Assembly: GCA_028717345.1 (NCBI GenBank)
Contig: JAQUNZ010000008.1
Location: forward strand, 1 to 53,563
Reading direction: 5' to 3'
Source: Candidatus Methanoperedens sp.
GTDB taxonomy: Archaea > Halobacteriota > Methanosarcinia > Methanosarcinales > Methanoperedenaceae
DNA: 53,563 bases
Shown: positions 1 to 53,563 of the stretch, in pieces
Layout of the letters: each line of letters begins with the position of its first letter
How positions within the stretch are numbered: the stretch's first letter is position 1
Notes under the pieces: generated by a model
Seen by the model: the letters and a program-made list of their open reading frames with translations, nothing else
What the model was told of the DNA's origin: nothing
The model's database searches: none
Program-made: the position numbers and the translations under genes

Positions 1-972
1 AATGGGCACAGTAACTCCTGAATCGATGATTCCGCGGGCGACCTCATCGCATTTTGTAATGCCTCCGAAAATATTGATCAGGATCGACCTCACTTTAATG
101 TTGGAAGATACAAGCCTCAGCGCTAATTTCATTTGCTCTTCATTCGCCCCAGCCCTCACATCCATAAAATTCGCAGCCTCACCGCCGTAGTGCTTTATCA
201 TATCAAGAGTCGCCATTGCAAGTCCTGCGCCATTTACAATGCACCCGATATCCCCGTCAAGACCTACATAGCTCATCCCGTTCTTCCTTGCAGTCGCGGT
301 GGGGATGTCATCATCCTCTTCCGTGAAAGTTTGCCTGAAATGGGCATTTTCGTCAATATTCATTTTTGCATCAAGCGCGATAAAACCATTTCCTGTCAGG
401 GCTAACGGGTTGATCTCTGCAAGAGTGCAATCATGATCAGTAAATACCCTGTACAATTTTCGAATTATGTCCATTATTTGCGCTTCCCCACCCCTATTCA
501 GGAAGTATGCGAGCTCTCTTGCCTGGTAATCATGCAGTCCTGTGAGGGGATTGATGTGCATCTTTTTTATCTTTTCGGGAGATACCCCTGCAATCTCCTC
601 AATATCCACACCGCCTTCCGGGCTTGCCATTATTATGGGACAGCGCGCTTTGCGGTCGATGGTTATTCCAAGGTACATCTCTTTTTCCGGTCTTATGTAC
701 TCCTCGACAAGGAGCTTTTTTACCCTGAGTCCTTTTATGGACAAACCCAGGATGTGCCGCGCGTACTGTTCCGCATCCTGCTGGGTTTCCGCTGTCAGTA
801 TTCCTCCGGCTTTCCCGCGCCCGCCTGATGCGACCTGGGCTTTAAGTACGGCATGTCCGATCTTACCGGCGAGTTTTCCTGCTTCGATTGCATCTGTTGC
901 CAGGAAACTTCGCGGAACAGGTATTCCGTATCGTGAAAAAATCTCCTTTGCGGCATATTCATATAGTATCAT
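1..972 (-). CDS. sucC: Succinyl-CoA synthetase (ADP-forming) beta subunit, 3'-truncated by window edge
   Basis: This is the nucleotide-binding beta subunit of succinate-CoA ligase, which couples succinyl-CoA cleavage to ATP formation. The reverse strand reads without a stop for 324 codons from the ATG at 972 to the window edge, so the C-terminus is missing. The start reads MILYEYAAKEIFSRYGIPVP, the usual SucC ATP-grasp opening, and a GGGG Shine-Dalgarno lies about 6 nt upstream. Further in, VLKAQVASGGRGKAGG is the ATP-grasp glycine-rich segment, ALTGNGFIALDAK precedes the metal-binding region, and INIFGGITKCDEVARGI near the truncation is the conserved phosphate-loop region of the CoA-ligase domain. 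It is divergent from argF with about 100 bp between the starts. The alpha subunit would be expected beyond the left edge. Identity is confident; only completeness is limited. Confidence 0.93.
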   Translation of the reverse strand, partial: MILYEYAAKEIFSRYGIPVPRSFLATDAIEAGKLAGKIGHAVLKAQVASGGRGKAGGILTAETQQDAEQYARHILGLSIKGLRVKKLLVEEYIRPEKEMYLGITIDRKARCPIIMASPEGGVDIEEIAGVSPEKIKKMHINPLTGLHDYQARELAYFLNRGGEAQIMDIIRKLYRVFTDHDCTLAEINPLALTGNGFIALDAKMNIDENAHFRQTFTEEDDDIPTATARKNGMSYVGLDGDIGCIVNGAGLAMATLDMIKHYGGEAANFMDVRAGANEEQMKLALRLVSSNIKVRSILINIFGGITKCDEVARGIIDSGVTVPI

Positions 973-1027
973 GATATCCCCTTTTCATATATCTCCAATA
1001 TCTTATTATGGCTTTATGGAAAAGTAA

Positions 1028-1035
1028 TTTAAATA
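1028..1035 (+). promoter_or_regulatory. TATA box for argF
   Basis: TTTAAATA lies about 40 nt upstream of the argF start, which places transcription initiation near 1055-1060 and leaves a short leader holding the GGAG ribosome site at 1061-1064. It is assigned by pattern only. Confidence 0.45.
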
Positions 1036-1074
1036 GGTATCTACATCAGTAGCATTAAATGGAGTATCCTGATT

Positions 1075-1986
1075 TTGCCATCGCATCTATTATCCATCAC
1101 AGATCTATCATATGAGGATATCATTAGCCTGCTTGATACTGCATCCGACATGAAGGGAAAAAGAACGAGAGGGAAAGCCTCCAGTTCATTGAAGAATAAA
1201 ACTCTTGCAATGCTGTTTGAAAAATCTTCAACACGCACCCGGCTGTCATTCGAAGTTGCGATGACAGAGCTTGGCGGTCATGCGATATACCTGAATTATA
1301 AGGATATACAGCTCGGGCGCGGGGAATCCGTAGCTGATACCGCCCGCGTCATGTCGCGCTATGTCCATGCCATTATGGGACGCGTCTACAAACACGAGAC
1401 TCTTACTGAACTGGCGAAATATGCAACTGTGCCCATAATCAACGGGCTCTCAGACCTTGAGCATCCGTGTCAGCTCCTTGCAGACCTTCTTACGATACGC
1501 GAGTACAAAGGTAAATTCAAAGGGCTTAATTTTTCGTGGATAGGGGACGGCAATAACGTGTGTAATTCAGCTATTCTTGCGTGCGCGCTCACGGGTATGA
1601 AAATAACGGTCGCCTGCCCTGAAGGGTACGAGCCGAACTATGATGTCGTTTTGAAAGCAAAGGAACTTGGCGCCGTGGTTAATGTCATTCGCGACCCCAT
1701 GAAAGCCGCTAAAAATGCGGATATTCTTTCCACTGATGTCTGGGTATCCATGGGCGACGAGGAGGAGTACGACCAGAGGCTTCACGACTTCAGACCATAC
1801 CAGATCAACAGCAAGCTTTTAGAACAAGCCAGGCATGATGTGATGGTGCTTCACTGCCTTCCAGCCCACAGGGGCGAGGAGATCAGCGCAGACGTTGTCG
1901 ATGGTCCGAACTCGGCAGTGTTCGACCAGGCTGAGAACAGGCTGCATGTCCAGAAAGCGCTGCTTCTGAAATTGCTGTCAACATAA
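1075..1986 (+). CDS. argF: Ornithine carbamoyltransferase
   Basis: The enzyme transfers the carbamoyl group from carbamoyl phosphate to ornithine to give citrulline, in cytosolic arginine synthesis. The 303-residue length matches the family. The carbamoyl-phosphate motif STRTR is at residues 52-56, HPCQ at about 130-133, and the ornithine-side HCLPAHRGEE begins near residue 260. The start is TTG: GGAG at 1061-1064 sits 10 nt upstream, and the nearest ATG (1059) is in another frame. The protein therefore begins MPSHLLSITDLSYEDI, typical of archaeal ArgF. It is followed after about 65 bp by tRNA-Leu. HCLPAH together with ornithine-type spacing favours OTC over aspartate carbamoyltransferase. 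Confidence 0.96.
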   Translation: MPSHLLSITDLSYEDIISLLDTASDMKGKRTRGKASSSLKNKTLAMLFEKSSTRTRLSFEVAMTELGGHAIYLNYKDIQLGRGESVADTARVMSRYVHAIMGRVYKHETLTELAKYATVPIINGLSDLEHPCQLLADLLTIREYKGKFKGLNFSWIGDGNNVCNSAILACALTGMKITVACPEGYEPNYDVVLKAKELGAVVNVIRDPMKAAKNADILSTDVWVSMGDEEEYDQRLHDFRPYQINSKLLEQARHDVMVLHCLPAHRGEEISADVVDGPNSAVFDQAENRLHVQKALLLKLLST

Positions 1987-2052
1987 CATAAGATTTATAC
2001 CAGGAAGACGTGAAAAGACAAAAAAATAACTGATCGTTAATTACACCAATTT

Positions 2053-2137
2053 GCGAGGGTCGCCCAGTCCGGTCAAAGGCGTTAGCTTCAGGGGCTAATC
2101 CCGAAGGGGTTCGTGGGTTCAAATCCCATCCCTCGCA
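2053..2137 (+). tRNA. tRNA-Leu (anticodon CAG)
   Basis: A class II tRNA fold can be drawn by hand. The acceptor arms GCGAGGG and CCCTCGC pair fully, with discriminator A at 2137. The anticodon stem TTAGC/GCTAA (2082-2086 and 2094-2098) encloses the loop TTCAGGG with anticodon CAG at 2089-2091. A long variable arm CCC-GAA-GGG follows, and the T-arm GTGGG-TTCAAAT-CCCAT is standard. The CCA end is not encoded and no intron is seen. The long variable arm plus the CAG anticodon make leucine secure. The gene sits at the left border of the motif-bracketed island. Confidence 0.95.
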
Positions 2138-2159
2138 TTATGTGGAATATGGACAGCTT

Positions 2160-2210
2160 TGCACTTAAAGTTACACTTGCACCTAAAGTCATGAAGTTGC
2201 ATCTAAAATA
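2160..2210 (+). repeat. Left array of three 13-bp TGCACCTAAAGTC-like motifs
   Basis: Three variants of one 13-mer lie in direct orientation: TGCACTTAAAGTT at 2160, TGCACCTAAAGTC at 2178 and TGCATCTAAAATA at 2198, spaced 18 and 20 nt, roughly two helical turns. Related copies occur again at 3791-3848, on the far side of a three-gene AT-rich block. A small palindrome TTTATC-AGATAT-GATAAA follows at 2214-2231. Regularly spaced short repeats at both ends of a block resemble transposase-binding-site arrays such as those of IS21 or Tn7-type ends, but no transposase is present. Confidence 0.6.
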
Positions 2211-2414
2211 AAGTTTATCAGATATGATAAAAGCAAAGCTTGGCGATTGACTAAGGTCTAAGAATCCTATCGCAAAGAGAAGAGTTATTATGCAAGCTGA
2301 TACACAAGTGGTATGAATTGAGGAGAGACCCAACTTCTATATAAAATCAGATATAACAATCAATGAAAAATCATAATCGATTATTTTTCTGGCGGTATCC
2401 TTTCCTAGAAATTT

Positions 2415-2768
2415 TTAAACAAGTGTTTTTAATTTAGGAAAATCAATACTGAATAGTTTTAGAAATTCTGCATCAGTTAATACATTTGACATCTCAGGAT
2501 GATATCTTGCAATTTGACTGTAATTTTCTAATCTTTTATATGAAGTAAACACCTCGCTAGACATTTTTTTGCTATAGTGTTTCCTTCGTTCGTCATGGTT
2601 GTTGATTATTGTTTTCCCTTTTCTTGCAATATAAGCATCCCCAAAATGAAGTGCAGAATAATATAAAACAACAAATTTCCAATCAATAAATTCTGAGCTA
2701 TTTCCCAGAGTATTTAAAAATTGTTCGTTGTGTTCCCCTTGCAATTTATGTTGCATTTCATTTGCCAA
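2415..2768 (-). CDS. Small HEPN-like protein of unknown function
   Basis: This 117-residue protein is predicted to be all helical. The segments WKFVVLYYSALHFGDAYIA, then HDERRKHY, then YKRLENYSQIARY follow the pattern of small HEPN-fold proteins: a tryptophan and tyrosine-rich helix, a central H..R segment, and a final L...S..ARY helix. The canonical HEPN RNase motif R-x4-6-H is not evident, so RNase activity is not claimed. It is the last gene of a three-gene minus-strand run, 21 bp after the 154-aa protein. The AT-rich codon use differs from the flanking argF and flavodoxin genes and suggests acquisition. Toxin, antitoxin-partner or nucleic-acid-processing roles are possible, but none is shown. 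Confidence 0.6.
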   Translation of the reverse strand: MANEMQHKLQGEHNEQFLNTLGNSSEFIDWKFVVLYYSALHFGDAYIARKGKTIINNHDERRKHYSKKMSSEVFTSYKRLENYSQIARYHPEMSNVLTDAEFLKLFSIDFPKLKTLV

Positions 2769-2789
2769 TGCAATATACCTCCATTAATT

Positions 2790-3254
2790 TCATATAGGCA
2801 ACACAAGAAAATCAATATCGGTCTTTAATTTTCTTAATAGATTATATTCGATTCGGAAAATTTTCGCTTCAATTTCTCGATTCATTTCTGATAATCTGAT
2901 TATTATAGTAGGGGTCTCAAGTTCCTCTAACTCGATTTCACCTACAAGAGGAATACGTTTAATTTTGGCAAGTGACTCTTCCAACACGCTCCTATCATTC
3001 ATATTTAGTTTATTCATAAACTTTTTCAAAGGATTAGAAGTTTCAACTGTTCGAATTGGTATATCTGTTTTATGAAGGCAAAGATATTCCTTTAATTCAT
3101 GCGCCTGTATTGGATTATAATATAAGCAAAGTGGATTCGCCGATGGAGAAACTACCCTAAATTCTTGAACAATGTTCTGCGGCCCAACAGATGTTTTAAA
3201 GGATGGTCTAAAAGACGACTCTCCGGGACTTTTAAACAAAGGACGATATTTCAT
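2790..3254 (-). CDS. Hypothetical 154-aa protein in AT-rich island
   Basis: I do not recognise this family. The N-terminal 30 residues are basic and poor in structure (KYRPLFKSPGESSFRPSFK). The C-terminal half is an alternating strand/helix pattern ending REIEAKIFRIEYNLLRKL-TDIDFLVLPI. It starts 1 bp after the stop of the upstream 112-aa gene and runs into the HEPN-like gene, so the three are probably one transcript. The low-GC composition matches those neighbours and not the chromosome around it. A partner role for the HEPN-like protein is inference from adjacency alone. Confidence 0.55.
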   Translation of the reverse strand: MKYRPLFKSPGESSFRPSFKTSVGPQNIVQEFRVVSPSANPLCLYYNPIQAHELKEYLCLHKTDIPIRTVETSNPLKKFMNKLNMNDRSVLEESLAKIKRIPLVGEIELEELETPTIIIRLSEMNREIEAKIFRIEYNLLRKLKTDIDFLVLPI

Positions 3255-3255
3255 A

Positions 3256-3594
3256 TCACTTCTCTTGTTCCTTAATATCTCTAACTTCTACAGACGCTTT
3301 TTTCACACTTGGTTTCTTTTCAATATCTTTAACAACTTCAGACAATACAGTTACTATTTCATTTAATGCAGAATTAGGCACGATTATGTCTGCTTTTATA
3401 ACCTTCTCTGTATTCACAGGTTCACTATTACTACCAGTAATATTTAGGTAATGATTGAGACATATAATCCTAGTAACATGTTCGTCTGTTGTTATATTTA
3501 CGCCGTCTATATATATCTCTTTCCAATCTGGGCTTCTCACAGTTTTGATTTTTGAACTTTTTTCTGTGATGGTTTTCTTAGCCAACTTAGCCAT
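3256..3594 (-). CDS. Hypothetical 112-aa protein, first gene of AT-rich island
   Basis: The protein opens with a lysine-rich stretch (MAKLAKKTITEKSSKIKT). Its core reads as short strands (EIYIDGVNITTDE, TRIICLNHYLNI, KADIIVPNSALNEIVTVLSEVV) and its tail is charged and helical. The arrangement faintly recalls small DUF3467-type proteins, but this is only an impression. The start ATG at 3594 is preceded by TAAGGAGG, a strong Shine-Dalgarno in the first gene of the three-gene operon. No homologue is recognised with confidence, so function is unassigned. Confidence 0.55.
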   Translation of the reverse strand: MAKLAKKTITEKSSKIKTVRSPDWKEIYIDGVNITTDEHVTRIICLNHYLNITGSNSEPVNTEKVIKADIIVPNSALNEIVTVLSEVVKDIEKKPSVKKASVEVRDIKEQEK

Positions 3595-3790
3595 CGTAAA
3601 TCCTCCTTAAAAAACTAAACCAATATTTACAAAGAGAACTTAATCTCTATAAATAGGTTTCCAATTTTTGTTTAGGATTGATGATTCCTCTAGAAATACT
3701 TTTGTTTTTAGACAGTTATGTTCTGCTCTAACTATGACTACCAAACGAGTGGTGTCTTTATCACACTTTGCATATGAAGTGTCATTTGCT

Positions 3791-3848
3791 TGAACCTAAA
3801 GTCAACCGTTTGCACCTTAAGTCGCTCCAAAACGGTACTTTAGATGCA
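3791..3848 (+). repeat. Right array of the 13-bp motif, two direct and one inverted copy
   Basis: TGAACCTAAAGTC (3791) and TGCACCTTAAGTC (3811) are direct copies 20 nt apart. TACTTTAGATGCA (3836-3848) is an inverted copy, reading TGCATCTAAAGTA on the other strand. They match the left array at 2160-2210 on the far side of the island. Just upstream, ACACTT-tgcatatg-AAGTGT (3763-3782) is a hairpin-forming inverted repeat. The rest of 3595-3955 holds no gene, only a T-rich stretch and the flavodoxin promoter. Confidence 0.6.
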
Positions 3849-3868
3849 AAGCTAAAATGGACGAAAGG

Positions 3869-3877
3869 CTTAAATAA
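3869..3877 (+). promoter_or_regulatory. TATA box for the flavodoxin gene
   Basis: CTTAAATAA, within a longer AAATAAAATAAAT run, lies 20 bp right of the motif array and would start transcription near 3897. This is consistent with translation from the ATG at 3956 and also with the two upstream in-frame ATGs. Confidence 0.4.
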
Positions 3878-3955
3878 AATAAATCGTGTGATTAATAATG
3901 ATGATATTGGTTTTTCGAAATGGAAAATCCTCTCTCAAAAGGAATGGGAAAAAAC

Positions 3956-4390
3956 ATGCCAAAAATAATAGTTGTGTATCTCAGTACATCTGGAAACACC
4001 AAAGCGATGGCTGATGCCATTGTGGAAGGCGCAAGATCAAGAAATGTAGAAGCCAGCGCCATGAATTTTCATGAGGCTAAAATGGAAGACCTGAAATCCG
4101 CTGATGCCATTGCCCTTGGCTCATCCACCTTCCATTACAAGATGCTTCCCCCAATGGAAAAATTCCTCGACACTATCGCAAAGGCGAAAGTGAAAGCAAA
4201 AGTCGGTGCAGCGTTTGGCTCTTATGGATGGAGCGGAGAGGCGCCTGTATTGATAGCTGAGCAAATGCGTAAAATTGGTATGAACGTGATAGATCCCGTA
4301 CTGCGTATCCAGTATGCTCCAGCGGAAAAAGATCTTGAGGAATGCAAGAGGCTTGGAAAGGATCTTGCCAATAAGATAAAGCCCAAATAA
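3956..4390 (+). CDS. Flavodoxin-like FMN protein
   Basis: This is a short-chain flavodoxin domain, an electron carrier that binds FMN in the cytosol. The chosen start gives 144 residues beginning MPKIIVVYLSTSGNTKAMA, where STSGNT at residues 10-15 is the FMN phosphate loop directly after the first beta strand. SSTFHYKMLPPMEKF and AFGSYGWSGEAP are the isoalloxazine-contact loops. In-frame ATGs at 3920 and 3944 would add 12 or 4 residues. The 3956 start was preferred because it sits directly at the first strand, although AAAAGGA at about 3938 could also serve 3944. Similar domains form the C-terminus of F420H2 oxidase (FprA), but here the domain stands alone. Confidence 0.88.
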   Translation: MPKIIVVYLSTSGNTKAMADAIVEGARSRNVEASAMNFHEAKMEDLKSADAIALGSSTFHYKMLPPMEKFLDTIAKAKVKAKVGAAFGSYGWSGEAPVLIAEQMRKIGMNVIDPVLRIQYAPAEKDLEECKRLGKDLANKIKPK

Positions 4391-4437
4391 GAATAGTTCC
4401 GCATATCCTCAGATTTGAATAAAATTTTTTAACTTTT

Positions 4438-7400
4438 TTAGGAATAAGTCTTATCAGGGTATGTGTGGCAGTAGTTACAATCATAGGTTTTTCCATAACC
4501 GTACTGGGCTGTGGCATTATTGTATAATCCTGTATCATGGCACGATGTGCAAATAGTGTTATTCACGACATTCTGCGCAGGGGTTCCTGTAATATTATGC
4601 CTGTCCCTGTCATTAATTGGGTCCTTCTGGTAGGAATGGCAGTCCTCACAGGCTTTCCTTGCTGCGATGTTCTTATGTCCTTTCGTATGGCAGTCCTCAC
4701 ATGCCAGTGAACCATGCGCGCTGCTGTTATACATGCTCTGGTTCACGAACTTTTCCGCTGCACCCAATGTGCTCATGTATGAATAAGAGTAGTGGCAGCC
4801 CGTGCATATCCCGGTTCCTGTGCTGACGTTATGCATGAACCCATCAATCCTGGTGCCGTTGGGCAGGAATGCGCCATGACATTCTTTGCATGTTGAGTCG
4901 CTATAATCAGGCGATAGTGTATGGTTGAAATAGCCGTTTTTACTATACGGTGCAAAGGAAGAATGGTTGCTGATCTCAGGCGGAACTGACATGTTCTCTC
5001 CTTGGAAGGTCAGCACCATATTGTTGTAGTTCATCGCACCACTTGTATATCCCTGATAGTGGCAGCCTGAGCACCAGTTGCTGTTGTTGGCGATCGAGGA
5101 ATTAATGATATTAAGACCGCTCCAGTTTGCAGGTCTTCCCAATGCGTTCTCGCTGTGCCTGCTATCACCGTGACAGTAGTTACACATGCTCTGCTGGCTG
5201 GTATTTGTCCAGTAGGTTTTAGTCAGGTTCCATCGGGAACCATTACTGATATCATCGCTGTGATGCATGGATGGTATTCCGGAAGCGTTCGAAAAGTTTG
5301 CTATACCGGTCTGGTGGCATAAGATGCAATTGGCAGCAGTTGAATTGCTGGTATTGAAGATCCCATCAGTCTGCAAGTATTTAACAGGATGAATGTCTTT
5401 GCCATCATTCATGTGGCATTCTTTGCAATTGACAGAATTGTTATGTTTGTTCTTTGTTCCTGTGGTTATACCACTGTAATTTGCTGTGCCACTGCTGCTA
5501 TTTAATCCATGGCAATTCAGGCAGTATGAACTGTTATAGACTGTGCCTGGCATGATCAAACTTCTTCCATGAAGCGTTTCACCTGTACTGTTATGGCACT
5601 GAACAAGACCGCATGAAGGATTGGATGCATTGTATCTGGCGCTGTGGTTGGATATGCTGCTGTTTGACGCATACATGAATGTCCTGTTAAACTCACCCGT
5701 ACCGTTCCTGTGACAGTATAAACAGTATGCATCGCTTCCTCTGGTCTTCCCAAAACTAAGCTGGCTTTTTCCGTAGTGATAAGCGCTGGTACTTCCTCCT
5801 GTAACCGATATGTTGTCGCCCGCAAATGAGCCCGTATCGTTATCATTATTCGGTAACAGCATGCCAGATACATTTTCATGGCATTCGATACACGAAGCAA
5901 TGTCGCTTGTCCTGTTACCCAGAGCCCTGATAGCTGTCCCGTTCTTGAAATGGTTGGAAATGATCGTTGCATTATACGCCCCTGCCCTGCTCCCGTTCGC
6001 AAGATGACAGTCAGTACAGATGAACGGCGTGGTCTTCCTGTCAGGATGCGTGTTACTAGGGACTACCGTTCCAGTTGAATTGTGGCACGCCCAGCAGCTT
6101 GCATTGATTCCGTATCCTGATGCGTTATTGACATTCATATTAGCATGAGTTGACCTGCTGAAGTTGCCGCCGTCGATGTAATGCATGCCTGTGACGTTCT
6201 GGGGACTGCTCGTGTTATGGCATCCAAGACATCCAGGTCCACCTGAACTGCCGCTTCCAAGAGCTGCTTTATGGAACGTGAAACCCCCCACAATAGCGTA
6301 ATTGCCGTGACAAGTGGGGCAGTTGCTGCTTGAGGTGTAAGTAGTGTGGTCTAATCCTCCTCCGGAGGCGTTCTTATTGCTGATGTTCGCCCTGCTACCC
6401 GGCAGTATCCCCCATTTTTGCATATTGGAACTGTTCCTGTGGCAGTAAACGCAGTCAGTGCTGTTGCTCGTGGTGCTCATCAGCCTGCCAGCCGTCCTGT
6501 TCGCGCCATAGTGCGAAACCGATGCATTTACAGGGCTACCCCCGCTAACTCCCATACTCGCATCGTAAGCATCTATCAGGCTGTTATTATGGCAATACGA
6601 ACAGTAAGTGTTTGTGTAGGAGGATGTATTCACATCAGTGTACGGTGAGAGTCCTGAAGGTATGTGGTCAGTAACATTCCCTGCACCGAACAGAGCGAAT
6701 GTATCGTTATGGCAGTCATAGCACTTTCTGGGCTTATTATAAACCGATGTGTTGTGTTCTTCCACAGGCTGGTCGCTCTCGTTCGCCCATGTGCCGTTCT
6801 TGGTACCATGGCATGCCCAGCACGGTCTGTTACTGGCATTGGCAGGTGTGGAAACCGCACCACTATTCAGGAAAGCGTGCATTCCCAAGTTCAATGCTGT
6901 AAAATTGACATTGTCCGCAGAACCTCCTGTATTGTGGCAGTTCGTACAGTTGACCCCACCCGATGTTCCCACAGCTACAGCATGCATGAAACTGGTTATG
7001 TTCTCACTACTGGCAGGCCCCCCATGACAGCTCTTGCACTTTGCATCGTTCTTTGCATAGGAACTGTGGTTGATATAAGCCGCACTGGTGCCTGTGATAT
7101 TGCCATAGGTCGCATTCCCGGTTATCTCAGGCGGTACTGTTCTGTTATCTTCATTGAATGTGCCAACCATTATATAATAATCCGGACTTCCCTGCCAGTG
7201 GCACTGCTGGCACCATGTTAAGGAAGATGAGATCGATCCGTTCACACGATTCCCCCCGCTGAATAGCGAGGGTCTTCCGAGGGCGCTTATTTTGTGCATC
7301 GTTTCGCCATGGCAGTATTTGCACCTCTGGATCTGTGATGTGTTCGTCCAGTATGGTCTTGTCTGGGTCCACTTGCTACCGTTTCTGATATCATCACTGT

Positions 7401-9744
7401 GCACCACGGATACAGGAACCTGCGGTGCATTTCTGCCCGTATATTTCCCGGTTTTGGGTATATTGCTCAACACGCCCATGAAAGTGGAGTTCTGGTGGCA
7501 CTTCGTGCAATCGCCCCTTGCCGGACTGTTAGTATTTACATAAGTGGATCCACCAAAGACCTGAATATAATGCACATCATCGCTGTGGCAGAGCGTACAG
7601 TTCACGCTGGCGTTATGCTGGCTGTAACCTGAATGGCAGGTTGTGCATTGGGAATCTTCGGTATTATTATTCCCTATAAACCTCTGTGTATCGTCTGGTT
7701 TTGTGATATTGTGCATCGGACCGTGACATATTATGCAGGGTACCGTGGAGTTAGGGGTGTGGTAATCGTCATATATCCCGCCTGATGAACTGTTGGAATA
7801 ATTGCTGACCACGCCATTCAAGGTGGACTTCATTGAGATATCTGTTCTTAAAGGATGGCATCTGGCACTTGTACAGGAACCTATAGTCATGTTTCCAGCT
7901 TTATGGTTGGTATAAAAAGGAACACCGGGGTCATGGCATGATGCATTATCACAGCGTATGTTTCTGTGGACATCAGGCGAGTAAAAATCTTTTGCTGTAC
8001 CATTTATAGCGTTGCTGGTTGTGGGATTACCGTCGTAGTTTTGATGGCACACTGTGCACCAGTTCTGTCCCCAGCCCGCACCCGTCAGACTCTCGTGTTG
8101 AGCATTACCGCCTGATCCTGCTATCATTTCCCAGCTTGCAGTGTATGGTGAATTGGGAGCGGCTGTGCCCGCTTGGTTAGGATTCACTCCACCATGCCCT
8201 CTACAGCTACCTCCCCAGGCGCATCCCCACCAGTTATAGATAAAACTGCTATTCTTGGAAATGCCGCTGTAATCTGCCTTGACCGTCCAGTTTCCCCAGT
8301 AATTCGCACCGCTGAGGTCTTTATAAAAACTTGCAACGCCAGAAGAATCAGTTACGCTTGTTCCTGTGGCGTAAGTACCGCCTGGCCTAAATATTGTGAA
8401 GTTGACTGTTTTCGATTGAAGAGGTGTGCCGTTGCTATCTATCAATAATGCTTTCGCGCCAATTGTGGTTTGCTTGTTAGTAAAAAAATCACTTGTAGTA
8501 ACATCGGCTGAATTTGGCACGACATAATTGGTAGATGCATTCCCTGACTGCCAGTCATCAAGCACCACATACCTGTCGGTCGCGACCAATATCTTATTCT
8601 GCCCTCCCGTACCTCCCGACACCGCAAATGGCGACAGCGAGGTCGTAGTCGCCGTAAGCACATTATTCGCCGCATCCACCGTTGTCGGCAGTGCATCCCA
8701 TGCAGTGCCGTTCCAGTGATATATAACAAGGCTGTTCTCAGAAACACCATTGAGTTCAGCTTCCTTGTATCGCACGCTTACCTGTGCCGATGAAAATGAA
8801 ATGCCCTGAACCCCGATCTCCACGAATTTGACCGGTCTGCCTGGAAGCGGGACAGAGACCGGGTTTTTCCTGCCGTAGTCGTCAAGTATGACTTCTCCGC
8901 CTGTCGCTGCATTTACTTTCAGCCTTAGAGCCACGTTTTTAGATGTAATGGCATCCACTTCAAGCTCACCTCCGGGAGGGATATCCTGTGCTACAAGACT
9001 GCTTGATCTTCCTGATTTTTTCAGGTCTCTTGCATTATCATAAGTCCTGATATCGCTCCTGACATGTGTGCTCCCAGCATCGAGTATGTCTATCTGCCCC
9101 GGAAGCCTTGCGCTCACGGCAAAAATGGAAAGTGAGTCCACAGAAGCGGTAAGGAGTTCGTCTTTCGCATCGATTTTTGTTTTTAAGCTGCTCCATGCCT
9201 TCATTGTACGGTTATAGTGGTAGATCTTAAGTGAATTCTCATCAATATTTCCCAGTTCAGAAGCGTTGTACTTTATACTTATCTCAGCTTCCACAAAAGA
9301 AATGTTGAGCGCGCTTACCTGAACGTATTTTACAGGTGTTCCGGGCGCTGGTTCATTCAGGGCTTTCGGAAGCTCTGTGCCATAGTTTTCAATGACGACA
9401 TTTGCGTTCCTGGAGTCCCCTCCAAGCCTGAATTTTACTGATACGTTCTTTATACCGAGTGCATCAAAATAAATTATGCCGTTCGGGATCTTCGTCCATT
9501 TTATGAAGTTGACATTTTCCTTATACCCGCCCGATATACCCGAACCGCTAATGCCGATAGCGCCGCTTATGGGATTACCTGAAATGTCAGCAAATGTTAT
9601 GTCGCCGTGTGTCAGTTCCTCCGCGGTGCGCGTCGGAATAGGCGGGTAATACAAAAAGGCTGTAGCTAACCCTGACAGAATTATGAACGTCAATATGACA
9701 TGCCGTATATTTGCATGTCCAGTCTTATCGCCTAAAACGCTCAT
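4438..9744 (-). CDS. Giant secreted multiheme c-type cytochrome (33 heme motifs)
   Basis: This 1,768-residue extracytoplasmic cytochrome is likely to move electrons out of the cell. An N-terminal hydrophobic segment (about residues 14-34, HVILTFIILSGLATAFLYY) is a signal or anchor. Two copies of a PGF-pre-PGF-type domain follow (about 130-210 and 290-375; compare ISFVEAEISIKYNASELG and ISFSSAQVSVRYKEAELN), then an Ig-like domain (about 420-480). From about residue 560 to the C-terminus I count by eye 30 CxxCH and 3 CxxxxCH heme sites, 33 in all. Two heme-rich blocks (about 775-940 and 1490-1655) are visibly duplicated. N-x-S/T sequons are very dense, consistent with surface glycosylation. There is no C-terminal membrane anchor. 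AAGG lies 8 nt before the ATG. It stands alone, transcribed towards the flavodoxin. Confidence 0.93.
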   Translation of the reverse strand: MSVLGDKTGHANIRHVILTFIILSGLATAFLYYPPIPTRTAEELTHGDITFADISGNPISGAIGISGSGISGGYKENVNFIKWTKIPNGIIYFDALGIKNVSVKFRLGGDSRNANVVIENYGTELPKALNEPAPGTPVKYVQVSALNISFVEAEISIKYNASELGNIDENSLKIYHYNRTMKAWSSLKTKIDAKDELLTASVDSLSIFAVSARLPGQIDILDAGSTHVRSDIRTYDNARDLKKSGRSSSLVAQDIPPGGELEVDAITSKNVALRLKVNAATGGEVILDDYGRKNPVSVPLPGRPVKFVEIGVQGISFSSAQVSVRYKEAELNGVSENSLVIYHWNGTAWDALPTTVDAANNVLTATTTSLSPFAVSGGTGGQNKILVATDRYVVLDDWQSGNASTNYVVPNSADVTTSDFFTNKQTTIGAKALLIDSNGTPLQSKTVNFTIFRPGGTYATGTSVTDSSGVASFYKDLSGANYWGNWTVKADYSGISKNSSFIYNWWGCAWGGSCRGHGGVNPNQAGTAAPNSPYTASWEMIAGSGGNAQHESLTGAGWGQNWCTVCHQNYDGNPTTSNAINGTAKDFYSPDVHRNIRCDNASCHDPGVPFYTNHKAGNMTIGSCTSARCHPLRTDISMKSTLNGVVSNYSNSSSGGIYDDYHTPNSTVPCIICHGPMHNITKPDDTQRFIGNNNTEDSQCTTCHSGYSQHNASVNCTLCHSDDVHYIQVFGGSTYVNTNSPARGDCTKCHQNSTFMGVLSNIPKTGKYTGRNAPQVPVSVVHSDDIRNGSKWTQTRPYWTNTSQIQRCKYCHGETMHKISALGRPSLFSGGNRVNGSISSSLTWCQQCHWQGSPDYYIMVGTFNEDNRTVPPEITGNATYGNITGTSAAYINHSSYAKNDAKCKSCHGGPASSENITSFMHAVAVGTSGGVNCTNCHNTGGSADNVNFTALNLGMHAFLNSGAVSTPANASNRPCWACHGTKNGTWANESDQPVEEHNTSVYNKPRKCYDCHNDTFALFGAGNVTDHIPSGLSPYTDVNTSSYTNTYCSYCHNNSLIDAYDASMGVSGGSPVNASVSHYGANRTAGRLMSTTSNSTDCVYCHRNSSNMQKWGILPGSRANISNKNASGGGLDHTTYTSSSNCPTCHGNYAIVGGFTFHKAALGSGSSGGPGCLGCHNTSSPQNVTGMHYIDGGNFSRSTHANMNVNNASGYGINASCWACHNSTGTVVPSNTHPDRKTTPFICTDCHLANGSRAGAYNATIISNHFKNGTAIRALGNRTSDIASCIECHENVSGMLLPNNDNDTGSFAGDNISVTGGSTSAYHYGKSQLSFGKTRGSDAYCLYCHRNGTGEFNRTFMYASNSSISNHSARYNASNPSCGLVQCHNSTGETLHGRSLIMPGTVYNSSYCLNCHGLNSSSGTANYSGITTGTKNKHNNSVNCKECHMNDGKDIHPVKYLQTDGIFNTSNSTAANCILCHQTGIANFSNASGIPSMHHSDDISNGSRWNLTKTYWTNTSQQSMCNYCHGDSRHSENALGRPANWSGLNIINSSIANNSNWCSGCHYQGYTSGAMNYNNMVLTFQGENMSVPPEISNHSSFAPYSKNGYFNHTLSPDYSDSTCKECHGAFLPNGTRIDGFMHNVSTGTGICTGCHYSYSYMSTLGAAEKFVNQSMYNSSAHGSLACEDCHTKGHKNIAARKACEDCHSYQKDPINDRDRHNITGTPAQNVVNNTICTSCHDTGLYNNATAQYGYGKTYDCNYCHTYPDKTYS

Positions 9745-9918
9745 TTTGCAACCTTATTTAGAACACTACATATCAAATCTTCTATCCGTTATTTATGTTT
9801 ACTTTATGGTTTATCTATTTACTGCCATAAAATAAATAAGTTTACATGATAATTATTAACCTTATTTATTCTTTTCCAAATCAATGACTGTAAAATATAT
9901 TCAAAAAAGACTGGGAAG

Positions 9919-9928
9919 ATATAAATAC
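9919..9928 (+). promoter_or_regulatory. TATA box for the desulforedoxin-like gene
   Basis: ATATAAATAC lies about 38-47 nt before the ATG at 9966, giving a predicted leader of roughly 20 nt that contains the GGAGGT ribosome site at 9956-9961. It fits the standard archaeal promoter layout. Confidence 0.5.
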
Positions 9929-9965
9929 AAGTAGTTAATTATTAATTATTATAGTGGAGGTAAAA

Positions 9966-10274
9966 ATGGCTGGATTAGAAAATTCGATGGATCTTGCAGA
10001 ATCTGCTAAGAAAATTGAAAAACCAGTGGTTGACAACGCTGAAAGAGAGAGACAGAGTAAGTTCCTGAAACAGTTAAGAGCCCGAAAACCGGCAAAAGTA
10101 GAAGCTGCCAAACCACAAAAAGCGAAAGCCAGATCCAAAAAAGGAAAGAAGATGACCAGGGCTAAAGAAGGTGAGACTTATTATTGCGAGGTCTGCGGCT
10201 GTGAGGTCATGTGCACAACAAGCAGCAAAAGCCCTATTGTCTGCTGCGATGAAGTAATGTGTGTTTTATTATAA
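9966..10274 (+). CDS. Small protein with C-terminal desulforedoxin-like metal site
   Basis: The 102-residue protein has three parts. Residues 1-40 are a helical N-terminal module beginning MAGLENSMDLAESAKK and ending FLKQLRAR. Residues 40-66 are a lysine/alanine-rich linker. The C-terminal segment ETYYCEVCGCEVMC...IVCCDEVM resembles the desulforedoxin/desulfoferrodoxin N-terminal FeCys4 fold (CxxC ... CC). The GTG at 9954 is an alternative start, but GGAGGT at 9956-9961 would then lie inside the gene, so ATG 9966 is right. The N-terminal module is nearly repeated by the 51-aa protein at 47523-47678. A zinc-ribbon gene follows after 12 bp. Redox or metal-sensor function is inference. Confidence 0.8.
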   Translation: MAGLENSMDLAESAKKIEKPVVDNAERERQSKFLKQLRARKPAKVEAAKPQKAKARSKKGKKMTRAKEGETYYCEVCGCEVMCTTSSKSPIVCCDEVMCVLL

Positions 10275-10286
10275 AGGAGGTGAATA

Positions 10287-10463
10287 ATGTTATTCATGTG
10301 CAGTACTTATGTCCCATTTTCGCTGACACCTGATGACCTAAAGGAAATGGCGGAAAAGAGCGGGATGTTCTGGTGTACCTCATGCAAGAAGACATTTTTG
10401 AAAAAAGGCGCTACAGAATGCCCGAATTGCGGGTCAGTTAAAATAAAACCAAGAGCGGCATAA
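10287..10463 (+). CDS. Small zinc-ribbon protein (58 aa)
   Basis: This short gene begins at ATG 10287 behind a near-perfect AAAGGAGGTG ribosome site and encodes 58 residues. The motif WCTSCKKTF...ECPNCG gives two CxxC pairs spaced as in a zinc ribbon, and the tail is basic (SVKIKPRAA). It starts 12 bp after the desulforedoxin-like gene and must be co-transcribed with it. A pair of tiny Cys4 proteins expressed together suggests metal or redox handling or regulation, but the exact role is unknown. It is too short for most default gene callers. Confidence 0.78.
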   Translation: MLFMCSTYVPFSLTPDDLKEMAEKSGMFWCTSCKKTFLKKGATECPNCGSVKIKPRAA

Positions 10464-10490
10464 AGTAATTATAGAAGAAATAGCAGGTTT

Positions 10491-11471
10491 TTACAGGTCA
10501 ATATGCGGGTTCAGGTCGCATCCCGTGCATGGAAGGCACATTGTCTTTGCAGCGCTCGCGTCAAGCCCGTATTTATCCAGTATCCTTCTTGACATCCGGG
10601 CGAGCTTGAGCAGCCTCTCCTTTGTGGGTCTCTCTGCCTCAAGTTCCCCGAACCTCAGGGGATGCACGCCAACCGCCCTTATTATCGGGATTACGCCCAT
10701 TGCTGCAAGTTCTTCGTAGTACTTTTCAACGGTATCGTCGGTTTCACCGAGCCCGACTATGAAGTTGGTGAACACGCGATTTTTCCCGAAAATCTTTACC
10801 GCGTCCTCCAGGCACTCAAGCGTAAAATCAAGAGGAGGCTTCTTGCAGTATTTATCGTAGAGTTCCCTGTCCATTGTCTCCACATTATATTTTATCTCAC
10901 TTGCACCCGCTTCTTTAAGAATCCGGGATGAGTCCTTTGTTGGATAGACAGATACGCCGATGGGTACATTGTATTTCTTTAATTTTCTTACAAGGTCTGC
11001 TGCCCTCTCCACTTCTTTCTCAGGCGAAACCTCGACACCGGACGTAATCGATATGCCTTTCATATTCCCCAGACTATGTGCTTCTTCCACGAGAGCCAGA
11101 AGTTCTTCTGTGGATTTTACTTTTCCATTTAGCTTTGGGACCGGACAGAATTTGCAGTCGTAAATGCATCGCTCACTCATGGTTATGTATGCCTGTTCTG
11201 GACAGTGTATAAGCTCTTCCTCGATGGTTCCCCGTACAAGTTCCTTGCCGCCTTTCAGTATCACAATATCGCCATTGTCCCTGACAGCACGCAGGGGAGA
11301 GCCTTCATCCACAACGAGCCGAACCCTGTGGTTTCCAGACCTGAAGAAGAAAGCCCTGCCGCCTGCACCAGGTCCCGCAGTTGGAATAGTGATCCTGCCA
11401 ATAAGCGAGGGGTCAATATCGATTGCCCCGATAGAGATAAGCTCAGCCTTTATACTGGCGTTCATTTTCAT
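10491..11471 (-). CDS. Radical SAM protein, biotin-synthase-related
   Basis: The 326-residue protein carries the radical SAM cluster motif CIYDCKFC (Cys at 102, 106, 109; CxxxCxxC). A SAM-binding ISITSGVEV segment follows, as does a TIM-barrel pattern (GVSVYPTKDS, IKYNVETMD, NFIVGLGET). A C-terminal CLPCTGC could hold an auxiliary iron-sulfur cluster. An N-terminal beta-rich region of about 85 residues precedes the barrel. It resembles the COG2516 'biotin synthase-related' archaeal family. From memory, archaeal lipoyl synthases LipS1/LipS2 come from such BioB-like families, and a second BioB-like gene lies at 46412. Assignment to lipoate synthesis is only a hypothesis. It is transcribed away from the MITE-like element 30 bp upstream. 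Confidence 0.85.
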   Translation of the reverse strand: MKMNASIKAELISIGAIDIDPSLIGRITIPTAGPGAGGRAFFFRSGNHRVRLVVDEGSPLRAVRDNGDIVILKGGKELVRGTIEEELIHCPEQAYITMSERCIYDCKFCPVPKLNGKVKSTEELLALVEEAHSLGNMKGISITSGVEVSPEKEVERAADLVRKLKKYNVPIGVSVYPTKDSSRILKEAGASEIKYNVETMDRELYDKYCKKPPLDFTLECLEDAVKIFGKNRVFTNFIVGLGETDDTVEKYYEELAAMGVIPIIRAVGVHPLRFGELEAERPTKERLLKLARMSRRILDKYGLDASAAKTMCLPCTGCDLNPHIDL

Positions 11472-11610
11472 AATTCTATGATAGCTTTTTGATACTTAAA
11501 TACTAGTGTCTTGTCAATTAGCAACAAACAACCAAGATAAATTGATATATAATATTCCGCCAAACTTCTGAAAAATGAAGATTAGATTGCTATGGGGTCT
11601 GAAGAAAACA

Positions 11611-11640
11611 AACCGCAGATAAACGCAGATGAACGCAGAT
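11611..11640 (+). repeat. CGCAGAT decamer repeat, copy 1
   Basis: Three tandem 10-mers read AACCGCAGAT, AAACGCAGAT and GAACGCAGAT. The same family recurs in inverted orientation at 11793, 19641, 19893 and 23622. It is a dispersed genomic repeat; when translated it yields the QMNADERR-like peptide seen in spurious proteins. Confidence 0.85.
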
Positions 11641-11792
11641 TTGTTGCATCAAATCCATCGCCCCTTATCGTTTAGTGGTATTTAGCACTCCTCTTGTTTC
11701 TGAAGTTTTCACATGTGTTTGATTCTGCAACGTATCAGCGCGTGGGATTTTATGGTTGTGATGTTACTATTTTTCAAAAAACCGTAGCATTA

Positions 11793-11821
11793 AATCTGCG
11801 TTTATCTGCGTTCATCTGCGG
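11793..11821 (-). repeat. CGCAGAT decamer repeat, copy 2 (inverted to copy 1)
   Basis: The reverse strand reads CCGCAGAT, GAACGCAGAT, AAACGCAGAT: the same units as copy 1, but with the second and third decamers in swapped order. Together with copy 1 it forms an inverted pair around a 150-bp core inside the MITE-like element. Confidence 0.85.
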
Positions 11822-12075
11822 CTAATTTTTTCAAAAACCTAACATAGTAATTCCTGCACGCGCTTGATTGCGCCGCATCCTTATACTATTTATGTTATGT
11901 TCTCCATATAACAATCGATCACGTTTTTTTTTCATATGATTAGCGGAAAACTATAATTATCTCGATATCATTTTACAATTTAGCCATGACAGGACACTAG
12001 TATAACTTCAATTTAATTCGAAGTCAAAGATGAATTTATTAAGTATACCGTTAATCTTTCAATCAGGTGAAATAA

Positions 12076-14286
12076 ATGAGGACAAAATCAATAATCCTGA
12101 TTGTCATACTGTTAATTGCAGGAGCCGCAGTTCTTAGCGGATGCATCCAGCCTGACAAAGGTAAAAACATTAATAAAACAACCGGAGGCAATGCCTCTGA
12201 TCTAATAGTATCAAAGTTCGAGTCAACTCAGGACTTAAAGAAATTCTCATCTGCCAAAGAAATAAGGGACTTCATTAAAGCAAGCGCTGCCAGTTCAGGT
12301 TACGACCAGTACGGATGGGGAGGCTATTTTGGCGGTTTTATGCGAAGTGATATTATGGGAATAACGACCGGCGCCGCCAATGCAGTTGTGGTACCGATGC
12401 CGGCAGCCACGCCTGCTATGAAAACAGGGGTTACTGAGACCGGGGCGGTGGCTTATTCAACCACGAACATCCAGGTTGAAGGTGTTGATGAGGCGGATTT
12501 TGTAAAGAATGACGGCAAGTACATCTACGTGCTTGCACAGAACAAACTCGTAATAGTCGATGCATTCCCCGCCGCATCAGCGAACACTCTTTCTGAGATA
12601 ACATTGAAAGGCAGACCTGCAGACCTGTTCATTAACGAGAACAGGCTGATCGTATTCACACAGGATGACGCACAGGTAATGGTAATTCCTGAATACGATT
12701 ACAGACCAATGCCAAGATACACCCAGAGGACGAACGCTATTATCTATGACATCTCCGACAGGAAAAAACCTGTGCAGGTTTCGAATTTCAGCATTAACGG
12801 GAACTACTTCCAGTCACGGATGATCGGTGACTATGTATATTTCATTGTGAAGGACAGCGTTTATTATTACAATGAATTCGTTGATGTTCCTGTGATCAGG
12901 AAGGGCGAAGTAAGGATCATGTCGCCAGATGTGTATTATTTCGATAATCCTGAACAGAATTTTGTGTTCCACACGATCGCTTCCGTGAATATCAAATCAG
13001 ACAGGATAAATGCAAAATCCTTCATGATGGGTTACTCAGACAACCTCTATGTTTCTGAGAATAATATCTATATCACCTACCGGAAGAACCTGCCCGTACT
13101 ATATTACGAGGCGCAGCGAGAGGAGAGGTTCTACAAAGTAGTAGTTCCACAGCTTCCAAAGGATGTGCAGGAAAAGATATTCGCCATAAGGGACAGCAAG
13201 CTTACCTCGTCTGAAAAATGGGAAAAAATATCCCTGATATTGGAAGATTCTTACAACAACATGACTGAAAACGAAAAACAGGATTACGCCAGTAATGTTG
13301 AAAAAGCGGTCGAAGAGTATGAGACAAAGCTTGCGCAGGAAAGAGATATTACTGTCATCCAGAAGATAAATATCAACAAAGGCGATATCGAATATAAGAC
13401 AAAAGGCGAAGTACCCGGCAGCCTGCTAAATCAATTCTCAATGGATGAATCAGGCGATCACTTCAGGGTCGCAACAACATCGCAGATATGGACTGGAAGA
13501 GGGTCAAAACAGCATAACAATGTCTATGTGATGGATAAAGACCTTGGAATTACAGGGAAACTCGATGAGATAGCGCAGGATGAAAGGATTTACTCCACAC
13601 GATTTATAGGGAACAGGCTGTACATGGTGACGTTCAAGCGTATCGACCCGCTCTTTGTGATAGACCTGTCTGATCCGAAGAACCCGAAAGTACTTGGCGA
13701 ACTCAAAATACCGGGATTCTCTGATTACCTGCATCCATACGATGAGAATCACATCATCGGCGTAGGAAAGGAGACCGCAGACAACCAGTGGGGCGGCACT
13801 TCAATAAAGGGCGTGAAGCTTTCGCTGTTCGATGTATCTGATGTCAGGAACCCGAAACAGCTTGACCAATACGAGATCGGTGCATCAGGTACTGATTCTG
13901 AGGCTCTTCGCGACCACAAGGCTTTCCTGTTCGACAGGAAAAAGAACCTGCTTGTGATCCCTATCAGGGAAGTCACGGAAAAGCCGAGATACGATAGTAG
14001 AGGGTACTACATGCAGAGAGTATGGCAGGGTGCGTATGTATTCAACCTCACTCCAGAGGATGGTTTCAAGCTGAGAGGCAAGGTCTCCCACCTTGATGAC
14101 TACGAGGAAGATATGTATTACTGGAATTCTCCAGGTGCAGTTCGAAGGTCGATGTATATGGATGACGTGCTGTACACGGTGTCAGCAAAGAAGATTAAAA
14201 TGAATGATCTTGGAAACCTTACTGCAATAAATAATATTGACCTGCCGTTTGAGAAGAATATGTACTACCAGTATGGGTGGAAGTGA
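12076..14286 (+). CDS. Secreted beta-propeller lipoprotein (COG4880-like)
   Basis: The 736-residue exported protein begins with a basic start, a hydrophobic core and the lipobox-like VLSGC (Cys 23), so it is probably membrane-tethered on the outside. After a linker, TTNIQVEGVDEADFVKNDGKYIYVL is the hallmark opening of the archaeal/bacterial 'secreted C-terminal beta-propeller' family. Repeated blade-like segments follow (ADLFINENRLIVF, NAIIYDISDRKKPVQV, NNVYVMDKDLGITG, LFVIDLSDPKNPKVLGELKIPG, LSLFDVSDVRNPKQLDQ). Residues about 350-440 are a helical insert rich in Lys/Glu. GGTGA sits 8 nt upstream of the ATG. The molecular role of this family is not known to me. A clear hairpin terminator follows the stop. 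Confidence 0.87.
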   Translation: MRTKSIILIVILLIAGAAVLSGCIQPDKGKNINKTTGGNASDLIVSKFESTQDLKKFSSAKEIRDFIKASAASSGYDQYGWGGYFGGFMRSDIMGITTGAANAVVVPMPAATPAMKTGVTETGAVAYSTTNIQVEGVDEADFVKNDGKYIYVLAQNKLVIVDAFPAASANTLSEITLKGRPADLFINENRLIVFTQDDAQVMVIPEYDYRPMPRYTQRTNAIIYDISDRKKPVQVSNFSINGNYFQSRMIGDYVYFIVKDSVYYYNEFVDVPVIRKGEVRIMSPDVYYFDNPEQNFVFHTIASVNIKSDRINAKSFMMGYSDNLYVSENNIYITYRKNLPVLYYEAQREERFYKVVVPQLPKDVQEKIFAIRDSKLTSSEKWEKISLILEDSYNNMTENEKQDYASNVEKAVEEYETKLAQERDITVIQKININKGDIEYKTKGEVPGSLLNQFSMDESGDHFRVATTSQIWTGRGSKQHNNVYVMDKDLGITGKLDEIAQDERIYSTRFIGNRLYMVTFKRIDPLFVIDLSDPKNPKVLGELKIPGFSDYLHPYDENHIIGVGKETADNQWGGTSIKGVKLSLFDVSDVRNPKQLDQYEIGASGTDSEALRDHKAFLFDRKKNLLVIPIREVTEKPRYDSRGYYMQRVWQGAYVFNLTPEDGFKLRGKVSHLDDYEEDMYYWNSPGAVRRSMYMDDVLYTVSAKKIKMNDLGNLTAINNIDLPFEKNMYYQYGWK

Positions 14287-14307
14287 AGAGGGATTTGTTG
14301 AACCGGT

Positions 14308-14350
14308 AGTGGCAGGGAAAACCTGCCACTGTTTATCTTTTTCTTCTTTT
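14308..14350 (+). terminator. Hairpin terminator after the propeller lipoprotein
   Basis: A 9-bp perfect stem AGTGGCAGG/CCTGCCACT with a GAAAA loop is followed by a T-rich run (GTTTATCTTTTTCTTCTTTTT). It starts 22 bp after the stop codon. Confidence 0.7.
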
Positions 14351-14419
14351 TCTCTGGATTAGTTTTTGGATTTCTATTGCTCAGCCAGTATCTTGCGTCT
14401 CAGGCTGTAGCTTCGCTAA

Positions 14420-14530
14420 GGCTCATTAGAGGTTCTTTCGGATTCCGAGCTTATCGAACAGATCAAAGAGAGCAGAGAAGATTATAAATCCGGCAAATTT
14501 AAAAAACTCCGTGAGTTGATGTCATACTAA
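14420..14530 (+). pseudogene. Relic of a Phd/RelB-type antitoxin C-terminus
   Basis: After an in-frame TAA at 14417, 36 codons read LEVLSDSELIEQIKES, REDYKSGKFKKLRELMSY, then stop. This is the characteristic tail of small Phd/RelB-like antitoxins: a LSD.ELI..IK.S..D...GK pattern preceding the toxin-binding helix. There is no start codon, no DNA-binding half and no toxin downstream, because the convergent HD gene begins at once. It is interpreted as a decayed toxin-antitoxin locus; recognition is by motif only. Confidence 0.5.
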
Positions 14531-15781
14531 AACATCTTCTGCAAATTCGTTCACTTGATTCTTATTTTCTTCAGGACAGAAAATATACAACTTTAATAGT
14601 GGATCTTGTGAACCAAAAATAGGTGATTCTTTTTCTATTTCACGGGGTCCATCATTATCCAAAATAAGTATCGGGGTTTCACCTGATTTAAAAAATTCAT
14701 ATGATGATTTATATAATGTATTCTCTATTTTTTGGAGATGAATTATAATAAAATCTTTATCACAATCACATTTTTCTGCTAATTCTACTTCTAATTCTCT
14801 AAAGTCTTCTGGCTTCAACTGCATTATTCGCCTTTTTTTCATAGGATTTAATTTTCTGAGGTCTATTTCATATCCCCTTTTCAATAGAGTTCTATTTTCT
14901 AAATCATTTATTAACTTGAAAGAGTTAGTTTCGTTATTGGATAGAATTTTTATAAAAAGTCTGCTATCATCTAATGATAGATAGTTGCTTAAGAAATTAT
15001 CACTATCGAATTTGAGAAAATCCTTACTTAAGGTTTTATCACGAATGGCAATCTCTACAGCGCGATTAAGCATATTGTCTGTGATAGCTCTGACATGGTG
15101 GAAATATACCTGTGTGTGCATCAAAAACCGAGCCAAGCGATAACTTTCTATGGCATCCTGCCCTTTTTTCAGAATTGCAATTTCCGACCTGTCACCATCG
15201 ACTATTTTTTGCATGGTATGAAGAATCCTCTCAAGGTCGAATATACCATATGCAACTCCTGTGTGATAGGAGTCCCTTCTCAAATAATCCAATCTGTCCG
15301 CATCGATGTTCCCGGAAATGATTTTGTTATTAACAGTATCATTTTTTTCATTAAATAAGAAAAGAACTTCGTCTTTCATATCACCCAAAATCCTGTCTAT
15401 ATCGCTATCCTCCTTTATTATTCGCAGAGTGATATCCTCATGGCTTATTTCTTTGTTGTTTACAATTTTAAGAATAGATTCAAAATTATGTGATAAAGGT
15501 CCATGCCCGATATCATGGAGCAACGCCGCATAACGAACAATTTCAATTTCATTATCATTTAAACCTAACTTCTCTGCCATTCTATTTGCTATGTGAAGGA
15601 CACCAAGTGTATGCTCAAATCTGGAATGGCAGGCACTTGGATAGACCAGATGAGTATTTCCAAGTTGCTTAATCCGTCTGAGTCTTTGAACGACAGGTGT
15701 GCCTAAAAGCTCCAGTTCTTTATGAGTGAGCCCGATGAAACCGTAAAGAGGATCCCTGAAAAATTTTTCAAATTCGAGCAT
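14522..15781 (-). CDS. HD-domain phosphohydrolase (YwfO/COG1078-like)
   Basis: The 419-residue cytosolic metal-dependent hydrolase belongs to the HD family related to dNTP triphosphohydrolases. The conserved N-terminus FRDPLYGFIGLTHKELELL and VQRLRRIKQLG are typical of COG1078. Metal ligands are visible as H52 in CHSRFEHTLG, the HD pair at 89-90 in LLHDIGHGPLSH, and DADRLDYLRRDS near residue 160. Its ATG overlaps the stop of the upstream gene (TAATG at 15779-15783), indicating translational coupling. As I recall, Bacillus ywgA and ywfO form the same adjacent pair, so the association appears ancient. The substrate is not deducible; dNTPs or other nucleotides are likely. Confidence 0.88.
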   Translation of the reverse strand: MLEFEKFFRDPLYGFIGLTHKELELLGTPVVQRLRRIKQLGNTHLVYPSACHSRFEHTLGVLHIANRMAEKLGLNDNEIEIVRYAALLHDIGHGPLSHNFESILKIVNNKEISHEDITLRIIKEDSDIDRILGDMKDEVLFLFNEKNDTVNNKIISGNIDADRLDYLRRDSYHTGVAYGIFDLERILHTMQKIVDGDRSEIAILKKGQDAIESYRLARFLMHTQVYFHHVRAITDNMLNRAVEIAIRDKTLSKDFLKFDSDNFLSNYLSLDDSRLFIKILSNNETNSFKLINDLENRTLLKRGYEIDLRKLNPMKKRRIMQLKPEDFRELEVELAEKCDCDKDFIIIHLQKIENTLYKSSYEFFKSGETPILILDNDGPREIEKESPIFGSQDPLLKLYIFCPEENKNQVNEFAEDVLV

Positions 15782-16338
15782 TACTCAGCCTGGCAGAGAT
15801 CTAGCTTCTTCAAAAGTTCTACTGCATTGTCGATCTGAGGCTGGGATAACTTCCAGCCGAAAGATTCGGCAATCATTGTTATCTCATCGGGTGTCATAGG
15901 CGTGCCCTGTTTTGTCAGTATATAATTTACCTTTGCTGCCCATGATAATATACTTACTTCAAGATTTGCAGTCTCTTTACAAATTCTGACTAAATTGACG
16001 ATTTTCTTATATTCTTCCGGATGTTCCTTCTTGATGTGGTCAATTATCTCATTGCCATCTCTGGAAATCGTATAACAATATCTCTTCCAGTCATTAGAGA
16101 CCGTAAATCCGGTTGTTTCGCGGGTTTCCACTTCTTCTTTCACAAAGTCAAGGTACGTAAGCTCATGAATTGAACTTGAGATTTCTGAACTGTACGGACC
16201 GTAATAGTGCGGTCTATAGTTTGCATCGACCAGTTTGAATAATGATTCAAAATAAATCAATTTTTGAATCGTAGTACGCCCGGAAATGCAGTCTCCTGCT
16301 GCCTTAATAGTCACCAATATCGCATCCGCAATTTCCAT
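15781..16338 (-). CDS. YwgA-like protein coupled to HD hydrolase
   Basis: The 185-residue soluble protein opens MEIADAILVTIKAAG and contains GRTTIQKLIYFESLF and YRPHYYGPYSSEISSSIHEL. This 'QKL.YF...YGPYS' pattern is shared by YwgA and by SocA/Panacea-like domains. The start at 16338 was chosen over the upstream one at 16464 because GAGGGAT lies directly before this ATG and a TATA box (CATTTAAATACTAT, reverse of 16381-16394) lies about 45 bp upstream, inside the longer version. The last codon overlaps the HD gene start. Panacea domains act as antitoxins or chaperone-linked adaptors elsewhere, so regulation of the HD enzyme is a reasonable but untested inference. Confidence 0.78.
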   Translation of the reverse strand: MEIADAILVTIKAAGDCISGRTTIQKLIYFESLFKLVDANYRPHYYGPYSSEISSSIHELTYLDFVKEEVETRETTGFTVSNDWKRYCYTISRDGNEIIDHIKKEHPEEYKKIVNLVRICKETANLEVSILSWAAKVNYILTKQGTPMTPDEITMIAESFGWKLSQPQIDNAVELLKKLDLCQAE

Positions 16339-16589
16339 TTTGATCCCTCTGATAGCCTCTTGATACATATATTTTAGTTTATAGTATTTAAATGCTGATG
16401 GGTTATTTGGGCGGGAGAGGATATAAATTCCCTGTAAGCGGGGGGAAAGTATTGTAGAATACAAAAATAGATTGATCGTTTTCTGTAATCGAATAAATAC
16501 GATACAACCCTTTCAACTATAAAAATAAATAAGTGGAATGCATAAATGAGTAAACACCCAGATAAATAAACTAAGAGGAAAAAGAATTT

Positions 16590-17534
16590 ATGGAGATCAG
16601 CGTGGAGGAACAGAGATTAACAATAGAAATTATCTCTACGCTCGTGCATATAAAAGACACCATGGCTGAACTTATTCTAAAACCAGCCGGTGTTCCAGCA
16701 GATGTATATCGCCCCTTACTGTATCGTCATGACGATACAACAGGTAAAACCCTTTCCAAGCGCCAGATTGCCCCTCTCATCCTCGATGCAACCAAGAAAC
16801 ATAGTAACTACAACGGAATTATACATAAGATGATTGAGATTGCGGCCAATTGGAGTAATTTTCATTTAGCAGACGATGAGTTTCAGGCTCGGGCAACTGT
16901 ACAAAAAGCTAGAGAACTTCTGGGTAATATCAAGTTAATGGAAGCCCGAGAAGAAAAGCAACGAGAGATTGCACGCAAAGAAGAATTAGCTCGAATGGAA
17001 CGAGAAAGGGCTGAAACACTCAGAAAACAATCAGAGCTGCTACTTATGATGTTAGATGAACTTGCAGTTAGTGCAGATGAACAGCGTAGGGGTTATCTTC
17101 TACAAGAACTCCTGAATAGGACATTCGATCTAAATGAGATTCCTGTGGTATCCGCTTTTACTAGAAATGAGGGCGGTGAACAGATTGATGGTGCCTTTAA
17201 ACTGGAAGGGTGGCACTATATTGTTGAATGTCGTTGGCGTAAAAAGCTCAGTAATATTAGAGAAATTGATGGTTTATTAGGTCAAATTGAGCGTTCTGGC
17301 CGGCAAACAATGGGTGTATTTCTTTCAATTAATGGTTGTTCAGAAAATGTTGTGCCCCTGTTGAAGCAAAATTGTTCCAAAAGTATTATTTTGATGGATG
17401 GGTATGATCTTCGAATTGTATTGGCTGGGCAAGTGGATTTAAGAGATTTTTTACTTGCAAAGGTCGCAAAGCTAAACCTTGAGGCTGAACCATACTATTC
17501 AGCAGCTAATTATATGAAAGAACAAACAGGATGA
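16590..17534 (+). CDS. PD-(D/E)xK restriction-endonuclease-like protein
   Basis: The 314-residue protein has three regions. Residues 1-105 are a helical N-terminal domain (IISTLVHIKDTMAELILKPAG...). Residues about 108-150 are a charged coiled coil (EAREEKQREIARKEELARME). Residues about 170-300 form a nuclease-like domain with GGEQIDGAFKLEGWHYIVECRW near 193-215. In related proteins this motif reads EQxDGAF...WHYLVEAKW, giving Asp and Glu-x-Lys catalytic residues; here the Lys position is Arg (ECR), so activity may be altered. AGAGGA is 10 nt before the ATG. It is divergent from the YwgA-like/HD pair. A Mrr-type or anti-invader role is plausible but unproven. Confidence 0.72.
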   Translation: MEISVEEQRLTIEIISTLVHIKDTMAELILKPAGVPADVYRPLLYRHDDTTGKTLSKRQIAPLILDATKKHSNYNGIIHKMIEIAANWSNFHLADDEFQARATVQKARELLGNIKLMEAREEKQREIARKEELARMERERAETLRKQSELLLMMLDELAVSADEQRRGYLLQELLNRTFDLNEIPVVSAFTRNEGGEQIDGAFKLEGWHYIVECRWRKKLSNIREIDGLLGQIERSGRQTMGVFLSINGCSENVVPLLKQNCSKSIILMDGYDLRIVLAGQVDLRDFLLAKVAKLNLEAEPYYSAANYMKEQTG

Positions 17535-17544
17535 TGCCTACAAC

Positions 17545-17561
17545 TGCCACTGTATGTGGCA
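17545..17561 (+). terminator. Possible short hairpin after the nuclease-like gene
   Basis: TGCCAC-TGTAT-GTGGCA forms a 6-bp stem just downstream of the stop codon. No strong T-run follows, so termination is only possible. Confidence 0.3.
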
Positions 17562-17640
17562 TGGCATAATTTATGTGAAATCTTTTAGAACAAGCCGGAC
17601 TGTTCGGATAAATATGTCTATAATCTGAAATCCAATAAAC

Positions 17641-18108
17641 TCAATGCCCCGCTGCCTCATGCGCCGCCGCATACCTCTCCGTGATCAGCGCTCTCTTCAG
17701 CTTGAACATCACTCTCTGCTTATCCATACCATACTGCTCGACAAGCGTTTTGATAAGCCTCTTCTTTGAAGCGCCCTTGAGAGCCATCTCTGCCATGATG
17801 CCGTCCACGAACTCCTTGCTGGGGTCGGCTTCTTTCTTAGCTTCAGCTTTTGGCGTTTCAGGTGTTTTAACATGTTGACCTTCAGGTTTTGGTGCAGGGG
17901 CTTTTATTGTTTCTTTAACTGCTTTTACCTCAACTCCAGGCGCTTCGGTTTTTGTTGGTTTTGCCGCCTGGATGGCTTTATCATCAGCTTTTGGCACCGC
18001 CTGCACCTGCGACTGCTCTTTGACCGCCATGGCTTTTAGTTTTTCAGTCTTTGCAAGCATTGTACCTTTTTCATCAGGCTTAACTGTGATCGCTTTCTTT
18101 TCTGCCAT
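17641..18108 (-). CDS. Alanine/lysine-rich protein at the end of the Hdr operon
   Basis: The 155-residue protein has a long low-complexity Lys/Ala/Pro/Glu-rich stretch (about residues 15-95). A folded-looking C-terminus follows, DPSKEFVDGIMAEMALKGA...KKRLIKTLVEQYGMDKQRVMFKLKRAL, predicted as two or three helices. The ATG at 18108 was chosen because GAGGTG lies 6 nt upstream; GTG 18117 and ATG 18114 are alternatives. Because GAGGTGATG also contains the fdhA-like stop, the two genes are coupled. I do not recognise the family. Its place suggests a tether, assembly factor or small subunit of the Hdr-Fdh complex. A tethering role is inferred from the flexible linker. Confidence 0.65.
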   Translation of the reverse strand: MAEKKAITVKPDEKGTMLAKTEKLKAMAVKEQSQVQAVPKADDKAIQAAKPTKTEAPGVEVKAVKETIKAPAPKPEGQHVKTPETPKAEAKKEADPSKEFVDGIMAEMALKGASKKRLIKTLVEQYGMDKQRVMFKLKRALITERYAAAHEAAGH

Positions 18109-18113
18109 TTCCA

Positions 18114-19523
18114 TCACCTCGATATCTCAACAGACGTGAGCATTCCTTTCTCTATCCCGAACTTCCTTGTTGTGATCAGCACATTCTCCTGCACAGGCGC
18201 CACCTTGAACTTCTTTTCGATGGATGCGCCGTTGGATTTTATCTTGAGCGTTCCACCCTTCAACAGCTTGAGCGCCTTCGCTGTGTTCAGGTTAAGCTCA
18301 ACGAAATCGTTATCGTCCGCAAGGTTGAACCACATGAATGGGTTATACACACTCAAAAGAGCAGTCTTTGTTTCGGGGGGCTTTGCCGCAGCCTGTATCG
18401 CGCCGTAGGCTGGTCTGTCGTATTTCGGTATCGTGAACTCATCCACTGCTGAGATGCCTATCGCTTTTTTCAGTGAGTCATGAAGAGCATTGAACTCGAA
18501 TTTCGAGCCTGCAATTATGCCAAGCGCATCCAGCCCATTAGTCCCCGCGCCGCCAAGAGCCTGTGCCCTTCCTTCATTGTTGATCAGTGTACCTTTCTTT
18601 TTATAGAGCGGCTCATGAGCTATCACAATATTTGCTTTTGCCGATGATGACTGACCTGTCTGTATTATCAGGTTCGTGAGTTTTGAAAGTGTTTCTGACG
18701 GGATCAGCGCCGACGGGTCTGATTCAAGGCAGAACAATGTCTTTATCGTTCCTTTATTTATATCATCAATAAGCTGTGCGAGTGATTTTTGCTTTGCATC
18801 CTTTGACAGCAGATACGCGCCCGTGGAATTCGCGAACGGCTTCAGGAAGGTAATCCTTGCGCCTGCATTCTTTGCAAGAGCAAGCACGCTCTTTACCTGC
18901 TCCGAATCCGATAGTGGATGGAAATCAGCAATAACAAGCGAATCCTTTGTGAGCGCAAGCTTTGAAACATCTGATGGCTTTATTGTTTCACTGGCAACAG
19001 GCATAGACTTCCACCATACAGCCGTGATCTTTGCGCCCTTCTTCTTTGCCGAAAGCAGACGCCTCAATATAAGCGGATACTGCTCATATGGGTCTATGAA
19101 AAGAACGATATGTTTTGCGGCTTCGATCTCGCTGTAAGGAATTCCCACGCTCAATGTCTGATAGGTATCCTTTGGAAGCGCCTCGAAATTTGCTCCTGTG
19201 CATAAATATGAACCTGCAACTTTCTGGAACGCCACAAGCTCTTCACATGTTGTATTTCCGAAAGAAAGGAATGCAGCGCTTCCTGCTGATATTCTCTTTG
19301 CAGCCTCTTTAGCTGCATCTTCAAGCGTGACTTCCTTTCCATCGATCACTGATTTTGCCGGCGCATACAGCTTTGGAAGGCTCATCCCGAACCTGCACAG
19401 TTTTCCGGCGTTGGCAGGTGACGATTTCCTGAAATCAACTTCCAGAGTACCGTTCTCCCGGATATATAATCCACAGCCGAAATTGCAGCCTGGACATATT
19501 GTTGAATAAACATTATCAGTCAT
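18114..19523 (-). CDS. Short FdhA-like molybdopterin oxidoreductase family protein, apparently non-catalytic
   Basis: The 469-residue protein starts with a [4Fe-4S] motif of the formate dehydrogenase/NuoG type, CPGCNFGCGLY...GKLCRFG (Cys 10, 13, 17, 43). A domain of the molybdopterin-oxidoreductase fold follows (GSAAFLSFGNTTCEEL, KHIVLFIDPYEQYPLILRRL, KGTLINNEGRAQALGG) and a C-terminal MopB-like beta domain (DDNDFVELNLNTAKAL). Full FdhA proteins are about 680 residues and carry a catalytic Sec/Cys in a V(C/U)H-G-P-S context. I see no such motif, and the protein is about 200 residues short. A scaffold or electron-relay role like NuoG is therefore possible. A subunit similar to FwdB was considered, but the surrounding Fdh/Hdr genes favour FdhA-like. 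GAGGAG precedes the ATG. Confidence 0.75.
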   Translation of the reverse strand: MTDNVYSTICPGCNFGCGLYIRENGTLEVDFRKSSPANAGKLCRFGMSLPKLYAPAKSVIDGKEVTLEDAAKEAAKRISAGSAAFLSFGNTTCEELVAFQKVAGSYLCTGANFEALPKDTYQTLSVGIPYSEIEAAKHIVLFIDPYEQYPLILRRLLSAKKKGAKITAVWWKSMPVASETIKPSDVSKLALTKDSLVIADFHPLSDSEQVKSVLALAKNAGARITFLKPFANSTGAYLLSKDAKQKSLAQLIDDINKGTIKTLFCLESDPSALIPSETLSKLTNLIIQTGQSSSAKANIVIAHEPLYKKKGTLINNEGRAQALGGAGTNGLDALGIIAGSKFEFNALHDSLKKAIGISAVDEFTIPKYDRPAYGAIQAAAKPPETKTALLSVYNPFMWFNLADDNDFVELNLNTAKALKLLKGGTLKIKSNGASIEKKFKVAPVQENVLITTRKFGIEKGMLTSVEISR

Positions 19524-19948
19524 TTAGATTTCTCCTCTTTTTGGAAATTCGCCACGGAGACTCAGAGCGCACAGAGAGTCCTGATAAACATCCTTGTGTT
19601 ATTGTCCTTTCATGATTATTTTCGATATCAATACAACCACATCTGCGTTTATCTGCGTTCATCTGCGGTTCATTTACAAAATGCAAAGGTGTCAACCCGG
19701 ATGAATTTCTTATTTCCTCTGTGTTCTCTGTGAACTCTGTGGTAGAAAATCCTGCAGTATTTCTATCCATGATCCTATTGCGAACATTAAAGCCAAAACC
19801 CAGAGGAGTTAATCCTGAAGAATATCCCGGTGTCTCTAAGTTCTCTTTTGGCAACATACCTTTCCCCAATGTACCAAAGAAATCCAACCCGCATCTGCGT
19901 TCATCTGCGTTCATCTGCGGTTTCTTTTTACTAACAAAATTAGAATCT
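19524..19948 (-). repeat. Intra-operon repeat island (three repeat families)
   Basis: The 425 bp between fdhB and the fdhA-like gene are made of dispersed repeats. There are CGCAGAT decamer arrays at 19641-19668 and 19893-19920. There are 'cacagag' elements at 19551-19579 and 19715-19746, the latter reading TCCTCTGTGTTCTCTGTGAA on the plus strand. A degenerate duplicated segment also encodes SSGLTPLHF and SSGLTPLGF on the minus strand. A 146-codon open frame (19516-19956) runs through them and gives the TTEFTENTE and QMNADERR peptides known from repeat-derived false proteins, so I do not call it a gene. Confidence 0.75.
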
Positions 19949-21103
19949 TCACTCATTCAACTTCACCTCGAAATAAGGCGGTTTTTGCATATCCATCCCC
20001 GGCTCATATTTTAATTGTTCCTGAACCGGATTTGCGAACCTTCTATACAGCCTTGTAAGCGGAATATCCGCAGGGCACACATCGCTGCACTGCCCGCATC
20101 CGATACATGCATCCGCAAGATGCAGGAATCGCACGAGATGGTACATCGACATCTTGTAAGCATCGCCGCGGAAATGATATTCCGTGCACTTTGAAACATC
20201 ACCGCATGAACACGTTGGGCATACGGTCTTACACGCGCCGCAATCTATGCAGTGCTCAAGCTCTTTCCTGAAATATTCAAGCCTTCCGTTCTCGATCGGA
20301 ACAAATACCTTGCCTTTCCATTTCTTTCCAAGGTCTTCCATCACGCCTTTTATCTTGGCGCGCATCGCAACTCCTTTCTCATCAGGTTTCTGCACCTGCA
20401 CATATCCTGCATCAACAGCATTCTGAAGCAGCTTTGCGCCTTTTTCTGAATTTATCTCAACAAATGTGGCTTTTCCCACAAGGTCGCCTGTAACACCCCA
20501 GTTGCCGCATGCGATATCGGAATTATTCGGTACTTTTATCGTGCAATAGCGGCAGCTTTCGCGCCTCCCGTATCCTTTCTCTTCAAGCTCGTCAATTGTG
20601 ATCGCATGTTCTTTTCCGTCCTTTGTCTCAAAGATGAGTTTCCCCTTCTCGATCTCCTCGCCATGTACATCTTCAGGCTTTATCTTATACATCACTTCAA
20701 GCATTTCGCGAGTGACAACAGGATGCATCGAACCGCCGCAGTTCAGACCAACGATAAAAGTATTATCAAGATTTATTGCATTGCGCTTTCCCTGCTCGAT
20801 TATTCCACGCACATCGCATCCCTTTGCAGGCAGTGCGACTTTCAGGTTCCTGTTTGCGATGAGCTTTGCAAAGTTGCTCGGGACAGAGTGCAGGGAGCCC
20901 GCAGAGTTAAGGACTTCATTCACATCAGAAGTGATTATTGGAACAGCTTCGAACTCGTTTATCTTCTTAAGTACCACAACAGCGTCAACAAACTTCTTCT
21001 CAAGCGCAGCAGCCAGCATCGAGGTCACAAGACCTCCTGAGCCTCCGCGCTTTCTCACATCATCCTTGGTTGACCAGCCCACATACATCTCGCCTTTCTG
21101 CAT
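19949..21103 (-). CDS. fdhB: F420-binding FdhB/FrhB-family iron-sulfur flavoprotein
   Basis: The 384-residue beta subunit belongs to the F420-reducing hydrogenase/formate dehydrogenase type, passing electrons between F420 and iron-sulfur clusters through FAD. RKRGGSGGLVTSMLAAALEK is the typical FrhB/FdhB opening. ALPAKGCDVRGIIEQ and CRYCTIKVPNNSDIACGNWG belong to the flavin and cluster domain. Two C-terminal ferredoxin motifs, CIDCGACKTVCP (about residue 286) and CIGCGQCSDVCP (about 332), provide additional [4Fe-4S] clusters, as in FdhB. GGGTGG lies 5 nt before the ATG, which directly follows the mvhD stop (TAGATG). It links the Hdr proteins to F420 rather than H2, since no hydrogenase large subunit is present. 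Confidence 0.9.
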   Translation of the reverse strand: MQKGEMYVGWSTKDDVRKRGGSGGLVTSMLAAALEKKFVDAVVVLKKINEFEAVPIITSDVNEVLNSAGSLHSVPSNFAKLIANRNLKVALPAKGCDVRGIIEQGKRNAINLDNTFIVGLNCGGSMHPVVTREMLEVMYKIKPEDVHGEEIEKGKLIFETKDGKEHAITIDELEEKGYGRRESCRYCTIKVPNNSDIACGNWGVTGDLVGKATFVEINSEKGAKLLQNAVDAGYVQVQKPDEKGVAMRAKIKGVMEDLGKKWKGKVFVPIENGRLEYFRKELEHCIDCGACKTVCPTCSCGDVSKCTEYHFRGDAYKMSMYHLVRFLHLADACIGCGQCSDVCPADIPLTRLYRRFANPVQEQLKYEPGMDMQKPPYFEVKLNE

Positions 21104-21565
21104 CTACGCCACCCCCTCTGGTTTCAGGGGACTTGGTCCAAGCTTCTTTATCTGGGCGGTCACATCGCGAATGAAATTAGCGAACCTCTCACCTTCGCTT
21201 GCTGATATCCAGTTAAGCTGAAGCCTTTCTTTCTCGATCCCCAGTTCCCGCACTACATTTTCAAGATACTTGTATTTTATTTTTGTTTTATCATTGCCAT
21301 TAACGTAATGGCAGTCGCCTATGTGGCAGCCCGTGACAAGAACTGCATCCGCGCCTTCGAGAAACGCATTGAACACATGAAGCGGGTCTATTCTTCCTGA
21401 ACACATTACTCGGATTATCCTCGTTGATGCCGGCTGCTGGAACCTTCCCATACCCGCGCTGTCAGCGCCTCCGTAAGAACACCAGTTGCAGCAGAAGGCT
21501 ACGATCTTGGGTTCCCAGCCATCTGTTTTTGCAGGAGTTGTTGCAGCTACTGCTTCTGCGCTCAT
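21104..21565 (-). CDS. mvhD: MvhD-family [2Fe-2S] electron-transfer subunit (copy 1)
   Basis: The 153-residue delta subunit carries electrons from a hydrogenase or formate dehydrogenase to HdrA. The family pattern is clear: KIVAFCCNWCSYGGADSAG, then IRVMCSGRIDPLHVFNAFLEGADAVLVTGCHIGDCHY, in which CCNWC, MCSGR and GCHIGDCHY supply the five conserved Cys for the [2Fe-2S] site. The ATG overlaps the hdrA stop by 4 bp and its stop abuts fdhB, placing it physically between HdrA and the F420 module, as expected for its role. The length is normal for MvhD. Confidence 0.93.
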   Translation of the reverse strand: MSAEAVAATTPAKTDGWEPKIVAFCCNWCSYGGADSAGMGRFQQPASTRIIRVMCSGRIDPLHVFNAFLEGADAVLVTGCHIGDCHYVNGNDKTKIKYKYLENVVRELGIEKERLQLNWISASEGERFANFIRDVTAQIKKLGPSPLKPEGVA

Positions 21566-23571
21566 GCAGCTACCTCCTGGAACTTGAATACGTTCTTGAC
21601 CTGTGCAAGCACCTGGTTATTCTTGAAATGGCTCTGCTCAAGTGCACCCGTCGGGCATGCTGCTACGCACGTTCCACAGCCCTTGCATAGCGCCTTCAGC
21701 ACGTTTGCCTTATTCTCTTTCTCATCGAACTTTATTGCCTGGAACGGGCACATTGGTACACATACCTGGCATCCCACGCACACATCAGGATTCACAACCG
21801 CTGTAATGCCTTCTGTTATTGCTTTTTTGTTCTTGAGAAGAATTGTGGCGCGTCCTGCGCATGCGCTACCCTGCGAAACCGCATATGGGATATCTTTTGG
21901 TCCCGAAGCGCAGCCAGCCAGGAACACGCCATCGATCGTTGTATCAACAGGCTTGAGCTTTGGATGCGCTTCCATGAGCAGACCATCTGCGGCTTTTGAT
22001 AATTTCAATAATTGCTGTATCTGTCCAATCCCCTCATTCGGAACGATACCGGTAGCCAGCACCAGGAGATCGAACTCAAGGTTTCGCATTTCTCCTGCAA
22101 GTGTATCCTCAACTCTTACCTTGATATTCTTTGTAACAGGGTCTTCTTTCACTTCCACAGGTCTTCCGCGCAGGAATTTCACGCCAAGGTTTCGCGATCT
22201 GTTGTATGATTCTTCATAAGCCCGAAATGGCGTCCTGATATCTATGTACATAACCGTATGGTCAGTCTCAGGGCGCTTCTCCTTGAGAAGCTGTGCGTTC
22301 TTTATCGTGTACATGCAGCATACACCTGAGCAGTAGATGTTCGTATTTTTATCGCGCGATCCTACGCAATTTACGAATCCCACACGTATTGGTTCTTTGC
22401 AGTCGGATGGACGCACGACGTGACCGCCGGTTGGTCCTGCTGCATTAAGAAGCCGCTCAAATTCCATGGCAGTAATAATATTATCATATAACCCGTATCC
22501 GAAATCGTGCCGCGGTTCAGGATCATAGGTCTTGAAGCCCACCGCTCCTATGATAACGCCAACATTGAGATCAGTATAACTTGTCTGCATATCATAATTA
22601 ATCGCCCCGCTCGCACATGCTTTTGCGCATGCCTTGCAGTTGATACAATTCTCTTTGTCAATTAAGGCGCGAAGAGGGACTGCCTGAGGGAACGGGACGT
22701 ATATCGCCTTACGCGTACCGAAGCCTTCATTAAAGTCATAAGGTACTTCAACCGGGCAGACCTCGCTGCACTTGGCGCAGCCTGTGCATTTTGCCACATC
22801 AAGGTACCTGGGTTTATGCTCAATCTTCACATTGAAATTGCCCACATACCCGTCCACTGCTTTCACTTCCGAATAGCTCATTATCTTAATATTCTTGTTC
22901 CTTGCTACCTCTACCATCTTGGGACCCAGGATGCAAATGGAACAATCGTTAGTTGGGAACACCTTATCAAAGCGCGCCATCCTGCCCCCAATTGATGGTT
23001 CCTTCTCAACAAGATATACCTGGAAACCCATATCTGCAAGATCAAGCGCCGACTGCATACCAGCAACGCCTGCACCTATGACAAGAGCTTTATCAGTAAC
23101 CGGAACTTCGCTTGCCTGCAATGGCTCAAGAAGCTTTGAACGTTCAACGCCCATTCTTACAAGGTCTTTGGCTTTCTCAGTGGCTTTTTCCTTCTCCCAC
23201 ATGTGTATCCATGAGCAGTGGTCTCTGATATTTACGAATTCAAGGAAGTACTGGTTAAGACCCATTTGCTCGATGCATGCGCGGAATGTTGGTTCGTGCG
23301 TCTTTGGAGAACATGCTGCCACAACAACGCGGTTGAGGTTGTGCTCTTTGATTTTTGCCTGGATGTCAGCCTGTCCTGAATCAGAGCATGTGAATTTATT
23401 AACGGATGTAACTTTCACGCCTGGCAGAGTTCCGATGTAATCAGCCACAGCTTTTGTATTAACGACGCCTCCAATATTCAAGCCGCATTCGCAAACGAAC
23501 ACTCCTACCCGTTTTTCTTCATTATCTTTTGCAGCAGTACCTTTATTTTCAGTACTTTTATTATCACTCAT
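21562..23571 (-). CDS. hdrA: Heterodisulfide reductase subunit A, single-copy form
   Basis: The 669-residue FAD/iron-sulfur subunit is the site of electron bifurcation. In order it shows the N-terminal HdrA domain (VGVFVCECGLNIGGVVN, then VVVAACSPKTHEPTF), the FAD Rossmann motif ALVIGAGVAGMQSALDLADMG, the MARFDKVFPTNDCSICILGPK loop, two ferredoxin motifs CTGCAKCSEVCP and CINCKACAKACA, a thioredoxin-reductase-like domain (NCVGSRDKNTNIYCSGVCC), and a C-terminal 2x[4Fe-4S] ferredoxin CVGCQVCVPMCP and CKGCGTCVAACP. The ATG at 23571 (MSDNKSTENKG) follows the mvhD stop by 1 bp and has GGAAGTGAG upstream. The longer start at 23619 would be translated from repeat-derived sequence and is rejected. Confidence 0.93.
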   Translation of the reverse strand: MSDNKSTENKGTAAKDNEEKRVGVFVCECGLNIGGVVNTKAVADYIGTLPGVKVTSVNKFTCSDSGQADIQAKIKEHNLNRVVVAACSPKTHEPTFRACIEQMGLNQYFLEFVNIRDHCSWIHMWEKEKATEKAKDLVRMGVERSKLLEPLQASEVPVTDKALVIGAGVAGMQSALDLADMGFQVYLVEKEPSIGGRMARFDKVFPTNDCSICILGPKMVEVARNKNIKIMSYSEVKAVDGYVGNFNVKIEHKPRYLDVAKCTGCAKCSEVCPVEVPYDFNEGFGTRKAIYVPFPQAVPLRALIDKENCINCKACAKACASGAINYDMQTSYTDLNVGVIIGAVGFKTYDPEPRHDFGYGLYDNIITAMEFERLLNAAGPTGGHVVRPSDCKEPIRVGFVNCVGSRDKNTNIYCSGVCCMYTIKNAQLLKEKRPETDHTVMYIDIRTPFRAYEESYNRSRNLGVKFLRGRPVEVKEDPVTKNIKVRVEDTLAGEMRNLEFDLLVLATGIVPNEGIGQIQQLLKLSKAADGLLMEAHPKLKPVDTTIDGVFLAGCASGPKDIPYAVSQGSACAGRATILLKNKKAITEGITAVVNPDVCVGCQVCVPMCPFQAIKFDEKENKANVLKALCKGCGTCVAACPTGALEQSHFKNNQVLAQVKNVFKFQEVAA

Positions 23572-23572
23572 T

Positions 23573-24103
23573 TCACTCACTTCCTTGAACATTAGCCGCC
23601 GATCTGACAGACGAAGCATTTAATCTGCGTTCATCCGCGTTCATCTGCGGTTTAATATCTATCTTAACCGGGTTCTGGCCCAGGTTCTTTATCTCTTCCG
23701 TAAATTCCTTAATAACTTCTGAAAATCGCAATCCTTCGCTGGCTGAAACCCACTCAAGCCTGAGCCTCTTATCAAACCCCAGCTTTGCCAGCGCTTTCCT
23801 GGTATTATTTATCCTGACCTCTGCATTCTTGTTCCCATCGATGTAGTGGCAGTCGCCGATATGACAACCCGCAATAAGAACTCCGTCCGCCCCGTCCTTC
23901 AGAGCCTTCAGGATAAATGCAGGTTCTACCCTGCTTGAACACATCACTCTCAGGATCTTAACGGTCGCAGGATACTGGAACCTGCTCACACCTGCAAGGT
24001 CAGCCCCAGCGTACGAGCACCAGTTGCAGCAGAAAGCCAGGATGTTGGGCTCCCAGCCGTTCCCACCCTGCGCTGGTTTTGCGGCAGTAGCTTCTGTACT
24101 CAT
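23573..24103 (-). CDS. mvhD: MvhD-family subunit (copy 2) with repeat-derived C-terminal tail
   Basis: The 176-residue protein is a second MvhD with the same signature (NILAFCCNWCSYAGADLAG; ILRVMCSSRVEP; IAGCHIGDCHY). Its body matches copy 1 through FTEEIKNLGQNPVK, where copy 1 ends shortly after. Here about 28 extra residues follow, beginning KPQMNADERRLNASS. They are encoded by a CGCAGAT repeat (23622-23650) inserted at the 3' end, so the native stop appears to have been replaced by one downstream. The ATG overlaps the tandem hdrA stop by 4 bp. The tail is at the surface of the fold in known MvhD structures only by inference. Confidence 0.92.
   Translation of the reverse strand: MSTEATAAKPAQGGNGWEPNILAFCCNWCSYAGADLAGVSRFQYPATVKILRVMCSSRVEPAFILKALKDGADGVLIAGCHIGDCHYIDGNKNAEVRINNTRKALAKLGFDKRLRLEWVSASEGLRFSEVIKEFTEEIKNLGQNPVKIDIKPQMNADERRLNASSVRSAANVQGSE
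23622..23650 (-). repeat. CGCAGAT decamer repeat inside mvhD copy 2
   Basis: The minus strand reads CCGCAGAT, GAACGCGGAT, GAACGCAGAT, one base off the family consensus. It lies in frame at the 3' end of mvhD and is translated as KPQMNADERRL, 15 codons before the stop. Confidence 0.85.
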
Positions 24104-27100
24104 ACCGTCACCTCCACAACGCCTTTATCGATGAAAATGCTCTTCACACCTTTATCAAAGGCATCAATCGCCTCACCGATCTCTTTTGATGAGAAATGCT
24201 GTGCCGTAATAGCGCCGGCAGGGCAGGCAGCAGCGCATGAACCGCATCCCTTGCACGCTGCGGGATTTATCTTTGATTTCTTTGTAGTATATGTGACCTC
24301 TTCCACTTTCACAGTAGCATCATACAACGAAGGCGCATTATAAGGACAAACCGTAACACATGTGCCGCACCCAATGCATTTTGCTTCATTAACTACTGAT
24401 ATGGCGCCTTCTGTTTCAATGAACTTGCGTGAAAGGATCGTGCACGCCCTTGAAGCGGCTGCGCTTGCCTGCGATATGGCTTCATCAATGAGCTTTGGCG
24501 CCTGTGCGCTTCCGCACAGGAACACGCCGTCAGTGGCAAAATCCACAGGTCGCAGCTTGGGATGAGCCTCAAGGAAGAATTTGTTCTTATCAAGCGGGAT
24601 CTTAAATAGCTGATTGATTTCCTCGTTTTCGCCAGCCACAAGCGGTGTGCTCAATACAACTAGGTCTGATGTTATCTCAATATCCTCATTCATCATAGAA
24701 TCATGCACAACAACAGTGCTGTCCTGCACTTTTGGCGGCTTGTCTGCATCGTATTTGATAAATAGTACGCCAAGATCTCTTGCGGTTTCATACATTTTCT
24801 CGTTAACGCCGTACGTTCTCATATCGCGATACAATACATACACGTTTGCGCTGCTGTTTGCTTTCTTGATCCGTATCGCATTCTTGACAGCGTCAACACA
24901 GCATGTTCTTCCGCAATATTCCCGTTCTTTACTGCGCGCTCCAACACACTGGATCATTGTTATGGTTTTTGCATTTACACCTGTTCCCAGCATTTTCTCA
25001 AACTGCGCCTGGGTAACAATGCGTTTATCGCTGCCGTAATTAAATAATCCTGATGGCTCAAAATTCCTGGCTCCTGTTGCCACAACTGCGGCTCCAAAAT
25101 CAACCGTGATCTCGTTTCCGTTTGCCAGCACTACACCCCTGAAATTGCCAAGATACCCCTCGACTTTTAAGAGTTTTGCTTCATTCATTATCTTAATATT
25201 CTTGTTCGCACTCACTTTGCTGATAAGGTCTTTTAGCACATCTGCGGGCCTCTTGCCGTCATACAATTCCGTCATTTCACGAAGCATCCCGCCGAGTTCT
25301 TTTTCTTTTTCGATCAGTGTCACATGATATCCATTATTGGCGATATCAAGCGCTGCTGTCATGCCGGCAACCCCTGCGCCAAGCACTATTGCCTTATTGA
25401 TAAGTGACACTTTTTGCTTGTAAAGCGGCTGGAAAAGAGCAGACTTTGCAACAGCCATCTGCACGATCGCTTTTGCTTTTTCTGTGGCTTTATCTTTTTC
25501 TTTCATGTGAACCCATGAACAGTGCTCACGGATATTGGCAAGCTCGAATAGATATGGATTTAATCCTGCTTCACGGCAGGTATTCTGGAATAAAGGCTCA
25601 TGCGTGCGCGGAGTGCATGATGCCACTACCACGCGGTTAAGGTTGTTTTTTGCGATCGCATCTTTTATTGTGACCTGCGAGTCTGACGAGCATGCATACA
25701 GCATCTCCTGTGCATGTGCAACACCTGGCAGCGTCTTTGCATATTCAACAACATTCGGGACATTGACCACTGATCCGATATTTATGCCGCAGTGGCACAC
25801 GAAAACTCCGATGCGCGGCTCTGGAGACAGCGGCTTTTCATCCGGGAATGCACGCTCTTTGATAAGAGTTCCGCGCTCACCAGACAGGAGCGCCGCTGCT
25901 TTTGATGCTGCTGCACTTGCCTGTGCGACTGTGTCCGGGATATCCTTTGGTCCCTGCGCCACGCCGCAGACATATATTCCTGCAACGCTTGTCTCGACCG
26001 GGTTTTCAATAGTTGTTGCGATATTCCCGAAATCATCAAGCGCGATGCCAGACGACCGGGCAAGAGCTTGTGTTGAATCAGCAGGATCAAGACCTATCGA
26101 AAGGACGACCAGATCAAAATTCTTTGCCACAAGGTCACCAGTGTTGAAATCTTCAAATTTCAGGGAAAGTGAATTATCAGGATTAACAATAACTTCAGGC
26201 GGGCGGGAATTGATATATTTTATACCGTACTCTTTCTGTGCACGGTTGTAGAATTCCTCAAAATTCTTTCCATAAGCCCTGACATCTATCTGGAAGATTG
26301 TAATATCAAGCTCAGAGTCATGCTCCTTTGCAATGATGGATTCTTTTGTCGCATACATGCAGCATACTGATGAGCAGTGTTTCCTGTTGATGCGCGGATT
26401 TCGCGAGCCCACACACTGGATGAAAGCAACGTTCTTCGGGACTTTGCCGTCTGACTGCTTTGTAACATGCCCCTGTGTCGGACCGCTTGCGCTCAGGAGG
26501 CGCTCGAACTGGAGCGATGTAATAACATCCGGATGATCGAACCTGTAATTCTTAAGGATCGATGGGTCAAATGGTTTAAAACCAGTAGCGATCACGACTG
26601 AACCCACATTCAGCTCTATCTCTTTATCCTTCTGCTCATAATCCACGGCTTTTGGTCCGCAGACTTTTTTGCACACGCCGCATTTGCCTTTTGTAAGGAA
26701 CAGGCAGTGGGTAGCATCTATTGTAGCCACACGCGGTATCGCCTGTGCAAAAGGAATGTAAATTGATTTACGCTTGCTCATGCCTGCATTATATTCATCT
26801 GACACTTTAGAGGGACATTTCTCTGTGCATGTGCCGCAGCCTGTGCATTTTGTCTCATCAACGTAGCGCGCTTTCCTTACAACTTTGACGTTGAAATCAC
26901 CGGCTTTTCCTGATATTGATTTGACATCACTATATCCAAGCAATTCAATATTGGGATGCCTTGCTGTTTCCACAAGTTTTGGCGATAGGATGCACATGGC
27001 GCAGTCATTTGTCGGGAATGTCTTGTCAAGCTGCGACATCACCCCTCCTATGCTTGGTTTTGATTCTATGAGATATGTCTTATATCCGCTGTCAGCAAGA

Positions 27101-27159
27101 TCAAGCGCAGCCTGTATTCCTGCTATCCCGCCCCCCACGACTGCTACCGAGCCTTTCAT
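24100..27159 (-). CDS. hdrA: Tandem HdrA-HdrA fusion protein
   Basis: The 1,019-residue protein is two HdrA units in one chain. Unit 1 (about 1-430) starts directly at the FAD motif VAVVGGGIAGIQAALDLADSG and lacks the N-terminal HdrA domain. It has MSQLDKTFPTNDCAMCILSPK, ferredoxin motif CTGCGTCTEKCP, a second cluster segment CGVCKKVCGPKAV, and CVGSRNPRINRKHCSSVCC. Unit 2 (about 450-1019) begins RIGVFVCHCGINIGSVVN, has its own FAD motif AIVLGAGVAGMTAALDIANNG, lacks the middle ferredoxin, and ends with CIGCGTCVTVCP and CKGCGSCAAACP. The protein could thus hold two FADs. Overlaps of 4 bp at both ends tie it to hdrB and mvhD. Such duplications are known in Hdr clusters of archaea and sulfate reducers; the flow between the two flavins here is unknown. 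Confidence 0.92.
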   Translation of the reverse strand: MKGSVAVVGGGIAGIQAALDLADSGYKTYLIESKPSIGGVMSQLDKTFPTNDCAMCILSPKLVETARHPNIELLGYSDVKSISGKAGDFNVKVVRKARYVDETKCTGCGTCTEKCPSKVSDEYNAGMSKRKSIYIPFAQAIPRVATIDATHCLFLTKGKCGVCKKVCGPKAVDYEQKDKEIELNVGSVVIATGFKPFDPSILKNYRFDHPDVITSLQFERLLSASGPTQGHVTKQSDGKVPKNVAFIQCVGSRNPRINRKHCSSVCCMYATKESIIAKEHDSELDITIFQIDVRAYGKNFEEFYNRAQKEYGIKYINSRPPEVIVNPDNSLSLKFEDFNTGDLVAKNFDLVVLSIGLDPADSTQALARSSGIALDDFGNIATTIENPVETSVAGIYVCGVAQGPKDIPDTVAQASAAASKAAALLSGERGTLIKERAFPDEKPLSPEPRIGVFVCHCGINIGSVVNVPNVVEYAKTLPGVAHAQEMLYACSSDSQVTIKDAIAKNNLNRVVVASCTPRTHEPLFQNTCREAGLNPYLFELANIREHCSWVHMKEKDKATEKAKAIVQMAVAKSALFQPLYKQKVSLINKAIVLGAGVAGMTAALDIANNGYHVTLIEKEKELGGMLREMTELYDGKRPADVLKDLISKVSANKNIKIMNEAKLLKVEGYLGNFRGVVLANGNEITVDFGAAVVATGARNFEPSGLFNYGSDKRIVTQAQFEKMLGTGVNAKTITMIQCVGARSKEREYCGRTCCVDAVKNAIRIKKANSSANVYVLYRDMRTYGVNEKMYETARDLGVLFIKYDADKPPKVQDSTVVVHDSMMNEDIEITSDLVVLSTPLVAGENEEINQLFKIPLDKNKFFLEAHPKLRPVDFATDGVFLCGSAQAPKLIDEAISQASAAASRACTILSRKFIETEGAISVVNEAKCIGCGTCVTVCPYNAPSLYDATVKVEEVTYTTKKSKINPAACKGCGSCAAACPAGAITAQHFSSKEIGEAIDAFDKGVKSIFIDKGVVEVTV

Positions 27160-28085
27160 TGCGCTGCCTCCGCTTCTTTCTCAACCTTTGGTTCTACTTT
27201 GATCTCAACTTTCTTTTCTTCCTTTCCAATGGATTCAATGAGCTTTGCGGGTGAGACCATGTTCTTATCAAGCTCAAGTTCTTTCTCATCCAGTCCCATC
27301 GCAAGACCGATAAGCTGGGTGAAATATAATATTGGTATATCGATCTTTGTATTATGCGCTTTCTCGATCATGGTCTGCTGTCCGTCAAGAAGCATGTGAC
27401 ACATGGGGCATGCCACAACGATGCAGTTCGCACCTCTTGCTTTTGCTTCATCGAATAATTTCCGGGTGAGTTTGAATGAATAGTCCTGATTGCTCATGAG
27501 GAGATTCCCGCCGCAGCATTTTGTCTTCTGCATATATGGAAGACATTCGGCTCCAGTGGCTTTTATAAGGTTATCAAGCGAGGTCGGGTTTTCAGGATTA
27601 TCGAATTTTGATATTTCTGAAGGTCGGACAAGAAGACAGCCATAGTATGGGACTGCTTTGATGCCCTTCAAAGTTTTCTTGAATTTTTGCGCAAGCGCTT
27701 CAACGCCAACGTCGTTCACCATAACGTCAAGAAGATGCTTAATTTTAAAACCATTCTGTTTGTATTTGTTCCCAAGCGCTTTTTCGATCTTTACCCTGAA
27801 AGATTCGTCAGTCCTCATGGCTGTATCTGCCCTTCCAAGATTATGCGAGCAGATGCTGCACGGTATCACAAGGTCAAGCCCGATTTTTTGTGCCTGCATG
27901 TTGTTGCGGGCAGATAATCCCATGGAAAGCTCCTTATCAAATATTGCTTCAAGCGCGCCGCAGCAGTTCCAGTCAGGGATCTCCACAAGTTCGATGCCTG
28001 CTACTTTGCTCACAGCTTTTGTGGATGCATCGTACTCACGCGCTGTGCCATGGAGAGTGCATCCAGGATAATACGCGAGCTTCAT
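27156..28085 (-). CDS. hdrB: Heterodisulfide reductase subunit B
   Basis: The 309-residue subunit carries the non-cubane [4Fe-4S] clusters that cleave disulfides such as CoM-S-S-CoB. Two CCG domains are visible. The first is YPGCTLHG (Cys 9), WNCCGAL (about 41-42) and PCSICSHN (about 77-80). The second is YYGCLLVRP, KCCGGNLL and CPMCHML. A charged Lys/Glu tail of about 25 residues (KKVEIKVEPKVEKEAEAAQ) is longer than usual. The gene overlaps hdrC and the tandem hdrA by 4 bp each. Confidence 0.94.
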   Translation of the reverse strand: MKLAYYPGCTLHGTAREYDASTKAVSKVAGIELVEIPDWNCCGALEAIFDKELSMGLSARNNMQAQKIGLDLVIPCSICSHNLGRADTAMRTDESFRVKIEKALGNKYKQNGFKIKHLLDVMVNDVGVEALAQKFKKTLKGIKAVPYYGCLLVRPSEISKFDNPENPTSLDNLIKATGAECLPYMQKTKCCGGNLLMSNQDYSFKLTRKLFDEAKARGANCIVVACPMCHMLLDGQQTMIEKAHNTKIDIPILYFTQLIGLAMGLDEKELELDKNMVSPAKLIESIGKEEKKVEIKVEPKVEKEAEAAQ

Positions 28086-28648
28086 TTTTCTATCTCCTTG
28101 AAGATATTCTGGATCTCTTTAGTGCCCTTTATCCTGTGCGGCAATATGCTGAGTTTTCCCTTTTTAAATAATTCAAGTCCCATCGGTGCATATCCGATGA
28201 CACCGCCAAGACCTTTTGTCATGAACATGAACATACCACTGACGCCGGCTTCATACCATTTGCCATTTGATTTGACGGAATTTATGAAGAGGCTGTCGAA
28301 TTTGTGTTTTGGATTGGTGATCTTTATTTTTCCTGCTTTTGCATCGCGCTGGGCGATCGCCCGTATTGCACCCATGACTTCTGTGATCTTAACATCCTGC
28401 GGGCAGCGTTCGTAGCATAGATAACACGAAGCGCACAGCCATAGCGAATCGTCTGTGAGAACTTCGTTACGCATACCCAGCAGCGCTTTCCGGAGGATCT
28501 TGCGCGGATTGTAACCCGTATCTATCTCTGTGACCGGGCAGCCCACGGTGCATCCTGTGCAGTTAAAACATCGTTTGATATTCTCACCGCCTGGTTCATT
28601 CGCTATCTCGTATTTGAAATTGGGGTCAAGCTCGCTTGATTTTATCAT
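28082..28648 (-). CDS. hdrC: Heterodisulfide reductase subunit C
   Basis: The 188-residue ferredoxin-like subunit relays electrons from HdrA to HdrB. Two [4Fe-4S] motifs are seen: CFNCTGCTVGCPV (about residues 27-39) and CASCYLCYERCPQ (about 72-84), each followed by the typical helical region. The C-terminal part (about 120-188) is hydrophobic-amphipathic with GLGGVIGYAPMGLELFKKG, as in HdrC. ATGA overlaps on both sides show tight coupling with hdrB and the HdrD-like gene. Confidence 0.93.
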   Translation of the reverse strand: MIKSSELDPNFKYEIANEPGGENIKRCFNCTGCTVGCPVTEIDTGYNPRKILRKALLGMRNEVLTDDSLWLCASCYLCYERCPQDVKITEVMGAIRAIAQRDAKAGKIKITNPKHKFDSLFINSVKSNGKWYEAGVSGMFMFMTKGLGGVIGYAPMGLELFKKGKLSILPHRIKGTKEIQNIFKEIEK

Positions 28649-29616
28649 TTCCTTCCATCCAGTTGTCTTGCAAGGAATACTGTAAGGTCAACCACATCAA
28701 GATCGTATTTCTTTGTGGCATCTTTCTCCGTCTTCAGGCAGTTAAAATGCGCAAGGCATTTTGAGCATGTGGTGATAAGTGTCTTTGCGCCAGTAGCAGC
28801 CGCTTCATCCATCCGCGCAATGCGAAGTGCTTTTGTCTGCTCGTTGCAGTTCATGAAACTGCTAACGCCGCAGCAAAGGGCATTTTCTTTTGAATGTTCC
28901 ATCTCCTTAATTCTTACACCATTCGCAGAAAGTGCTTTTCTTGGTGCATCATACATTCCCATGTGCCGCCCGAGCCTGCATGGGTCATGGTAAGTTACTT
29001 CAGCATTAATCTTTAATCCGAGTTTATCAAGAAGTTCGCTTGTATGAATGACCTTGATACCAAGGTCATAATCCTTGGAAAATGTACGGTAGCATTCGCC
29101 GCAGCTTGTTACAAGTGTGTCGATGCCGCTCTCTTTTATGTATTTTTTATTGTGATCCTTGAGCTTTTCAAAAACATCTTTTTTTCCCTGCCAGAGGACA
29201 TCGTGACCGCAGCATTTCATGTTCAAGATATGTGGCTTGATACCAAGCTTATCAAGCAATTTAAGGGATGATGTCGTTATCTCTCCGAAATCAGTTTTTA
29301 CATCATGCAGGAATAAACCAAGCTGGTCTACACAACCAGGAAAATAGCCGATTTTTAAATCAGATTTTTCAGGTTTTGTTCCATTAAGTTTTGAACTCAA
29401 TTCATTGAATTCTGTAAAAACACCAAGATGAGCGACCTCAAGTGGCTCTTTTCCAGCACGTTCTTCTTTTATGAAATTTAAGAAATCGACCTGTTGAGGG
29501 CACTCGATCGGGCAAATGCCGCAAGTCAGGCAGGTCCAGATGCCTGTTGTATCAAGCCCATAAACATTGGAATTATAGATCGAACTTCGCGGAGATGTCT
29601 TTGATACTCGGCGCAT
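28645..29616 (-). CDS. hdrD: HdrD-like (HdrC+HdrB fusion) protein; N-terminus probably longer than the ATG allows
   Basis: The 323 residues from ATG 29616 contain ferredoxin motif CLTCGICPIECP (about residues 29-40) and two CCG domains. The first is YFPGCVDQ, KCCGHDVL and SCGECYRTF; the second is HDPCRLGRH, LCCGVSSF and CSKCLAHF. This is the HdrCB-fusion layout of HdrD. The same frame continues upstream into CYQCGKCTSICPM, which completes a two-cluster ferredoxin domain, and before it KRYTKESWWVHTSNVQS. The true protein must therefore begin upstream, yet no ATG, GTG or TTG occurs in that frame. It heads the operon, so it may be the disulfide- or thiol-handling partner of the complex. The C-terminal part is secure; only the start is not. 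Confidence 0.88.
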   Translation of the reverse strand: MRRVSKTSPRSSIYNSNVYGLDTTGIWTCLTCGICPIECPQQVDFLNFIKEERAGKEPLEVAHLGVFTEFNELSSKLNGTKPEKSDLKIGYFPGCVDQLGLFLHDVKTDFGEITTSSLKLLDKLGIKPHILNMKCCGHDVLWQGKKDVFEKLKDHNKKYIKESGIDTLVTSCGECYRTFSKDYDLGIKVIHTSELLDKLGLKINAEVTYHDPCRLGRHMGMYDAPRKALSANGVRIKEMEHSKENALCCGVSSFMNCNEQTKALRIARMDEAAATGAKTLITTCSKCLAHFNCLKTEKDATKKYDLDVVDLTVFLARQLDGRK

Positions 29617-29716
29617 GGGGCATATGGATGTGCATTTACCGCACTGATAACAGGATTGTACGTTACTCGTATGTACCCACCAGCTTTCCTTGGTGTAACG
29701 TTTTTTAGTTTTACAT
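29617..29716 (-). other. Coding-like extension upstream of the hdrD-like ATG without an in-frame start
   Basis: The reverse strand from about 29703 reads RYTKESWWVHTSNVQS and then CYQCGKCTSICPM, joining the hdrD-like frame. An ATG at 29716-29714 is followed by TAAAACTAAAAAACG. In its own frame it stops at once, but deletion of the single T at 29713 would give ATG AAA ACT AAA AAA CGT TAC and a plausible MKTKKRYTKESWW start. A sequencing or assembly error, a real frameshift, or a non-AUG start are all possible. The remainder up to 29947 is promoter space for the divergent surface-protein gene. Confidence 0.6.
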
Positions 29717-29956
29717 GGAATGATTAGCTTTAAAGATTTCGATTTTAACGTGGCAGAGCATCATTATTAATAATGTTACTATTTTTCAATATCGAAATAA
29801 TTGTTCTCAGAGATATTAAAGATATTGGTTCGTACATATACGAATAAAATGTTTAATCGTTATATTATCACTAATCACCAGGGAGCAAATTCTGTCTGGG
29901 AATCTTTATATCTTGGTGCAACAATATCATTGTAAAATTATCGGAGGATGGATCAT

Positions 29957-31372
29957 ATGCGAGGATACGATGACGACAGGAACACAAAAGTTTATATCGC
30001 AATTGCACTGGTCGGCGGACTTATAGCAGGAGTTTTTTTTAACGGAATGTTAGCAGCATTATTACAATCAACTCCACAGATGAACGTAATAAGCATACCT
30101 GACGATGTCAGTGCAGGCAAGATCACAAATGTTAAATTCATAACAATAAGCGACGGGACTGCGCTGAAAAATGTAAACATTACATTATCGGGCGCAGCAG
30201 TTGGAAACGGAACAACAGATGTAAATGGAATGCTTGAACTCGCAGTGAAGGCGACGACCAACGGGAGCATCAATGTTATGGCGTCAAGACCCGGTTATAA
30301 GAACGGCACATCTATTATTACATCTATTTCAGGGCTTGATGTTAGCGCTTCACCGTCCTCAATAACATCCGGGACAGATACTTTTGTAACATTTAACGTA
30401 ATGAGCATGGGTAAACCTGTGGCTGGAGCAGCAATGAATATTTCCGGGGCAGGGATATCGTTTGAAGGAATTACGGATGCAAGCGGACAGATAATTAAAC
30501 AGCTAAACCCTCCCGGCACTGGAAAGATCGCAGTAATCGTGAAAAAAGAACAACATGCTGATGGTTCTGCAGTCCTTACATCGACAGGTCAGCAGGTACT
30601 GGCAGTGTCATCAAGCCACAATACGCTCATTGTCAATGTGCCGGTCTATGTAACATTTACAGTAACTGCCGGAGGTTCCCCGGTTGCTGATGCAGGAATC
30701 AGCATAAGCGGCGCCGCAACCGGAGACGGTATCACAAACCCGGATGGAAAGACGATCATTTTGGTTACTCCGCACACAACGGGCACCATTACGGTGTCTG
30801 TAAGCAAGACTGGATTTGTGAGCGGGTCAAGCACGATAACCTCTACAGGCACTCAATCGCTGTCAGTTTCTTCATCCCCCTCATCAATAACAGCAGCAAC
30901 TCCAACCTTCGTGACATTTACCGTGAAAAGCGGCAATAGCTTCATCAGCGAATCCACGGTAACGCTAACTGGAGCAGCGAGCGGGAATGGAGTTACGAAC
31001 CAGAACGGCATTGCAATAATACAGGTAAATTCAGCAGGAACTGGCACAATAACTGCGACAGCATCAAGGACAGGCTTCACTGCCGGCAGCACTACGTTCA
31101 CTGCAATCGGTCAGCAGACCCTGAGCGTGAGCGCGTCTCCTTCCAATGTCACGAACGGTGTTGCGACTTTTGTAACTTTTACAGTAAAAAGCAGCAATAA
31201 TCCTGTAAGCGGCGCGACTGTTAGCGTGTATGGCGGCGGCATCACAACAGATGGTATGACGAATACAGCAGGTCAGGTGACACTGCAACTTACAGCATCT
31301 GGCACCGGAACGATAAATGTGGCTGTGCGCAAAGAAGGATACACTGAAGGGACTATGACTCTGGCGCATTAA
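29957..31372 (+). CDS. Membrane-anchored surface protein of tandem Ig-like repeats
   Basis: The 471-residue protein has one N-terminal membrane segment (VYIAIALVGGLIAGVFFNGMLAALL, about residues 11-35) and five tandem Ig-like domains of about 85-90 residues. Each carries a recurring phrase such as FVTFTVKSGNS.ISESTVTLTGAASGNG followed by T...G...I.V..S.TGTIT. They resemble bacterial Ig-like or carboxypeptidase-regulatory-like repeats used in adhesins and S-layer-associated proteins. Start ATG 29957 is preferred because GGAGG (29943-29947) lies 9 nt upstream; ATG 29948 overlaps the ribosome site. It is divergent from the Hdr operon. No catalytic domain is visible. Confidence 0.85.
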   Translation: MRGYDDDRNTKVYIAIALVGGLIAGVFFNGMLAALLQSTPQMNVISIPDDVSAGKITNVKFITISDGTALKNVNITLSGAAVGNGTTDVNGMLELAVKATTNGSINVMASRPGYKNGTSIITSISGLDVSASPSSITSGTDTFVTFNVMSMGKPVAGAAMNISGAGISFEGITDASGQIIKQLNPPGTGKIAVIVKKEQHADGSAVLTSTGQQVLAVSSSHNTLIVNVPVYVTFTVTAGGSPVADAGISISGAATGDGITNPDGKTIILVTPHTTGTITVSVSKTGFVSGSSTITSTGTQSLSVSSSPSSITAATPTFVTFTVKSGNSFISESTVTLTGAASGNGVTNQNGIAIIQVNSAGTGTITATASRTGFTAGSTTFTAIGQQTLSVSASPSNVTNGVATFVTFTVKSSNNPVSGATVSVYGGGITTDGMTNTAGQVTLQLTASGTGTINVAVRKEGYTEGTMTLAH

Positions 31373-31385
31373 TTTTTTTGTTTCA

Positions 31386-31420
31386 AAAATATAAATATGC
31401 CTTAGAGCAAATCTTATATA
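31386..31420 (+). promoter_or_regulatory. Thermosome promoter region
   Basis: Two TATA-like boxes, AAAATATAAATATG (about 31386-31397) and CTTATATA (31413-31420), lie upstream of the thermosome gene and leave a leader of about 60-90 nt with GGAGGT just before the ATG. Which one is used cannot be told from sequence. Confidence 0.35.
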
Positions 31421-31506
31421 GAACCACAAACATTGGTAACGCCCGGTACAAGCTTAATTTGTACATACAATTGTAAATCAAGATAAAATTTTAACGGAGG
31501 TTATTT

Positions 31507-33156
31507 ATGGCAGGACAATTAGGAGGACAGCCAATCTTTATTCTAAGAGAAGGCAGTCAGAGAACAAAAGGAAGAGAAGCCCAGAACAACAATATCATGG
31601 CAGCCAAAGCAGTAGCTGCGGCAGTAAGAACAACCCTCGGACCAAAAGGCATGGATAAAATGCTTGTGGATTCGCTCGGCGACATTGTGATCACTAACGA
31701 CGGCGCAACCATCCTGAAAGAGATGGATATCGAACACCCGGCAGCCAAGATGATCGTAGAAGTCGCAAAGACCCAGGATGATGAGGTCGGGGATGGCACT
31801 ACCACGGCAGCAGTGCTTGCAGGAGAATTCTTAAAGAACGCAGAGGAACTACTTGAACAGAATGTTCACCCAACAGTGATCGCTAACGGGTACAGACTTG
31901 CGGCTGCAAAAGCCAAAGAGATCCTGAAGACCCTTGCAGTCAAGGTTAGCGCTGATAACAGGGAACTGCTTTTGAAAATAGCAGCAACCGCAATAACCGG
32001 AAAGGGAGCTGAAGCACACAAGGATATCTTCACGAACCTGACGGTTGACGCAGTGCTTTCAGTGGTTAATACCGAGAACGGAAAGCGAACAGTAGATGTT
32101 GATGATATCAAAGTAGAAAAGAAAGTGGGCAGCAGTATTGAAGCATCCGAACTTATCAAAGGCATGGTCATTGATAAAGAAAGAGTGCACACCAATATGC
32201 CAAAGAAAATCACCAAGGCAAAAATACTCCTTCTCAACGAAGCCCTTGAGATCAAAAAGACTGAGGTTGATGCAGAGATCCAGATCAAGTCCCCTGACCA
32301 GCTCCAGTCATTCCTTGACCAGGAAGAGCAGATGCTTCATGATATGGTAAGCAAAGTCATAGCCAGCGGCGCAAATGTAGTGTTCGTGCAGAAAGGAATA
32401 GATGATATCGCACAGCATTATCTTGCAAAAGCCGGTATCTATGCAGCAAGGCGCGTCAAGAAGAGCGATATGGAGAAACTCTCGCGCGCAACAGGCGCAA
32501 AGATACTCACAAGCCTGAAAGAGATCGAAGCTTCAGACCTTGGCAAAGCAGGTCTTGTGGAAGAGAAGAAGATCGGTGACGAGGAAATGACCTTTGTCAT
32601 GGAATGCCACAATCCCAAGTCAGTCTCAATTATCCTTCACGGTGGAACAGAGCATGTCGTGGATGAAGCTGAGCGCGCGTTGCATGATGCGCTGCGTGTA
32701 GTTGGCGTTGCTATCGAGGATGAAAAGCTCGTAGCAGGCGGCGGCTCACCAGAGATCGAGCTTTCGCTGCGCCTTCGCGAGTACGCATCCACCCTGTCAG
32801 GCAGGGAACAGCTTGCAGTCACAAAGTTCGCAGAAGCGCTTGAAGTGATCCCAAGATCACTTGCAGAGAATGCGGGTCTTGACCCCATCAACATGATCGC
32901 AGATATGCGAAGCCAGCATGAGAAGGGTCACAAGACAGCCGGTCTTAACGTGTTCTCAGGCAAGGTCGTGGACATGATGAAGGAAGGCGTTGTCGAACCG
33001 CTCCGTGTTAAGACACAGGCGATCGATTCAGCAACAGAAGCAGCCACAATGATACTGCGCATTGATGATGTGCTGTCCAGCAAGTCATCAGCCCCACCCG
33101 GAGGAATGCCGCCAGGCGGAATGGGTGGCATGGGCGGAATGGAAGGCATGGATTAA
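31507..33156 (+). CDS. thsA: Thermosome (group II chaperonin) subunit
   Basis: The 549-residue subunit of the archaeal ATP-driven protein-folding ring carries all diagnostic segments. [20 protein letters not shown] and [16 protein letters not shown] form the equatorial nucleotide site. [16 protein letters not shown] holds the catalytic Asp of the GDGTT loop. [12 protein letters not shown] is the second equatorial motif. The C-terminal tail is the usual Gly/Met-rich [20 protein letters not shown] ribosome site precedes the ATG. A strong hairpin terminator overlaps the stop codon, so the gene is mostly monocistronic. The alpha/beta designation is nominal because other subunits are probably encoded elsewhere. 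Confidence 0.97.
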
Positions 33157-33183
33157 GTGGGCAACCCCCACTTCTTTTTTTTC
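33155..33183 (+). terminator. Hairpin terminator overlapping the thermosome stop
   Basis: AAGTGGG-CAACC-CCCACTT (7-bp stem) begins inside the TAA stop and is followed by CTTTTTTTTTCC. The next gene starts 13 bp later, so expression of that gene would depend on read-through or its own promoter. Confidence 0.72.
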
Positions 33184-33195
33184 CAGGGATTTTAA

Positions 33196-34320
33196 ATGGA
33201 ATTTCTTGATACTTCTGCTCATACAAAAGAGGAAAGCGTCAGGATACTCTCAAAAGAACTGGAAGAACATCCAATATTAATATTGATAGGACCTCAGGGG
33301 GTGGGAAAAACCACACTTGCCATTCAATTGCTTTCTGAAAATGTGGGCGCTTATTTTGAGGGGAGAGCGCGTTCAGCACAACCAGTAGTGCTTATAAGGA
33401 AAGATCTCGTCGAGAAAATGAAAAAGGAGCTTTATGAAAAACGAAAGCTTCCGATCTTTGATGAAGATGAACCCGTATATGTTGATGTTTATGTCTATGA
33501 CCAGGTCAAAATGCTTGTTGAGAATATCTTCGATGTCATGGAACTCGGAGAGCCTGAACTTATCAGGCAGTTATCCATGGTAACAAAAAAAATGGGAGTG
33601 GTTCCTGAAGCCCTAGAACTTATCTCAAGTGATGATGTACTTGTGAAAAGAAGGCTATTGCGGCATCTTGATGCAAAAGAACGGTTATCAACTCTTCTTG
33701 AAAAGGAGAAAAAGTTTGGGATAGAATCTAATCTCTGGGGCATCCAGGGAGCAAAAGTCACAGATGTGATTAATCGCGATGGGGTGGCGGATTATGATGA
33801 AGACCAGATGTCAAGGACGATAAAGGATTTTGACCGGATAATCCCCACAAAAGATATGACAGTGCCTGACTGCATTATGAAAATGATGGAGATATCTGCC
33901 AATGAGAACAAGGAGAGCGGTTTTCTCGTACTTCATAACGACAATAAAGAAACGGTGATAAGCGACCTTGTTGTCGGAAAAAGCACAAATTCCCTCATCG
34001 GGGTCACGCTGCTTGAGATATATGTGGGTTTCAGGCAGAACAGGTCACTGTATCGTGCATATAAACATACGAAAGAGGGGAAGCTTGAAGTCATCCACTC
34101 ATATACACCCACGCTTCAGGAGATAGAGGTGCTGGCAAATCCCTGGATACCACCATCGTGGGAGCCAACAACGATAATGTCAACAGCAGATGTTTCGGCT
34201 GCGGAAAGGTTTGACATCACGATATCGGTGATAGAGGCTGACGGAAAGGTTGAGTCCTCCAGCAAGAAGAGGAAACTGGAACTGGAAGAGATCATTGCAG
34301 GGATTTCCGAGATAGATTGA
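33196..34320 (+). CDS. P-loop ATPase-like protein of unknown function
   Basis: The 374-residue protein has an N-terminal Walker A, LIGPQGVGKTTLAIQL (about residues 32-47), after a short helical region. A convincing Walker B is not obvious; VYVDVYVYDQVKML (about 95) is one candidate. The middle is helical and charged. The C-terminal part (about 240-374) is alpha/beta with SGFLVLHNDNKETVISDLVVGKSTNSLIGVTLLEIYVGF and ends in a Lys/Glu helix. AGGGA precedes the ATG. It follows the thermosome by 40 bp. No family is recognised. A chaperone-linked ATPase is a guess from position only. Confidence 0.7.
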   Translation: MEFLDTSAHTKEESVRILSKELEEHPILILIGPQGVGKTTLAIQLLSENVGAYFEGRARSAQPVVLIRKDLVEKMKKELYEKRKLPIFDEDEPVYVDVYVYDQVKMLVENIFDVMELGEPELIRQLSMVTKKMGVVPEALELISSDDVLVKRRLLRHLDAKERLSTLLEKEKKFGIESNLWGIQGAKVTDVINRDGVADYDEDQMSRTIKDFDRIIPTKDMTVPDCIMKMMEISANENKESGFLVLHNDNKETVISDLVVGKSTNSLIGVTLLEIYVGFRQNRSLYRAYKHTKEGKLEVIHSYTPTLQEIEVLANPWIPPSWEPTTIMSTADVSAAERFDITISVIEADGKVESSSKKRKLELEEIIAGISEID

Positions 34321-34401
34321 TATTTTTAGCTTTTTTTTGGGAAAAGATATTTTTTTTTTGCTGACCGAAATATTTATCAAACATTAAAAACAACATCTAA
34401 A

Positions 34402-34419
34402 GGGGGTTTTTAAACTCCC
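34402..34419. other. Palindromic sequence before the 34442 gene
   Basis: GGGGGTTT-TT-AAACTCCC forms an 8-base inverted repeat with one G-T pair, 9 bp upstream of the AGGAGGT ribosome site. It may be an operator or leader hairpin, or simply hold a TTTTTAAA promoter core. Confidence 0.35.
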
Positions 34420-34441
34420 ATATCTATAGGAGGTATTTTAG

Positions 34442-34795
34442 GTGAAGTATAATGCCAAATTAAATAAGGATCGTCTGGATCGTTTCAGTGTGGATTCGTT
34501 AAAAGAATTAAAGTCATCATTGGAGCGGAGACCGGACTTGAAAATGAAATTAGAAGAAGACCTCAGGGGTACTATTGAGGCTGAAGGGATAGTCATTGAT
34601 GATGCGTTCAAGCAGGAAATACATCAGCAGTGGCAGTCAATGATCAGGCAGGATGTCAGGAAGTTCATGGACAGACAACCAAAGGATAAGAAACCCCTGT
34701 ATTCAATGGTCAGAAAAGGTAAACCACTGAAATTAAAGGTGAAGATCGACCCTGCTACAGGGAAGAGGAGCATCACGCCTGAGGTGAAAAAATGA
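34442..34795 (+). CDS. Small basic protein with leader-peptide-like N-terminal half
   Basis: The 117-residue protein starts at GTG, 8 nt after AGGAGGT. Residues 15-60 read SVDSLKELKSSLERRPDLKM, then KLEEDLRGTIEAEGIVIDDAF. The spacing of 'L..RPDLK..L..D....I...GI.IDD.F' resembles NHLP/Nif11-type leader peptides of RiPP precursors, where it serves as an enzyme recognition helix. There is no GG or GA cleavage site. The C-terminal 50 residues are strongly basic (RKGKPLKLKVKIDPATGKRS) and not Cys/Ser/Thr-rich, so a classical RiPP core is absent. The stop overlaps the next ATG by 4 bp (ATGA). Binding partner or chaperone of the next protein is the simplest inference. Confidence 0.7.
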   Translation: MKYNAKLNKDRLDRFSVDSLKELKSSLERRPDLKMKLEEDLRGTIEAEGIVIDDAFKQEIHQQWQSMIRQDVRKFMDRQPKDKKPLYSMVRKGKPLKLKVKIDPATGKRSITPEVKK

Positions 34796-36366
34796 CGACA
34801 GCAGGCTATGATGTGATGGCTCAGATCAATGAAATCCTGATCAATAAATTCATGAAAATCGGCTTTTGCATTGGGAAGTTCCCCACATTCAGCGGCACAT
34901 ATACACTACCTATCGAGAATGTTCCGGAGAGTCTGCAGGAGTTCATGGATATAGGGTATGAAGTCTCACTTGCAAAGGCACCCACTATTGATTTTACTGC
35001 AGATCTCAGCATGATGATGGATGTAAGAGGTCAGGCAAAGTTCACGGTGCTGGGCGGCATCGAATTCGAACTTGAGGCTGAATTCAGGGTCGCAGTAAAA
35101 CCCACGTTTGACCAGGTTACGCGTATGTTCAGGATAGAATTCGTTGAGGCAGTTATCGAAGATGTTGAACTGAACGATACATACAACCTGCCTGCGAATG
35201 TCCTGGACAAACTCAATGAGATACTGGGCATTGCAATGAAGGAATACCTCACAGATGAGATCACATCAATCGAACTGAGCCCGGTACTGTTCGCCCTTGA
35301 CCTGCCTTACATGCCGCCAGGAGATGAGAATAAACTCAGCATCGGTTTGGGGAATGTGAAGGTATTAAATTCGTCAGTCATGGCTGCTGCTGTTAACCTG
35401 CTGGGTTACAACGGCGGCAATGTCAATGCGATCACGGATTTCACGGGCGGCAATCATATTGGATTAGGTGTGAACGAGAACGGTATGCACAGGGTTTATG
35501 ATTTCTGGTGGGCTCGAACCACACATCCGAAGTCAGTGACCAAGACAGAAACACATGATTTCGATATGCCAAGCATCGTTGATTTTATGGACGAAATCGT
35601 GGACTGGGTTGTAGCTGTTGCAACCCTTGGCCTTGTGGATGTGGATATCGATATTGACAGGGTATGGGCAGAATACGGAGCTAACATCAGGTTTTCGAAA
35701 TTCGATTTTGATCTTAAGCCCGGAAATACGGTTCAGCTTTCAGGCAGTGTCTCGGCGGATGTCTGGCTGAAGGTATATATAAAGTACACGACCACCACTT
35801 CAATCCTATGGGGTGCGGTTGATGTTGACGAAACCACTAACACTGTCACAGTATTTGACGTGCGCCTCAATGGGATCACGATTGATATTGAGAATGCTGA
35901 AGGGACAGTCTCAATAAATGAAGACCATCAATTGATGGTGGATATCACGGATCTTGATATTACGATTCCGTTGCCATGGGAATTGCCTGAGGTGATCCTG
36001 GATTATGTTGTTGACTGGCTGGTTGACCAGATAGTTGTTAACATGCCGCCAATAGTGCTGTTCCCAGCAATTATATCCCAGCAGATCCCTGATACCAGTG
36101 TGACTGTTGATGCCACAGTGGAAAGTCTTGAAATAAATGAAGCTGAGGCGTTGATAACAGCCAATATTGGAACATCCAATATGGGAAGCTATGCGCCCTA
36201 TGTGGCGAACAGGAATCCTGAAAGCATGGAACTGCATAAACGGGAATGCGAATGGGCGCACAGGATAGCTTTCAGGAACAGGGTTTATTACTGTGAACTG
36301 GAGGAGGCGCTTGCTGCCGGTTATGACGGATGTGCATATTGTCTCCCCGAGTACAATACCGGGTAA
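34792..36366 (+). CDS. Beta-rich protein, possibly TULIP/P47-like, with C-terminal Cys motif
   Basis: The 524-residue protein has no signal peptide or membrane segment. It is built of alternating amphipathic strands and long helices (YDVMAQINEILINKFMKIGF, then FSGTYTLPIENV; LPANVLDKLNEILGIAMKEYL; PEVILDYVVDWLVDQIVVNMP). This repeating 'strand sheet plus long amphipathic helix' pattern recalls tubular lipid-binding (TULIP) proteins, including the P47/OrfX group, but I claim resemblance only. The last 50 residues (ESMELHKRECEWAHRI...NRVYYCELEEALAAGYDGCAYCLP) match a common small metal-binding tail, H..C.WA...NRV.F...EEA.A.GY..C..C.P, as in Ada-type zinc motifs. It is translationally coupled to the small protein before it. 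A strong terminator follows. Confidence 0.7.
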   Translation: MTTAGYDVMAQINEILINKFMKIGFCIGKFPTFSGTYTLPIENVPESLQEFMDIGYEVSLAKAPTIDFTADLSMMMDVRGQAKFTVLGGIEFELEAEFRVAVKPTFDQVTRMFRIEFVEAVIEDVELNDTYNLPANVLDKLNEILGIAMKEYLTDEITSIELSPVLFALDLPYMPPGDENKLSIGLGNVKVLNSSVMAAAVNLLGYNGGNVNAITDFTGGNHIGLGVNENGMHRVYDFWWARTTHPKSVTKTETHDFDMPSIVDFMDEIVDWVVAVATLGLVDVDIDIDRVWAEYGANIRFSKFDFDLKPGNTVQLSGSVSADVWLKVYIKYTTTTSILWGAVDVDETTNTVTVFDVRLNGITIDIENAEGTVSINEDHQLMVDITDLDITIPLPWELPEVILDYVVDWLVDQIVVNMPPIVLFPAIISQQIPDTSVTVDATVESLEINEAEALITANIGTSNMGSYAPYVANRNPESMELHKRECEWAHRIAFRNRVYYCELEEALAAGYDGCAYCLPEYNTG

Positions 36367-36375
36367 AACCTGCTG

Positions 36376-36420
36376 GCTGCAAATCCCTGTTCTTGATTTG
36401 CAGCTTTTATTTTTTTTTAA
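36376..36420. terminator. Bidirectional hairpin terminator
   Basis: A 10-bp perfect stem GCTGCAAATC/GATTTGCAGC with a 9-nt loop is followed by TTTTATTTTTTTTT on the plus strand. It separates the plus-strand 34792 gene from the convergent methyltransferase, ending 6 bp before its stop. Confidence 0.75.
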
Positions 36421-36425
36421 ATAGG

Positions 36426-37190
36426 CTATGCGCGAACTTGCGCTATCAGGATCACAGTATCATATGTAAAACCAAGCCTATCGTCTTCGAGTTTTACCTG
36501 CAAGCCCGTCCGGTCATCATCCAGACTTTGTAACATCAACTGCTCAATGATCTTCTTCTGCTTCTCCTGTGTTCCTGCGCGCTTCATCCATTCCTCGAAA
36601 TCCTGAGGTATCTCCCAGTGCGTAATATCAGTAATATCTGCTCCTGCTTCATTGAACATTTCTTCTATTTCACTGAGCGCATATATCCTGACATGCGACG
36701 GGTCACGCATATTCTCGATATTGTTATGGAAAAAGCTCTTACCTATATCCTCTGAGGAAACGCCGTCCACAAGAACGAGCCTGTCCCTGCATACTCTTTT
36801 CATTTCAAGCAGGGCTTTTTGCGGGTCAGGGAAATGATGGAAAGCGAACCTGCATGAGACTATGTCGAAACTTTTATCAGGGAACGGGAGTGTCTCAACA
36901 TCTGAAAGAAGAAACCCGGTATTTTTCAGCCCGGAATTTTTTTCCTTTTCACAGGCTTTGAGAAGCATATTGCGCGTCAGGTCGCAACCTATCACTGTAT
37001 CTGCTTTTTTTGCGAATTCAAGTGCAAGGAAACCCGCTCCAGTGGCTATGTCAAGCACCCTGTGATCATGTCTCACGCCGCTTCTTTTCACTACTTCAGA
37101 AAGATGGACTACATCCACGAATATGTTCCCTTTTGCGTATGCTTCAGCCTGTTTTCCGAACTGCATTATTGCATTCTTTTTGATACCCAT
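36426..37190 (-). CDS. Class I SAM-dependent methyltransferase (UbiE-like)
   Basis: The 254-residue protein contains RVLDIATGAGFLALEFA (motif I, SAM binding), VIGCDLTRNMLL (acidic residue for ribose), DVETLPFPDKSFDIVSCRFAFHHF (motifs II/III) and ALLEMKRVCRDRLVLVDG. This layout is typical of UbiE/MenG-type C-methyltransferases. Because mqnE lies 2 kb away and suggests menaquinone synthesis, a quinone methyltransferase role (MenG-like) is possible, but the residues seen do not distinguish it from the many other family members. Confidence 0.83.
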   Translation of the reverse strand: MGIKKNAIMQFGKQAEAYAKGNIFVDVVHLSEVVKRSGVRHDHRVLDIATGAGFLALEFAKKADTVIGCDLTRNMLLKACEKEKNSGLKNTGFLLSDVETLPFPDKSFDIVSCRFAFHHFPDPQKALLEMKRVCRDRLVLVDGVSSEDIGKSFFHNNIENMRDPSHVRIYALSEIEEMFNEAGADITDITHWEIPQDFEEWMKRAGTQEKQKKIIEQLMLQSLDDDRTGLQVKLEDDRLGFTYDTVILIAQVRA

Positions 37191-37257
37191 AGAGGGGAGA
37201 AGATAATGATCGGTGATATAAAAGCATTCTTATAACATCCTGTTGATATATCGCATT

Positions 37258-37827
37258 ATGAAAGAGATAATCTTTGTGGGGCGCTCCAATGTTGGCAAGT
37301 CCACCCTCATAAGTACGCTTACTGGAAAGAAACTCCGTACTGGCAGGCGTCCGGGCGTGACCCGCAAACCGCTACAAATACCCTACCAGGACATCCAGAT
37401 AACAGATATGCCGGGGTTCGGATTCATGAGCGGCGCAACTGAAGAAAGCATTGATGCCATCAAGAACAATATAGTCCGCTATATTGAGAACAATGCCGGA
37501 AATATCGTGTTTGCTGTAATGGTGGTGAATGCTGGCTCGTTTGCCCAGATCGTGGACAGGTGGAATGGCAGGAACGAGATACCTGTAGAAGTTGAGCTTT
37601 TTGAGTTCCTTCACGAGATTGACATAGAAGTGATCGTAGCAGCCAACAAGATCGATAAGGTTGATAATGTGGACGAGATACTTGACGGCATCGCGCAAAG
37701 GCTGGGAATGATGCCGCCCTGGAGGCAGTGGCTTGACATGATAGTGCCTGTGAGCGCCAGGAAAGGAAAGATAGATGAGCTTAAGAAACTCATGCAAAAG
37801 AAACTGGAAGCTATGCGGGCGAAGTGA
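37258..37827 (+). CDS. engB: EngB/YihA-type GTP-binding protein
   Basis: The 189-residue TrmE-Era-like GTPase is implicated in ribosome assembly in its family. The motifs are G1 GRSNVGKSTL (about residues 8-17), G2 PGVTRKP, G3 DMPGFG and G4 ANKIDKVD, followed by PVSARKGKIDEL (G5). The ATG 37258 start (MKEIIFVGRSN) is standard for the family; TTG 37243 would add five residues with no ribosome site. GATATAAAAG at 37214-37223 is a good TATA box and implies a very short leader. It is divergent from the methyltransferase. Confidence 0.93.
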   Translation: MKEIIFVGRSNVGKSTLISTLTGKKLRTGRRPGVTRKPLQIPYQDIQITDMPGFGFMSGATEESIDAIKNNIVRYIENNAGNIVFAVMVVNAGSFAQIVDRWNGRNEIPVEVELFEFLHEIDIEVIVAANKIDKVDNVDEILDGIAQRLGMMPPWRQWLDMIVPVSARKGKIDELKKLMQKKLEAMRAK

Positions 37828-37843
37828 TATAGAGGCGGTTTTA

Positions 37844-38545
37844 TCAATTCGTTCTGATGAGGTCAGCAGGTATCTTCCCGCTATGCACAGCGGTCGCAAC
37901 AAGTGCGCCGCTTATGCCAATACGTTTCAGGGCTTCGATATCGTCCATGTCCTTTATCCCCCCGCCCACAAGCACATTATGAGATGATACTGCGGCGATG
38001 TCTGTCAAAAAACCCTCATCAATTCCTGCGCCTGTCCCGACCCTGGTAAGCTCAAGGACGATAATATCCCTGATCTCATGATCATTTAATCGTTTCACAA
38101 GTTCCACCGGTTCCACCTCCATATTCCTGTCTTTCGTAAGCACCTTCCGGTTCTTCATGTCGATGCTTACATTGATCCTCCCAGGAAACCGAACAGCTGC
38201 TTTTTCGATCAGGTCAAATGAGGCTGTTTCTGTGCCAAGGATGATAGTGTCAGCTATTTTTGCACATTTTTCAACATCGTTCATGTTCTCTACGCCAATA
38301 TCTGCCATTGTTCTCGTTTTCCCCGAAATTTCTTTGATAAGTTCAAAATTATCTCCCTGATGCTGCAATCTGTCAAGGTCAGCAATATAGACCTCGCGCG
38401 GAGCGAGCGTAAATATCATATCAAGCGGAGCGGATGAATTGCATACTTTACTGCCTGCTACAGGCTGGTACTTTGACCTTTCGCCCCTTATGGCATGCAC
38501 CGCAGTACCATTAAGTATGTCCAGCACGAAAATAATTCGAAACAT
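37844..38545 (-). CDS. HisA-related TIM-barrel protein (COG1411-like)
   Basis: The 233-residue beta/alpha barrel is related to the histidine enzyme HisA. It starts MFRIIFVLDILNGTAVHAIRGER, like HisA, where D9 would be the first catalytic Asp. Barrel strands are EVYIADLDRLQ, RTMADIGVENM, INVSIDMKNRKV and DIIVLELTRVGTGAG, and VLVGGGIKDMDD is the C-terminal phosphate site. The start at 38545 was chosen over 38749 because the upstream part runs through mfnB in another frame. In archaea this family is distinct from true HisA, and genome context often places it with cofactor genes. The divergent mfnB start is only 34 bp away, suggesting a link to methanofuran synthesis (inference). Confidence 0.85.
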   Translation of the reverse strand: MFRIIFVLDILNGTAVHAIRGERSKYQPVAGSKVCNSSAPLDMIFTLAPREVYIADLDRLQHQGDNFELIKEISGKTRTMADIGVENMNDVEKCAKIADTIILGTETASFDLIEKAAVRFPGRINVSIDMKNRKVLTKDRNMEVEPVELVKRLNDHEIRDIIVLELTRVGTGAGIDEGFLTDIAAVSSHNVLVGGGIKDMDDIEALKRIGISGALVATAVHSGKIPADLIRTN

Positions 38546-38579
38546 AAATGTATTAGTGCATCTATCAGATTTAATGTTT

Positions 38580-39284
38580 ATGAAGTTATTAGTAAGTCCT
38601 ATAAACGTAGAAGAAGCGAACATCTGCAAACTCGGGGGTGCTGACATCATTGATGTGAAGAACCCGAAAGAAGGTTCACTGGGCGCGAATTTTCCCTGGA
38701 TGATACAGGCTGTAAAAAAAGCGGCTGGCTCTGTTCCTGTGAGTGCCACTATCGGCGATTTTAATTACAAACCCGGAACTGCGTCGCTGGCTGCTCTGGG
38801 CGCGGCTGTCGCAGGGGCTGAATACATAAAGGTCGGATTGTATGATATCAAGACTAAAGAGCAGGCTCTTGAAATGCTTGTCAATATCGTTCGTTCAGTG
38901 AAAGATTACGATAAGAACAAAAAAGTAGTGGCTTCAGGCTATTCCGATTACCGCAGGATCGGTTCCCTGCCTCTATATGAACTTCCTGCCATAGGCAGGA
39001 AGGCTGGCGTGGATGTGGTCATGATGGACACAGGCATCAAAGACGGGCGCTCCACGTTTGATTTTCAAACCGAAGATGATCTCACCGGGTTTGTGTCCAG
39101 GGCAAGAAGCCTGGGACTTCAAACCGCTATCGCAGGCACGATAAAATTTGAAAATATCCCTGCCCTGAAGCGCATTTCACCTGATATAATAGGTGTGAGG
39201 GGCTGCGTTTGCGGCGGAGACCGCAATTCAACCATCAAAAAAGAGCTTGTGGAGAAGTTGAAAGCTGAGATGATGAAGGGTTGA
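38580..39284 (+). CDS. mfnB: (5-formylfuran-3-yl)methyl phosphate synthase
   Basis: This enzyme condenses two glyceraldehyde-3-phosphate molecules in the first step of methanofuran synthesis. At 234 residues it fits the family. MKLLVSPINVEEANICKLGGADIIDVKNPKEGSLGANFPW-type text is the hallmark opening, of which KLLVSP, DIIDVKNPKEGSLGA and the catalytic lysine in VKNPKEG are clear. SATIGDF, YIKVGLYD, DVVMMDTGIKDGRSTFDF and IIGVRGCVCGG follow. The start at 38580 is typical; ATG 38574 would add MF. The promoter must overlap that of the divergent HisA-like gene. Confidence 0.95.
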   Translation: MKLLVSPINVEEANICKLGGADIIDVKNPKEGSLGANFPWMIQAVKKAAGSVPVSATIGDFNYKPGTASLAALGAAVAGAEYIKVGLYDIKTKEQALEMLVNIVRSVKDYDKNKKVVASGYSDYRRIGSLPLYELPAIGRKAGVDVVMMDTGIKDGRSTFDFQTEDDLTGFVSRARSLGLQTAIAGTIKFENIPALKRISPDIIGVRGCVCGGDRNSTIKKELVEKLKAEMMKG

Positions 39285-39287
39285 TTA

Positions 39288-40379
39288 TCAATACTCCCTA
39301 ATCACTTCATAATTCGTTGTCCTTTCCACCGGCATCCTGCCTGCATTCCTTATCAGGTGGATAAGCCTTTCCTTTGGCATGAATTCGGGTGTTGCTCCCC
39401 CAGCAGCGTGGGTGATGCGCTCTTCCATTACGGTGCCGTCTATGTCGTTGGCGCCAAAGTGGAGCGCTATTTGCGCCATCTTTTCTCCAGCCATGACCCA
39501 GTAGGTCTTGATGTTATTGACATACCCGTTTAACAGAAGGCGCGATATTGCTATAATTTTAAGGTCATCATATCCTGTAGGACCAAACTTTACAAGACCG
39601 TTCTTTTGAAGCTCTGTGTTATCAGGATGGAACTTGAGCGGGATGAACGCCTGGAAGCCATGCGTCTTTTCCTGAGTTTTTCGTATGCGCAGAATATGGT
39701 CAACAATGTCCAGGTCAGTCTCGATATGACCGTATAGCATGGTAGCGTTGCTTTTTATACCAAGACCGTGTGCTGTCTCCATGACCTCAAGCCACCGATC
39801 TCCACTAATCTTATCAGGGCAGACCTTTTTCCGTGTCACTTCATTAAATATCTCACCGCCGCCTCCCGGAAGACCAGTGAGACCCGCTCTCTTAAGACGC
39901 ATGAGCACCTCTTTGGCGCTCATTCCAGTAGTATCTGCAAGATGTGCGATCTCGACTGCCGTAAATGCCTTCAGAGAAATCGCGGGATATTTTTCATGAA
40001 GCCTTAGCAGCAGTTCCTCGTAATATTCAAAAGGCAGTTTTGGATTCAGGGAACCCACGATATGCAGCTCTGTAGCGCCCATTTTTGAGGCATTTTCTGC
40101 TTTTTCCATAATTTCATCAATTGTAAGGGTAAATCCTCCCTTTTGTCCCTCTTCCCTGAAATAAGCGCAGAATTTACATTTCGAGATGCAGACGTTGGTG
40201 TAGTTTATGTGGCAGTTTGTCACGAACATCACCCTGTCGCCAACCGTGGTCTTTCGGACGTGGTCAGCAAGGCTTCCTATGAGAGAAAGGTTTCTTGAGG
40301 ACATGAGTATCATGCCGTCTTCGAAATCAAGATGTTCTCCTGCCTGTACTTTTTCTATTATGGGGGAGAGTTCGTCCAT
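39288..40379 (-). CDS. mqnE: Aminofutalosine synthase (radical SAM, menaquinone pathway)
   Basis: The 363-residue radical SAM enzyme joins a chorismate-derived enolpyruvyl benzoate to SAM's adenosyl group in the futalosine route to menaquinone. CISKCKFCAYFRE is the CxxxCxxC cluster site. TELHIVGSLNPKLPFEYYEELL, SLKAFTAVEIAHLA and LTGLPGGGGEIF are characteristic. The PGGGxEIF motif fits MqnE/MqnC, whereas the F420 enzyme CofH has PGTAAEI at this place, and the HIVG..NP.LPFEYY text fits MqnE. It is convergent with mfnB with 3 bp between stops. Its presence argues that the organism makes menaquinone. Confidence 0.88.
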   Translation of the reverse strand: MDELSPIIEKVQAGEHLDFEDGMILMSSRNLSLIGSLADHVRKTTVGDRVMFVTNCHINYTNVCISKCKFCAYFREEGQKGGFTLTIDEIMEKAENASKMGATELHIVGSLNPKLPFEYYEELLLRLHEKYPAISLKAFTAVEIAHLADTTGMSAKEVLMRLKRAGLTGLPGGGGEIFNEVTRKKVCPDKISGDRWLEVMETAHGLGIKSNATMLYGHIETDLDIVDHILRIRKTQEKTHGFQAFIPLKFHPDNTELQKNGLVKFGPTGYDDLKIIAISRLLLNGYVNNIKTYWVMAGEKMAQIALHFGANDIDGTVMEERITHAAGGATPEFMPKERLIHLIRNAGRMPVERTTNYEVIREY

Positions 40380-40506
40380 CTGGTGTCTGTTATAGTTGGA
40401 ATGTAGATAAGAGCATCGAAAGTTTTAAACCTTAGGTAGTCAGACATAGATTTGGTGAATATTAGAGGGTCATGAGAAAATAGTGTAGTTTATTGAGGTT
40501 GATACT

Positions 40507-41427
40507 ATGTCTGGGAATTCATCAACTCTTAAAATTCTGAGCATTATTGCAGTTTTCGTTATTGTGGCACTTGTATTCTCGTTCTATATCCAGCCCTGGT
40601 TTCAGAAATGGGGCGCTACGGATGAAGAAATACGGGCAACATTGCCTGGCGATGACTTAGTACCTGGATCATCTGTTGTGTATACCCGCGCCATAACCAT
40701 TAATGCCTCCCAATCAGGAGTATGGTCATGGCTTGTGCAGATCGGTCAGGACCGTGGCGGGTTCTATAGTTATGAATTATTAGAGAATATATTGGGTTCT
40801 GACACACATAACGCAGATCGGATTGTTCCTGAGTGGCAACATCTGGAGGTCGGGAACAGGGTCAGGATGGGTCCTAAAGAAGGGGTATGGGCTAATTCAT
40901 CCAATATTGTCGGTGAAGTCGTGCCAGAAAAATCTCTTGTTCTCATTACACCGGGTGCATCACAGACCAGAGTAAGCTCTGCAATCCATGGGAATGGAAC
41001 CTGGTCATTCATCCTTGTTCCGGTTGATGGAAAAACCACCAGACTGGTAGTCAGAGGGCAGAGGATAGAAAGTCAAGACCCGTTCATAAGGTTGTTATAT
41101 GGCTCGGTTGTTGATTCGGGTCAATTCATATTGGAAAGGAAGATGATGATTGGTATCAAGGAGAGGGCAGAAGGAAAGCTCCAATCACAGACTGATGATA
41201 TCTTTCAGGTTTTATTGTGGATGGCAGCATTTTTTGGGTTAGTAATAGCAATTATCCTGGTTCTAGTTCAAAAAAAATGGAAATTTCCTCTCATCATTGC
41301 TCTGGCGACGGTCTTGATCCTTTGGTACCTGTGCTTTTTACAGCCCCCGATATTGCAAGGGATTTTGCTGGATCTTGCAATTCTAATGGCTCTGGCGCGG
41401 GCGATCTGGAATATTTTCAGTACATAG
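40507..41427 (+). CDS. SRPBCC-type membrane protein
   Basis: The 306-residue protein starts with one membrane helix (about residues 9-28, [19 protein letters not shown]). It continues with an SRPBCC/START-like domain ([41 protein letters not shown]...[15 protein letters not shown]), and ends with two or three membrane helices (about 235-300). This is a recognisable family of uncharacterised 'SRPBCC' proteins with an N-terminal helix. GAGGT precedes the ATG. The pocket of such domains usually binds a hydrophobic ligand; none is known here. Confidence 0.78.
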
Positions 41428-41480
41428 CGGAAAGATAGTAGAAATGTTATTATATCCCGGTGGTTATTTCATTTGATAAA

Positions 41481-41975
41481 ATGGACATCAAGCTTCTCCT
41501 GCAAAACCATAAGGAAAAATTCAGGACAAAATTAATAGAGGCACTTGCCGCAAAGAACTCACTCACTCCAGAGCAGGTCATTTCAGATCATAAGGATTTT
41601 ATTGAGCAGTACATTCTGGATAAATACGAGAACGTGGACGGGCTAATAAGCAAAATAAGTGAAGCAGAACGTCCCATACTTCTTTCGATCAGGCGCGACA
41701 GGTCACGGGAGGACAAATGCAAGCTCTGCGAAGGTAACCAGCCCAATATCGATGAGATAACGATGAAATACGGTGATAGCATTGAGGTCATTGAGCTTTT
41801 TGAGGATAAACCAGAAGGTGGAGCGCTTTATCATATAATCTTCCATGAAGATGCACAGGAAAAGAAGCTGCCGCTAACTGCTATAATCAGCAGGGGAGAG
41901 ATATTGAAGTTCTGGGCAGGAAAGACTGTGGAGTCTGCGGTGTATGAGAGATATTTGAAGAAAATCGTATCGTGA
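41481..41975 (+). CDS. Thioredoxin-fold-like protein with CxxC
   Basis: The 164-residue soluble protein is helical for residues 1-75. A segment follows that looks thioredoxin-like: CKLCEGNQPNIDEITMKYG (CxxC), a central strand pair, then KLPLTAIISRGEILKFWAGKT, where the Pro would be the cis-Pro facing the CxxC. ATG 41481 is used; GTG 41460 would add seven residues. Neither has a clear ribosome site. Redox activity is inferred from the CxxC and the cis-Pro-like loop only. Confidence 0.65.
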   Translation: MDIKLLLQNHKEKFRTKLIEALAAKNSLTPEQVISDHKDFIEQYILDKYENVDGLISKISEAERPILLSIRRDRSREDKCKLCEGNQPNIDEITMKYGDSIEVIELFEDKPEGGALYHIIFHEDAQEKKLPLTAIISRGEILKFWAGKTVESAVYERYLKKIVS

Positions 41976-41986
41976 TCTAAAGCTTT

Positions 41987-42763
41987 TCATTTGCTCAAAT
42001 CCACAACTTCATAGCTCAACCCCTGCGCCTCAAGCTTGTTTAGCAATGAAGGCACCTCCTCGTCCACAGAGACGACAAGCGAGGACAGTCCATGAAATGC
42101 AGCTTCTACAACCGATTCTTTTGCGCCAAAAAGAATATCCGGTTTAATATTGATTTTTCCAAGGGCGATCAACGCCTCAACACCTATGGCTGCGATATAG
42201 GGCTTATCCAGGGAGTGTTTTTTCAGCATCTGTAAGTCCACATTCCTTGAACCTCCTCTTTCAACCCGCGGCACTTTGCAGATGGTGATCTTGACTTCTG
42301 ACAGATGGATCATCCCTTTAAGGTCAGTCACTCCTGCATCTTCTCCTTTTTTTGCATCAGATATTGTAACGCCTGTGACATCGCCACCGCCTGAGCCTGC
42401 ATACAGTAGACCATTATTCATGTAAAGTGAAACGGTCTGCCCTTTATTAAAATTTTCATTCGCGATAGCGGTAGCCACTGAGACATGGCTCACAATGTCT
42501 TCCATCACATAGCGTGCATACTTCTTAAGCTCAAGAGCCCGCTCAAGAACCCACTCCACCCCTTTTTTGGTAACCCTGTAGCGCACGCGCCCGTCTGAGA
42601 ACAATAACCCCTCAAGGACAAGTTCCTTAATGTATTCAGAAACAGCCTGTGGAGTTATACCTATCTTATCAGCGATCTCTTTCTGCCTGACATCCGGCTG
42701 ATGCGATGCGATTTCAACAAGGATCTGGAATTTGGTGCTTTCCTTCTTGCTCCGCAGTATCAT
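41987..42763 (-). CDS. Archaeal winged-helix regulator with ligand-like domain
   Basis: The 258-residue protein has an N-terminal winged helix (about residues 4-70: FQILVEIASHQPDVRQKEIADKIGITPQAVSEYIKELVLEGLL), where QKEIADKIGITPQAVSEYIKEL is the helix-turn-helix. A larger C-terminal domain follows with a TISDAKKGEDAGVTDLKGMIHLSEV core, predicted as alpha/beta, which may sense a ligand. The ATG at 42763 is preferred; a TTG start (42796) overlaps the upstream gene. It is the second gene of a two-regulator operon. The target is unknown. Confidence 0.78.
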   Translation of the reverse strand: MILRSKKESTKFQILVEIASHQPDVRQKEIADKIGITPQAVSEYIKELVLEGLLFSDGRVRYRVTKKGVEWVLERALELKKYARYVMEDIVSHVSVATAIANENFNKGQTVSLYMNNGLLYAGSGGGDVTGVTISDAKKGEDAGVTDLKGMIHLSEVKITICKVPRVERGGSRNVDLQMLKKHSLDKPYIAAIGVEALIALGKINIKPDILFGAKESVVEAAFHGLSSLVVSVDEEVPSLLNKLEAQGLSYEVVDLSK

Positions 42764-42776
42764 AAAGTAAAGTTTT

Positions 42777-43286
42777 TCATTCGATTTCCCCGGCAAGCTC
42801 GATCCTCTGCCCTTTCACCGCAAGGATTGACGACCGCCGCGCCACGCCGCGGATGAACATAATGCTTTTATCCACAACGCGCTGGAGTCCGTTCATGGAC
42901 TGGTTGCCCTCGACTACTTCTTTCTCGATAATTTCAACATAATTTTTGATTTCGCTGTCACTCTTAAAAGTGATCATTATCAGGTCGCTTATATCCTCCA
43001 CAGAACACTGGAAATTAAGATGTACCCTTGAATAAGAGGAATGGTACTCTTTCTCAGGCTTTTTGCCCGCTTCAGGCATTCGCCATTTGCTTTCCACCAG
43101 ACCGCTTTTTTTCAGCAGGTCAAGGCTTTCATTCACTTTAAATCCTGCTTCAGCCTCTATTTCAGCTTCAGTTTTCCAGTCTTTCTGCAAACAATCAAAA
43201 ACTTTTTTATGATTTTCCGAACCGAACGCGCGAAGTAGGGGGACAATATCTGAAGGTTCATTAACAATACGAGTTCTTTTACCCAT
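42777..43286 (-). CDS. ArsR-like winged-helix regulator
   Basis: The 169-residue protein has a winged-helix segment at about residues 10-65 (DIVPLLRAFGSENHKKVFDCLQKDWKTEAEIEAEAGF...LDLLKKSGLVESKW). A beta strand pair and helices follow (VHLNFQCSVEDISDLIMITFKSD) and a C-terminal dimerisation-like region. ATG 43286 has GAGTGA upstream; GTG 43298 is an alternative. It lies 13 bp before the second regulator and both read in the same direction, so they are probably co-expressed. Similar archaeal proteins are called ArsR-type; the signal sensed is unknown. Confidence 0.78.
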   Translation of the reverse strand: MGKRTRIVNEPSDIVPLLRAFGSENHKKVFDCLQKDWKTEAEIEAEAGFKVNESLDLLKKSGLVESKWRMPEAGKKPEKEYHSSYSRVHLNFQCSVEDISDLIMITFKSDSEIKNYVEIIEKEVVEGNQSMNGLQRVVDKSIMFIRGVARRSSILAVKGQRIELAGEIE

Positions 43287-43358
43287 GGAAGATTTCACTC
43301 ACTGATAAATAGTTTCTCAATTCACACTATATATGGTGTTCTTAAAGGATAAACGTTT

Positions 43359-43871
43359 TCATATAAATATTTTTATACCCATAACCGTGAGTGTCGTCAT
43401 TATGATTCCAGCAATGATAACTCCTGCCAATATTGCAAGAAAGGCGTTCTTGAATTTGAACCCGAAGATAAAAGCTGCAGCACAACCTGTCCAGGCGCCT
43501 GTTGCAGGCAGGGGTATGCCTACAAAGATCGCAAGCCCGATAGACCCATATTTCTCAAAATTTGCGCTGTGTTTGCGATGGGTGCGCTCAAACAGCCAGG
43601 TGAAAAACATATCAAATATCTTCCAGCGCCTGAGAAAATTCGATACCGGTTCGAGGAACAGCAACAATGGTACGACAGGTATCATATTACCGATGACAGA
43701 GAGATAGAAGGCGGTAAACGGGTCAAGTCCAAATCCATATGGTTCCTTCATTATTGCTATCGGGATCGAGAGGCGAAGTTCTGCAACAGGCAGCATAGCT
43801 ATGAGAACAACAATAAGTTCTTTGCTCGGGATAAAACTGAATATGCCAAGCAGCGTCGATTCAAGCGTCAT
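43359..43871 (-). CDS. Small membrane protein, COG2426/'small multidrug export' family
   Basis: The 170-residue integral membrane protein has about four or five hydrophobic helices. Typical family text is LIAMLPVAELRLSIPIAI near the start and EKYGSIGLAIFVGIPLPATGAWTGCAAAFIFG in the centre; the PLPATGAWTG segment is diagnostic. The family name 'small multidrug exporter' rests on weak evidence, so transport substrate is unknown. The ATG overlaps the rfcS stop by 4 bp, so it is translationally coupled to a replication gene. Confidence 0.87.
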   Translation of the reverse strand: MTLESTLLGIFSFIPSKELIVVLIAMLPVAELRLSIPIAIMKEPYGFGLDPFTAFYLSVIGNMIPVVPLLLFLEPVSNFLRRWKIFDMFFTWLFERTHRKHSANFEKYGSIGLAIFVGIPLPATGAWTGCAAAFIFGFKFKNAFLAILAGVIIAGIIMTTLTVMGIKIFI

Positions 43872-44833
43872 TTCTTACTTGCTCCGCACAGTATGAAATG
43901 AGCGATGAGAGCCTCAAGCTGGATTCGTTCGTTTGCGCCTTCAGCCATCCTGAAATCGACTTCTCCAATGCGGTCTATGAGGTCAACCTTTAATCTGTCG
44001 GAGATTGTCATATCAAGCATGGCGCGGTATATCTGCCCGATAACGTCTTCGCCTGAAAGCCCCTGCTCTATCAAAAGATAATCCAGTTTCGCTTTTGCTT
44101 TCATGAAATCCCCGGCAAGAGCAAGGTTTATCAAATCCGTGATCTCTTCGGGTTTTGCAGTCGCAGTGGTCTTGTAAATAGCGTCCATATTTACTTTCTT
44201 ATCAAGCATTGCGGCAGCCTGAAGAGCGTTTATAGCGCGTCTCATGTCGCCTGCTGCTACATATCGTATAGCTTCAAGACCGTCATCAGCAAGGGTAACG
44301 CCTTCCTCTTTTGCGATGTGTTTCACCCTTTCTTCCACTGCGGCGCTGGAAATAGGTTTGAACCTGTAGACCGCGCAACGCGACTGGATGGGTTCGATAA
44401 TTTTTGAAGAATAATTGCATGAGAGAATAAAACGGCAGGAGCTTGTGTATTTTTCCATAGTCCTTCGAAGAGCCGACTGCGCATCTGATGTTAGCGCATC
44501 TGCTTCATCAAGAAATATTATTTTGAACTCTGCTTCACCAAGCGGCGCCGTCCGCGCGAAGTTCTTTATTTTATTTCTCACCACGTCGATTCCGCGTTCA
44601 TCGCTCGCATTAAGTTCTGTGAAGTTGTTCGTCCACGATTCGCCAAAAAGTTCGCGGGCAACACACAATGCAGCGGCTGTTTTCCCTACACCAGGAGGTC
44701 CTGAGAAAAGAAGATGCGGGAGGTTTCGCGACTGGACATAGGATTTCAGGCGCTTTATTACTTCTTCCTGTCCCACTATCGCCTCAAGCTTTTTCGGGCG
44801 GTATTTTTCTATCCAGATTTCCTCTTTAAGCAT
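43868..44833 (-). CDS. rfcS: Replication factor C small subunit
   Basis: The 321-residue AAA+ clamp-loader subunit loads PCNA at primer ends. It shows WIEKYRPKKLEAIVGQEEV, Walker A LLFSGPPGVGKTAAAL, Walker B KIIFLDEADALTSDAQ, sensor 1 FILSCNYSSKI and the SRC motif IQSRCAVYRFKP. Its length is typical for archaeal RFC-S; the large subunit is not in this window. Confidence 0.96.
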   Translation of the reverse strand: MLKEEIWIEKYRPKKLEAIVGQEEVIKRLKSYVQSRNLPHLLFSGPPGVGKTAAALCVARELFGESWTNNFTELNASDERGIDVVRNKIKNFARTAPLGEAEFKIIFLDEADALTSDAQSALRRTMEKYTSSCRFILSCNYSSKIIEPIQSRCAVYRFKPISSAAVEERVKHIAKEEGVTLADDGLEAIRYVAAGDMRRAINALQAAAMLDKKVNMDAIYKTTATAKPEEITDLINLALAGDFMKAKAKLDYLLIEQGLSGEDVIGQIYRAMLDMTISDRLKVDLIDRIGEVDFRMAEGANERIQLEALIAHFILCGASKK

Positions 44834-44882
44834 GCAAGTCCTATAAAGGAACTAATATTATTTAACCTTCATCTCAGATGTA

Positions 44883-46310
44883 TTAATGCATGTTATATGC
44901 AGGTGTTCTACTCTTATCTTGTGCACGAACGAGCGAAGTTAGAACTCCGGCGGTACAGAATATGGCAGATACAAGGAAAGCATAATGGAATCCAGCGAGG
45001 AATGCGGATTCATATGTCGCCCCGGCTGCCTGGCTTGAATTGAGGATGCTGTTGAAAACAGCCCCTGATATCGCAGTACCGGTCACCATACCAAGATTTC
45101 TGACCATGGCAAGAAGACCTGAAGCTATCCCCAACCTGCTTTTAGGTACTGAACTCATAATAATGGTGTTATTGGGGGACTGGAACATCGCCATGCCGAC
45201 ACCCACCATCGAAAGCAGGAGGACGATATCCCAGAAACCAGACCCTTTGCCGAGATTTCCCATCAGATATAGAGCCACAGATGTAAGAGCAATACCCAGG
45301 CTTCCGGGAATATGTGAATTAGTCCGGTCATATATCCAGCCCGATATCGGTGATACAAGTGCCATAACAATAGGTACGGATATAAGTGCCAGAGCTACTT
45401 CCTTTGTATTGAAACCCAGTATCTCGAACATATAGAACGGCGTAAGGAAAATCACAGAGAACATCGCCACAAAACTCAAAAAACTGCTCAAATTGGATGA
45501 CAAATATGTCCTATTCCTGAACAGGGAAAGGTCAACCATGGGCTGGCTTGCCGAAGCTTCCACCCGTAAGAATAACAGGAAAAATACCGCGAACAGAATG
45601 AACAGACCGATAATCACGAACGAACCCCAGCCCAACTCCTGTCCCTCTGTAATACCCAGCATAAGCGATGTAATACTTATGAACATGAAAGCTGCACCCC
45701 AAATGTCGAATTTCTGTCCCTTATGAATATCATCTTTCCTGAGCCCTTTAAGGGCATAGGCAGCCCCAAAAATACCTACAGGGATATTGATATAAAAAAT
45801 GCTCTGCCAGCCTGCCCAGTCTATCAGGAACCCGCCCAGCACCGGTCCCACCATGGAGCCGATGCTGACCACGGTGCCAATAAGACCGAGCGCTCTGCCA
45901 CGTTCTGTGTGTGGAAATGCGCCTGTTATGATAGCAGGACCATTCGCCATTATCATGGCTGCGCCTACCCCCTGGATCATCCTGAAGACGATAAGCTGCG
46001 TAACGGATGCAGAGAAGCTGCACAGGGCTGAGCCGATAGTAAATATTGCAAGACCTGCGGTAAAGACGGGTTTTTTGCCGTACATGTCTGAAAGCCTGCC
46101 AAGGGTGAGCAGAAGCGCGGTGATGGTCAGCAGGTATGAAATGATCACCCATGTGATGGTAGCAATATCGGTATTGAAGTATATTGTGAGCGTGCGAAGA
46201 GCGAGATTTACAATACTTCCATCAATTGTCGCCATGAACACACCAACTGACACTACGAACATGGCGCGCCATTTGTATCCCGGATCTGTTTGCTCTGGTG
46301 TGTTTTGCAT
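44883..46310 (-). CDS. MFS exporter, 14-helix DHA2 (EmrB/QacA-like)
   Basis: The 475-residue membrane transporter has about 14 hydrophobic segments. MATIDGSIVNLALRTL in helix 1, LGRLSDMYGKKPVFTAGLAIF in the loop 2-3 signature, and RMIQGVGAAMIMANGPAIITGAFP with ERGRALGLIGTVVSIGSMVGPVLGGFLIDWAGWQSIFYINIPVG (motif C region) are characteristic of proton-driven drug or solute exporters. It stands alone, divergent from the radical SAM gene. The substrate is unknown. Confidence 0.9.
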   Translation of the reverse strand: MQNTPEQTDPGYKWRAMFVVSVGVFMATIDGSIVNLALRTLTIYFNTDIATITWVIISYLLTITALLLTLGRLSDMYGKKPVFTAGLAIFTIGSALCSFSASVTQLIVFRMIQGVGAAMIMANGPAIITGAFPHTERGRALGLIGTVVSIGSMVGPVLGGFLIDWAGWQSIFYINIPVGIFGAAYALKGLRKDDIHKGQKFDIWGAAFMFISITSLMLGITEGQELGWGSFVIIGLFILFAVFFLLFLRVEASASQPMVDLSLFRNRTYLSSNLSSFLSFVAMFSVIFLTPFYMFEILGFNTKEVALALISVPIVMALVSPISGWIYDRTNSHIPGSLGIALTSVALYLMGNLGKGSGFWDIVLLLSMVGVGMAMFQSPNNTIIMSSVPKSRLGIASGLLAMVRNLGMVTGTAISGAVFNSILNSSQAAGATYESAFLAGFHYAFLVSAIFCTAGVLTSLVRAQDKSRTPAYNMH

Positions 46311-46411
46311 TGGAATATCTGGATGGCAGGATTATGTTTTATACTTAGCTGTGGCAATTGCATGAGCATGAGATAGCATTTTTTATCTTCCAGTGCGTAA
46401 TATGGTTGGAT

Positions 46412-47296
46412 ATGCCTGCCCAGGAAAAGAAGATCAATTTTTTTATTACATCAAATTACTTCCCGTCAATTTCCATTACGGGAAACGAGTGTTCTCTCAT
46501 GTGCCGGCACTGCAGGGGGAAATTACTTGAATCGCTTGTCCACGCCGCGACCTGCGATGAACTCGTGAGAAAAGCCCTCTCCCTGCACAAGAAAGGAGCC
46601 AAAGGCATCCTCCTGACAGGCGGCTGCGATGAGCGCGGACGGGTGCCCATATGTGATATTGTTCCTGCCATCAGAACTATCAAGGATAAAACCGGGATGC
46701 TGCTTATCGCGCATACTGGTTTTATATCGCCTGAGGAAGCTTGCGCGCTAAGGGGGTCGGGGCTTGACGGGATAGGTTTTGATGTGATAGGGGATATGGG
46801 AACTGCAAAAGAGGTCTATGGCATTTCGGTTTCTGAAAGGGAATATATGGAGAGCCTGCGAGCAATAGAGGATTCCGGGCTTATGGTGTTCCCTCATGTC
46901 TGCGTGGGGCTTCATTTCGGGGAATTGAGAGGGGAATTGCGCGCGCTTACGATGATACGGGAGGTAAAACCTGCCACCGTAATAATAACAGGACTTATGC
47001 CAGTGGCTGGAACGCCGATGGCTCATATCAAGCCAAGACAAGCTGATTTTGAAAAGGTGATAACAAGAGCAGTGGAGATGTTCCCTGATACCCCTGTCGT
47101 TCTGGGCTGCGCCCATTCAAGCGGGAAGGACAGGGAAGAGATAGAGATGATCGCCATTAAATGCGGGGTGAGCGGGATTGCGGCGCCGACGGTTGGTATT
47201 GCGAGGTTTGCCAGGGAGAACGGGTTTGAGGTTAATTATTATGGGATGTGCTGCGGGCTTGTTCCGGGGGAGGGGATGAGGATCGAGGGAGCATGA
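46412..47296 (+). CDS. Radical SAM protein, BioB-like (COG1856 type)
   Basis: The 294-residue protein has CSLMCRHCRGKLLE (CxxxCxxC) after ISITGNE and a compact TIM-barrel pattern: GAKGILLTGGCDERGRVPI, DGIGFDVIGDMGTAKEVYG, VFPHVCVGLHFGEL and VIITGLMPVAGTPMAHIKP, ending GFEVNYYGMCCGLVPG. ATG 46412 was chosen; the longer frame from 46358 runs into the promoter (a TTTTATACTTA box lies at about 46338). It is a homologue of biotin synthase without the usual BioB residues. Together with the gene at 10491 it could be a LipS-type pair, but they are 36 kb apart and this is inference. Confidence 0.85.
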   Translation: MPAQEKKINFFITSNYFPSISITGNECSLMCRHCRGKLLESLVHAATCDELVRKALSLHKKGAKGILLTGGCDERGRVPICDIVPAIRTIKDKTGMLLIAHTGFISPEEACALRGSGLDGIGFDVIGDMGTAKEVYGISVSEREYMESLRAIEDSGLMVFPHVCVGLHFGELRGELRALTMIREVKPATVIITGLMPVAGTPMAHIKPRQADFEKVITRAVEMFPDTPVVLGCAHSSGKDREEIEMIAIKCGVSGIAAPTVGIARFARENGFEVNYYGMCCGLVPGEGMRIEGA

Positions 47297-47320
47297 TGGA
47301 AATATATCACTGTGCATACG

Positions 47321-47479
47321 TTCAGAATCACATTTTCGTTATAAATCCCGGCGGCAACTATTATCGTATCGCTATTATTTGAGGCACCAATCGCATCCTG
47401 TATCCTCATAAACATAGCCCCGCCGCTGGCATTCACCGTAACCGTCGCCGCTTCCGCCCCGCCTGCCAGCAGTCCTCAA
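47321..47479 (-). pseudogene. Relic of a NosD-like/right-handed beta-helix surface protein
   Basis: The minus strand reads GLLAGGAEAATVTVNASGGA, then MFMRIQDAIGASNNSDTIIV, then AAGIYNENVILNV. This is the junction of a signal peptide end and the first 'IQDAI.AS..GDTI.V.AG.Y.ENV' coil of NosD-like or carbohydrate-binding beta-helix proteins. An in-frame TGA precedes it and homology stops after about 50 codons. No complete gene is present. Confidence 0.55.
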
Positions 47480-47522
47480 TCCCTGTTACTTTTTCAATAC
47501 GATTGTGAATGTTATTTTCCAT

Positions 47523-47678
47523 TCAATCATATTGAGCACCGGTTGGTTGTTCTGCGGTGCGCGCTCTCAGTTTTGCATAGAAATCTCTTTGTCTCTGTTT
47601 TTCTGCAGGGTCTTCTTTTGCAACCTTGACCTTCTGTGCATTCGCTGCATTTTCCATCGAGCTTTCCAGTCCGACCAT
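47523..47678 (-). CDS. 51-aa paralogue of the N-terminal module of the 9966 protein
   Basis: An ATG at 47678 behind AAGGAGGTGATAAAC opens a 51-codon gene beginning MVGLESSMENAANAQKVK and containing AEKQRQRDFYAKLRAR. An ungapped alignment of the first 40 residues with the desulforedoxin-like protein at 9966 gives 19 identities by my count, including GLE-SM, A..A.K, AE...RQ..F...LRAR. The metal-binding half is absent here. The strong ribosome site and conserved length argue for expression. The function is unknown; it lies alone between the NosD relic and lysA. Confidence 0.75.
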   Translation of the reverse strand: MVGLESSMENAANAQKVKVAKEDPAEKQRQRDFYAKLRARTAEQPTGAQYD

Positions 47679-47797
47679 GTTTATCACCTCCTTTTTTGAT
47701 TATCATTGTTATTCATGTAAGTTATAATATTTATTCCTATCGAAGCACTTTTATTATATTTTTACGGATCTGAATCTATTTTTCAGACTGGATATGA

Positions 47798-49078
47798 TCA
47801 CATCAATCGTGCCGGAAGCTTCTGCTTCCCCATAAGGTCACCCACGTCCTCTGCGCTCCTTATGACATCTGAGTTCCCATCATTCACAAGTATCTCAGCG
47901 CACCTAGGTCTCCCGTTGTACTGGCTGCTCATGGAAAAGCCGTATGCTCCGGCATCAAGCAGGGCTATGATGTCGCCCTTTTCAACGCGGGGAAGTTCCC
48001 TGTCTTCCGCAAGTATATCGCCTGTTTCGCAGATCGGTCCCACGATGGTGTAAGTTTCTTCAGGCTTTGATGCAACCTTGTTCGCCACAACGACGTAATG
48101 ATATGACTCATACATCGCAGGGCGGATGAGAAGATTGAAACCTGCATCCACGCCCACAAAATTCCTTGCCGCTTTTTTCACTGTATTGACCTTTGTGAGA
48201 AGTATGGTCGTATCTGCTATGATATAGCGTCCTGGCTCAAGGATGAGTTTAGGGGATATGCCAAGCTCTTCTGTCCTTTCATCGAACACCGGGAGTATCG
48301 CATCTGCAAGGTCGCGGGGTTTTGGCGTATCTTCTCCTTTCTTATACGGGATGCCAAGTCCTGACCCCATATCAACGAATTCCAGGTCTATTCCTGCGCC
48401 TGTGACTTTTTCCACGAGATCCATCATTTTCTGTGTGGCTTCCACAAAGGGCGCGGTCTCAAGTATCTGGGAGCCTATGTGGCAGTGAATCCCGCACGGA
48501 CTGATGCCCGGAAGCTGAGAAGCTTCCCGGTATATGCCGACAACTTCTTTTGATGGTATCCCGAACTTTGAGGAACTGAGCCCTGTGGATATTTTGGGAT
48601 GGGTCTTGGGTGAAACATCAGGATTTACGCGGAATGCGATCTCAGCCGTTTTTCCTGCCTTTTCCGCTATTTCGGACAGGGTATGCAGTTCATCTCTCGA
48701 ATCCACAGATACCTTTACTCCAAGCTCAACTGCTTTCCTGAGTTCAAAGTCTGTCTTTGAATTTCCATTGAAAAGTATCTTCCCGCGCGGAATCCCTGCA
48801 AGAAGCGCCATATAAAGTTCGCCATAGCTGAAAACATCGGCGCCTGCCCCTTCCCGCGCAAGCATCCTCAGGATCGCGAAACTTCCATTGGCTTTGGCTG
48901 CGTAATAGATATCAGCATCCGGGAATGCTTTCGTGTATTCTGAGAAGTTCTCGATGACTCGCGATTCATTTGTGACGTACAAAGGTGTGCCATACTTCTG
49001 TGCGAGTTCTGTCGTGTCGGCGCCGCCGATCATGAGATGATCGTTTCTTACTTCAAGATGATCCTTTATCGTGAACAT
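47798..49078 (-). CDS. lysA: Diaminopimelate decarboxylase
   Basis: This PLP enzyme makes lysine from meso-diaminopimelate. At 426 residues, the fold-III signature is clear. IYYAAKANGSFAIL holds the PLP lysine. Further motifs are VSVDSRDEL, GIHCHIGSQI (substrate and PLP loop), DMGSGLGIPY, LILEPGRYII (PLP phosphate), and near the end GPICETGDILAEDRELP and GAYGFSMSSQYNGRPR. All support LysA rather than ornithine or arginine decarboxylase. It is the last gene of an htpX-rnhA-lysA run. Confidence 0.96.
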   Translation of the reverse strand: MFTIKDHLEVRNDHLMIGGADTTELAQKYGTPLYVTNESRVIENFSEYTKAFPDADIYYAAKANGSFAILRMLAREGAGADVFSYGELYMALLAGIPRGKILFNGNSKTDFELRKAVELGVKVSVDSRDELHTLSEIAEKAGKTAEIAFRVNPDVSPKTHPKISTGLSSSKFGIPSKEVVGIYREASQLPGISPCGIHCHIGSQILETAPFVEATQKMMDLVEKVTGAGIDLEFVDMGSGLGIPYKKGEDTPKPRDLADAILPVFDERTEELGISPKLILEPGRYIIADTTILLTKVNTVKKAARNFVGVDAGFNLLIRPAMYESYHYVVVANKVASKPEETYTIVGPICETGDILAEDRELPRVEKGDIIALLDAGAYGFSMSSQYNGRPRCAEILVNDGNSDVIRSAEDVGDLMGKQKLPARLM

Positions 49079-49110
49079 AGCTTGCCCAATTAACTGAGAA
49101 TATATTATAG

Positions 49111-49515
49111 TTATCTTAAACTTCTTACATCCAGAGCCCTGTTCGATAATGCATCAGTATCGGCGTTCTTTTCTCTTTGCACCCATTTGAAACTGATCTT
49201 TTCAAAATTCCTGCACAGCTTTCTTGCTTCCTCATAAAGAGGTATAAGATTCTGGCTTTTCACCATGTACCGCCCTGTTATCTGCCTTATGATAAGCTGG
49301 CTGTCCCCCCGCACTTCAAGCTCCCTGCACCCGTGAGCCTTTGCAAGCTTGAGACCTTCTATCAGGGCGCTCCATTCAGCGATGTTGTTTGTCCCTTTGC
49401 CGATGCGTTTTGATATTTCTTTGATCTTCTTCCCGTTTTCCAGCAAGACCGCCCCTATACCCATCGGTCCAGGATTTCCCCTGCACGCCCCGTCAAAGAA
49501 CAAGATACAGCCCAC
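49111..49515 (-). CDS. rnhA: Ribonuclease HI
   Basis: The 134-residue enzyme removes RNA from RNA-DNA hybrids. LFFDGACRGNPGPMGIG carries the first catalytic Asp (about residue 8), NNIAEWSALIEGL the Glu (about 47), and LEVRGDSQLIIRQITGRY the second Asp (about 70). KNADTDALSNRALD has the C-terminal Asp/Asn. The start is GTG (MGCILFFDG), with GGTGAT a few bases upstream. It is the short archaeal-type RNase H without extra domains, 22 bp after htpX. Confidence 0.93.
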   Translation of the reverse strand: MGCILFFDGACRGNPGPMGIGAVLLENGKKIKEISKRIGKGTNNIAEWSALIEGLKLAKAHGCRELEVRGDSQLIIRQITGRYMVKSQNLIPLYEEARKLCRNFEKISFKWVQREKNADTDALSNRALDVRSLR

Positions 49516-49537
49516 AGTATCACCACTTGAACGACAA

Positions 49538-50425
49538 TCAGATCCCTATCCCGCGTTCCATCTCCTCAAGCGCATGGATGCGCTCTTCGATGGGCGGATG
49601 AGTTGAAAAGAGGTTCATGATCGAATCCGAAGATAAAGCCGGAATGATAAAGAAGGCGTTCATCCCTTCAACTTCCTTCAGGTCGCGCGAAGGCACATGT
49701 CTCATCGTCCCGCTGATGTTCATAAGGGCTGTGATAAGATCCCTGGGACTACCTGTAAGAATGGCAGAACCCCTGTCAGCAGCGAATTCCCTGTACCTTG
49801 AAAGGGCGCGGATAAGAAGAAAACTCAGTATCCATACCACAAGAGAGATAAGCCATACCAGTAAAGCAGCCCCTGCGCTCCTGTTTCGGTCGCGCCCGCC
49901 CATCCCGAAGAAAAGCATGTTGCGCACAATAAAAAAAGCTGCGGTGGAAAGGAAGCTTGCTATCGTTATGACAAGCATGTCGCGGTTCTTCACGTGGCTC
50001 ATCTCATGCGCCAGCACTGCTTCGATCTCTGCAGGAGTTAAACGCTGCATCAGCGATGTAGTGACAGCCACTACGGCGCTTGCCGCACTTCTTCCTGTGG
50101 CAAAAGCGTTGGGAACGCTGCTTTCAACAATGGCGATCTTCGGTTTGGGGAGATTGGCTGATACGCATAGCTTTGATATCATCTGATGCAATTGCGGCGC
50201 TTCCTGCTCACTGACGATCCGCCCGCCGACGCCCCATAACGCAAGTTTGTCTGAAAAGAAGAACTGGATAAAAAGCATTATTCCTGCAATAAATATCAGG
50301 GTGTATGTGTCAACGCCCCCGAATATCCACAGGGCGTACAGGAAGAGAAGATACACGGCTGCAAGCATGAACATGGTCATGAACATGCGAGCATCGAGTC
50401 CGTAATCACGGTGCCATCGGTTCAT
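49538..50425 (-). CDS. htpX: Membrane metalloprotease HtpX
   Basis: The 295-residue M48-family protease degrades damaged membrane proteins. It has two hydrophobic N-terminal segments (about 16-60), AVLAHEMSHVKNRDMLV (HExxH zinc site near residue 140) and two further helices. ALSRYREFAADRGSAILTG carries the third zinc ligand Glu, and STHPPIEERIHALEEM is the conserved C-terminus. GGTGG lies upstream of the ATG. Its ATG overlaps the end of a PIN-domain relic. Confidence 0.94.
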   Translation of the reverse strand: MNRWHRDYGLDARMFMTMFMLAAVYLLFLYALWIFGGVDTYTLIFIAGIMLFIQFFFSDKLALWGVGGRIVSEQEAPQLHQMISKLCVSANLPKPKIAIVESSVPNAFATGRSAASAVVAVTTSLMQRLTPAEIEAVLAHEMSHVKNRDMLVITIASFLSTAAFFIVRNMLFFGMGGRDRNRSAGAALLVWLISLVVWILSFLLIRALSRYREFAADRGSAILTGSPRDLITALMNISGTMRHVPSRDLKEVEGMNAFFIIPALSSDSIMNLFSTHPPIEERIHALEEMERGIGI

Positions 50426-50583
50426 TTTATACCACCTATATTATTACATGCATCAGCATATATTAAAAACTGACTACGTTCAAAATGTTCTCTATTCCTG
50501 GTAAGGAGACTGGCTCCATTCTGCAAGGTTATGGCTGCAATGAGGACATCTCTTATATCGATCGATTTACCTTTTGCCGCGCA
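50422..50583 (-). pseudogene. Relic of a VapC-type PIN toxin C-terminus
   Basis: Directly after the stop of the neighbouring methyltransferase, the same frame reads AKGKSIDIRDVLIAAITLQN and then GASLLTRNREHFERS. This is the PIN-domain C-terminal signature of VapC toxins (D...RD.LIAA.A...GA.L.T.N..HF.R). The first two-thirds with the catalytic Asp residues are missing and the tail runs into the htpX start (ATGA). It is a decayed toxin gene. Confidence 0.6.
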
Positions 50584-51222
50584 TCATTTTTTATCTGCAA
50601 AAATTATATAGTATTTATCTTTACTTTCTAACTTTTTTCTTATGACATTCTTATGTTCTTCTTTAAAACCTGAGAGTGTTTTCAGGAAAGAATCTATTTC
50701 TTCTTTTGCAGGCTTGAACGAATAGTATTCTGTTGATATTTTATAATTCAGTGTTTCCAAAACATTAATAATTTTATTCTTTATATTAGAGTTTCTTTCT
50801 CTGTTCGCAATAATGATCTTTCCTTTTGTATTCAGCAAGCCGTTAAGTATTGAAATTGTATTATAAATATCATCAATATGATTAAATACATCTTTGGAAA
50901 TTATAATATCATAGCACGGGAGATTAGTTGATGAAATATCACCGACGTAAAAATTGCAGTTTTGGCAATTGATTTTTCCTTTTTCAATCATCTGGTTTGA
51001 AATATCAATACCGTCAATTCTTGATTCAGGAAAATTCTCAGAAATAAATCTGCATAATATCCCGGTTCCGCAGCCAAAATCAAGAATAGAATACTGCTTA
51101 TTTTTGTCCAGATGGGAAATTATTCTCCTGAAGATTTCCCGGGTATATTTTGGTCTTGTATTATCCCAGCTTTCAGACAAATCATCATAAAACTTGTCTA
51201 TTTTAAATCTATTTTCTGACAT
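50584..51222 (-). CDS. AT-rich class I SAM-dependent methyltransferase
   Basis: The 212-residue protein contains YSILDFGCGTGILCRFIS (motif I), IDGIDISNQMIEKG (acidic residue) and FYVGDISSTN..CYDIIISKDVFNHI. It is a small-molecule or natural-product-type methyltransferase; the substrate is not deducible. The codons are distinctly AT-rich (many AAA, AAT, ATA) compared with mtnA and htpX on either side. With the adjacent PIN relic this suggests a horizontally acquired segment. It follows mtnA by 8 bp. Confidence 0.82.
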   Translation of the reverse strand: MSENRFKIDKFYDDLSESWDNTRPKYTREIFRRIISHLDKNKQYSILDFGCGTGILCRFISENFPESRIDGIDISNQMIEKGKINCQNCNFYVGDISSTNLPCYDIIISKDVFNHIDDIYNTISILNGLLNTKGKIIIANRERNSNIKNKIINVLETLNYKISTEYYSFKPAKEEIDSFLKTLSGFKEEHKNVIRKKLESKDKYYIIFADKK

Positions 51223-51230
51223 AACACTAC

Positions 51231-52256
51231 TTAAACCCTGATCTTTACTTCTTCAAGCAAGAACGGCGGATAAAAAACCCCGTTCTCAGTAATTATCGCG
51301 CTCACGTTCTCCATTGGAGTAGCATCAAAAGCAGGATTGTACACTTCAACATCCAGCGGTGCGATCTGGTGGCTCCCGAAGAACTTAAGCTCTTCAGGTT
51401 TTCGAAGCTCAATCTCTATCTCATCCTCCATGCGCTCAAAATCAAATGTCGATACAGGCGCAGCCACATAGAAGGGTATCCCGTGCTCCTTAGCGATCAC
51501 AGAATGAGTATAAGTCCCTATTTTGTTGAACACCGCATCCTGCGTTATCCTGTCCGCACCAACAATGACCTTGTCCACCATTCCCATTCGCATCACATGA
51601 CCTGACATGCTGTCTGTGATAAGAGTTACAGGTATCTTATCCTGCATCAGTTCCCAGGTCGTGATGCGGCTTCCCTGGTTAAGAGGACGGGTCTCGCATG
51701 AGATGACCTTTATGTCCTTTCCCTGCGCCCTCGCAGAGCGGATGACCCCGAGCGCAGTACCCCAGTCAACGCAGGCAAGCCTTCCTGCGTTGCAATGAGT
51801 CATCACAGTATCACCGTCCTCAAGCAGCGACGCGCCGTACTCACCAAGTTCCATGTTCGTCTCCACATCCTCATCTGCTATCGCTTTTGCCTCATCAAGA
51901 GCAAAAAGCCTTACTTCTTTTACGTTCCTTGCATCCTCTACAGCATTGAGAACTCGTTTCACGCCCCATGAGAGATTAACAGCAGTAGGACGGGTACTGG
52001 CAATCGTTTTCCCTGCTGCTTCAATGTCCTTTATGATCCCGTCAAGAGTTGAGGATTTGCTTGCGTGGGCAGCAAGTGCCACGCCAAATCCGCCTGCAGC
52101 CCCTAACGCAGGAGCACCACGGACACGTAACTTTATAATAGCTTCACACAGGCAGTCAATATTGCTGCACTCAATGACTTTATACTCCTGGGGCAGGAGT
52201 GTCTGGTCTATCATCACTATAAAATTTTTCTCTGGCTCCCAGTCTATAGTCCTCAT
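51231..52256 (-). CDS. mtnA: S-methyl-5-thioribose-1-phosphate isomerase (or eIF2B-like ribose-1,5-bisphosphate isomerase)
   Basis: The 341-residue MtnA/eIF2B-alpha-family enzyme interconverts methylthioribose-1-phosphate and methylthioribulose-1-phosphate in methionine salvage. Signature segments are KLRVRGAPALGAAGGFGVAL, TAVNLSWGV, VMTHCNAGRLACVDWGTALG (catalytic Cys), SCETRPLNQGSRITTWEL, VGADRITQDAVFNKIGTY (catalytic Asp) and FYVAAPVSTFDF. The length fits MtnA; archaeal ribose-1,5-bisphosphate isomerase is somewhat shorter and less similar. It is divergent from mfnE. Confidence 0.9.
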   Translation of the reverse strand: MRTIDWEPEKNFIVMIDQTLLPQEYKVIECSNIDCLCEAIIKLRVRGAPALGAAGGFGVALAAHASKSSTLDGIIKDIEAAGKTIASTRPTAVNLSWGVKRVLNAVEDARNVKEVRLFALDEAKAIADEDVETNMELGEYGASLLEDGDTVMTHCNAGRLACVDWGTALGVIRSARAQGKDIKVISCETRPLNQGSRITTWELMQDKIPVTLITDSMSGHVMRMGMVDKVIVGADRITQDAVFNKIGTYTHSVIAKEHGIPFYVAAPVSTFDFERMEDEIEIELRKPEELKFFGSHQIAPLDVEVYNPAFDATPMENVSAIITENGVFYPPFLLEEVKIRV

Positions 52257-52313
52257 GGTGGCTGTTTTATTCTCCCATTACATATTTAAGCCCTGCCGTT
52301 CAAGTGAAAAGAC

Positions 52314-52913
52314 ATGATAGTGGTAAAGCTTGGTGGAAGTCTTATAGACCGGGCAAAGGAGCTTGTAAGAGAGATCATTGATTATTCAGATGCAAGCGGT
52401 GAAGCAATTTTGATAGTTCCGGGGGGCTCGGTGTTCGCGGACACGGTGCGAAAGGTGAACGCTTCAGAGGAAGCAAGTCACTGGATGGCGATACTTGCGA
52501 TGGAACAGTATGGTTATTTTATCGCGGATGAAAGCGAAGCCAAGATAGTAGATAATATCGGCATTGAAGATGAAGGGACATATATCCTCCTGCCATATAC
52601 GCTTCTTAAAAAGAAGGATGAACTGCCGCATACATGGGATGTAACTTCAGATACGATAGCTGCATGGGTGGCGCACAAACTCAGTGCGAGATTTATCAAA
52701 CTTACAGATGTGGATGGGATATTTCTCAACGGAGAATTGAAAAAAGAGCTCAGGGCGCAAGAACTTCTGGGAATAGAGACCTGCGTGGACCGTGAACTGC
52801 CGCGATTTCTTATAAAAAACAAAATGAACTGTGAAATACTTAACGGTAACTGTCCGGGCAGGTTATCCAATGCTTTTAAGGGGAATTTTCCAGGAACACT
52901 TATAAAGGGATAA
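52314..52913 (+). CDS. mfnE: [5-(aminomethyl)furan-3-yl]methyl phosphate kinase (amino acid kinase family)
   Basis: The 199-residue kinase acts late in methanofuran synthesis. MIVVKLGGSLIDRAKELV is the amino-acid-kinase phosphate loop. AILIVPGGSVFADTVRK, SHWMAILAMEQYGYFIADES, TWDVTSDTIAAWVAHKLSA and RFIKLTDVDGIFLNGELK complete the fold. The short length and the HTWDVTSDTIAAW motif fit MfnE rather than glutamate or aspartate kinases. With mfnB at 38.6 kb the window holds two methanofuran genes. Confidence 0.85.
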   Translation: MIVVKLGGSLIDRAKELVREIIDYSDASGEAILIVPGGSVFADTVRKVNASEEASHWMAILAMEQYGYFIADESEAKIVDNIGIEDEGTYILLPYTLLKKKDELPHTWDVTSDTIAAWVAHKLSARFIKLTDVDGIFLNGELKKELRAQELLGIETCVDRELPRFLIKNKMNCEILNGNCPGRLSNAFKGNFPGTLIKG

Positions 52914-52962
52914 ATTTTAATAGCAATCGATTATATGGGAGGCACAATAACAGGAGAATATT

Positions 52963-53133
52963 ATGCCAAAAGCTGAAGCAAAAAAATGTGTATCATGTGG
53001 AATAAATCTTATTGATCGCGGATATGCGAGATTCCCATGCCCGCAATGCGGAACAGAACTTGGAAGATGTATGACCTGCAGGCACCAGAGCAATAAATAT
53101 AAATGTGCTAACTGCGGATTCGAAGGACCGTGA
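52963..53133 (+). CDS. Small archaeal zinc-ribbon protein (56 aa)
   Basis: ATG 52963 has AGGAGA upstream and opens a 56-residue protein with four CxxC pairs: CVSCG, CPQCG, CMTCRH and CANCG. The layout matches the archaeal HVO_2753-like family (COG2888-like), which is usually found next to aEF-1beta, as here. The stop TGA overlaps the GTG at 53130, and aEF-1beta starts 5 bp later. A role in translation is suggested by this conserved neighbourhood only. Confidence 0.88.
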   Translation: MPKAEAKKCVSCGINLIDRGYARFPCPQCGTELGRCMTCRHQSNKYKCANCGFEGP

Positions 53134-53138
53134 GGATA

Positions 53139-53405
53139 ATGGGTGAAGTTGCAGCAAAGATAAGGATAATGCCCACGGGTATGGATGTCGACCTGAAAAA
53201 ACTCAAGGATGAGCTTACAAAGGTTGTTCCAAAAGGTGCGCGCCTGCACGGTTTCTCAGAGGAGCCAGTGGCATTCGGTTTGAAAGCCCTGATGGTCGTT
53301 GTGAAAGTTGGCGACCTTGAAGGCGGAACTGAGAAAGTTGAAGAGGCTTTCAGTAAGATAAAAGGCGTCGAGAACGTATCTGTTGAAGAACTCGGCAGGA
53401 TGTAA
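53139..53405 (+). CDS. ef1b: Archaeal elongation factor 1-beta
   Basis: The 88-residue guanine-nucleotide exchange factor serves aEF-1alpha. MGEVAAKIRIMPTGMDVDL, then FSEEPVAFGLKALMVVVKVGD, and the ending GVENVSVEELGRM are diagnostic. ATG 53139 with GAGG upstream gives the family-standard start; GTG 53130 would add three residues. It is coupled to the zinc-ribbon gene. Confidence 0.95.
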   Translation: MGEVAAKIRIMPTGMDVDLKKLKDELTKVVPKGARLHGFSEEPVAFGLKALMVVVKVGDLEGGTEKVEEAFSKIKGVENVSVEELGRM

Positions 53406-53406
53406 A

Positions 53407-53417
53407 TTTTTATATCC
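53407..53417 (+). promoter_or_regulatory. TATA box for tRNA-Ala
   Basis: TTTTTATATCC is centred about 25 nt before the mature 5' end of the tRNA, the expected distance for an archaeal promoter. Confidence 0.5.
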
Positions 53418-53436
53418 TCGACTTTTTATTTTTTCA

Positions 53437-53508
53437 GGGCCTGTAGATCAGGGGTAGATCGTTGCGTTCGCAACGCAAAGGCCGCGGGTTCGAATCCCGC
53501 CGGGTCCA
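53437..53508 (+). tRNA. tRNA-Ala (anticodon CGC)
   Basis: A 72-nt cloverleaf: acceptor GGGCCTG/CGGGTCC includes the G3-U70 pair that identifies alanine tRNAs. The anticodon stem TTGCG/CGCAA encloses loop TTCGCAA with anticodon CGC at 53469-53471. The T-arm is GCGGG-TTCGAAT-CCCGC. CCA is not encoded and there is no intron. Confidence 0.96.
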
Positions 53509-53550
53509 TCATTAATGATATATATACGATAACATACATCATAGAAAACA

Positions 53551-53563
53551 ATGGAGCCTGAAC
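53551..53563 (+). CDS. Possible start of a further gene, cut by window edge
   Basis: ATGGAGCCTGAAC begins about 30 nt after the TATA-like ATATATATACG (53518-53528), consistent with a nearly leaderless gene. Only four codons are visible, so nothing can be said of the product. Confidence 0.3.

Follow-up and report, generated by a model that had tools for sequence, protein, structure and literature searches.

The stretch of DNA analysed here (the window; 53,563 nucleotides of a Candidatus Methanoperedens contig) contains, beside a tRNA-Leu gene at 2052–2138, an AT-rich island of three minus-strand genes with copies of a 13-bp motif on both sides. This raises the question of whether the island is a mobile unit and, if so, which enzyme moves it. 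A sequence-only reading had placed the island at 2160–3848 and had taken its flanks for transposase-binding ends lacking a transposase. According to our analysis, the segment 2155–3853 is very probably a non-autonomous, cargo-bearing DNA transposon, most likely moved by an IS5-like transposase of the SWIM-DDE_Tnp_1 type when present in the cell.

The limits of the unit are set by a 17-bp inverted repeat, AGCTTTGCACTTAAAGT / ACTTTAGATGCAAAGCT, revealed by repeat detection in the window at 2155–2171 (plus strand) and 3837–3853 (minus strand; reverse complement AGCTTTGCATCTAAAGT) with 88% complementarity, which gives an element of 1699 bp. The AT-rich island itself was confirmed (G+C of 0.33 vs. 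0.45 for the whole window), but these repeats shift its limits outward from 2160 and 3848. All six motif copies lie where they had been reported, on the plus strand at 2160, 2178 and 2198 (0–3 mismatches) and at 3791 and 3811, and on the minus strand at 3836–3848. According to the repeat detection, copies of the direct motif stand inside both inverted repeats; the layout is asymmetric, with three direct copies on the left and, on the right, two direct copies followed by an inverted one. The left terminal inverted repeat (TIR), which holds the first copy, is identical in sequence at the ends of sister elements; it is followed on the plus strand by an exact copy (TGCACCTAAAGTC, 2178–2190) and a degenerate one with 3 mismatches (2198–2210). 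The two right subterminal copies, at 3791–3803 and 3811–3823 on the plus strand, have 1 mismatch each. In the sister elements, some of which have lost copies, the left end has the motif at +6, +24 and +44, and the right end has it at −62 and −42 and in the inverted TIR; the left copies of the window at +24 and +44 (with the 20-nt spacing of the sisters) and the right copies at −62 and −42 recur at these positions. R2, a right-end model built only from elements of this genus, gave 64.8 bits at 3787–3853, this same end being one of its 11 training rows.

Directly outside 2155–3853, a 9-bp target-site duplication of the kind that had been anticipated was found, with AATATGGAC at 2146–2154 and AAAATGGAC adjoining the right inverted repeat at 3854–3862 (8/9 identical, 1 mismatch). 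End-like places were gathered from the 31 genomes of the genus, the loci were fetched, and all TIR pairs were tested, 99 in total from the window and genus loci L099–L165. At offset 0, 20 of the 99 pairs had a 9-bp duplication when up to 2 mismatches were allowed (7 exact, 11 with one mismatch, including that of the window, and 2 with two); elsewhere in the range from −40 to +40, the 80 offsets gave counts of 0–5, mostly 0. The value of 20/99 is not a success rate, since some of the 99 pairs are not true partners.

The genus thus holds 20 elements of 68–5015 bp, that of the window included, with common ends, 9-bp duplications and differing cargo. L103 carries a TetR gene with a MacB/FtsX efflux operon, L117 a type I methylase and a specificity gene, L122 genes for an HD protein and its small partner, and L148 an OMP-decarboxylase-like gene; other sister elements carry genes of unassigned function or no cargo at all. 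No transposase was found by Pfam among 20 of the larger cargo proteins, 17 from sister loci and the three of the window; three of the 17 come from L112, L115 and a wide reading of L143, where the duplications are not clear. The right end by itself can form a minimal element: copies of 68 bp at L126 (5051–5118) and L132 (4135–4202) contain nothing else and have their own target duplications. R2 matches at E ≤ 1e-6 occur in 53 of the class's 237 genomes, including 18 of the genus's 31; in the genome of the window, a second right end, a partial one, lies at G000:C82. Two further observations were made: a transposase gene pair lies near the ends at L099 and L154, and an IS1-like element interrupts a restriction-modification gene at L167 (about 1442–2622). 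An IS1-like transposase beside a TIR at L140 (G045:C243) was considered as a partner and rejected, because the similarity among its relatives begins about 12 nt before the ATG, which leaves the TIR outside that IS.

These data also bear on a different reading of the arrays, namely that they are operators of a regulator, or another class of repeat, with the island as an AT-rich stretch inserted between them by chance. A motif spacing of about 20 nt is possible for operators, and the motif matches with up to 3 mismatches in the whole window (12, against a shuffle mean of 12.84) are no more than expected by chance; 6 of these 12 matches are clustered within the 1699 bp (binomial P = 8e-7). However, the duplications at offset 0 contradict this reading, and the arrays stand at both ends of elements of 68–5015 bp with target duplications, cargo-free minimal copies included, and around transposases as well. 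As the motifs sit at the ends of elements and not upstream of unrelated genes, we assign a negligible probability to the operator explanation.

The window's transposon carries three minus-strand ORFs, at 2415–2768 (117 aa, TTG start), 2790–3254 (154 aa) and 3256–3594 (112 aa), as had been described. No transposase was found among them (Pfam, NCBIfam, PADLOC), and no family match above cut-off was obtained in Pfam, NCBIfam, PADLOC and PHROGs. In these four collections, the 117- and 154-aa proteins had no match, and the 112-aa protein showed a weak similarity to DUF3467, below cut-off (E 0.036; 14.5 bits, cut-off 25). A PDB sequence search returned nothing meaningful and a plasmid search nothing, and the structures predicted for the 117- and 154-aa proteins from two-row alignments were too poor to use (mean pLDDT 42.3 and 38.2). 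The reading frames are kept in a second genome of the genus (G008), with 83% amino acid identity and a dN/dS of 0.58 for the 117-aa protein, 73% and 0.66 for the 154-aa protein, and an overall dN/dS range of 0.58–0.73, suggesting that the genes are under weak constraint or have undergone a recent relaxation.

The neighbourhood of the left end offers some observations of its own. The window element and that of L109 begin exactly 16 nt past the 3′ end of a tRNA (Leu and Pro, respectively; 2 of 24 loci), the tRNA-to-element intervals being 2138–2155 in the window and 4688–4705 in L109; these starts may hint at a target preference. The 3′ half of the tRNA-Leu (2091–2138) is copied at L024 (2892–2939), 1.3 kb behind the intact gene, and at L141 (3408–3455), a pattern suggestive of a different island with its integrase attachment site at this tRNA. 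On the other side of the element, a minus-strand ORF of 1768 aa at 4438–9744 contains many CxxCH motifs and resembles a very large multihaem cytochrome.

Which transposase recognises these ends? An IS21- or Tn7-like enzyme had been suggested, and this was not supported: the cognate elements encode an IS5-like transposase with a SWIM-DDE_Tnp_1 organisation. Within the genus, only G021 has a full-length gene of this kind; the gene lies inside one right end, which is located 2.2 kb upstream of it in an unexpected orientation, and its matching counterpart was not found. In G008, a remnant of the gene adjoins a right end. Such ends around a transposase were seen in other genera of the class, and the window's own genome (95.9% complete) gave no SWIM-DDE transposase match. 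A class-wide search with the SWIM-DDE protein found it in 26 of 237 genomes at E ≤ 1e-20.

R2 was then run on 39 loci comprising SWIM-DDE genes, distant relatives and four viral-collection contigs, and at E < 1e-8 it matched 13 of them: L174 (G008) within the genus and twelve in other families (L191, L192, L195, L197, L198, L205, L208, L209, L210, L213, L214 and L216, of which L198/L214 and L205/L216 are overlapping neighbours, one contig per pair). In several of these loci, the start of the right end coincides with the stop codon of the transposase or lies no more than about 20 nt from it; the ends found by R2 include those of transposase-bearing Methanothrix elements, directly behind the SWIM DDE_Tnp_1 gene. 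A search restricted to SWIM-DDE genes with 700-nt flanks gave no convincing combination of TIR and duplication, because the left end often lies farther off, and wider stretches succeeded: among 20 regions, TIRs with an exact 9-bp duplication surround the transposase in L232, L233, L234, L236, L237 and L238, and L248 has one mismatch. Several of the transposase-bearing loci belong to Methanothrix/Methanosaeta MAGs. The partner elements with exact duplications measure 2.5–5.5 kb in the examples read and carry cargo themselves, with type I restriction genes and a gene for an SDH-type protease as examples, the passenger genes of the Methanothrix elements being placed between the left end and the transposase. 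At L238 (1615–6547), two tandem transposase-bearing copies share the duplication TCTGCATGA, which is either a real tandem or an assembly effect.

The partner transposase matches PF01609 (E 1.8e-20 and 1.5e-23); its best NCBIfam model is IS5_2, at 123.6–138.2 bits and so below the cut-off of 140, and its nearest annotated plasmid relatives are IS5-family transposases with 24–27% identity. The four viral-collection contigs hold a 48% relative of the transposase, and the end models R1 and R2 gave no match on them at E ≤ 1. Likewise, neither the right-end nor the left-end pattern matched the viral contigs (0 matches each), so no viral carrier was seen. As the ends of the window element match those of transposase-bearing relatives, it most likely hitch-hikes on their enzyme. 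The sequence-only reading, which proposed a cargo unit mobilised in trans, is supported by this match, movement in trans itself being inferred from sequence. Its view of transposase-binding ends without a transposase agrees with the TIRs, the duplications, the cargo of the sisters, an element-free site (see below) and the matching ends around a real transposase.

Another candidate for the cognate enzyme is an IS5-like transposase that lacks the SWIM finger, such as that of IS_L184, a DDE_Tnp_1 insertion sequence at L184 (7668–9234; G046:C185). It comes from the same genus, and its TIR (AGCCTTGCACTT, a matching 12-bp repeat) and exact 9-bp duplication (CACCACTTC) are almost those of the window element. 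However, its ends score 7 (left) and 10 (right) of 13 for the motif, where the interior averages 7.6 and reaches at most 9; this is no clear array, whereas the full asymmetric end of the window element matches the SWIM-DDE elements. We therefore consider an enzyme of the IS_L184 type improbable as the cognate one. An internally deleted relative without a visible duplication was also observed at L222 (1063–1934; G016).

The preferred partner, the SWIM-DDE transposase, was followed beyond the genus. Of 80 named loci fetched, 61 were examined with a TIR threshold of 13/18 or better; TIRs with an exact 9-bp duplication surround the gene in 19 of them, with 0–2 at ten control offsets. A 7-bp setting also gives 19, since the 7 bp then matched lie within those 9 bp (nine loci checked). 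All 19 elements begin with GGCTTTG, AGCTTTG or GGCGTTG. The labels of their source MAGs include Methanothrix, Marsarchaeota, Micrarchaeota, Nanoarchaeota, Thermoplasmata, Chloroflexi and Acidobacteriales, and mis-binned contigs are possible among them. The letters past GGCTTTG vary by lineage, and the subterminal copies vary along with them. In 20 elements, that of the window included, the element's own motif scores 9–13 of 13 in the subterminal stretches (12 and 11 in the window element) against an interior mean of 6.8–8.1, and also above the mean for the motifs of other elements; some elements, e.g., L323 and L314, exceed these values only narrowly, with individual interior windows that score equally high. 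A CxC..CxH signature near the N-terminus was present in 52 of the 53 loci checked; the one without it is a truncated match. Three SWIM-less relatives (IS_L184, ISAha1 and ISBvi6) have similar TIRs and, by the same measure, no clear array, with the right end of IS_L184 as the exception at 10; no duplication was seen around the plasmid copies of ISAha1 and ISBvi6.

The history of the window's insertion can be partly read from relatives. In G045:C207, the carbamoyltransferase gene, tRNA-Leu and flavodoxin gene are ordered as in the window and the element is absent, with 93.7% identity over 1123 bp on the left and 89.4% over 540 bp on the right; the empty site that had been expected in a relative thus exists, and the island is not conserved vertically. 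About 24 nt stand where the window has the element. This spacer has diverged, so that the empty site is syntenic, not letter-perfect, and the exact target sequence was not seen intact. In G013 and G023, the next genomes in flavodoxin-gene similarity, no match to the left flank of the window was found in the stretch compared. The element in the window probably inserted long ago and has been resident since.

This raises the alternative that the unit is an ordinary, internally rearranged IS copy in which host DNA took the place of the transposase (a mobile insertion cassette), that it has not moved since it was formed and that its arrays are ballast. The mismatch in the window's duplication, the lack of a transposase match in the host genome and the weakly constrained cargo (dN/dS 0.58–0.73) agree with such immobility. 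However, an 86% identical relative of the window cargo adjoins a right end at another place, in G008:C108, amid different neighbours (a left end was not found there), which indicates that the unit or its ancestor moved after acquiring the cargo. Moreover, the ABC-efflux cargo of L103 has relatives with 85–93% DNA identity at L111, L116, L142 and L152, and so occupies 5 loci in 4 genomes, with flanks that are unlike at the ends compared. We regard an unmoved cassette as rather unlikely, and a transposon served by the SWIM-DDE enzyme remains our preferred reading.

As a kind, the window element is a mobile insertion cassette (MIC), with IS ends around passenger genes. Three traits set it apart from the known kinds: the partner is of the SWIM type, the ends carry asymmetric arrays, and cargo versions that lack a transposase have spread within a single genus. 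In the open-access literature, no description of these elements or of an IS5-like SWIM transposase was found; a prior description is possible, ISfinder being outside the search. The DDE_Tnp_1 catalytic domain of the partner is common to the IS5 family (the IS903-like group, with ISAha1 and ISBvi6 as annotated plasmid examples), IS903 makes a 9-bp target duplication, and the TIRs of ISAha1 (ends GGCTTTGTTGCACAAACC / GGCTTTGTTGCATAAAGC) start with GGCTTTG like those of the partner elements. In contrast to IS5, the partner has an N-terminal SWIM zinc finger, subterminal arrays, kilobases of cargo and an IS5_2 score below cut-off; the two SWIM-less plasmid elements, ISAha1 and ISBvi6, are without arrays and cargo, and the compact single-ORF form of about 1 kb typical of IS5 is not that of the partner elements (2.5–5.5 kb).

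PATEs of Pyrobaculum have IS-type ends flanking passenger genes and no transposase. The same arrangement characterises MICs and the window element, which shares further MIC/PATE features in its three non-transposase ORFs and 9-bp target duplication. It differs from both in the fixed asymmetric arrays at its ends with cargo varying between elements, and in that the genus holds transposase-less copies, the transposase-bearing forms being mostly in other genera. MICs are presented as IS derivatives in PMC3129680. The passenger genes between the left TIR and the transposase in Transporter ISs and IS4-family members (PMC2266710) resemble the arrangement of the Methanothrix SWIM-DDE elements; the transposase group, TIR and duplication are different, and transposase-less versions dominate the genus of the window. 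The sister copies of 68–106 bp are MITE-like, whereas the window element, at 1699 bp, encodes three proteins and has nothing but its ends in common with the autonomous form. Plant Pack-MULEs are transposase-less, hold cargo between TIRs, make a 9-bp duplication and depend on a partner transposase with a SWIM finger; in contrast, a DDE_Tnp_1 and not a Mutator-type domain is present here, with short TIRs plus arrays, and the cargo consists of whole ORFs and operons in the elements read. Tn7-like elements duplicate 5 bp and not 9 bp, and among the proteins scanned the cognate elements encode no TnsABC but a single SWIM-DDE_Tnp_1 and cargo. Nor do they resemble IS21 with its istA/istB, having DDE_Tnp_1 with SWIM and no istB-like match among the cognate-element proteins scanned.

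Taken together, these features permit a putative mechanism to be outlined. The SWIM-DDE transposase would bind the TIR and the arrays as repeated sites, with the SWIM zinc finger as the candidate reader of the arrays, and would cut at the TIRs and insert with a 9-bp stagger. The elements of the genus would have moved while such a transposase, chromosomal or extrachromosomal, was in the cell, and most host genomes may since have lost it or never kept it. More tentatively, and as a possibility somewhat short of even, an unnamed IS5-like branch in archaea and some bacteria may have gained a SWIM finger that reads arrays and synapses distant ends, and its members may hence have become cargo carriers, the Methanoperedens-type ends serving as modular cassettes for efflux, restriction and nucleotide-metabolism genes with an enzyme supplied from elsewhere.

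The occurrence of arrays with SWIM, and the lack of a clear array in three SWIM-less relatives, yields a testable statement on how a transposase handles long cargo. The exact end sequences allow such cargo to be found in genomes. For the methane-cycle archaea, elements of this kind would represent a route by which ordinary genes may be moved without a phage, a plasmid or a transposase of their own.

What the first reader, a model, noticed from the sequence alone, without database searches (positions are those of the whole stretch)
34442..36366. Coupled pair: leader-peptide-like small protein plus TULIP/P47-like protein
The first gene has an 'L..RPDLK..L..D......GI.IDD.F' helix like NHLP/Nif11 leaders but a basic tail with no RiPP core. 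It overlaps by ATGA a 524-aa soluble protein of repeated strands and long amphipathic helices with an Ada-like Cys tail. A leader-type helix beside a lipid-binding-type protein is an arrangement I do not know. It could be a lipid carrier with a dedicated chaperone, or a toxin-like or antagonism module related to the P47/OrfX group. The pair has a strong ribosome site, an upstream palindrome and its own terminator.
Basis: partly seen in the sequence, partly recalled or inferred. Interest (0 to 1): 0.66.

Follow-up and report, generated by a model that had tools for sequence, protein, structure and literature searches.

The report
Archaeal tandem-TULIP protein with leader-like partner
A methane-metabolising archaeon carries a conserved two-gene unit whose large protein is predicted to have the same lipid-holding fold as human BPI and CETP (a fold I found no published report of in archaea), paired in most lineages with a small helper protein related to the leader part of peptide-antibiotic precursors.

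Summary
The pair is real: a 117-aa protein (34442-34795, GTG start) and a 524-aa protein (34792-36366), overlapping by ATGA, with a good ribosome site and a poly-T terminator. Both are under purifying selection. The large protein is predicted to be a tandem TULIP protein: AlphaFold2 pLDDT 83; all seven PDB Foldseek hits at E<=1e-3 are LBP, BPI, CETP or P47; its two halves align with each other (E 2e-7). Its tail is an Ada-spaced H/C/C/C module that also ends signal-peptide-less archaeal proteases of six families. The small protein is related to NHLP-clan (Os1348-type) RiPP leaders through its most divergent members (E 7.5e-7), but has no core, no Gly-Gly site and no RiPP enzymes beside it; C39-type exporters are missing from most host genomes. 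It sits directly upstream of the large gene in 18 archaeal loci from at least two phyla; three genomes carry an unpaired subfamily and lack it. I found no archaeal TULIP in the held literature. Best reading: a soluble lipid-binding protein with a dedicated docking or escort partner. A toxin or antagonism role is not supported. The fold is near certain; the function is inferred.

The parts
34364..34378 (+). archaeal BRE/TATA-like promoter element (ACCGAAATATTTATC)
   Evidence: read by eye; not tested statistically
34402..34419 (+). hairpin-forming palindrome in the 5' leader
   Evidence: -11.7 kcal/mol for 34400-34441, z -2.0 (8 of 200 shuffles fold as well); weak
34428..34433 (+). ribosome-binding site AGGAGG, 8 nt before the GTG start
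   Evidence: similar sites before the small gene in several homologous loci
34442..34795 (+). small basic partner protein, 117 aa: helical bundle followed by a beta-hairpin
   Evidence: (pLDDT 78, pTM 0.52)
34493..34672 (+). NHLP-clan (Os1348-type) leader-like helical region, residues 18-77 of the small protein
34730..34783 (+). C-terminal beta-hairpin of the small protein (GKPLKLKVKID..TG), residues 97-114, not part of known leaders
34792..36366 (+). large acidic protein, 524 aa: tandem TULIP domains plus Ada-like tail, no signal peptide
34798..35400 (+). TULIP repeat 1 (residues 3-203)
   Evidence: (aligns with repeat 2, E 2e-7)
35401..35541 (+). most conserved stretch, residues 204-250 (LGY.GG...DFT...E.MHRVYDFWW..T.PK), where the repeats meet
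35443..36177 (+). TULIP repeat 2 (residues 218-462)
36190..36363 (+). Ada-like tail (residues 467-524); putative zinc ligands H482, C486, C514, C517
36375..36418 (+). intrinsic terminator: 11-bp stem, 9-nt loop, poly-T; lies between convergent genes
   Evidence: z -4.0, 0 of 200 shuffles; missed by the consensus scan because its loop is 9 nt

Best explanation
The two genes make a two-part soluble lipid-binding system. The 524-aa protein has two TULIP domains in tandem (BPI/CETP/P47-like architecture) that should enclose a hydrophobic groove for archaeal membrane lipids or another isoprenoid-type molecule. It ends in a small zinc-binding, Ada-like tail that also ends archaeal proteases lacking a signal peptide; I infer that the tail is a shared sorting, docking or stability module. 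The 117-aa partner is a helical domain of the NHLP-leader clan without a peptide core and with an added long helix and beta-hairpin. I infer that it is made just ahead of the TULIP protein by translational coupling and binds it as an escort or docking adaptor, for example by covering the groove or bringing it to a membrane or acceptor, much as NHLP leaders dock on their enzymes. SHOWN: genes, overlap, conservation, co-occurrence, predicted tandem TULIP fold, leader-clan similarity, tail spacing. INFERRED: lipid binding, physical complex, escort role, role of the tail.
For: Fold: pLDDT 83, pTM 0.75. All 7 PDB hits at E<=1e-3 are tandem TULIPs: LBP 1.7e-13 and 4.6e-12, BPI 1.8e-13 and 3.5e-12, CETP 2.7e-11, P47 7e-10 and 1.8e-9; YceB (single TULIP) comes next with TM 0.59 over its length. 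The halves align with each other, E 2e-7. Weak Pfam hits include two TULIP families, DUF1439 and LBP_BPI_CETP. Pairing: small gene immediately upstream in 18 loci, found only next to the large gene, and not found in three genomes with the unpaired subfamily. Distances of the two proteins are correlated, r 0.84. Leader clan: the divergent members score 7.5e-7 and 1.2e-5 against archaeal leaders, above all other real, reversed and shuffled sequences; profile-profile score exceeds all 200 column shuffles. Precedent: structured NHLP leaders work by protein-protein docking (PMC12455567); OrfX3 binds its small partner OrfX1 through a TULIP-like domain (PMC13030710). Strong purifying selection fits an ordinary cellular function.
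Against: No complex was predicted and no lipid was shown. Full-length TM-scores are low (0.26-0.41) with rmsd 12-16 A, so the arrangement of the domains differs from BPI or is uncertain. The small model is of moderate confidence and matches no known fold. An unpaired subfamily shows that the partner is not universally needed. Charge complementarity fails in Methanocalculus. No neighbouring gene is shared across lineages that would tie the pair to lipid metabolism.
Confidence: 0.5

Rival explanations
1. Antagonism module: the TULIP protein is a BPI- or P47-like membrane-acting effector aimed at other microbes, and the small upstream protein is its cognate immunity or neutralising protein.
For: Patchy distribution with apparent transfer between archaeal phyla; adjacency with the small gene first; BPI-like fold; the best sequence match of the small profile to a solved chain is a bacteriocin immunity protein, at a non-significant E of 0.049; the tail is shared with proteases of secreted types.
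Against: The large protein evolves very slowly (dN/dS 0.04-0.10 in most pairs) with no hypervariable region; the unpaired subfamily has no immunity gene; no signal peptide, exporter or conflict gene cluster nearby.
Confidence: 0.13
2. The pair works inside the cell as a lipid, quinone or cofactor store or shuttle; the tail gives stability or binds nucleic acid, and the small protein only assists translation or folding.
For: No signal peptide on either protein; hosts with titles are mainly methane-metabolising archaea; Ada-like spacing with the first Cys replaced by His argues against methyl transfer but keeps a zinc site.
Against: Known TULIPs mostly act at membranes or outside cells (literature, PMC6791001); no cofactor genes are conserved nearby across lineages.
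Confidence: 0.25
3. The small gene encodes a RiPP precursor and the large protein is its modifying or transport protein.
For: Leader-clan similarity; Methanosuratincola small proteins end in GG-rich tails.
Against: The C-terminus is conserved and mostly basic rather than a variable core; no Gly-Gly site followed by a core; no RiPP enzyme adjacent; C39 peptidase exporters are missing from 14 of 17 pair-bearing genomes, including the window's own 95.9% complete genome.
Confidence: 0.05

Closest known systems
BPI / LBP / CETP family (eukaryotic tandem TULIPs)
   Same: Two TULIP domains in one chain; best Foldseek hits, E 1e-11 to 1e-13
   Different: No detectable sequence similarity by profile search above threshold; no signal peptide; has an Ada-like tail and a small partner; domain arrangement differs or is uncertain (rmsd 12-14 A)
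P47 / OrfX2 / OrfX3 (bacterial TULIPs of orfX-p47 clusters)
   Same: Tandem TULIP architecture (Foldseek E 7e-10 and 1.8e-9); OrfX3 also has a small partner, OrfX1 (PMC13030710)
   Different: No Pfam P47 match; the partner is helical and leader-like, whereas OrfX1 resembles a TULIP domain; no orfX genes nearby; archaeal hosts; Ada-like tail
YceB/DUF1439, DUF4403, DUF2140, DUF2993 (other bacterial TULIPs, PMC6791001)
   Same: TULIP fold; YceB is the next Foldseek hit, and DUF1439 is a sub-threshold Pfam hit
   Different: Those are bacterial proteins, several lipid- or membrane-anchored; only DUF4403 has two domains; none is described there with such a tail or partner
NHLP clan / Os1348-type leaders (TIGR03793, NF038399) and Nif11
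   Same: Helical motif D-P-x-[LF]-x-x-x-[LF]-x-x-[DE]-...-G-[IY]-x-[IL]; residues 18-77 align without gaps with archaeal Os1348-type leaders
   Different: No core peptide, no Gly-Gly site, added long helix and beta-hairpin; no modifying enzyme or C39 exporter; below the curated cut-offs
Ada zinc-binding domain (PF02805)
   Same: Spacing x3, 27, x2 of the four ligands; sub-threshold matches to Ada models at the right place
   Different: First ligand is His instead of the methyl-accepting Cys (own knowledge of Ada); C-terminal position on soluble proteins and proteases

Membership tests
TULIP superfamily | Twisted beta-sheet wrapped on a long helix (TULIP fold) | tested here: met
   AlphaFold2 pLDDT 83, pTM 0.75; 7 of 7 PDB hits at E<=1e-3 are TULIP proteins, probability 1.00. 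Predicted, not solved.
TULIP superfamily | Two related domains in tandem (BPI/P47 class) | tested here: met
   Residues 3-203 align with 218-462 by profile comparison, E 2e-7, probability 94%
TULIP superfamily | Match above threshold to a known TULIP sequence family | tested here: not met
   Only DUF1439 E 0.03 and LBP_BPI_CETP E 0.19 in one member each; no PDB chain at E<=10
TULIP superfamily | Binds lipid in a hydrophobic groove | not testable with these tools
   Needs protein and lipid extraction or liposome assays
P47/OrfX (Clostridium_P47, PF06597) | Pfam P47 profile match | tested here: not met
   No hit at E<=1 in any of 19 members
P47/OrfX (Clostridium_P47, PF06597) | Gene neighbourhood with orfX1-3/p47 or toxin genes | tested here: not met
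   No such genes within about 5-8 kb in the inspected loci of several lineages, by inspection of translated ORFs
NHLP leader (TIGR03793) | Match to the TIGR03793 model | tested here: not met
   No hit in 16 members at E<=10; no hit in the window's own genome
NHLP leader (TIGR03793) | Gly-Gly cleavage motif followed by a variable core | tested here: not met
   Alignment A2: conserved C-terminus, no core
NHLP leader (TIGR03793) | C39 peptidase/ABC exporter in the genome | tested here: not met
   Peptidase_C39 present in only 3 of 17 pair-bearing genomes, absent from G000
NHLP clan in the wide sense (Os1348/NF038399 type) | Homology of the helical leader domain | tested here: met
   Divergent members E 7.5e-7 and 1.2e-5 against an HMM of 9 archaeal leaders (1.1e-4 and 2.9e-4 with only the six over the curated cut-off); reverse search 6.5e-5; hhalign above all 200 shuffles. 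The window's own copy is only linked through its family; NF038399 itself gives sub-threshold hits (E 0.03-0.05).
Nif11 (PF07862) | Pfam Nif11 match | tested here: not met
   Not among hits at E<=10 for 16 members
Ada zinc-binding domain (PF02805) | Four zinc ligands with Ada spacing | tested here: met
   H482-x3-C486-x27-C514-x2-C517, all invariant in 19 homologues
Ada zinc-binding domain (PF02805) | Pfam cut-off and the methyl-acceptor Cys | tested here: not met
   E 0.1 at best in 2 members; first ligand is His

The most novel reading that the evidence does not exclude
Archaea have their own tandem-TULIP lipid-transfer system in which a RiPP-leader-type domain has been turned into a permanent protein partner, and the Ada-like tail is a general sorting or docking tag that also directs a set of signal-peptide-less archaeal proteases (S8, M4, M6, M28, M36, C13 types).
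Probability: 0.25. Interest if true: 0.8.

Novelty: new variant of a known kind. Interest (0 to 1): 0.6.

Why it matters
TULIP lipid carriers are described from eukaryotes and a few bacterial families, and the two specialist papers checked do not mention archaea. A well-conserved archaeal tandem TULIP bears on where this fold arose and on how archaea move their ether lipids through water, about which little is known. The pairing with a leader-clan protein suggests that this domain can be kept as a stable partner without any peptide product. The shared tail gives a testable lead to a sorting or docking route for archaeal proteins without signal peptides.

Tried and rejected
(1) Pfam, NCBIfam and PHROGs scans: no family above cut-off for either protein; the PFam54_60, GerPC and similar hits are judged to be chance helical matches. 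(2) TIGR03793 in the own genome: nothing. (3) A first leader comparison with only three sequences was not significant (score 14.9, null maximum 21.9); with nine leaders, six over the curated cut-off, it was, and the HMM tests agree. (4) Foldseek of the small model: nothing below E 2. (5) Viral and phage collections: no homologue of the large protein; the one good viral structure hit covers 50 columns, which I take to be the tail module. (6) Plasmids: only the tail, on a C13 peptidase, an MBL hydrolase and a thermonuclease. (7) A leader-like gene next to the tail-bearing proteases: none. (8) Conserved neighbours of the pair across lineages: none, only within Methanosuratincola beside corrinoid methyltransferase genes. 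(9) Charge complementarity as evidence for a complex: fails in Methanocalculus, so not relied on. (10) Laying out the whole genome for a proteome-wide null was not available; ORFs of the fetched loci were used instead. (11) No P47 sequences were fetched; the comparison with P47 rests on the structure search and the Pfam scan.

Full report
WHAT IS THERE. The window is contig C8 of a 2.54-Mb, 128-contig genome; the nearest named relatives of the pair are Candidatus Methanoperedens. A small gene (34442-34795, GTG start, 117 aa) and a large gene (34792-36366, ATG start, 524 aa) overlap by ATGA. AGGAGG lies 8 nt before the GTG, and a BRE/TATA-like element at about 34364-34378 was seen by eye. An 11-bp stem with a poly-T run follows the large gene (z -4.0), while the upstream palindrome is only a weak hairpin (z -2.0). 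dN/dS in seven pairs of relatives is 0.10-0.27 (small) and 0.04-0.20 (large), so both encode proteins under selection.

DISTRIBUTION. A scan of 84,980 species genomes, seeded with window peptides and so reaching close relatives only, gave 11 loci. All are archaeal: Methanoperedens, Methanosarcinaceae, Methanosaeta, Methanomicrobiaceae, Methanocalculus, Methanosuratincola and a Bathyarchaeota bin. Alignment-based searches of genomes around the window's and around a Methanosuratincola genome added G274, G542, G251, G269, G603 and G712 with the pair, and G032, G324 and G433 with an unpaired relative. Counting the window, the small gene is directly upstream in 18 loci. In G603 the large gene is split by a frameshift, and in G712 it runs off the contig, but both have the partner. 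G736 (contig edge) is unclear, and G612 (39 codons seen) looks unpaired. A search with the small alignment found it only beside the large gene and not in G032, G324 or G433. Three of the 31 genus-g1 genomes listed carry the pair. The large-protein tree puts 14 paired rows together (100/100), apart from a group holding both the unpaired proteins and the paired G251/G269. Bathyarchaeota and Methanosuratincola sequences at 63-68% identity fall inside the 14-row group. With the patchy presence inside one genus, this suggests transfer between archaeal phyla. Some contigs are short MAG pieces, but Methanosuratincola shows the same neighbourhood in several genomes and the Methanocalculus record is a named strain, not labelled a MAG.

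LARGE PROTEIN. No family database recognises it, and its profile matches no solved chain at E<=10. The AlphaFold2 model from 19 homologues has pLDDT 83 and pTM 0.75. Foldseek against the PDB gives seven hits at E<=1e-3: LBP twice, BPI twice, CETP and P47 twice (1.7e-13 to 1.8e-9, probability 1.00), then YceB at 1.2e-3 with TM 0.59 over YceB. All are TULIP proteins. Full-length TM-scores are low (0.26-0.41, rmsd 12-16 A), which I read as a different or uncertain arrangement of the two domains. Independent of the model, profiles of the two halves align (3-203 with 218-462, E 2e-7, probability 94%). Sub-threshold Pfam hits include two TULIP families. The most conserved stretch is 204-250, with MHRVYDFWW, where the repeats meet.

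TAIL. Residues 467-524 hold H-x3-C-x27-C-x2-C, invariant in 19 homologues. I recall Ada as C-x3-C-x26-C-x2-C with the first Cys the methyl acceptor (own knowledge); here that position is His, so a zinc site without methyl transfer is likely. The same module ends large archaeal proteins of peptidase types S8, M4, M6, M36, M28 and C13 (M6 and M36 are just below Pfam cut-offs). The protease N-termini I inspected show no signal peptide by eye. More distant versions are on a thermonuclease, an MBL hydrolase and a lipoprotein-like protein. None of the tail-bearing proteases inspected has a leader-like gene upstream.

SMALL PROTEIN. It is predicted as a helical bundle ending in a beta-hairpin (pLDDT 78, pTM 0.52), with no structural match. 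TIGR03793 and Nif11 do not match, but NF038399 (Os1348-type NHLP clan) appears sub-threshold in three members. I therefore collected archaeal members of that family, several beside radical-SAM genes by inspection. Profile comparison gives score 28.4 against a maximum of 17.7 in 200 column shuffles and 14.5 for the reversed profile. An HMM of nine such leaders, searched against 521 real ORFs plus their reversed and shuffled copies, ranks the two most divergent small partners (G251, G269) first and second at 7.5e-7 and 1.2e-5. With only the six leaders over the curated cut-off they score 1.1e-4 and 2.9e-4. The reverse search finds a leader at 6.5e-5. The window's own copy is linked through these bridging members, not directly.

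HOW IT LIKELY WORKS. The fold predicts a soluble protein with a hydrophobic groove for a lipid. Overlapping genes, conserved adjacency and correlated divergence (r 0.84, which shared ancestry alone would also give) suggest that the partner acts on the TULIP protein itself. NHLP leaders recognise their enzymes by structured protein-protein docking (PMC12455567), and OrfX3 binds OrfX1 through a TULIP-like domain (PMC13030710). So an escort or docking adaptor is the most economical guess. A RiPP precursor is unlikely: no core, no enzymes nearby, and C39 exporters missing from 14 of 17 pair-bearing genomes. An antagonism module is possible, but slow evolution and the unpaired subfamily argue against it.

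NOVELTY. The two specialist papers checked, on bacterial TULIPs (PMC6791001) and on orfX-p47 clusters (PMC7020563), do not mention archaea, and the literature searches gave no archaeal TULIP. The held library is open-access only, so an existing report may be missed. I rate it a new variant of a known kind: a known fold in a new lineage, with a new partner and tail.

Noticed in passing
L024, L026, L027, L029, L030, L032, L034, L054 (C-termini); L098-L105: A shared C-terminal Ada-like module (Y..N..T.E.H...C....KI...N....l..A...GYNGC.YCLPEYN.G) on archaeal proteases of types S8, M4, M6, M28, M36 and C13 that lack a visible signal peptide; it may be a sorting or docking tag.
   Followed up: partly
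L118:1306-1758, L119:1402-1689, L120:1264-1554 (- strand): Candidate RiPP precursors with NHLP-clan-like leaders beside radical-SAM enzymes in other genomes of the window's genus.
   Followed up: partly
L117:1483-2271 (+): 263-aa protein with an N-terminal leader-like domain (E 7.5e-5) followed by what look like two membrane helices: a second case of the leader-type domain on a non-RiPP protein.
   Followed up: no
L112:3274-4431 with L086/L096 (G603): Large gene split by a frameshift in one genome of the Methanosuratincola phylum while the small gene stays intact; decay or assembly error.
   Followed up: no
L098:3284-3715 and 3769-6183 (Methanomethylovorans plasmid pMETHO01): The ORF upstream of the C13 peptidase shares the motif VFVDLAP..NWAHPC.Y.L with the peptidase's N-terminus, as if a propeptide-like segment were duplicated.
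   Followed up: no
L112, L114, L115, L018 (Methanosuratincola-type loci): The pair sits directly after genes that look like a corrinoid protein and its methyltransferase (by inspection) in all inspected loci of this group.
   Followed up: no
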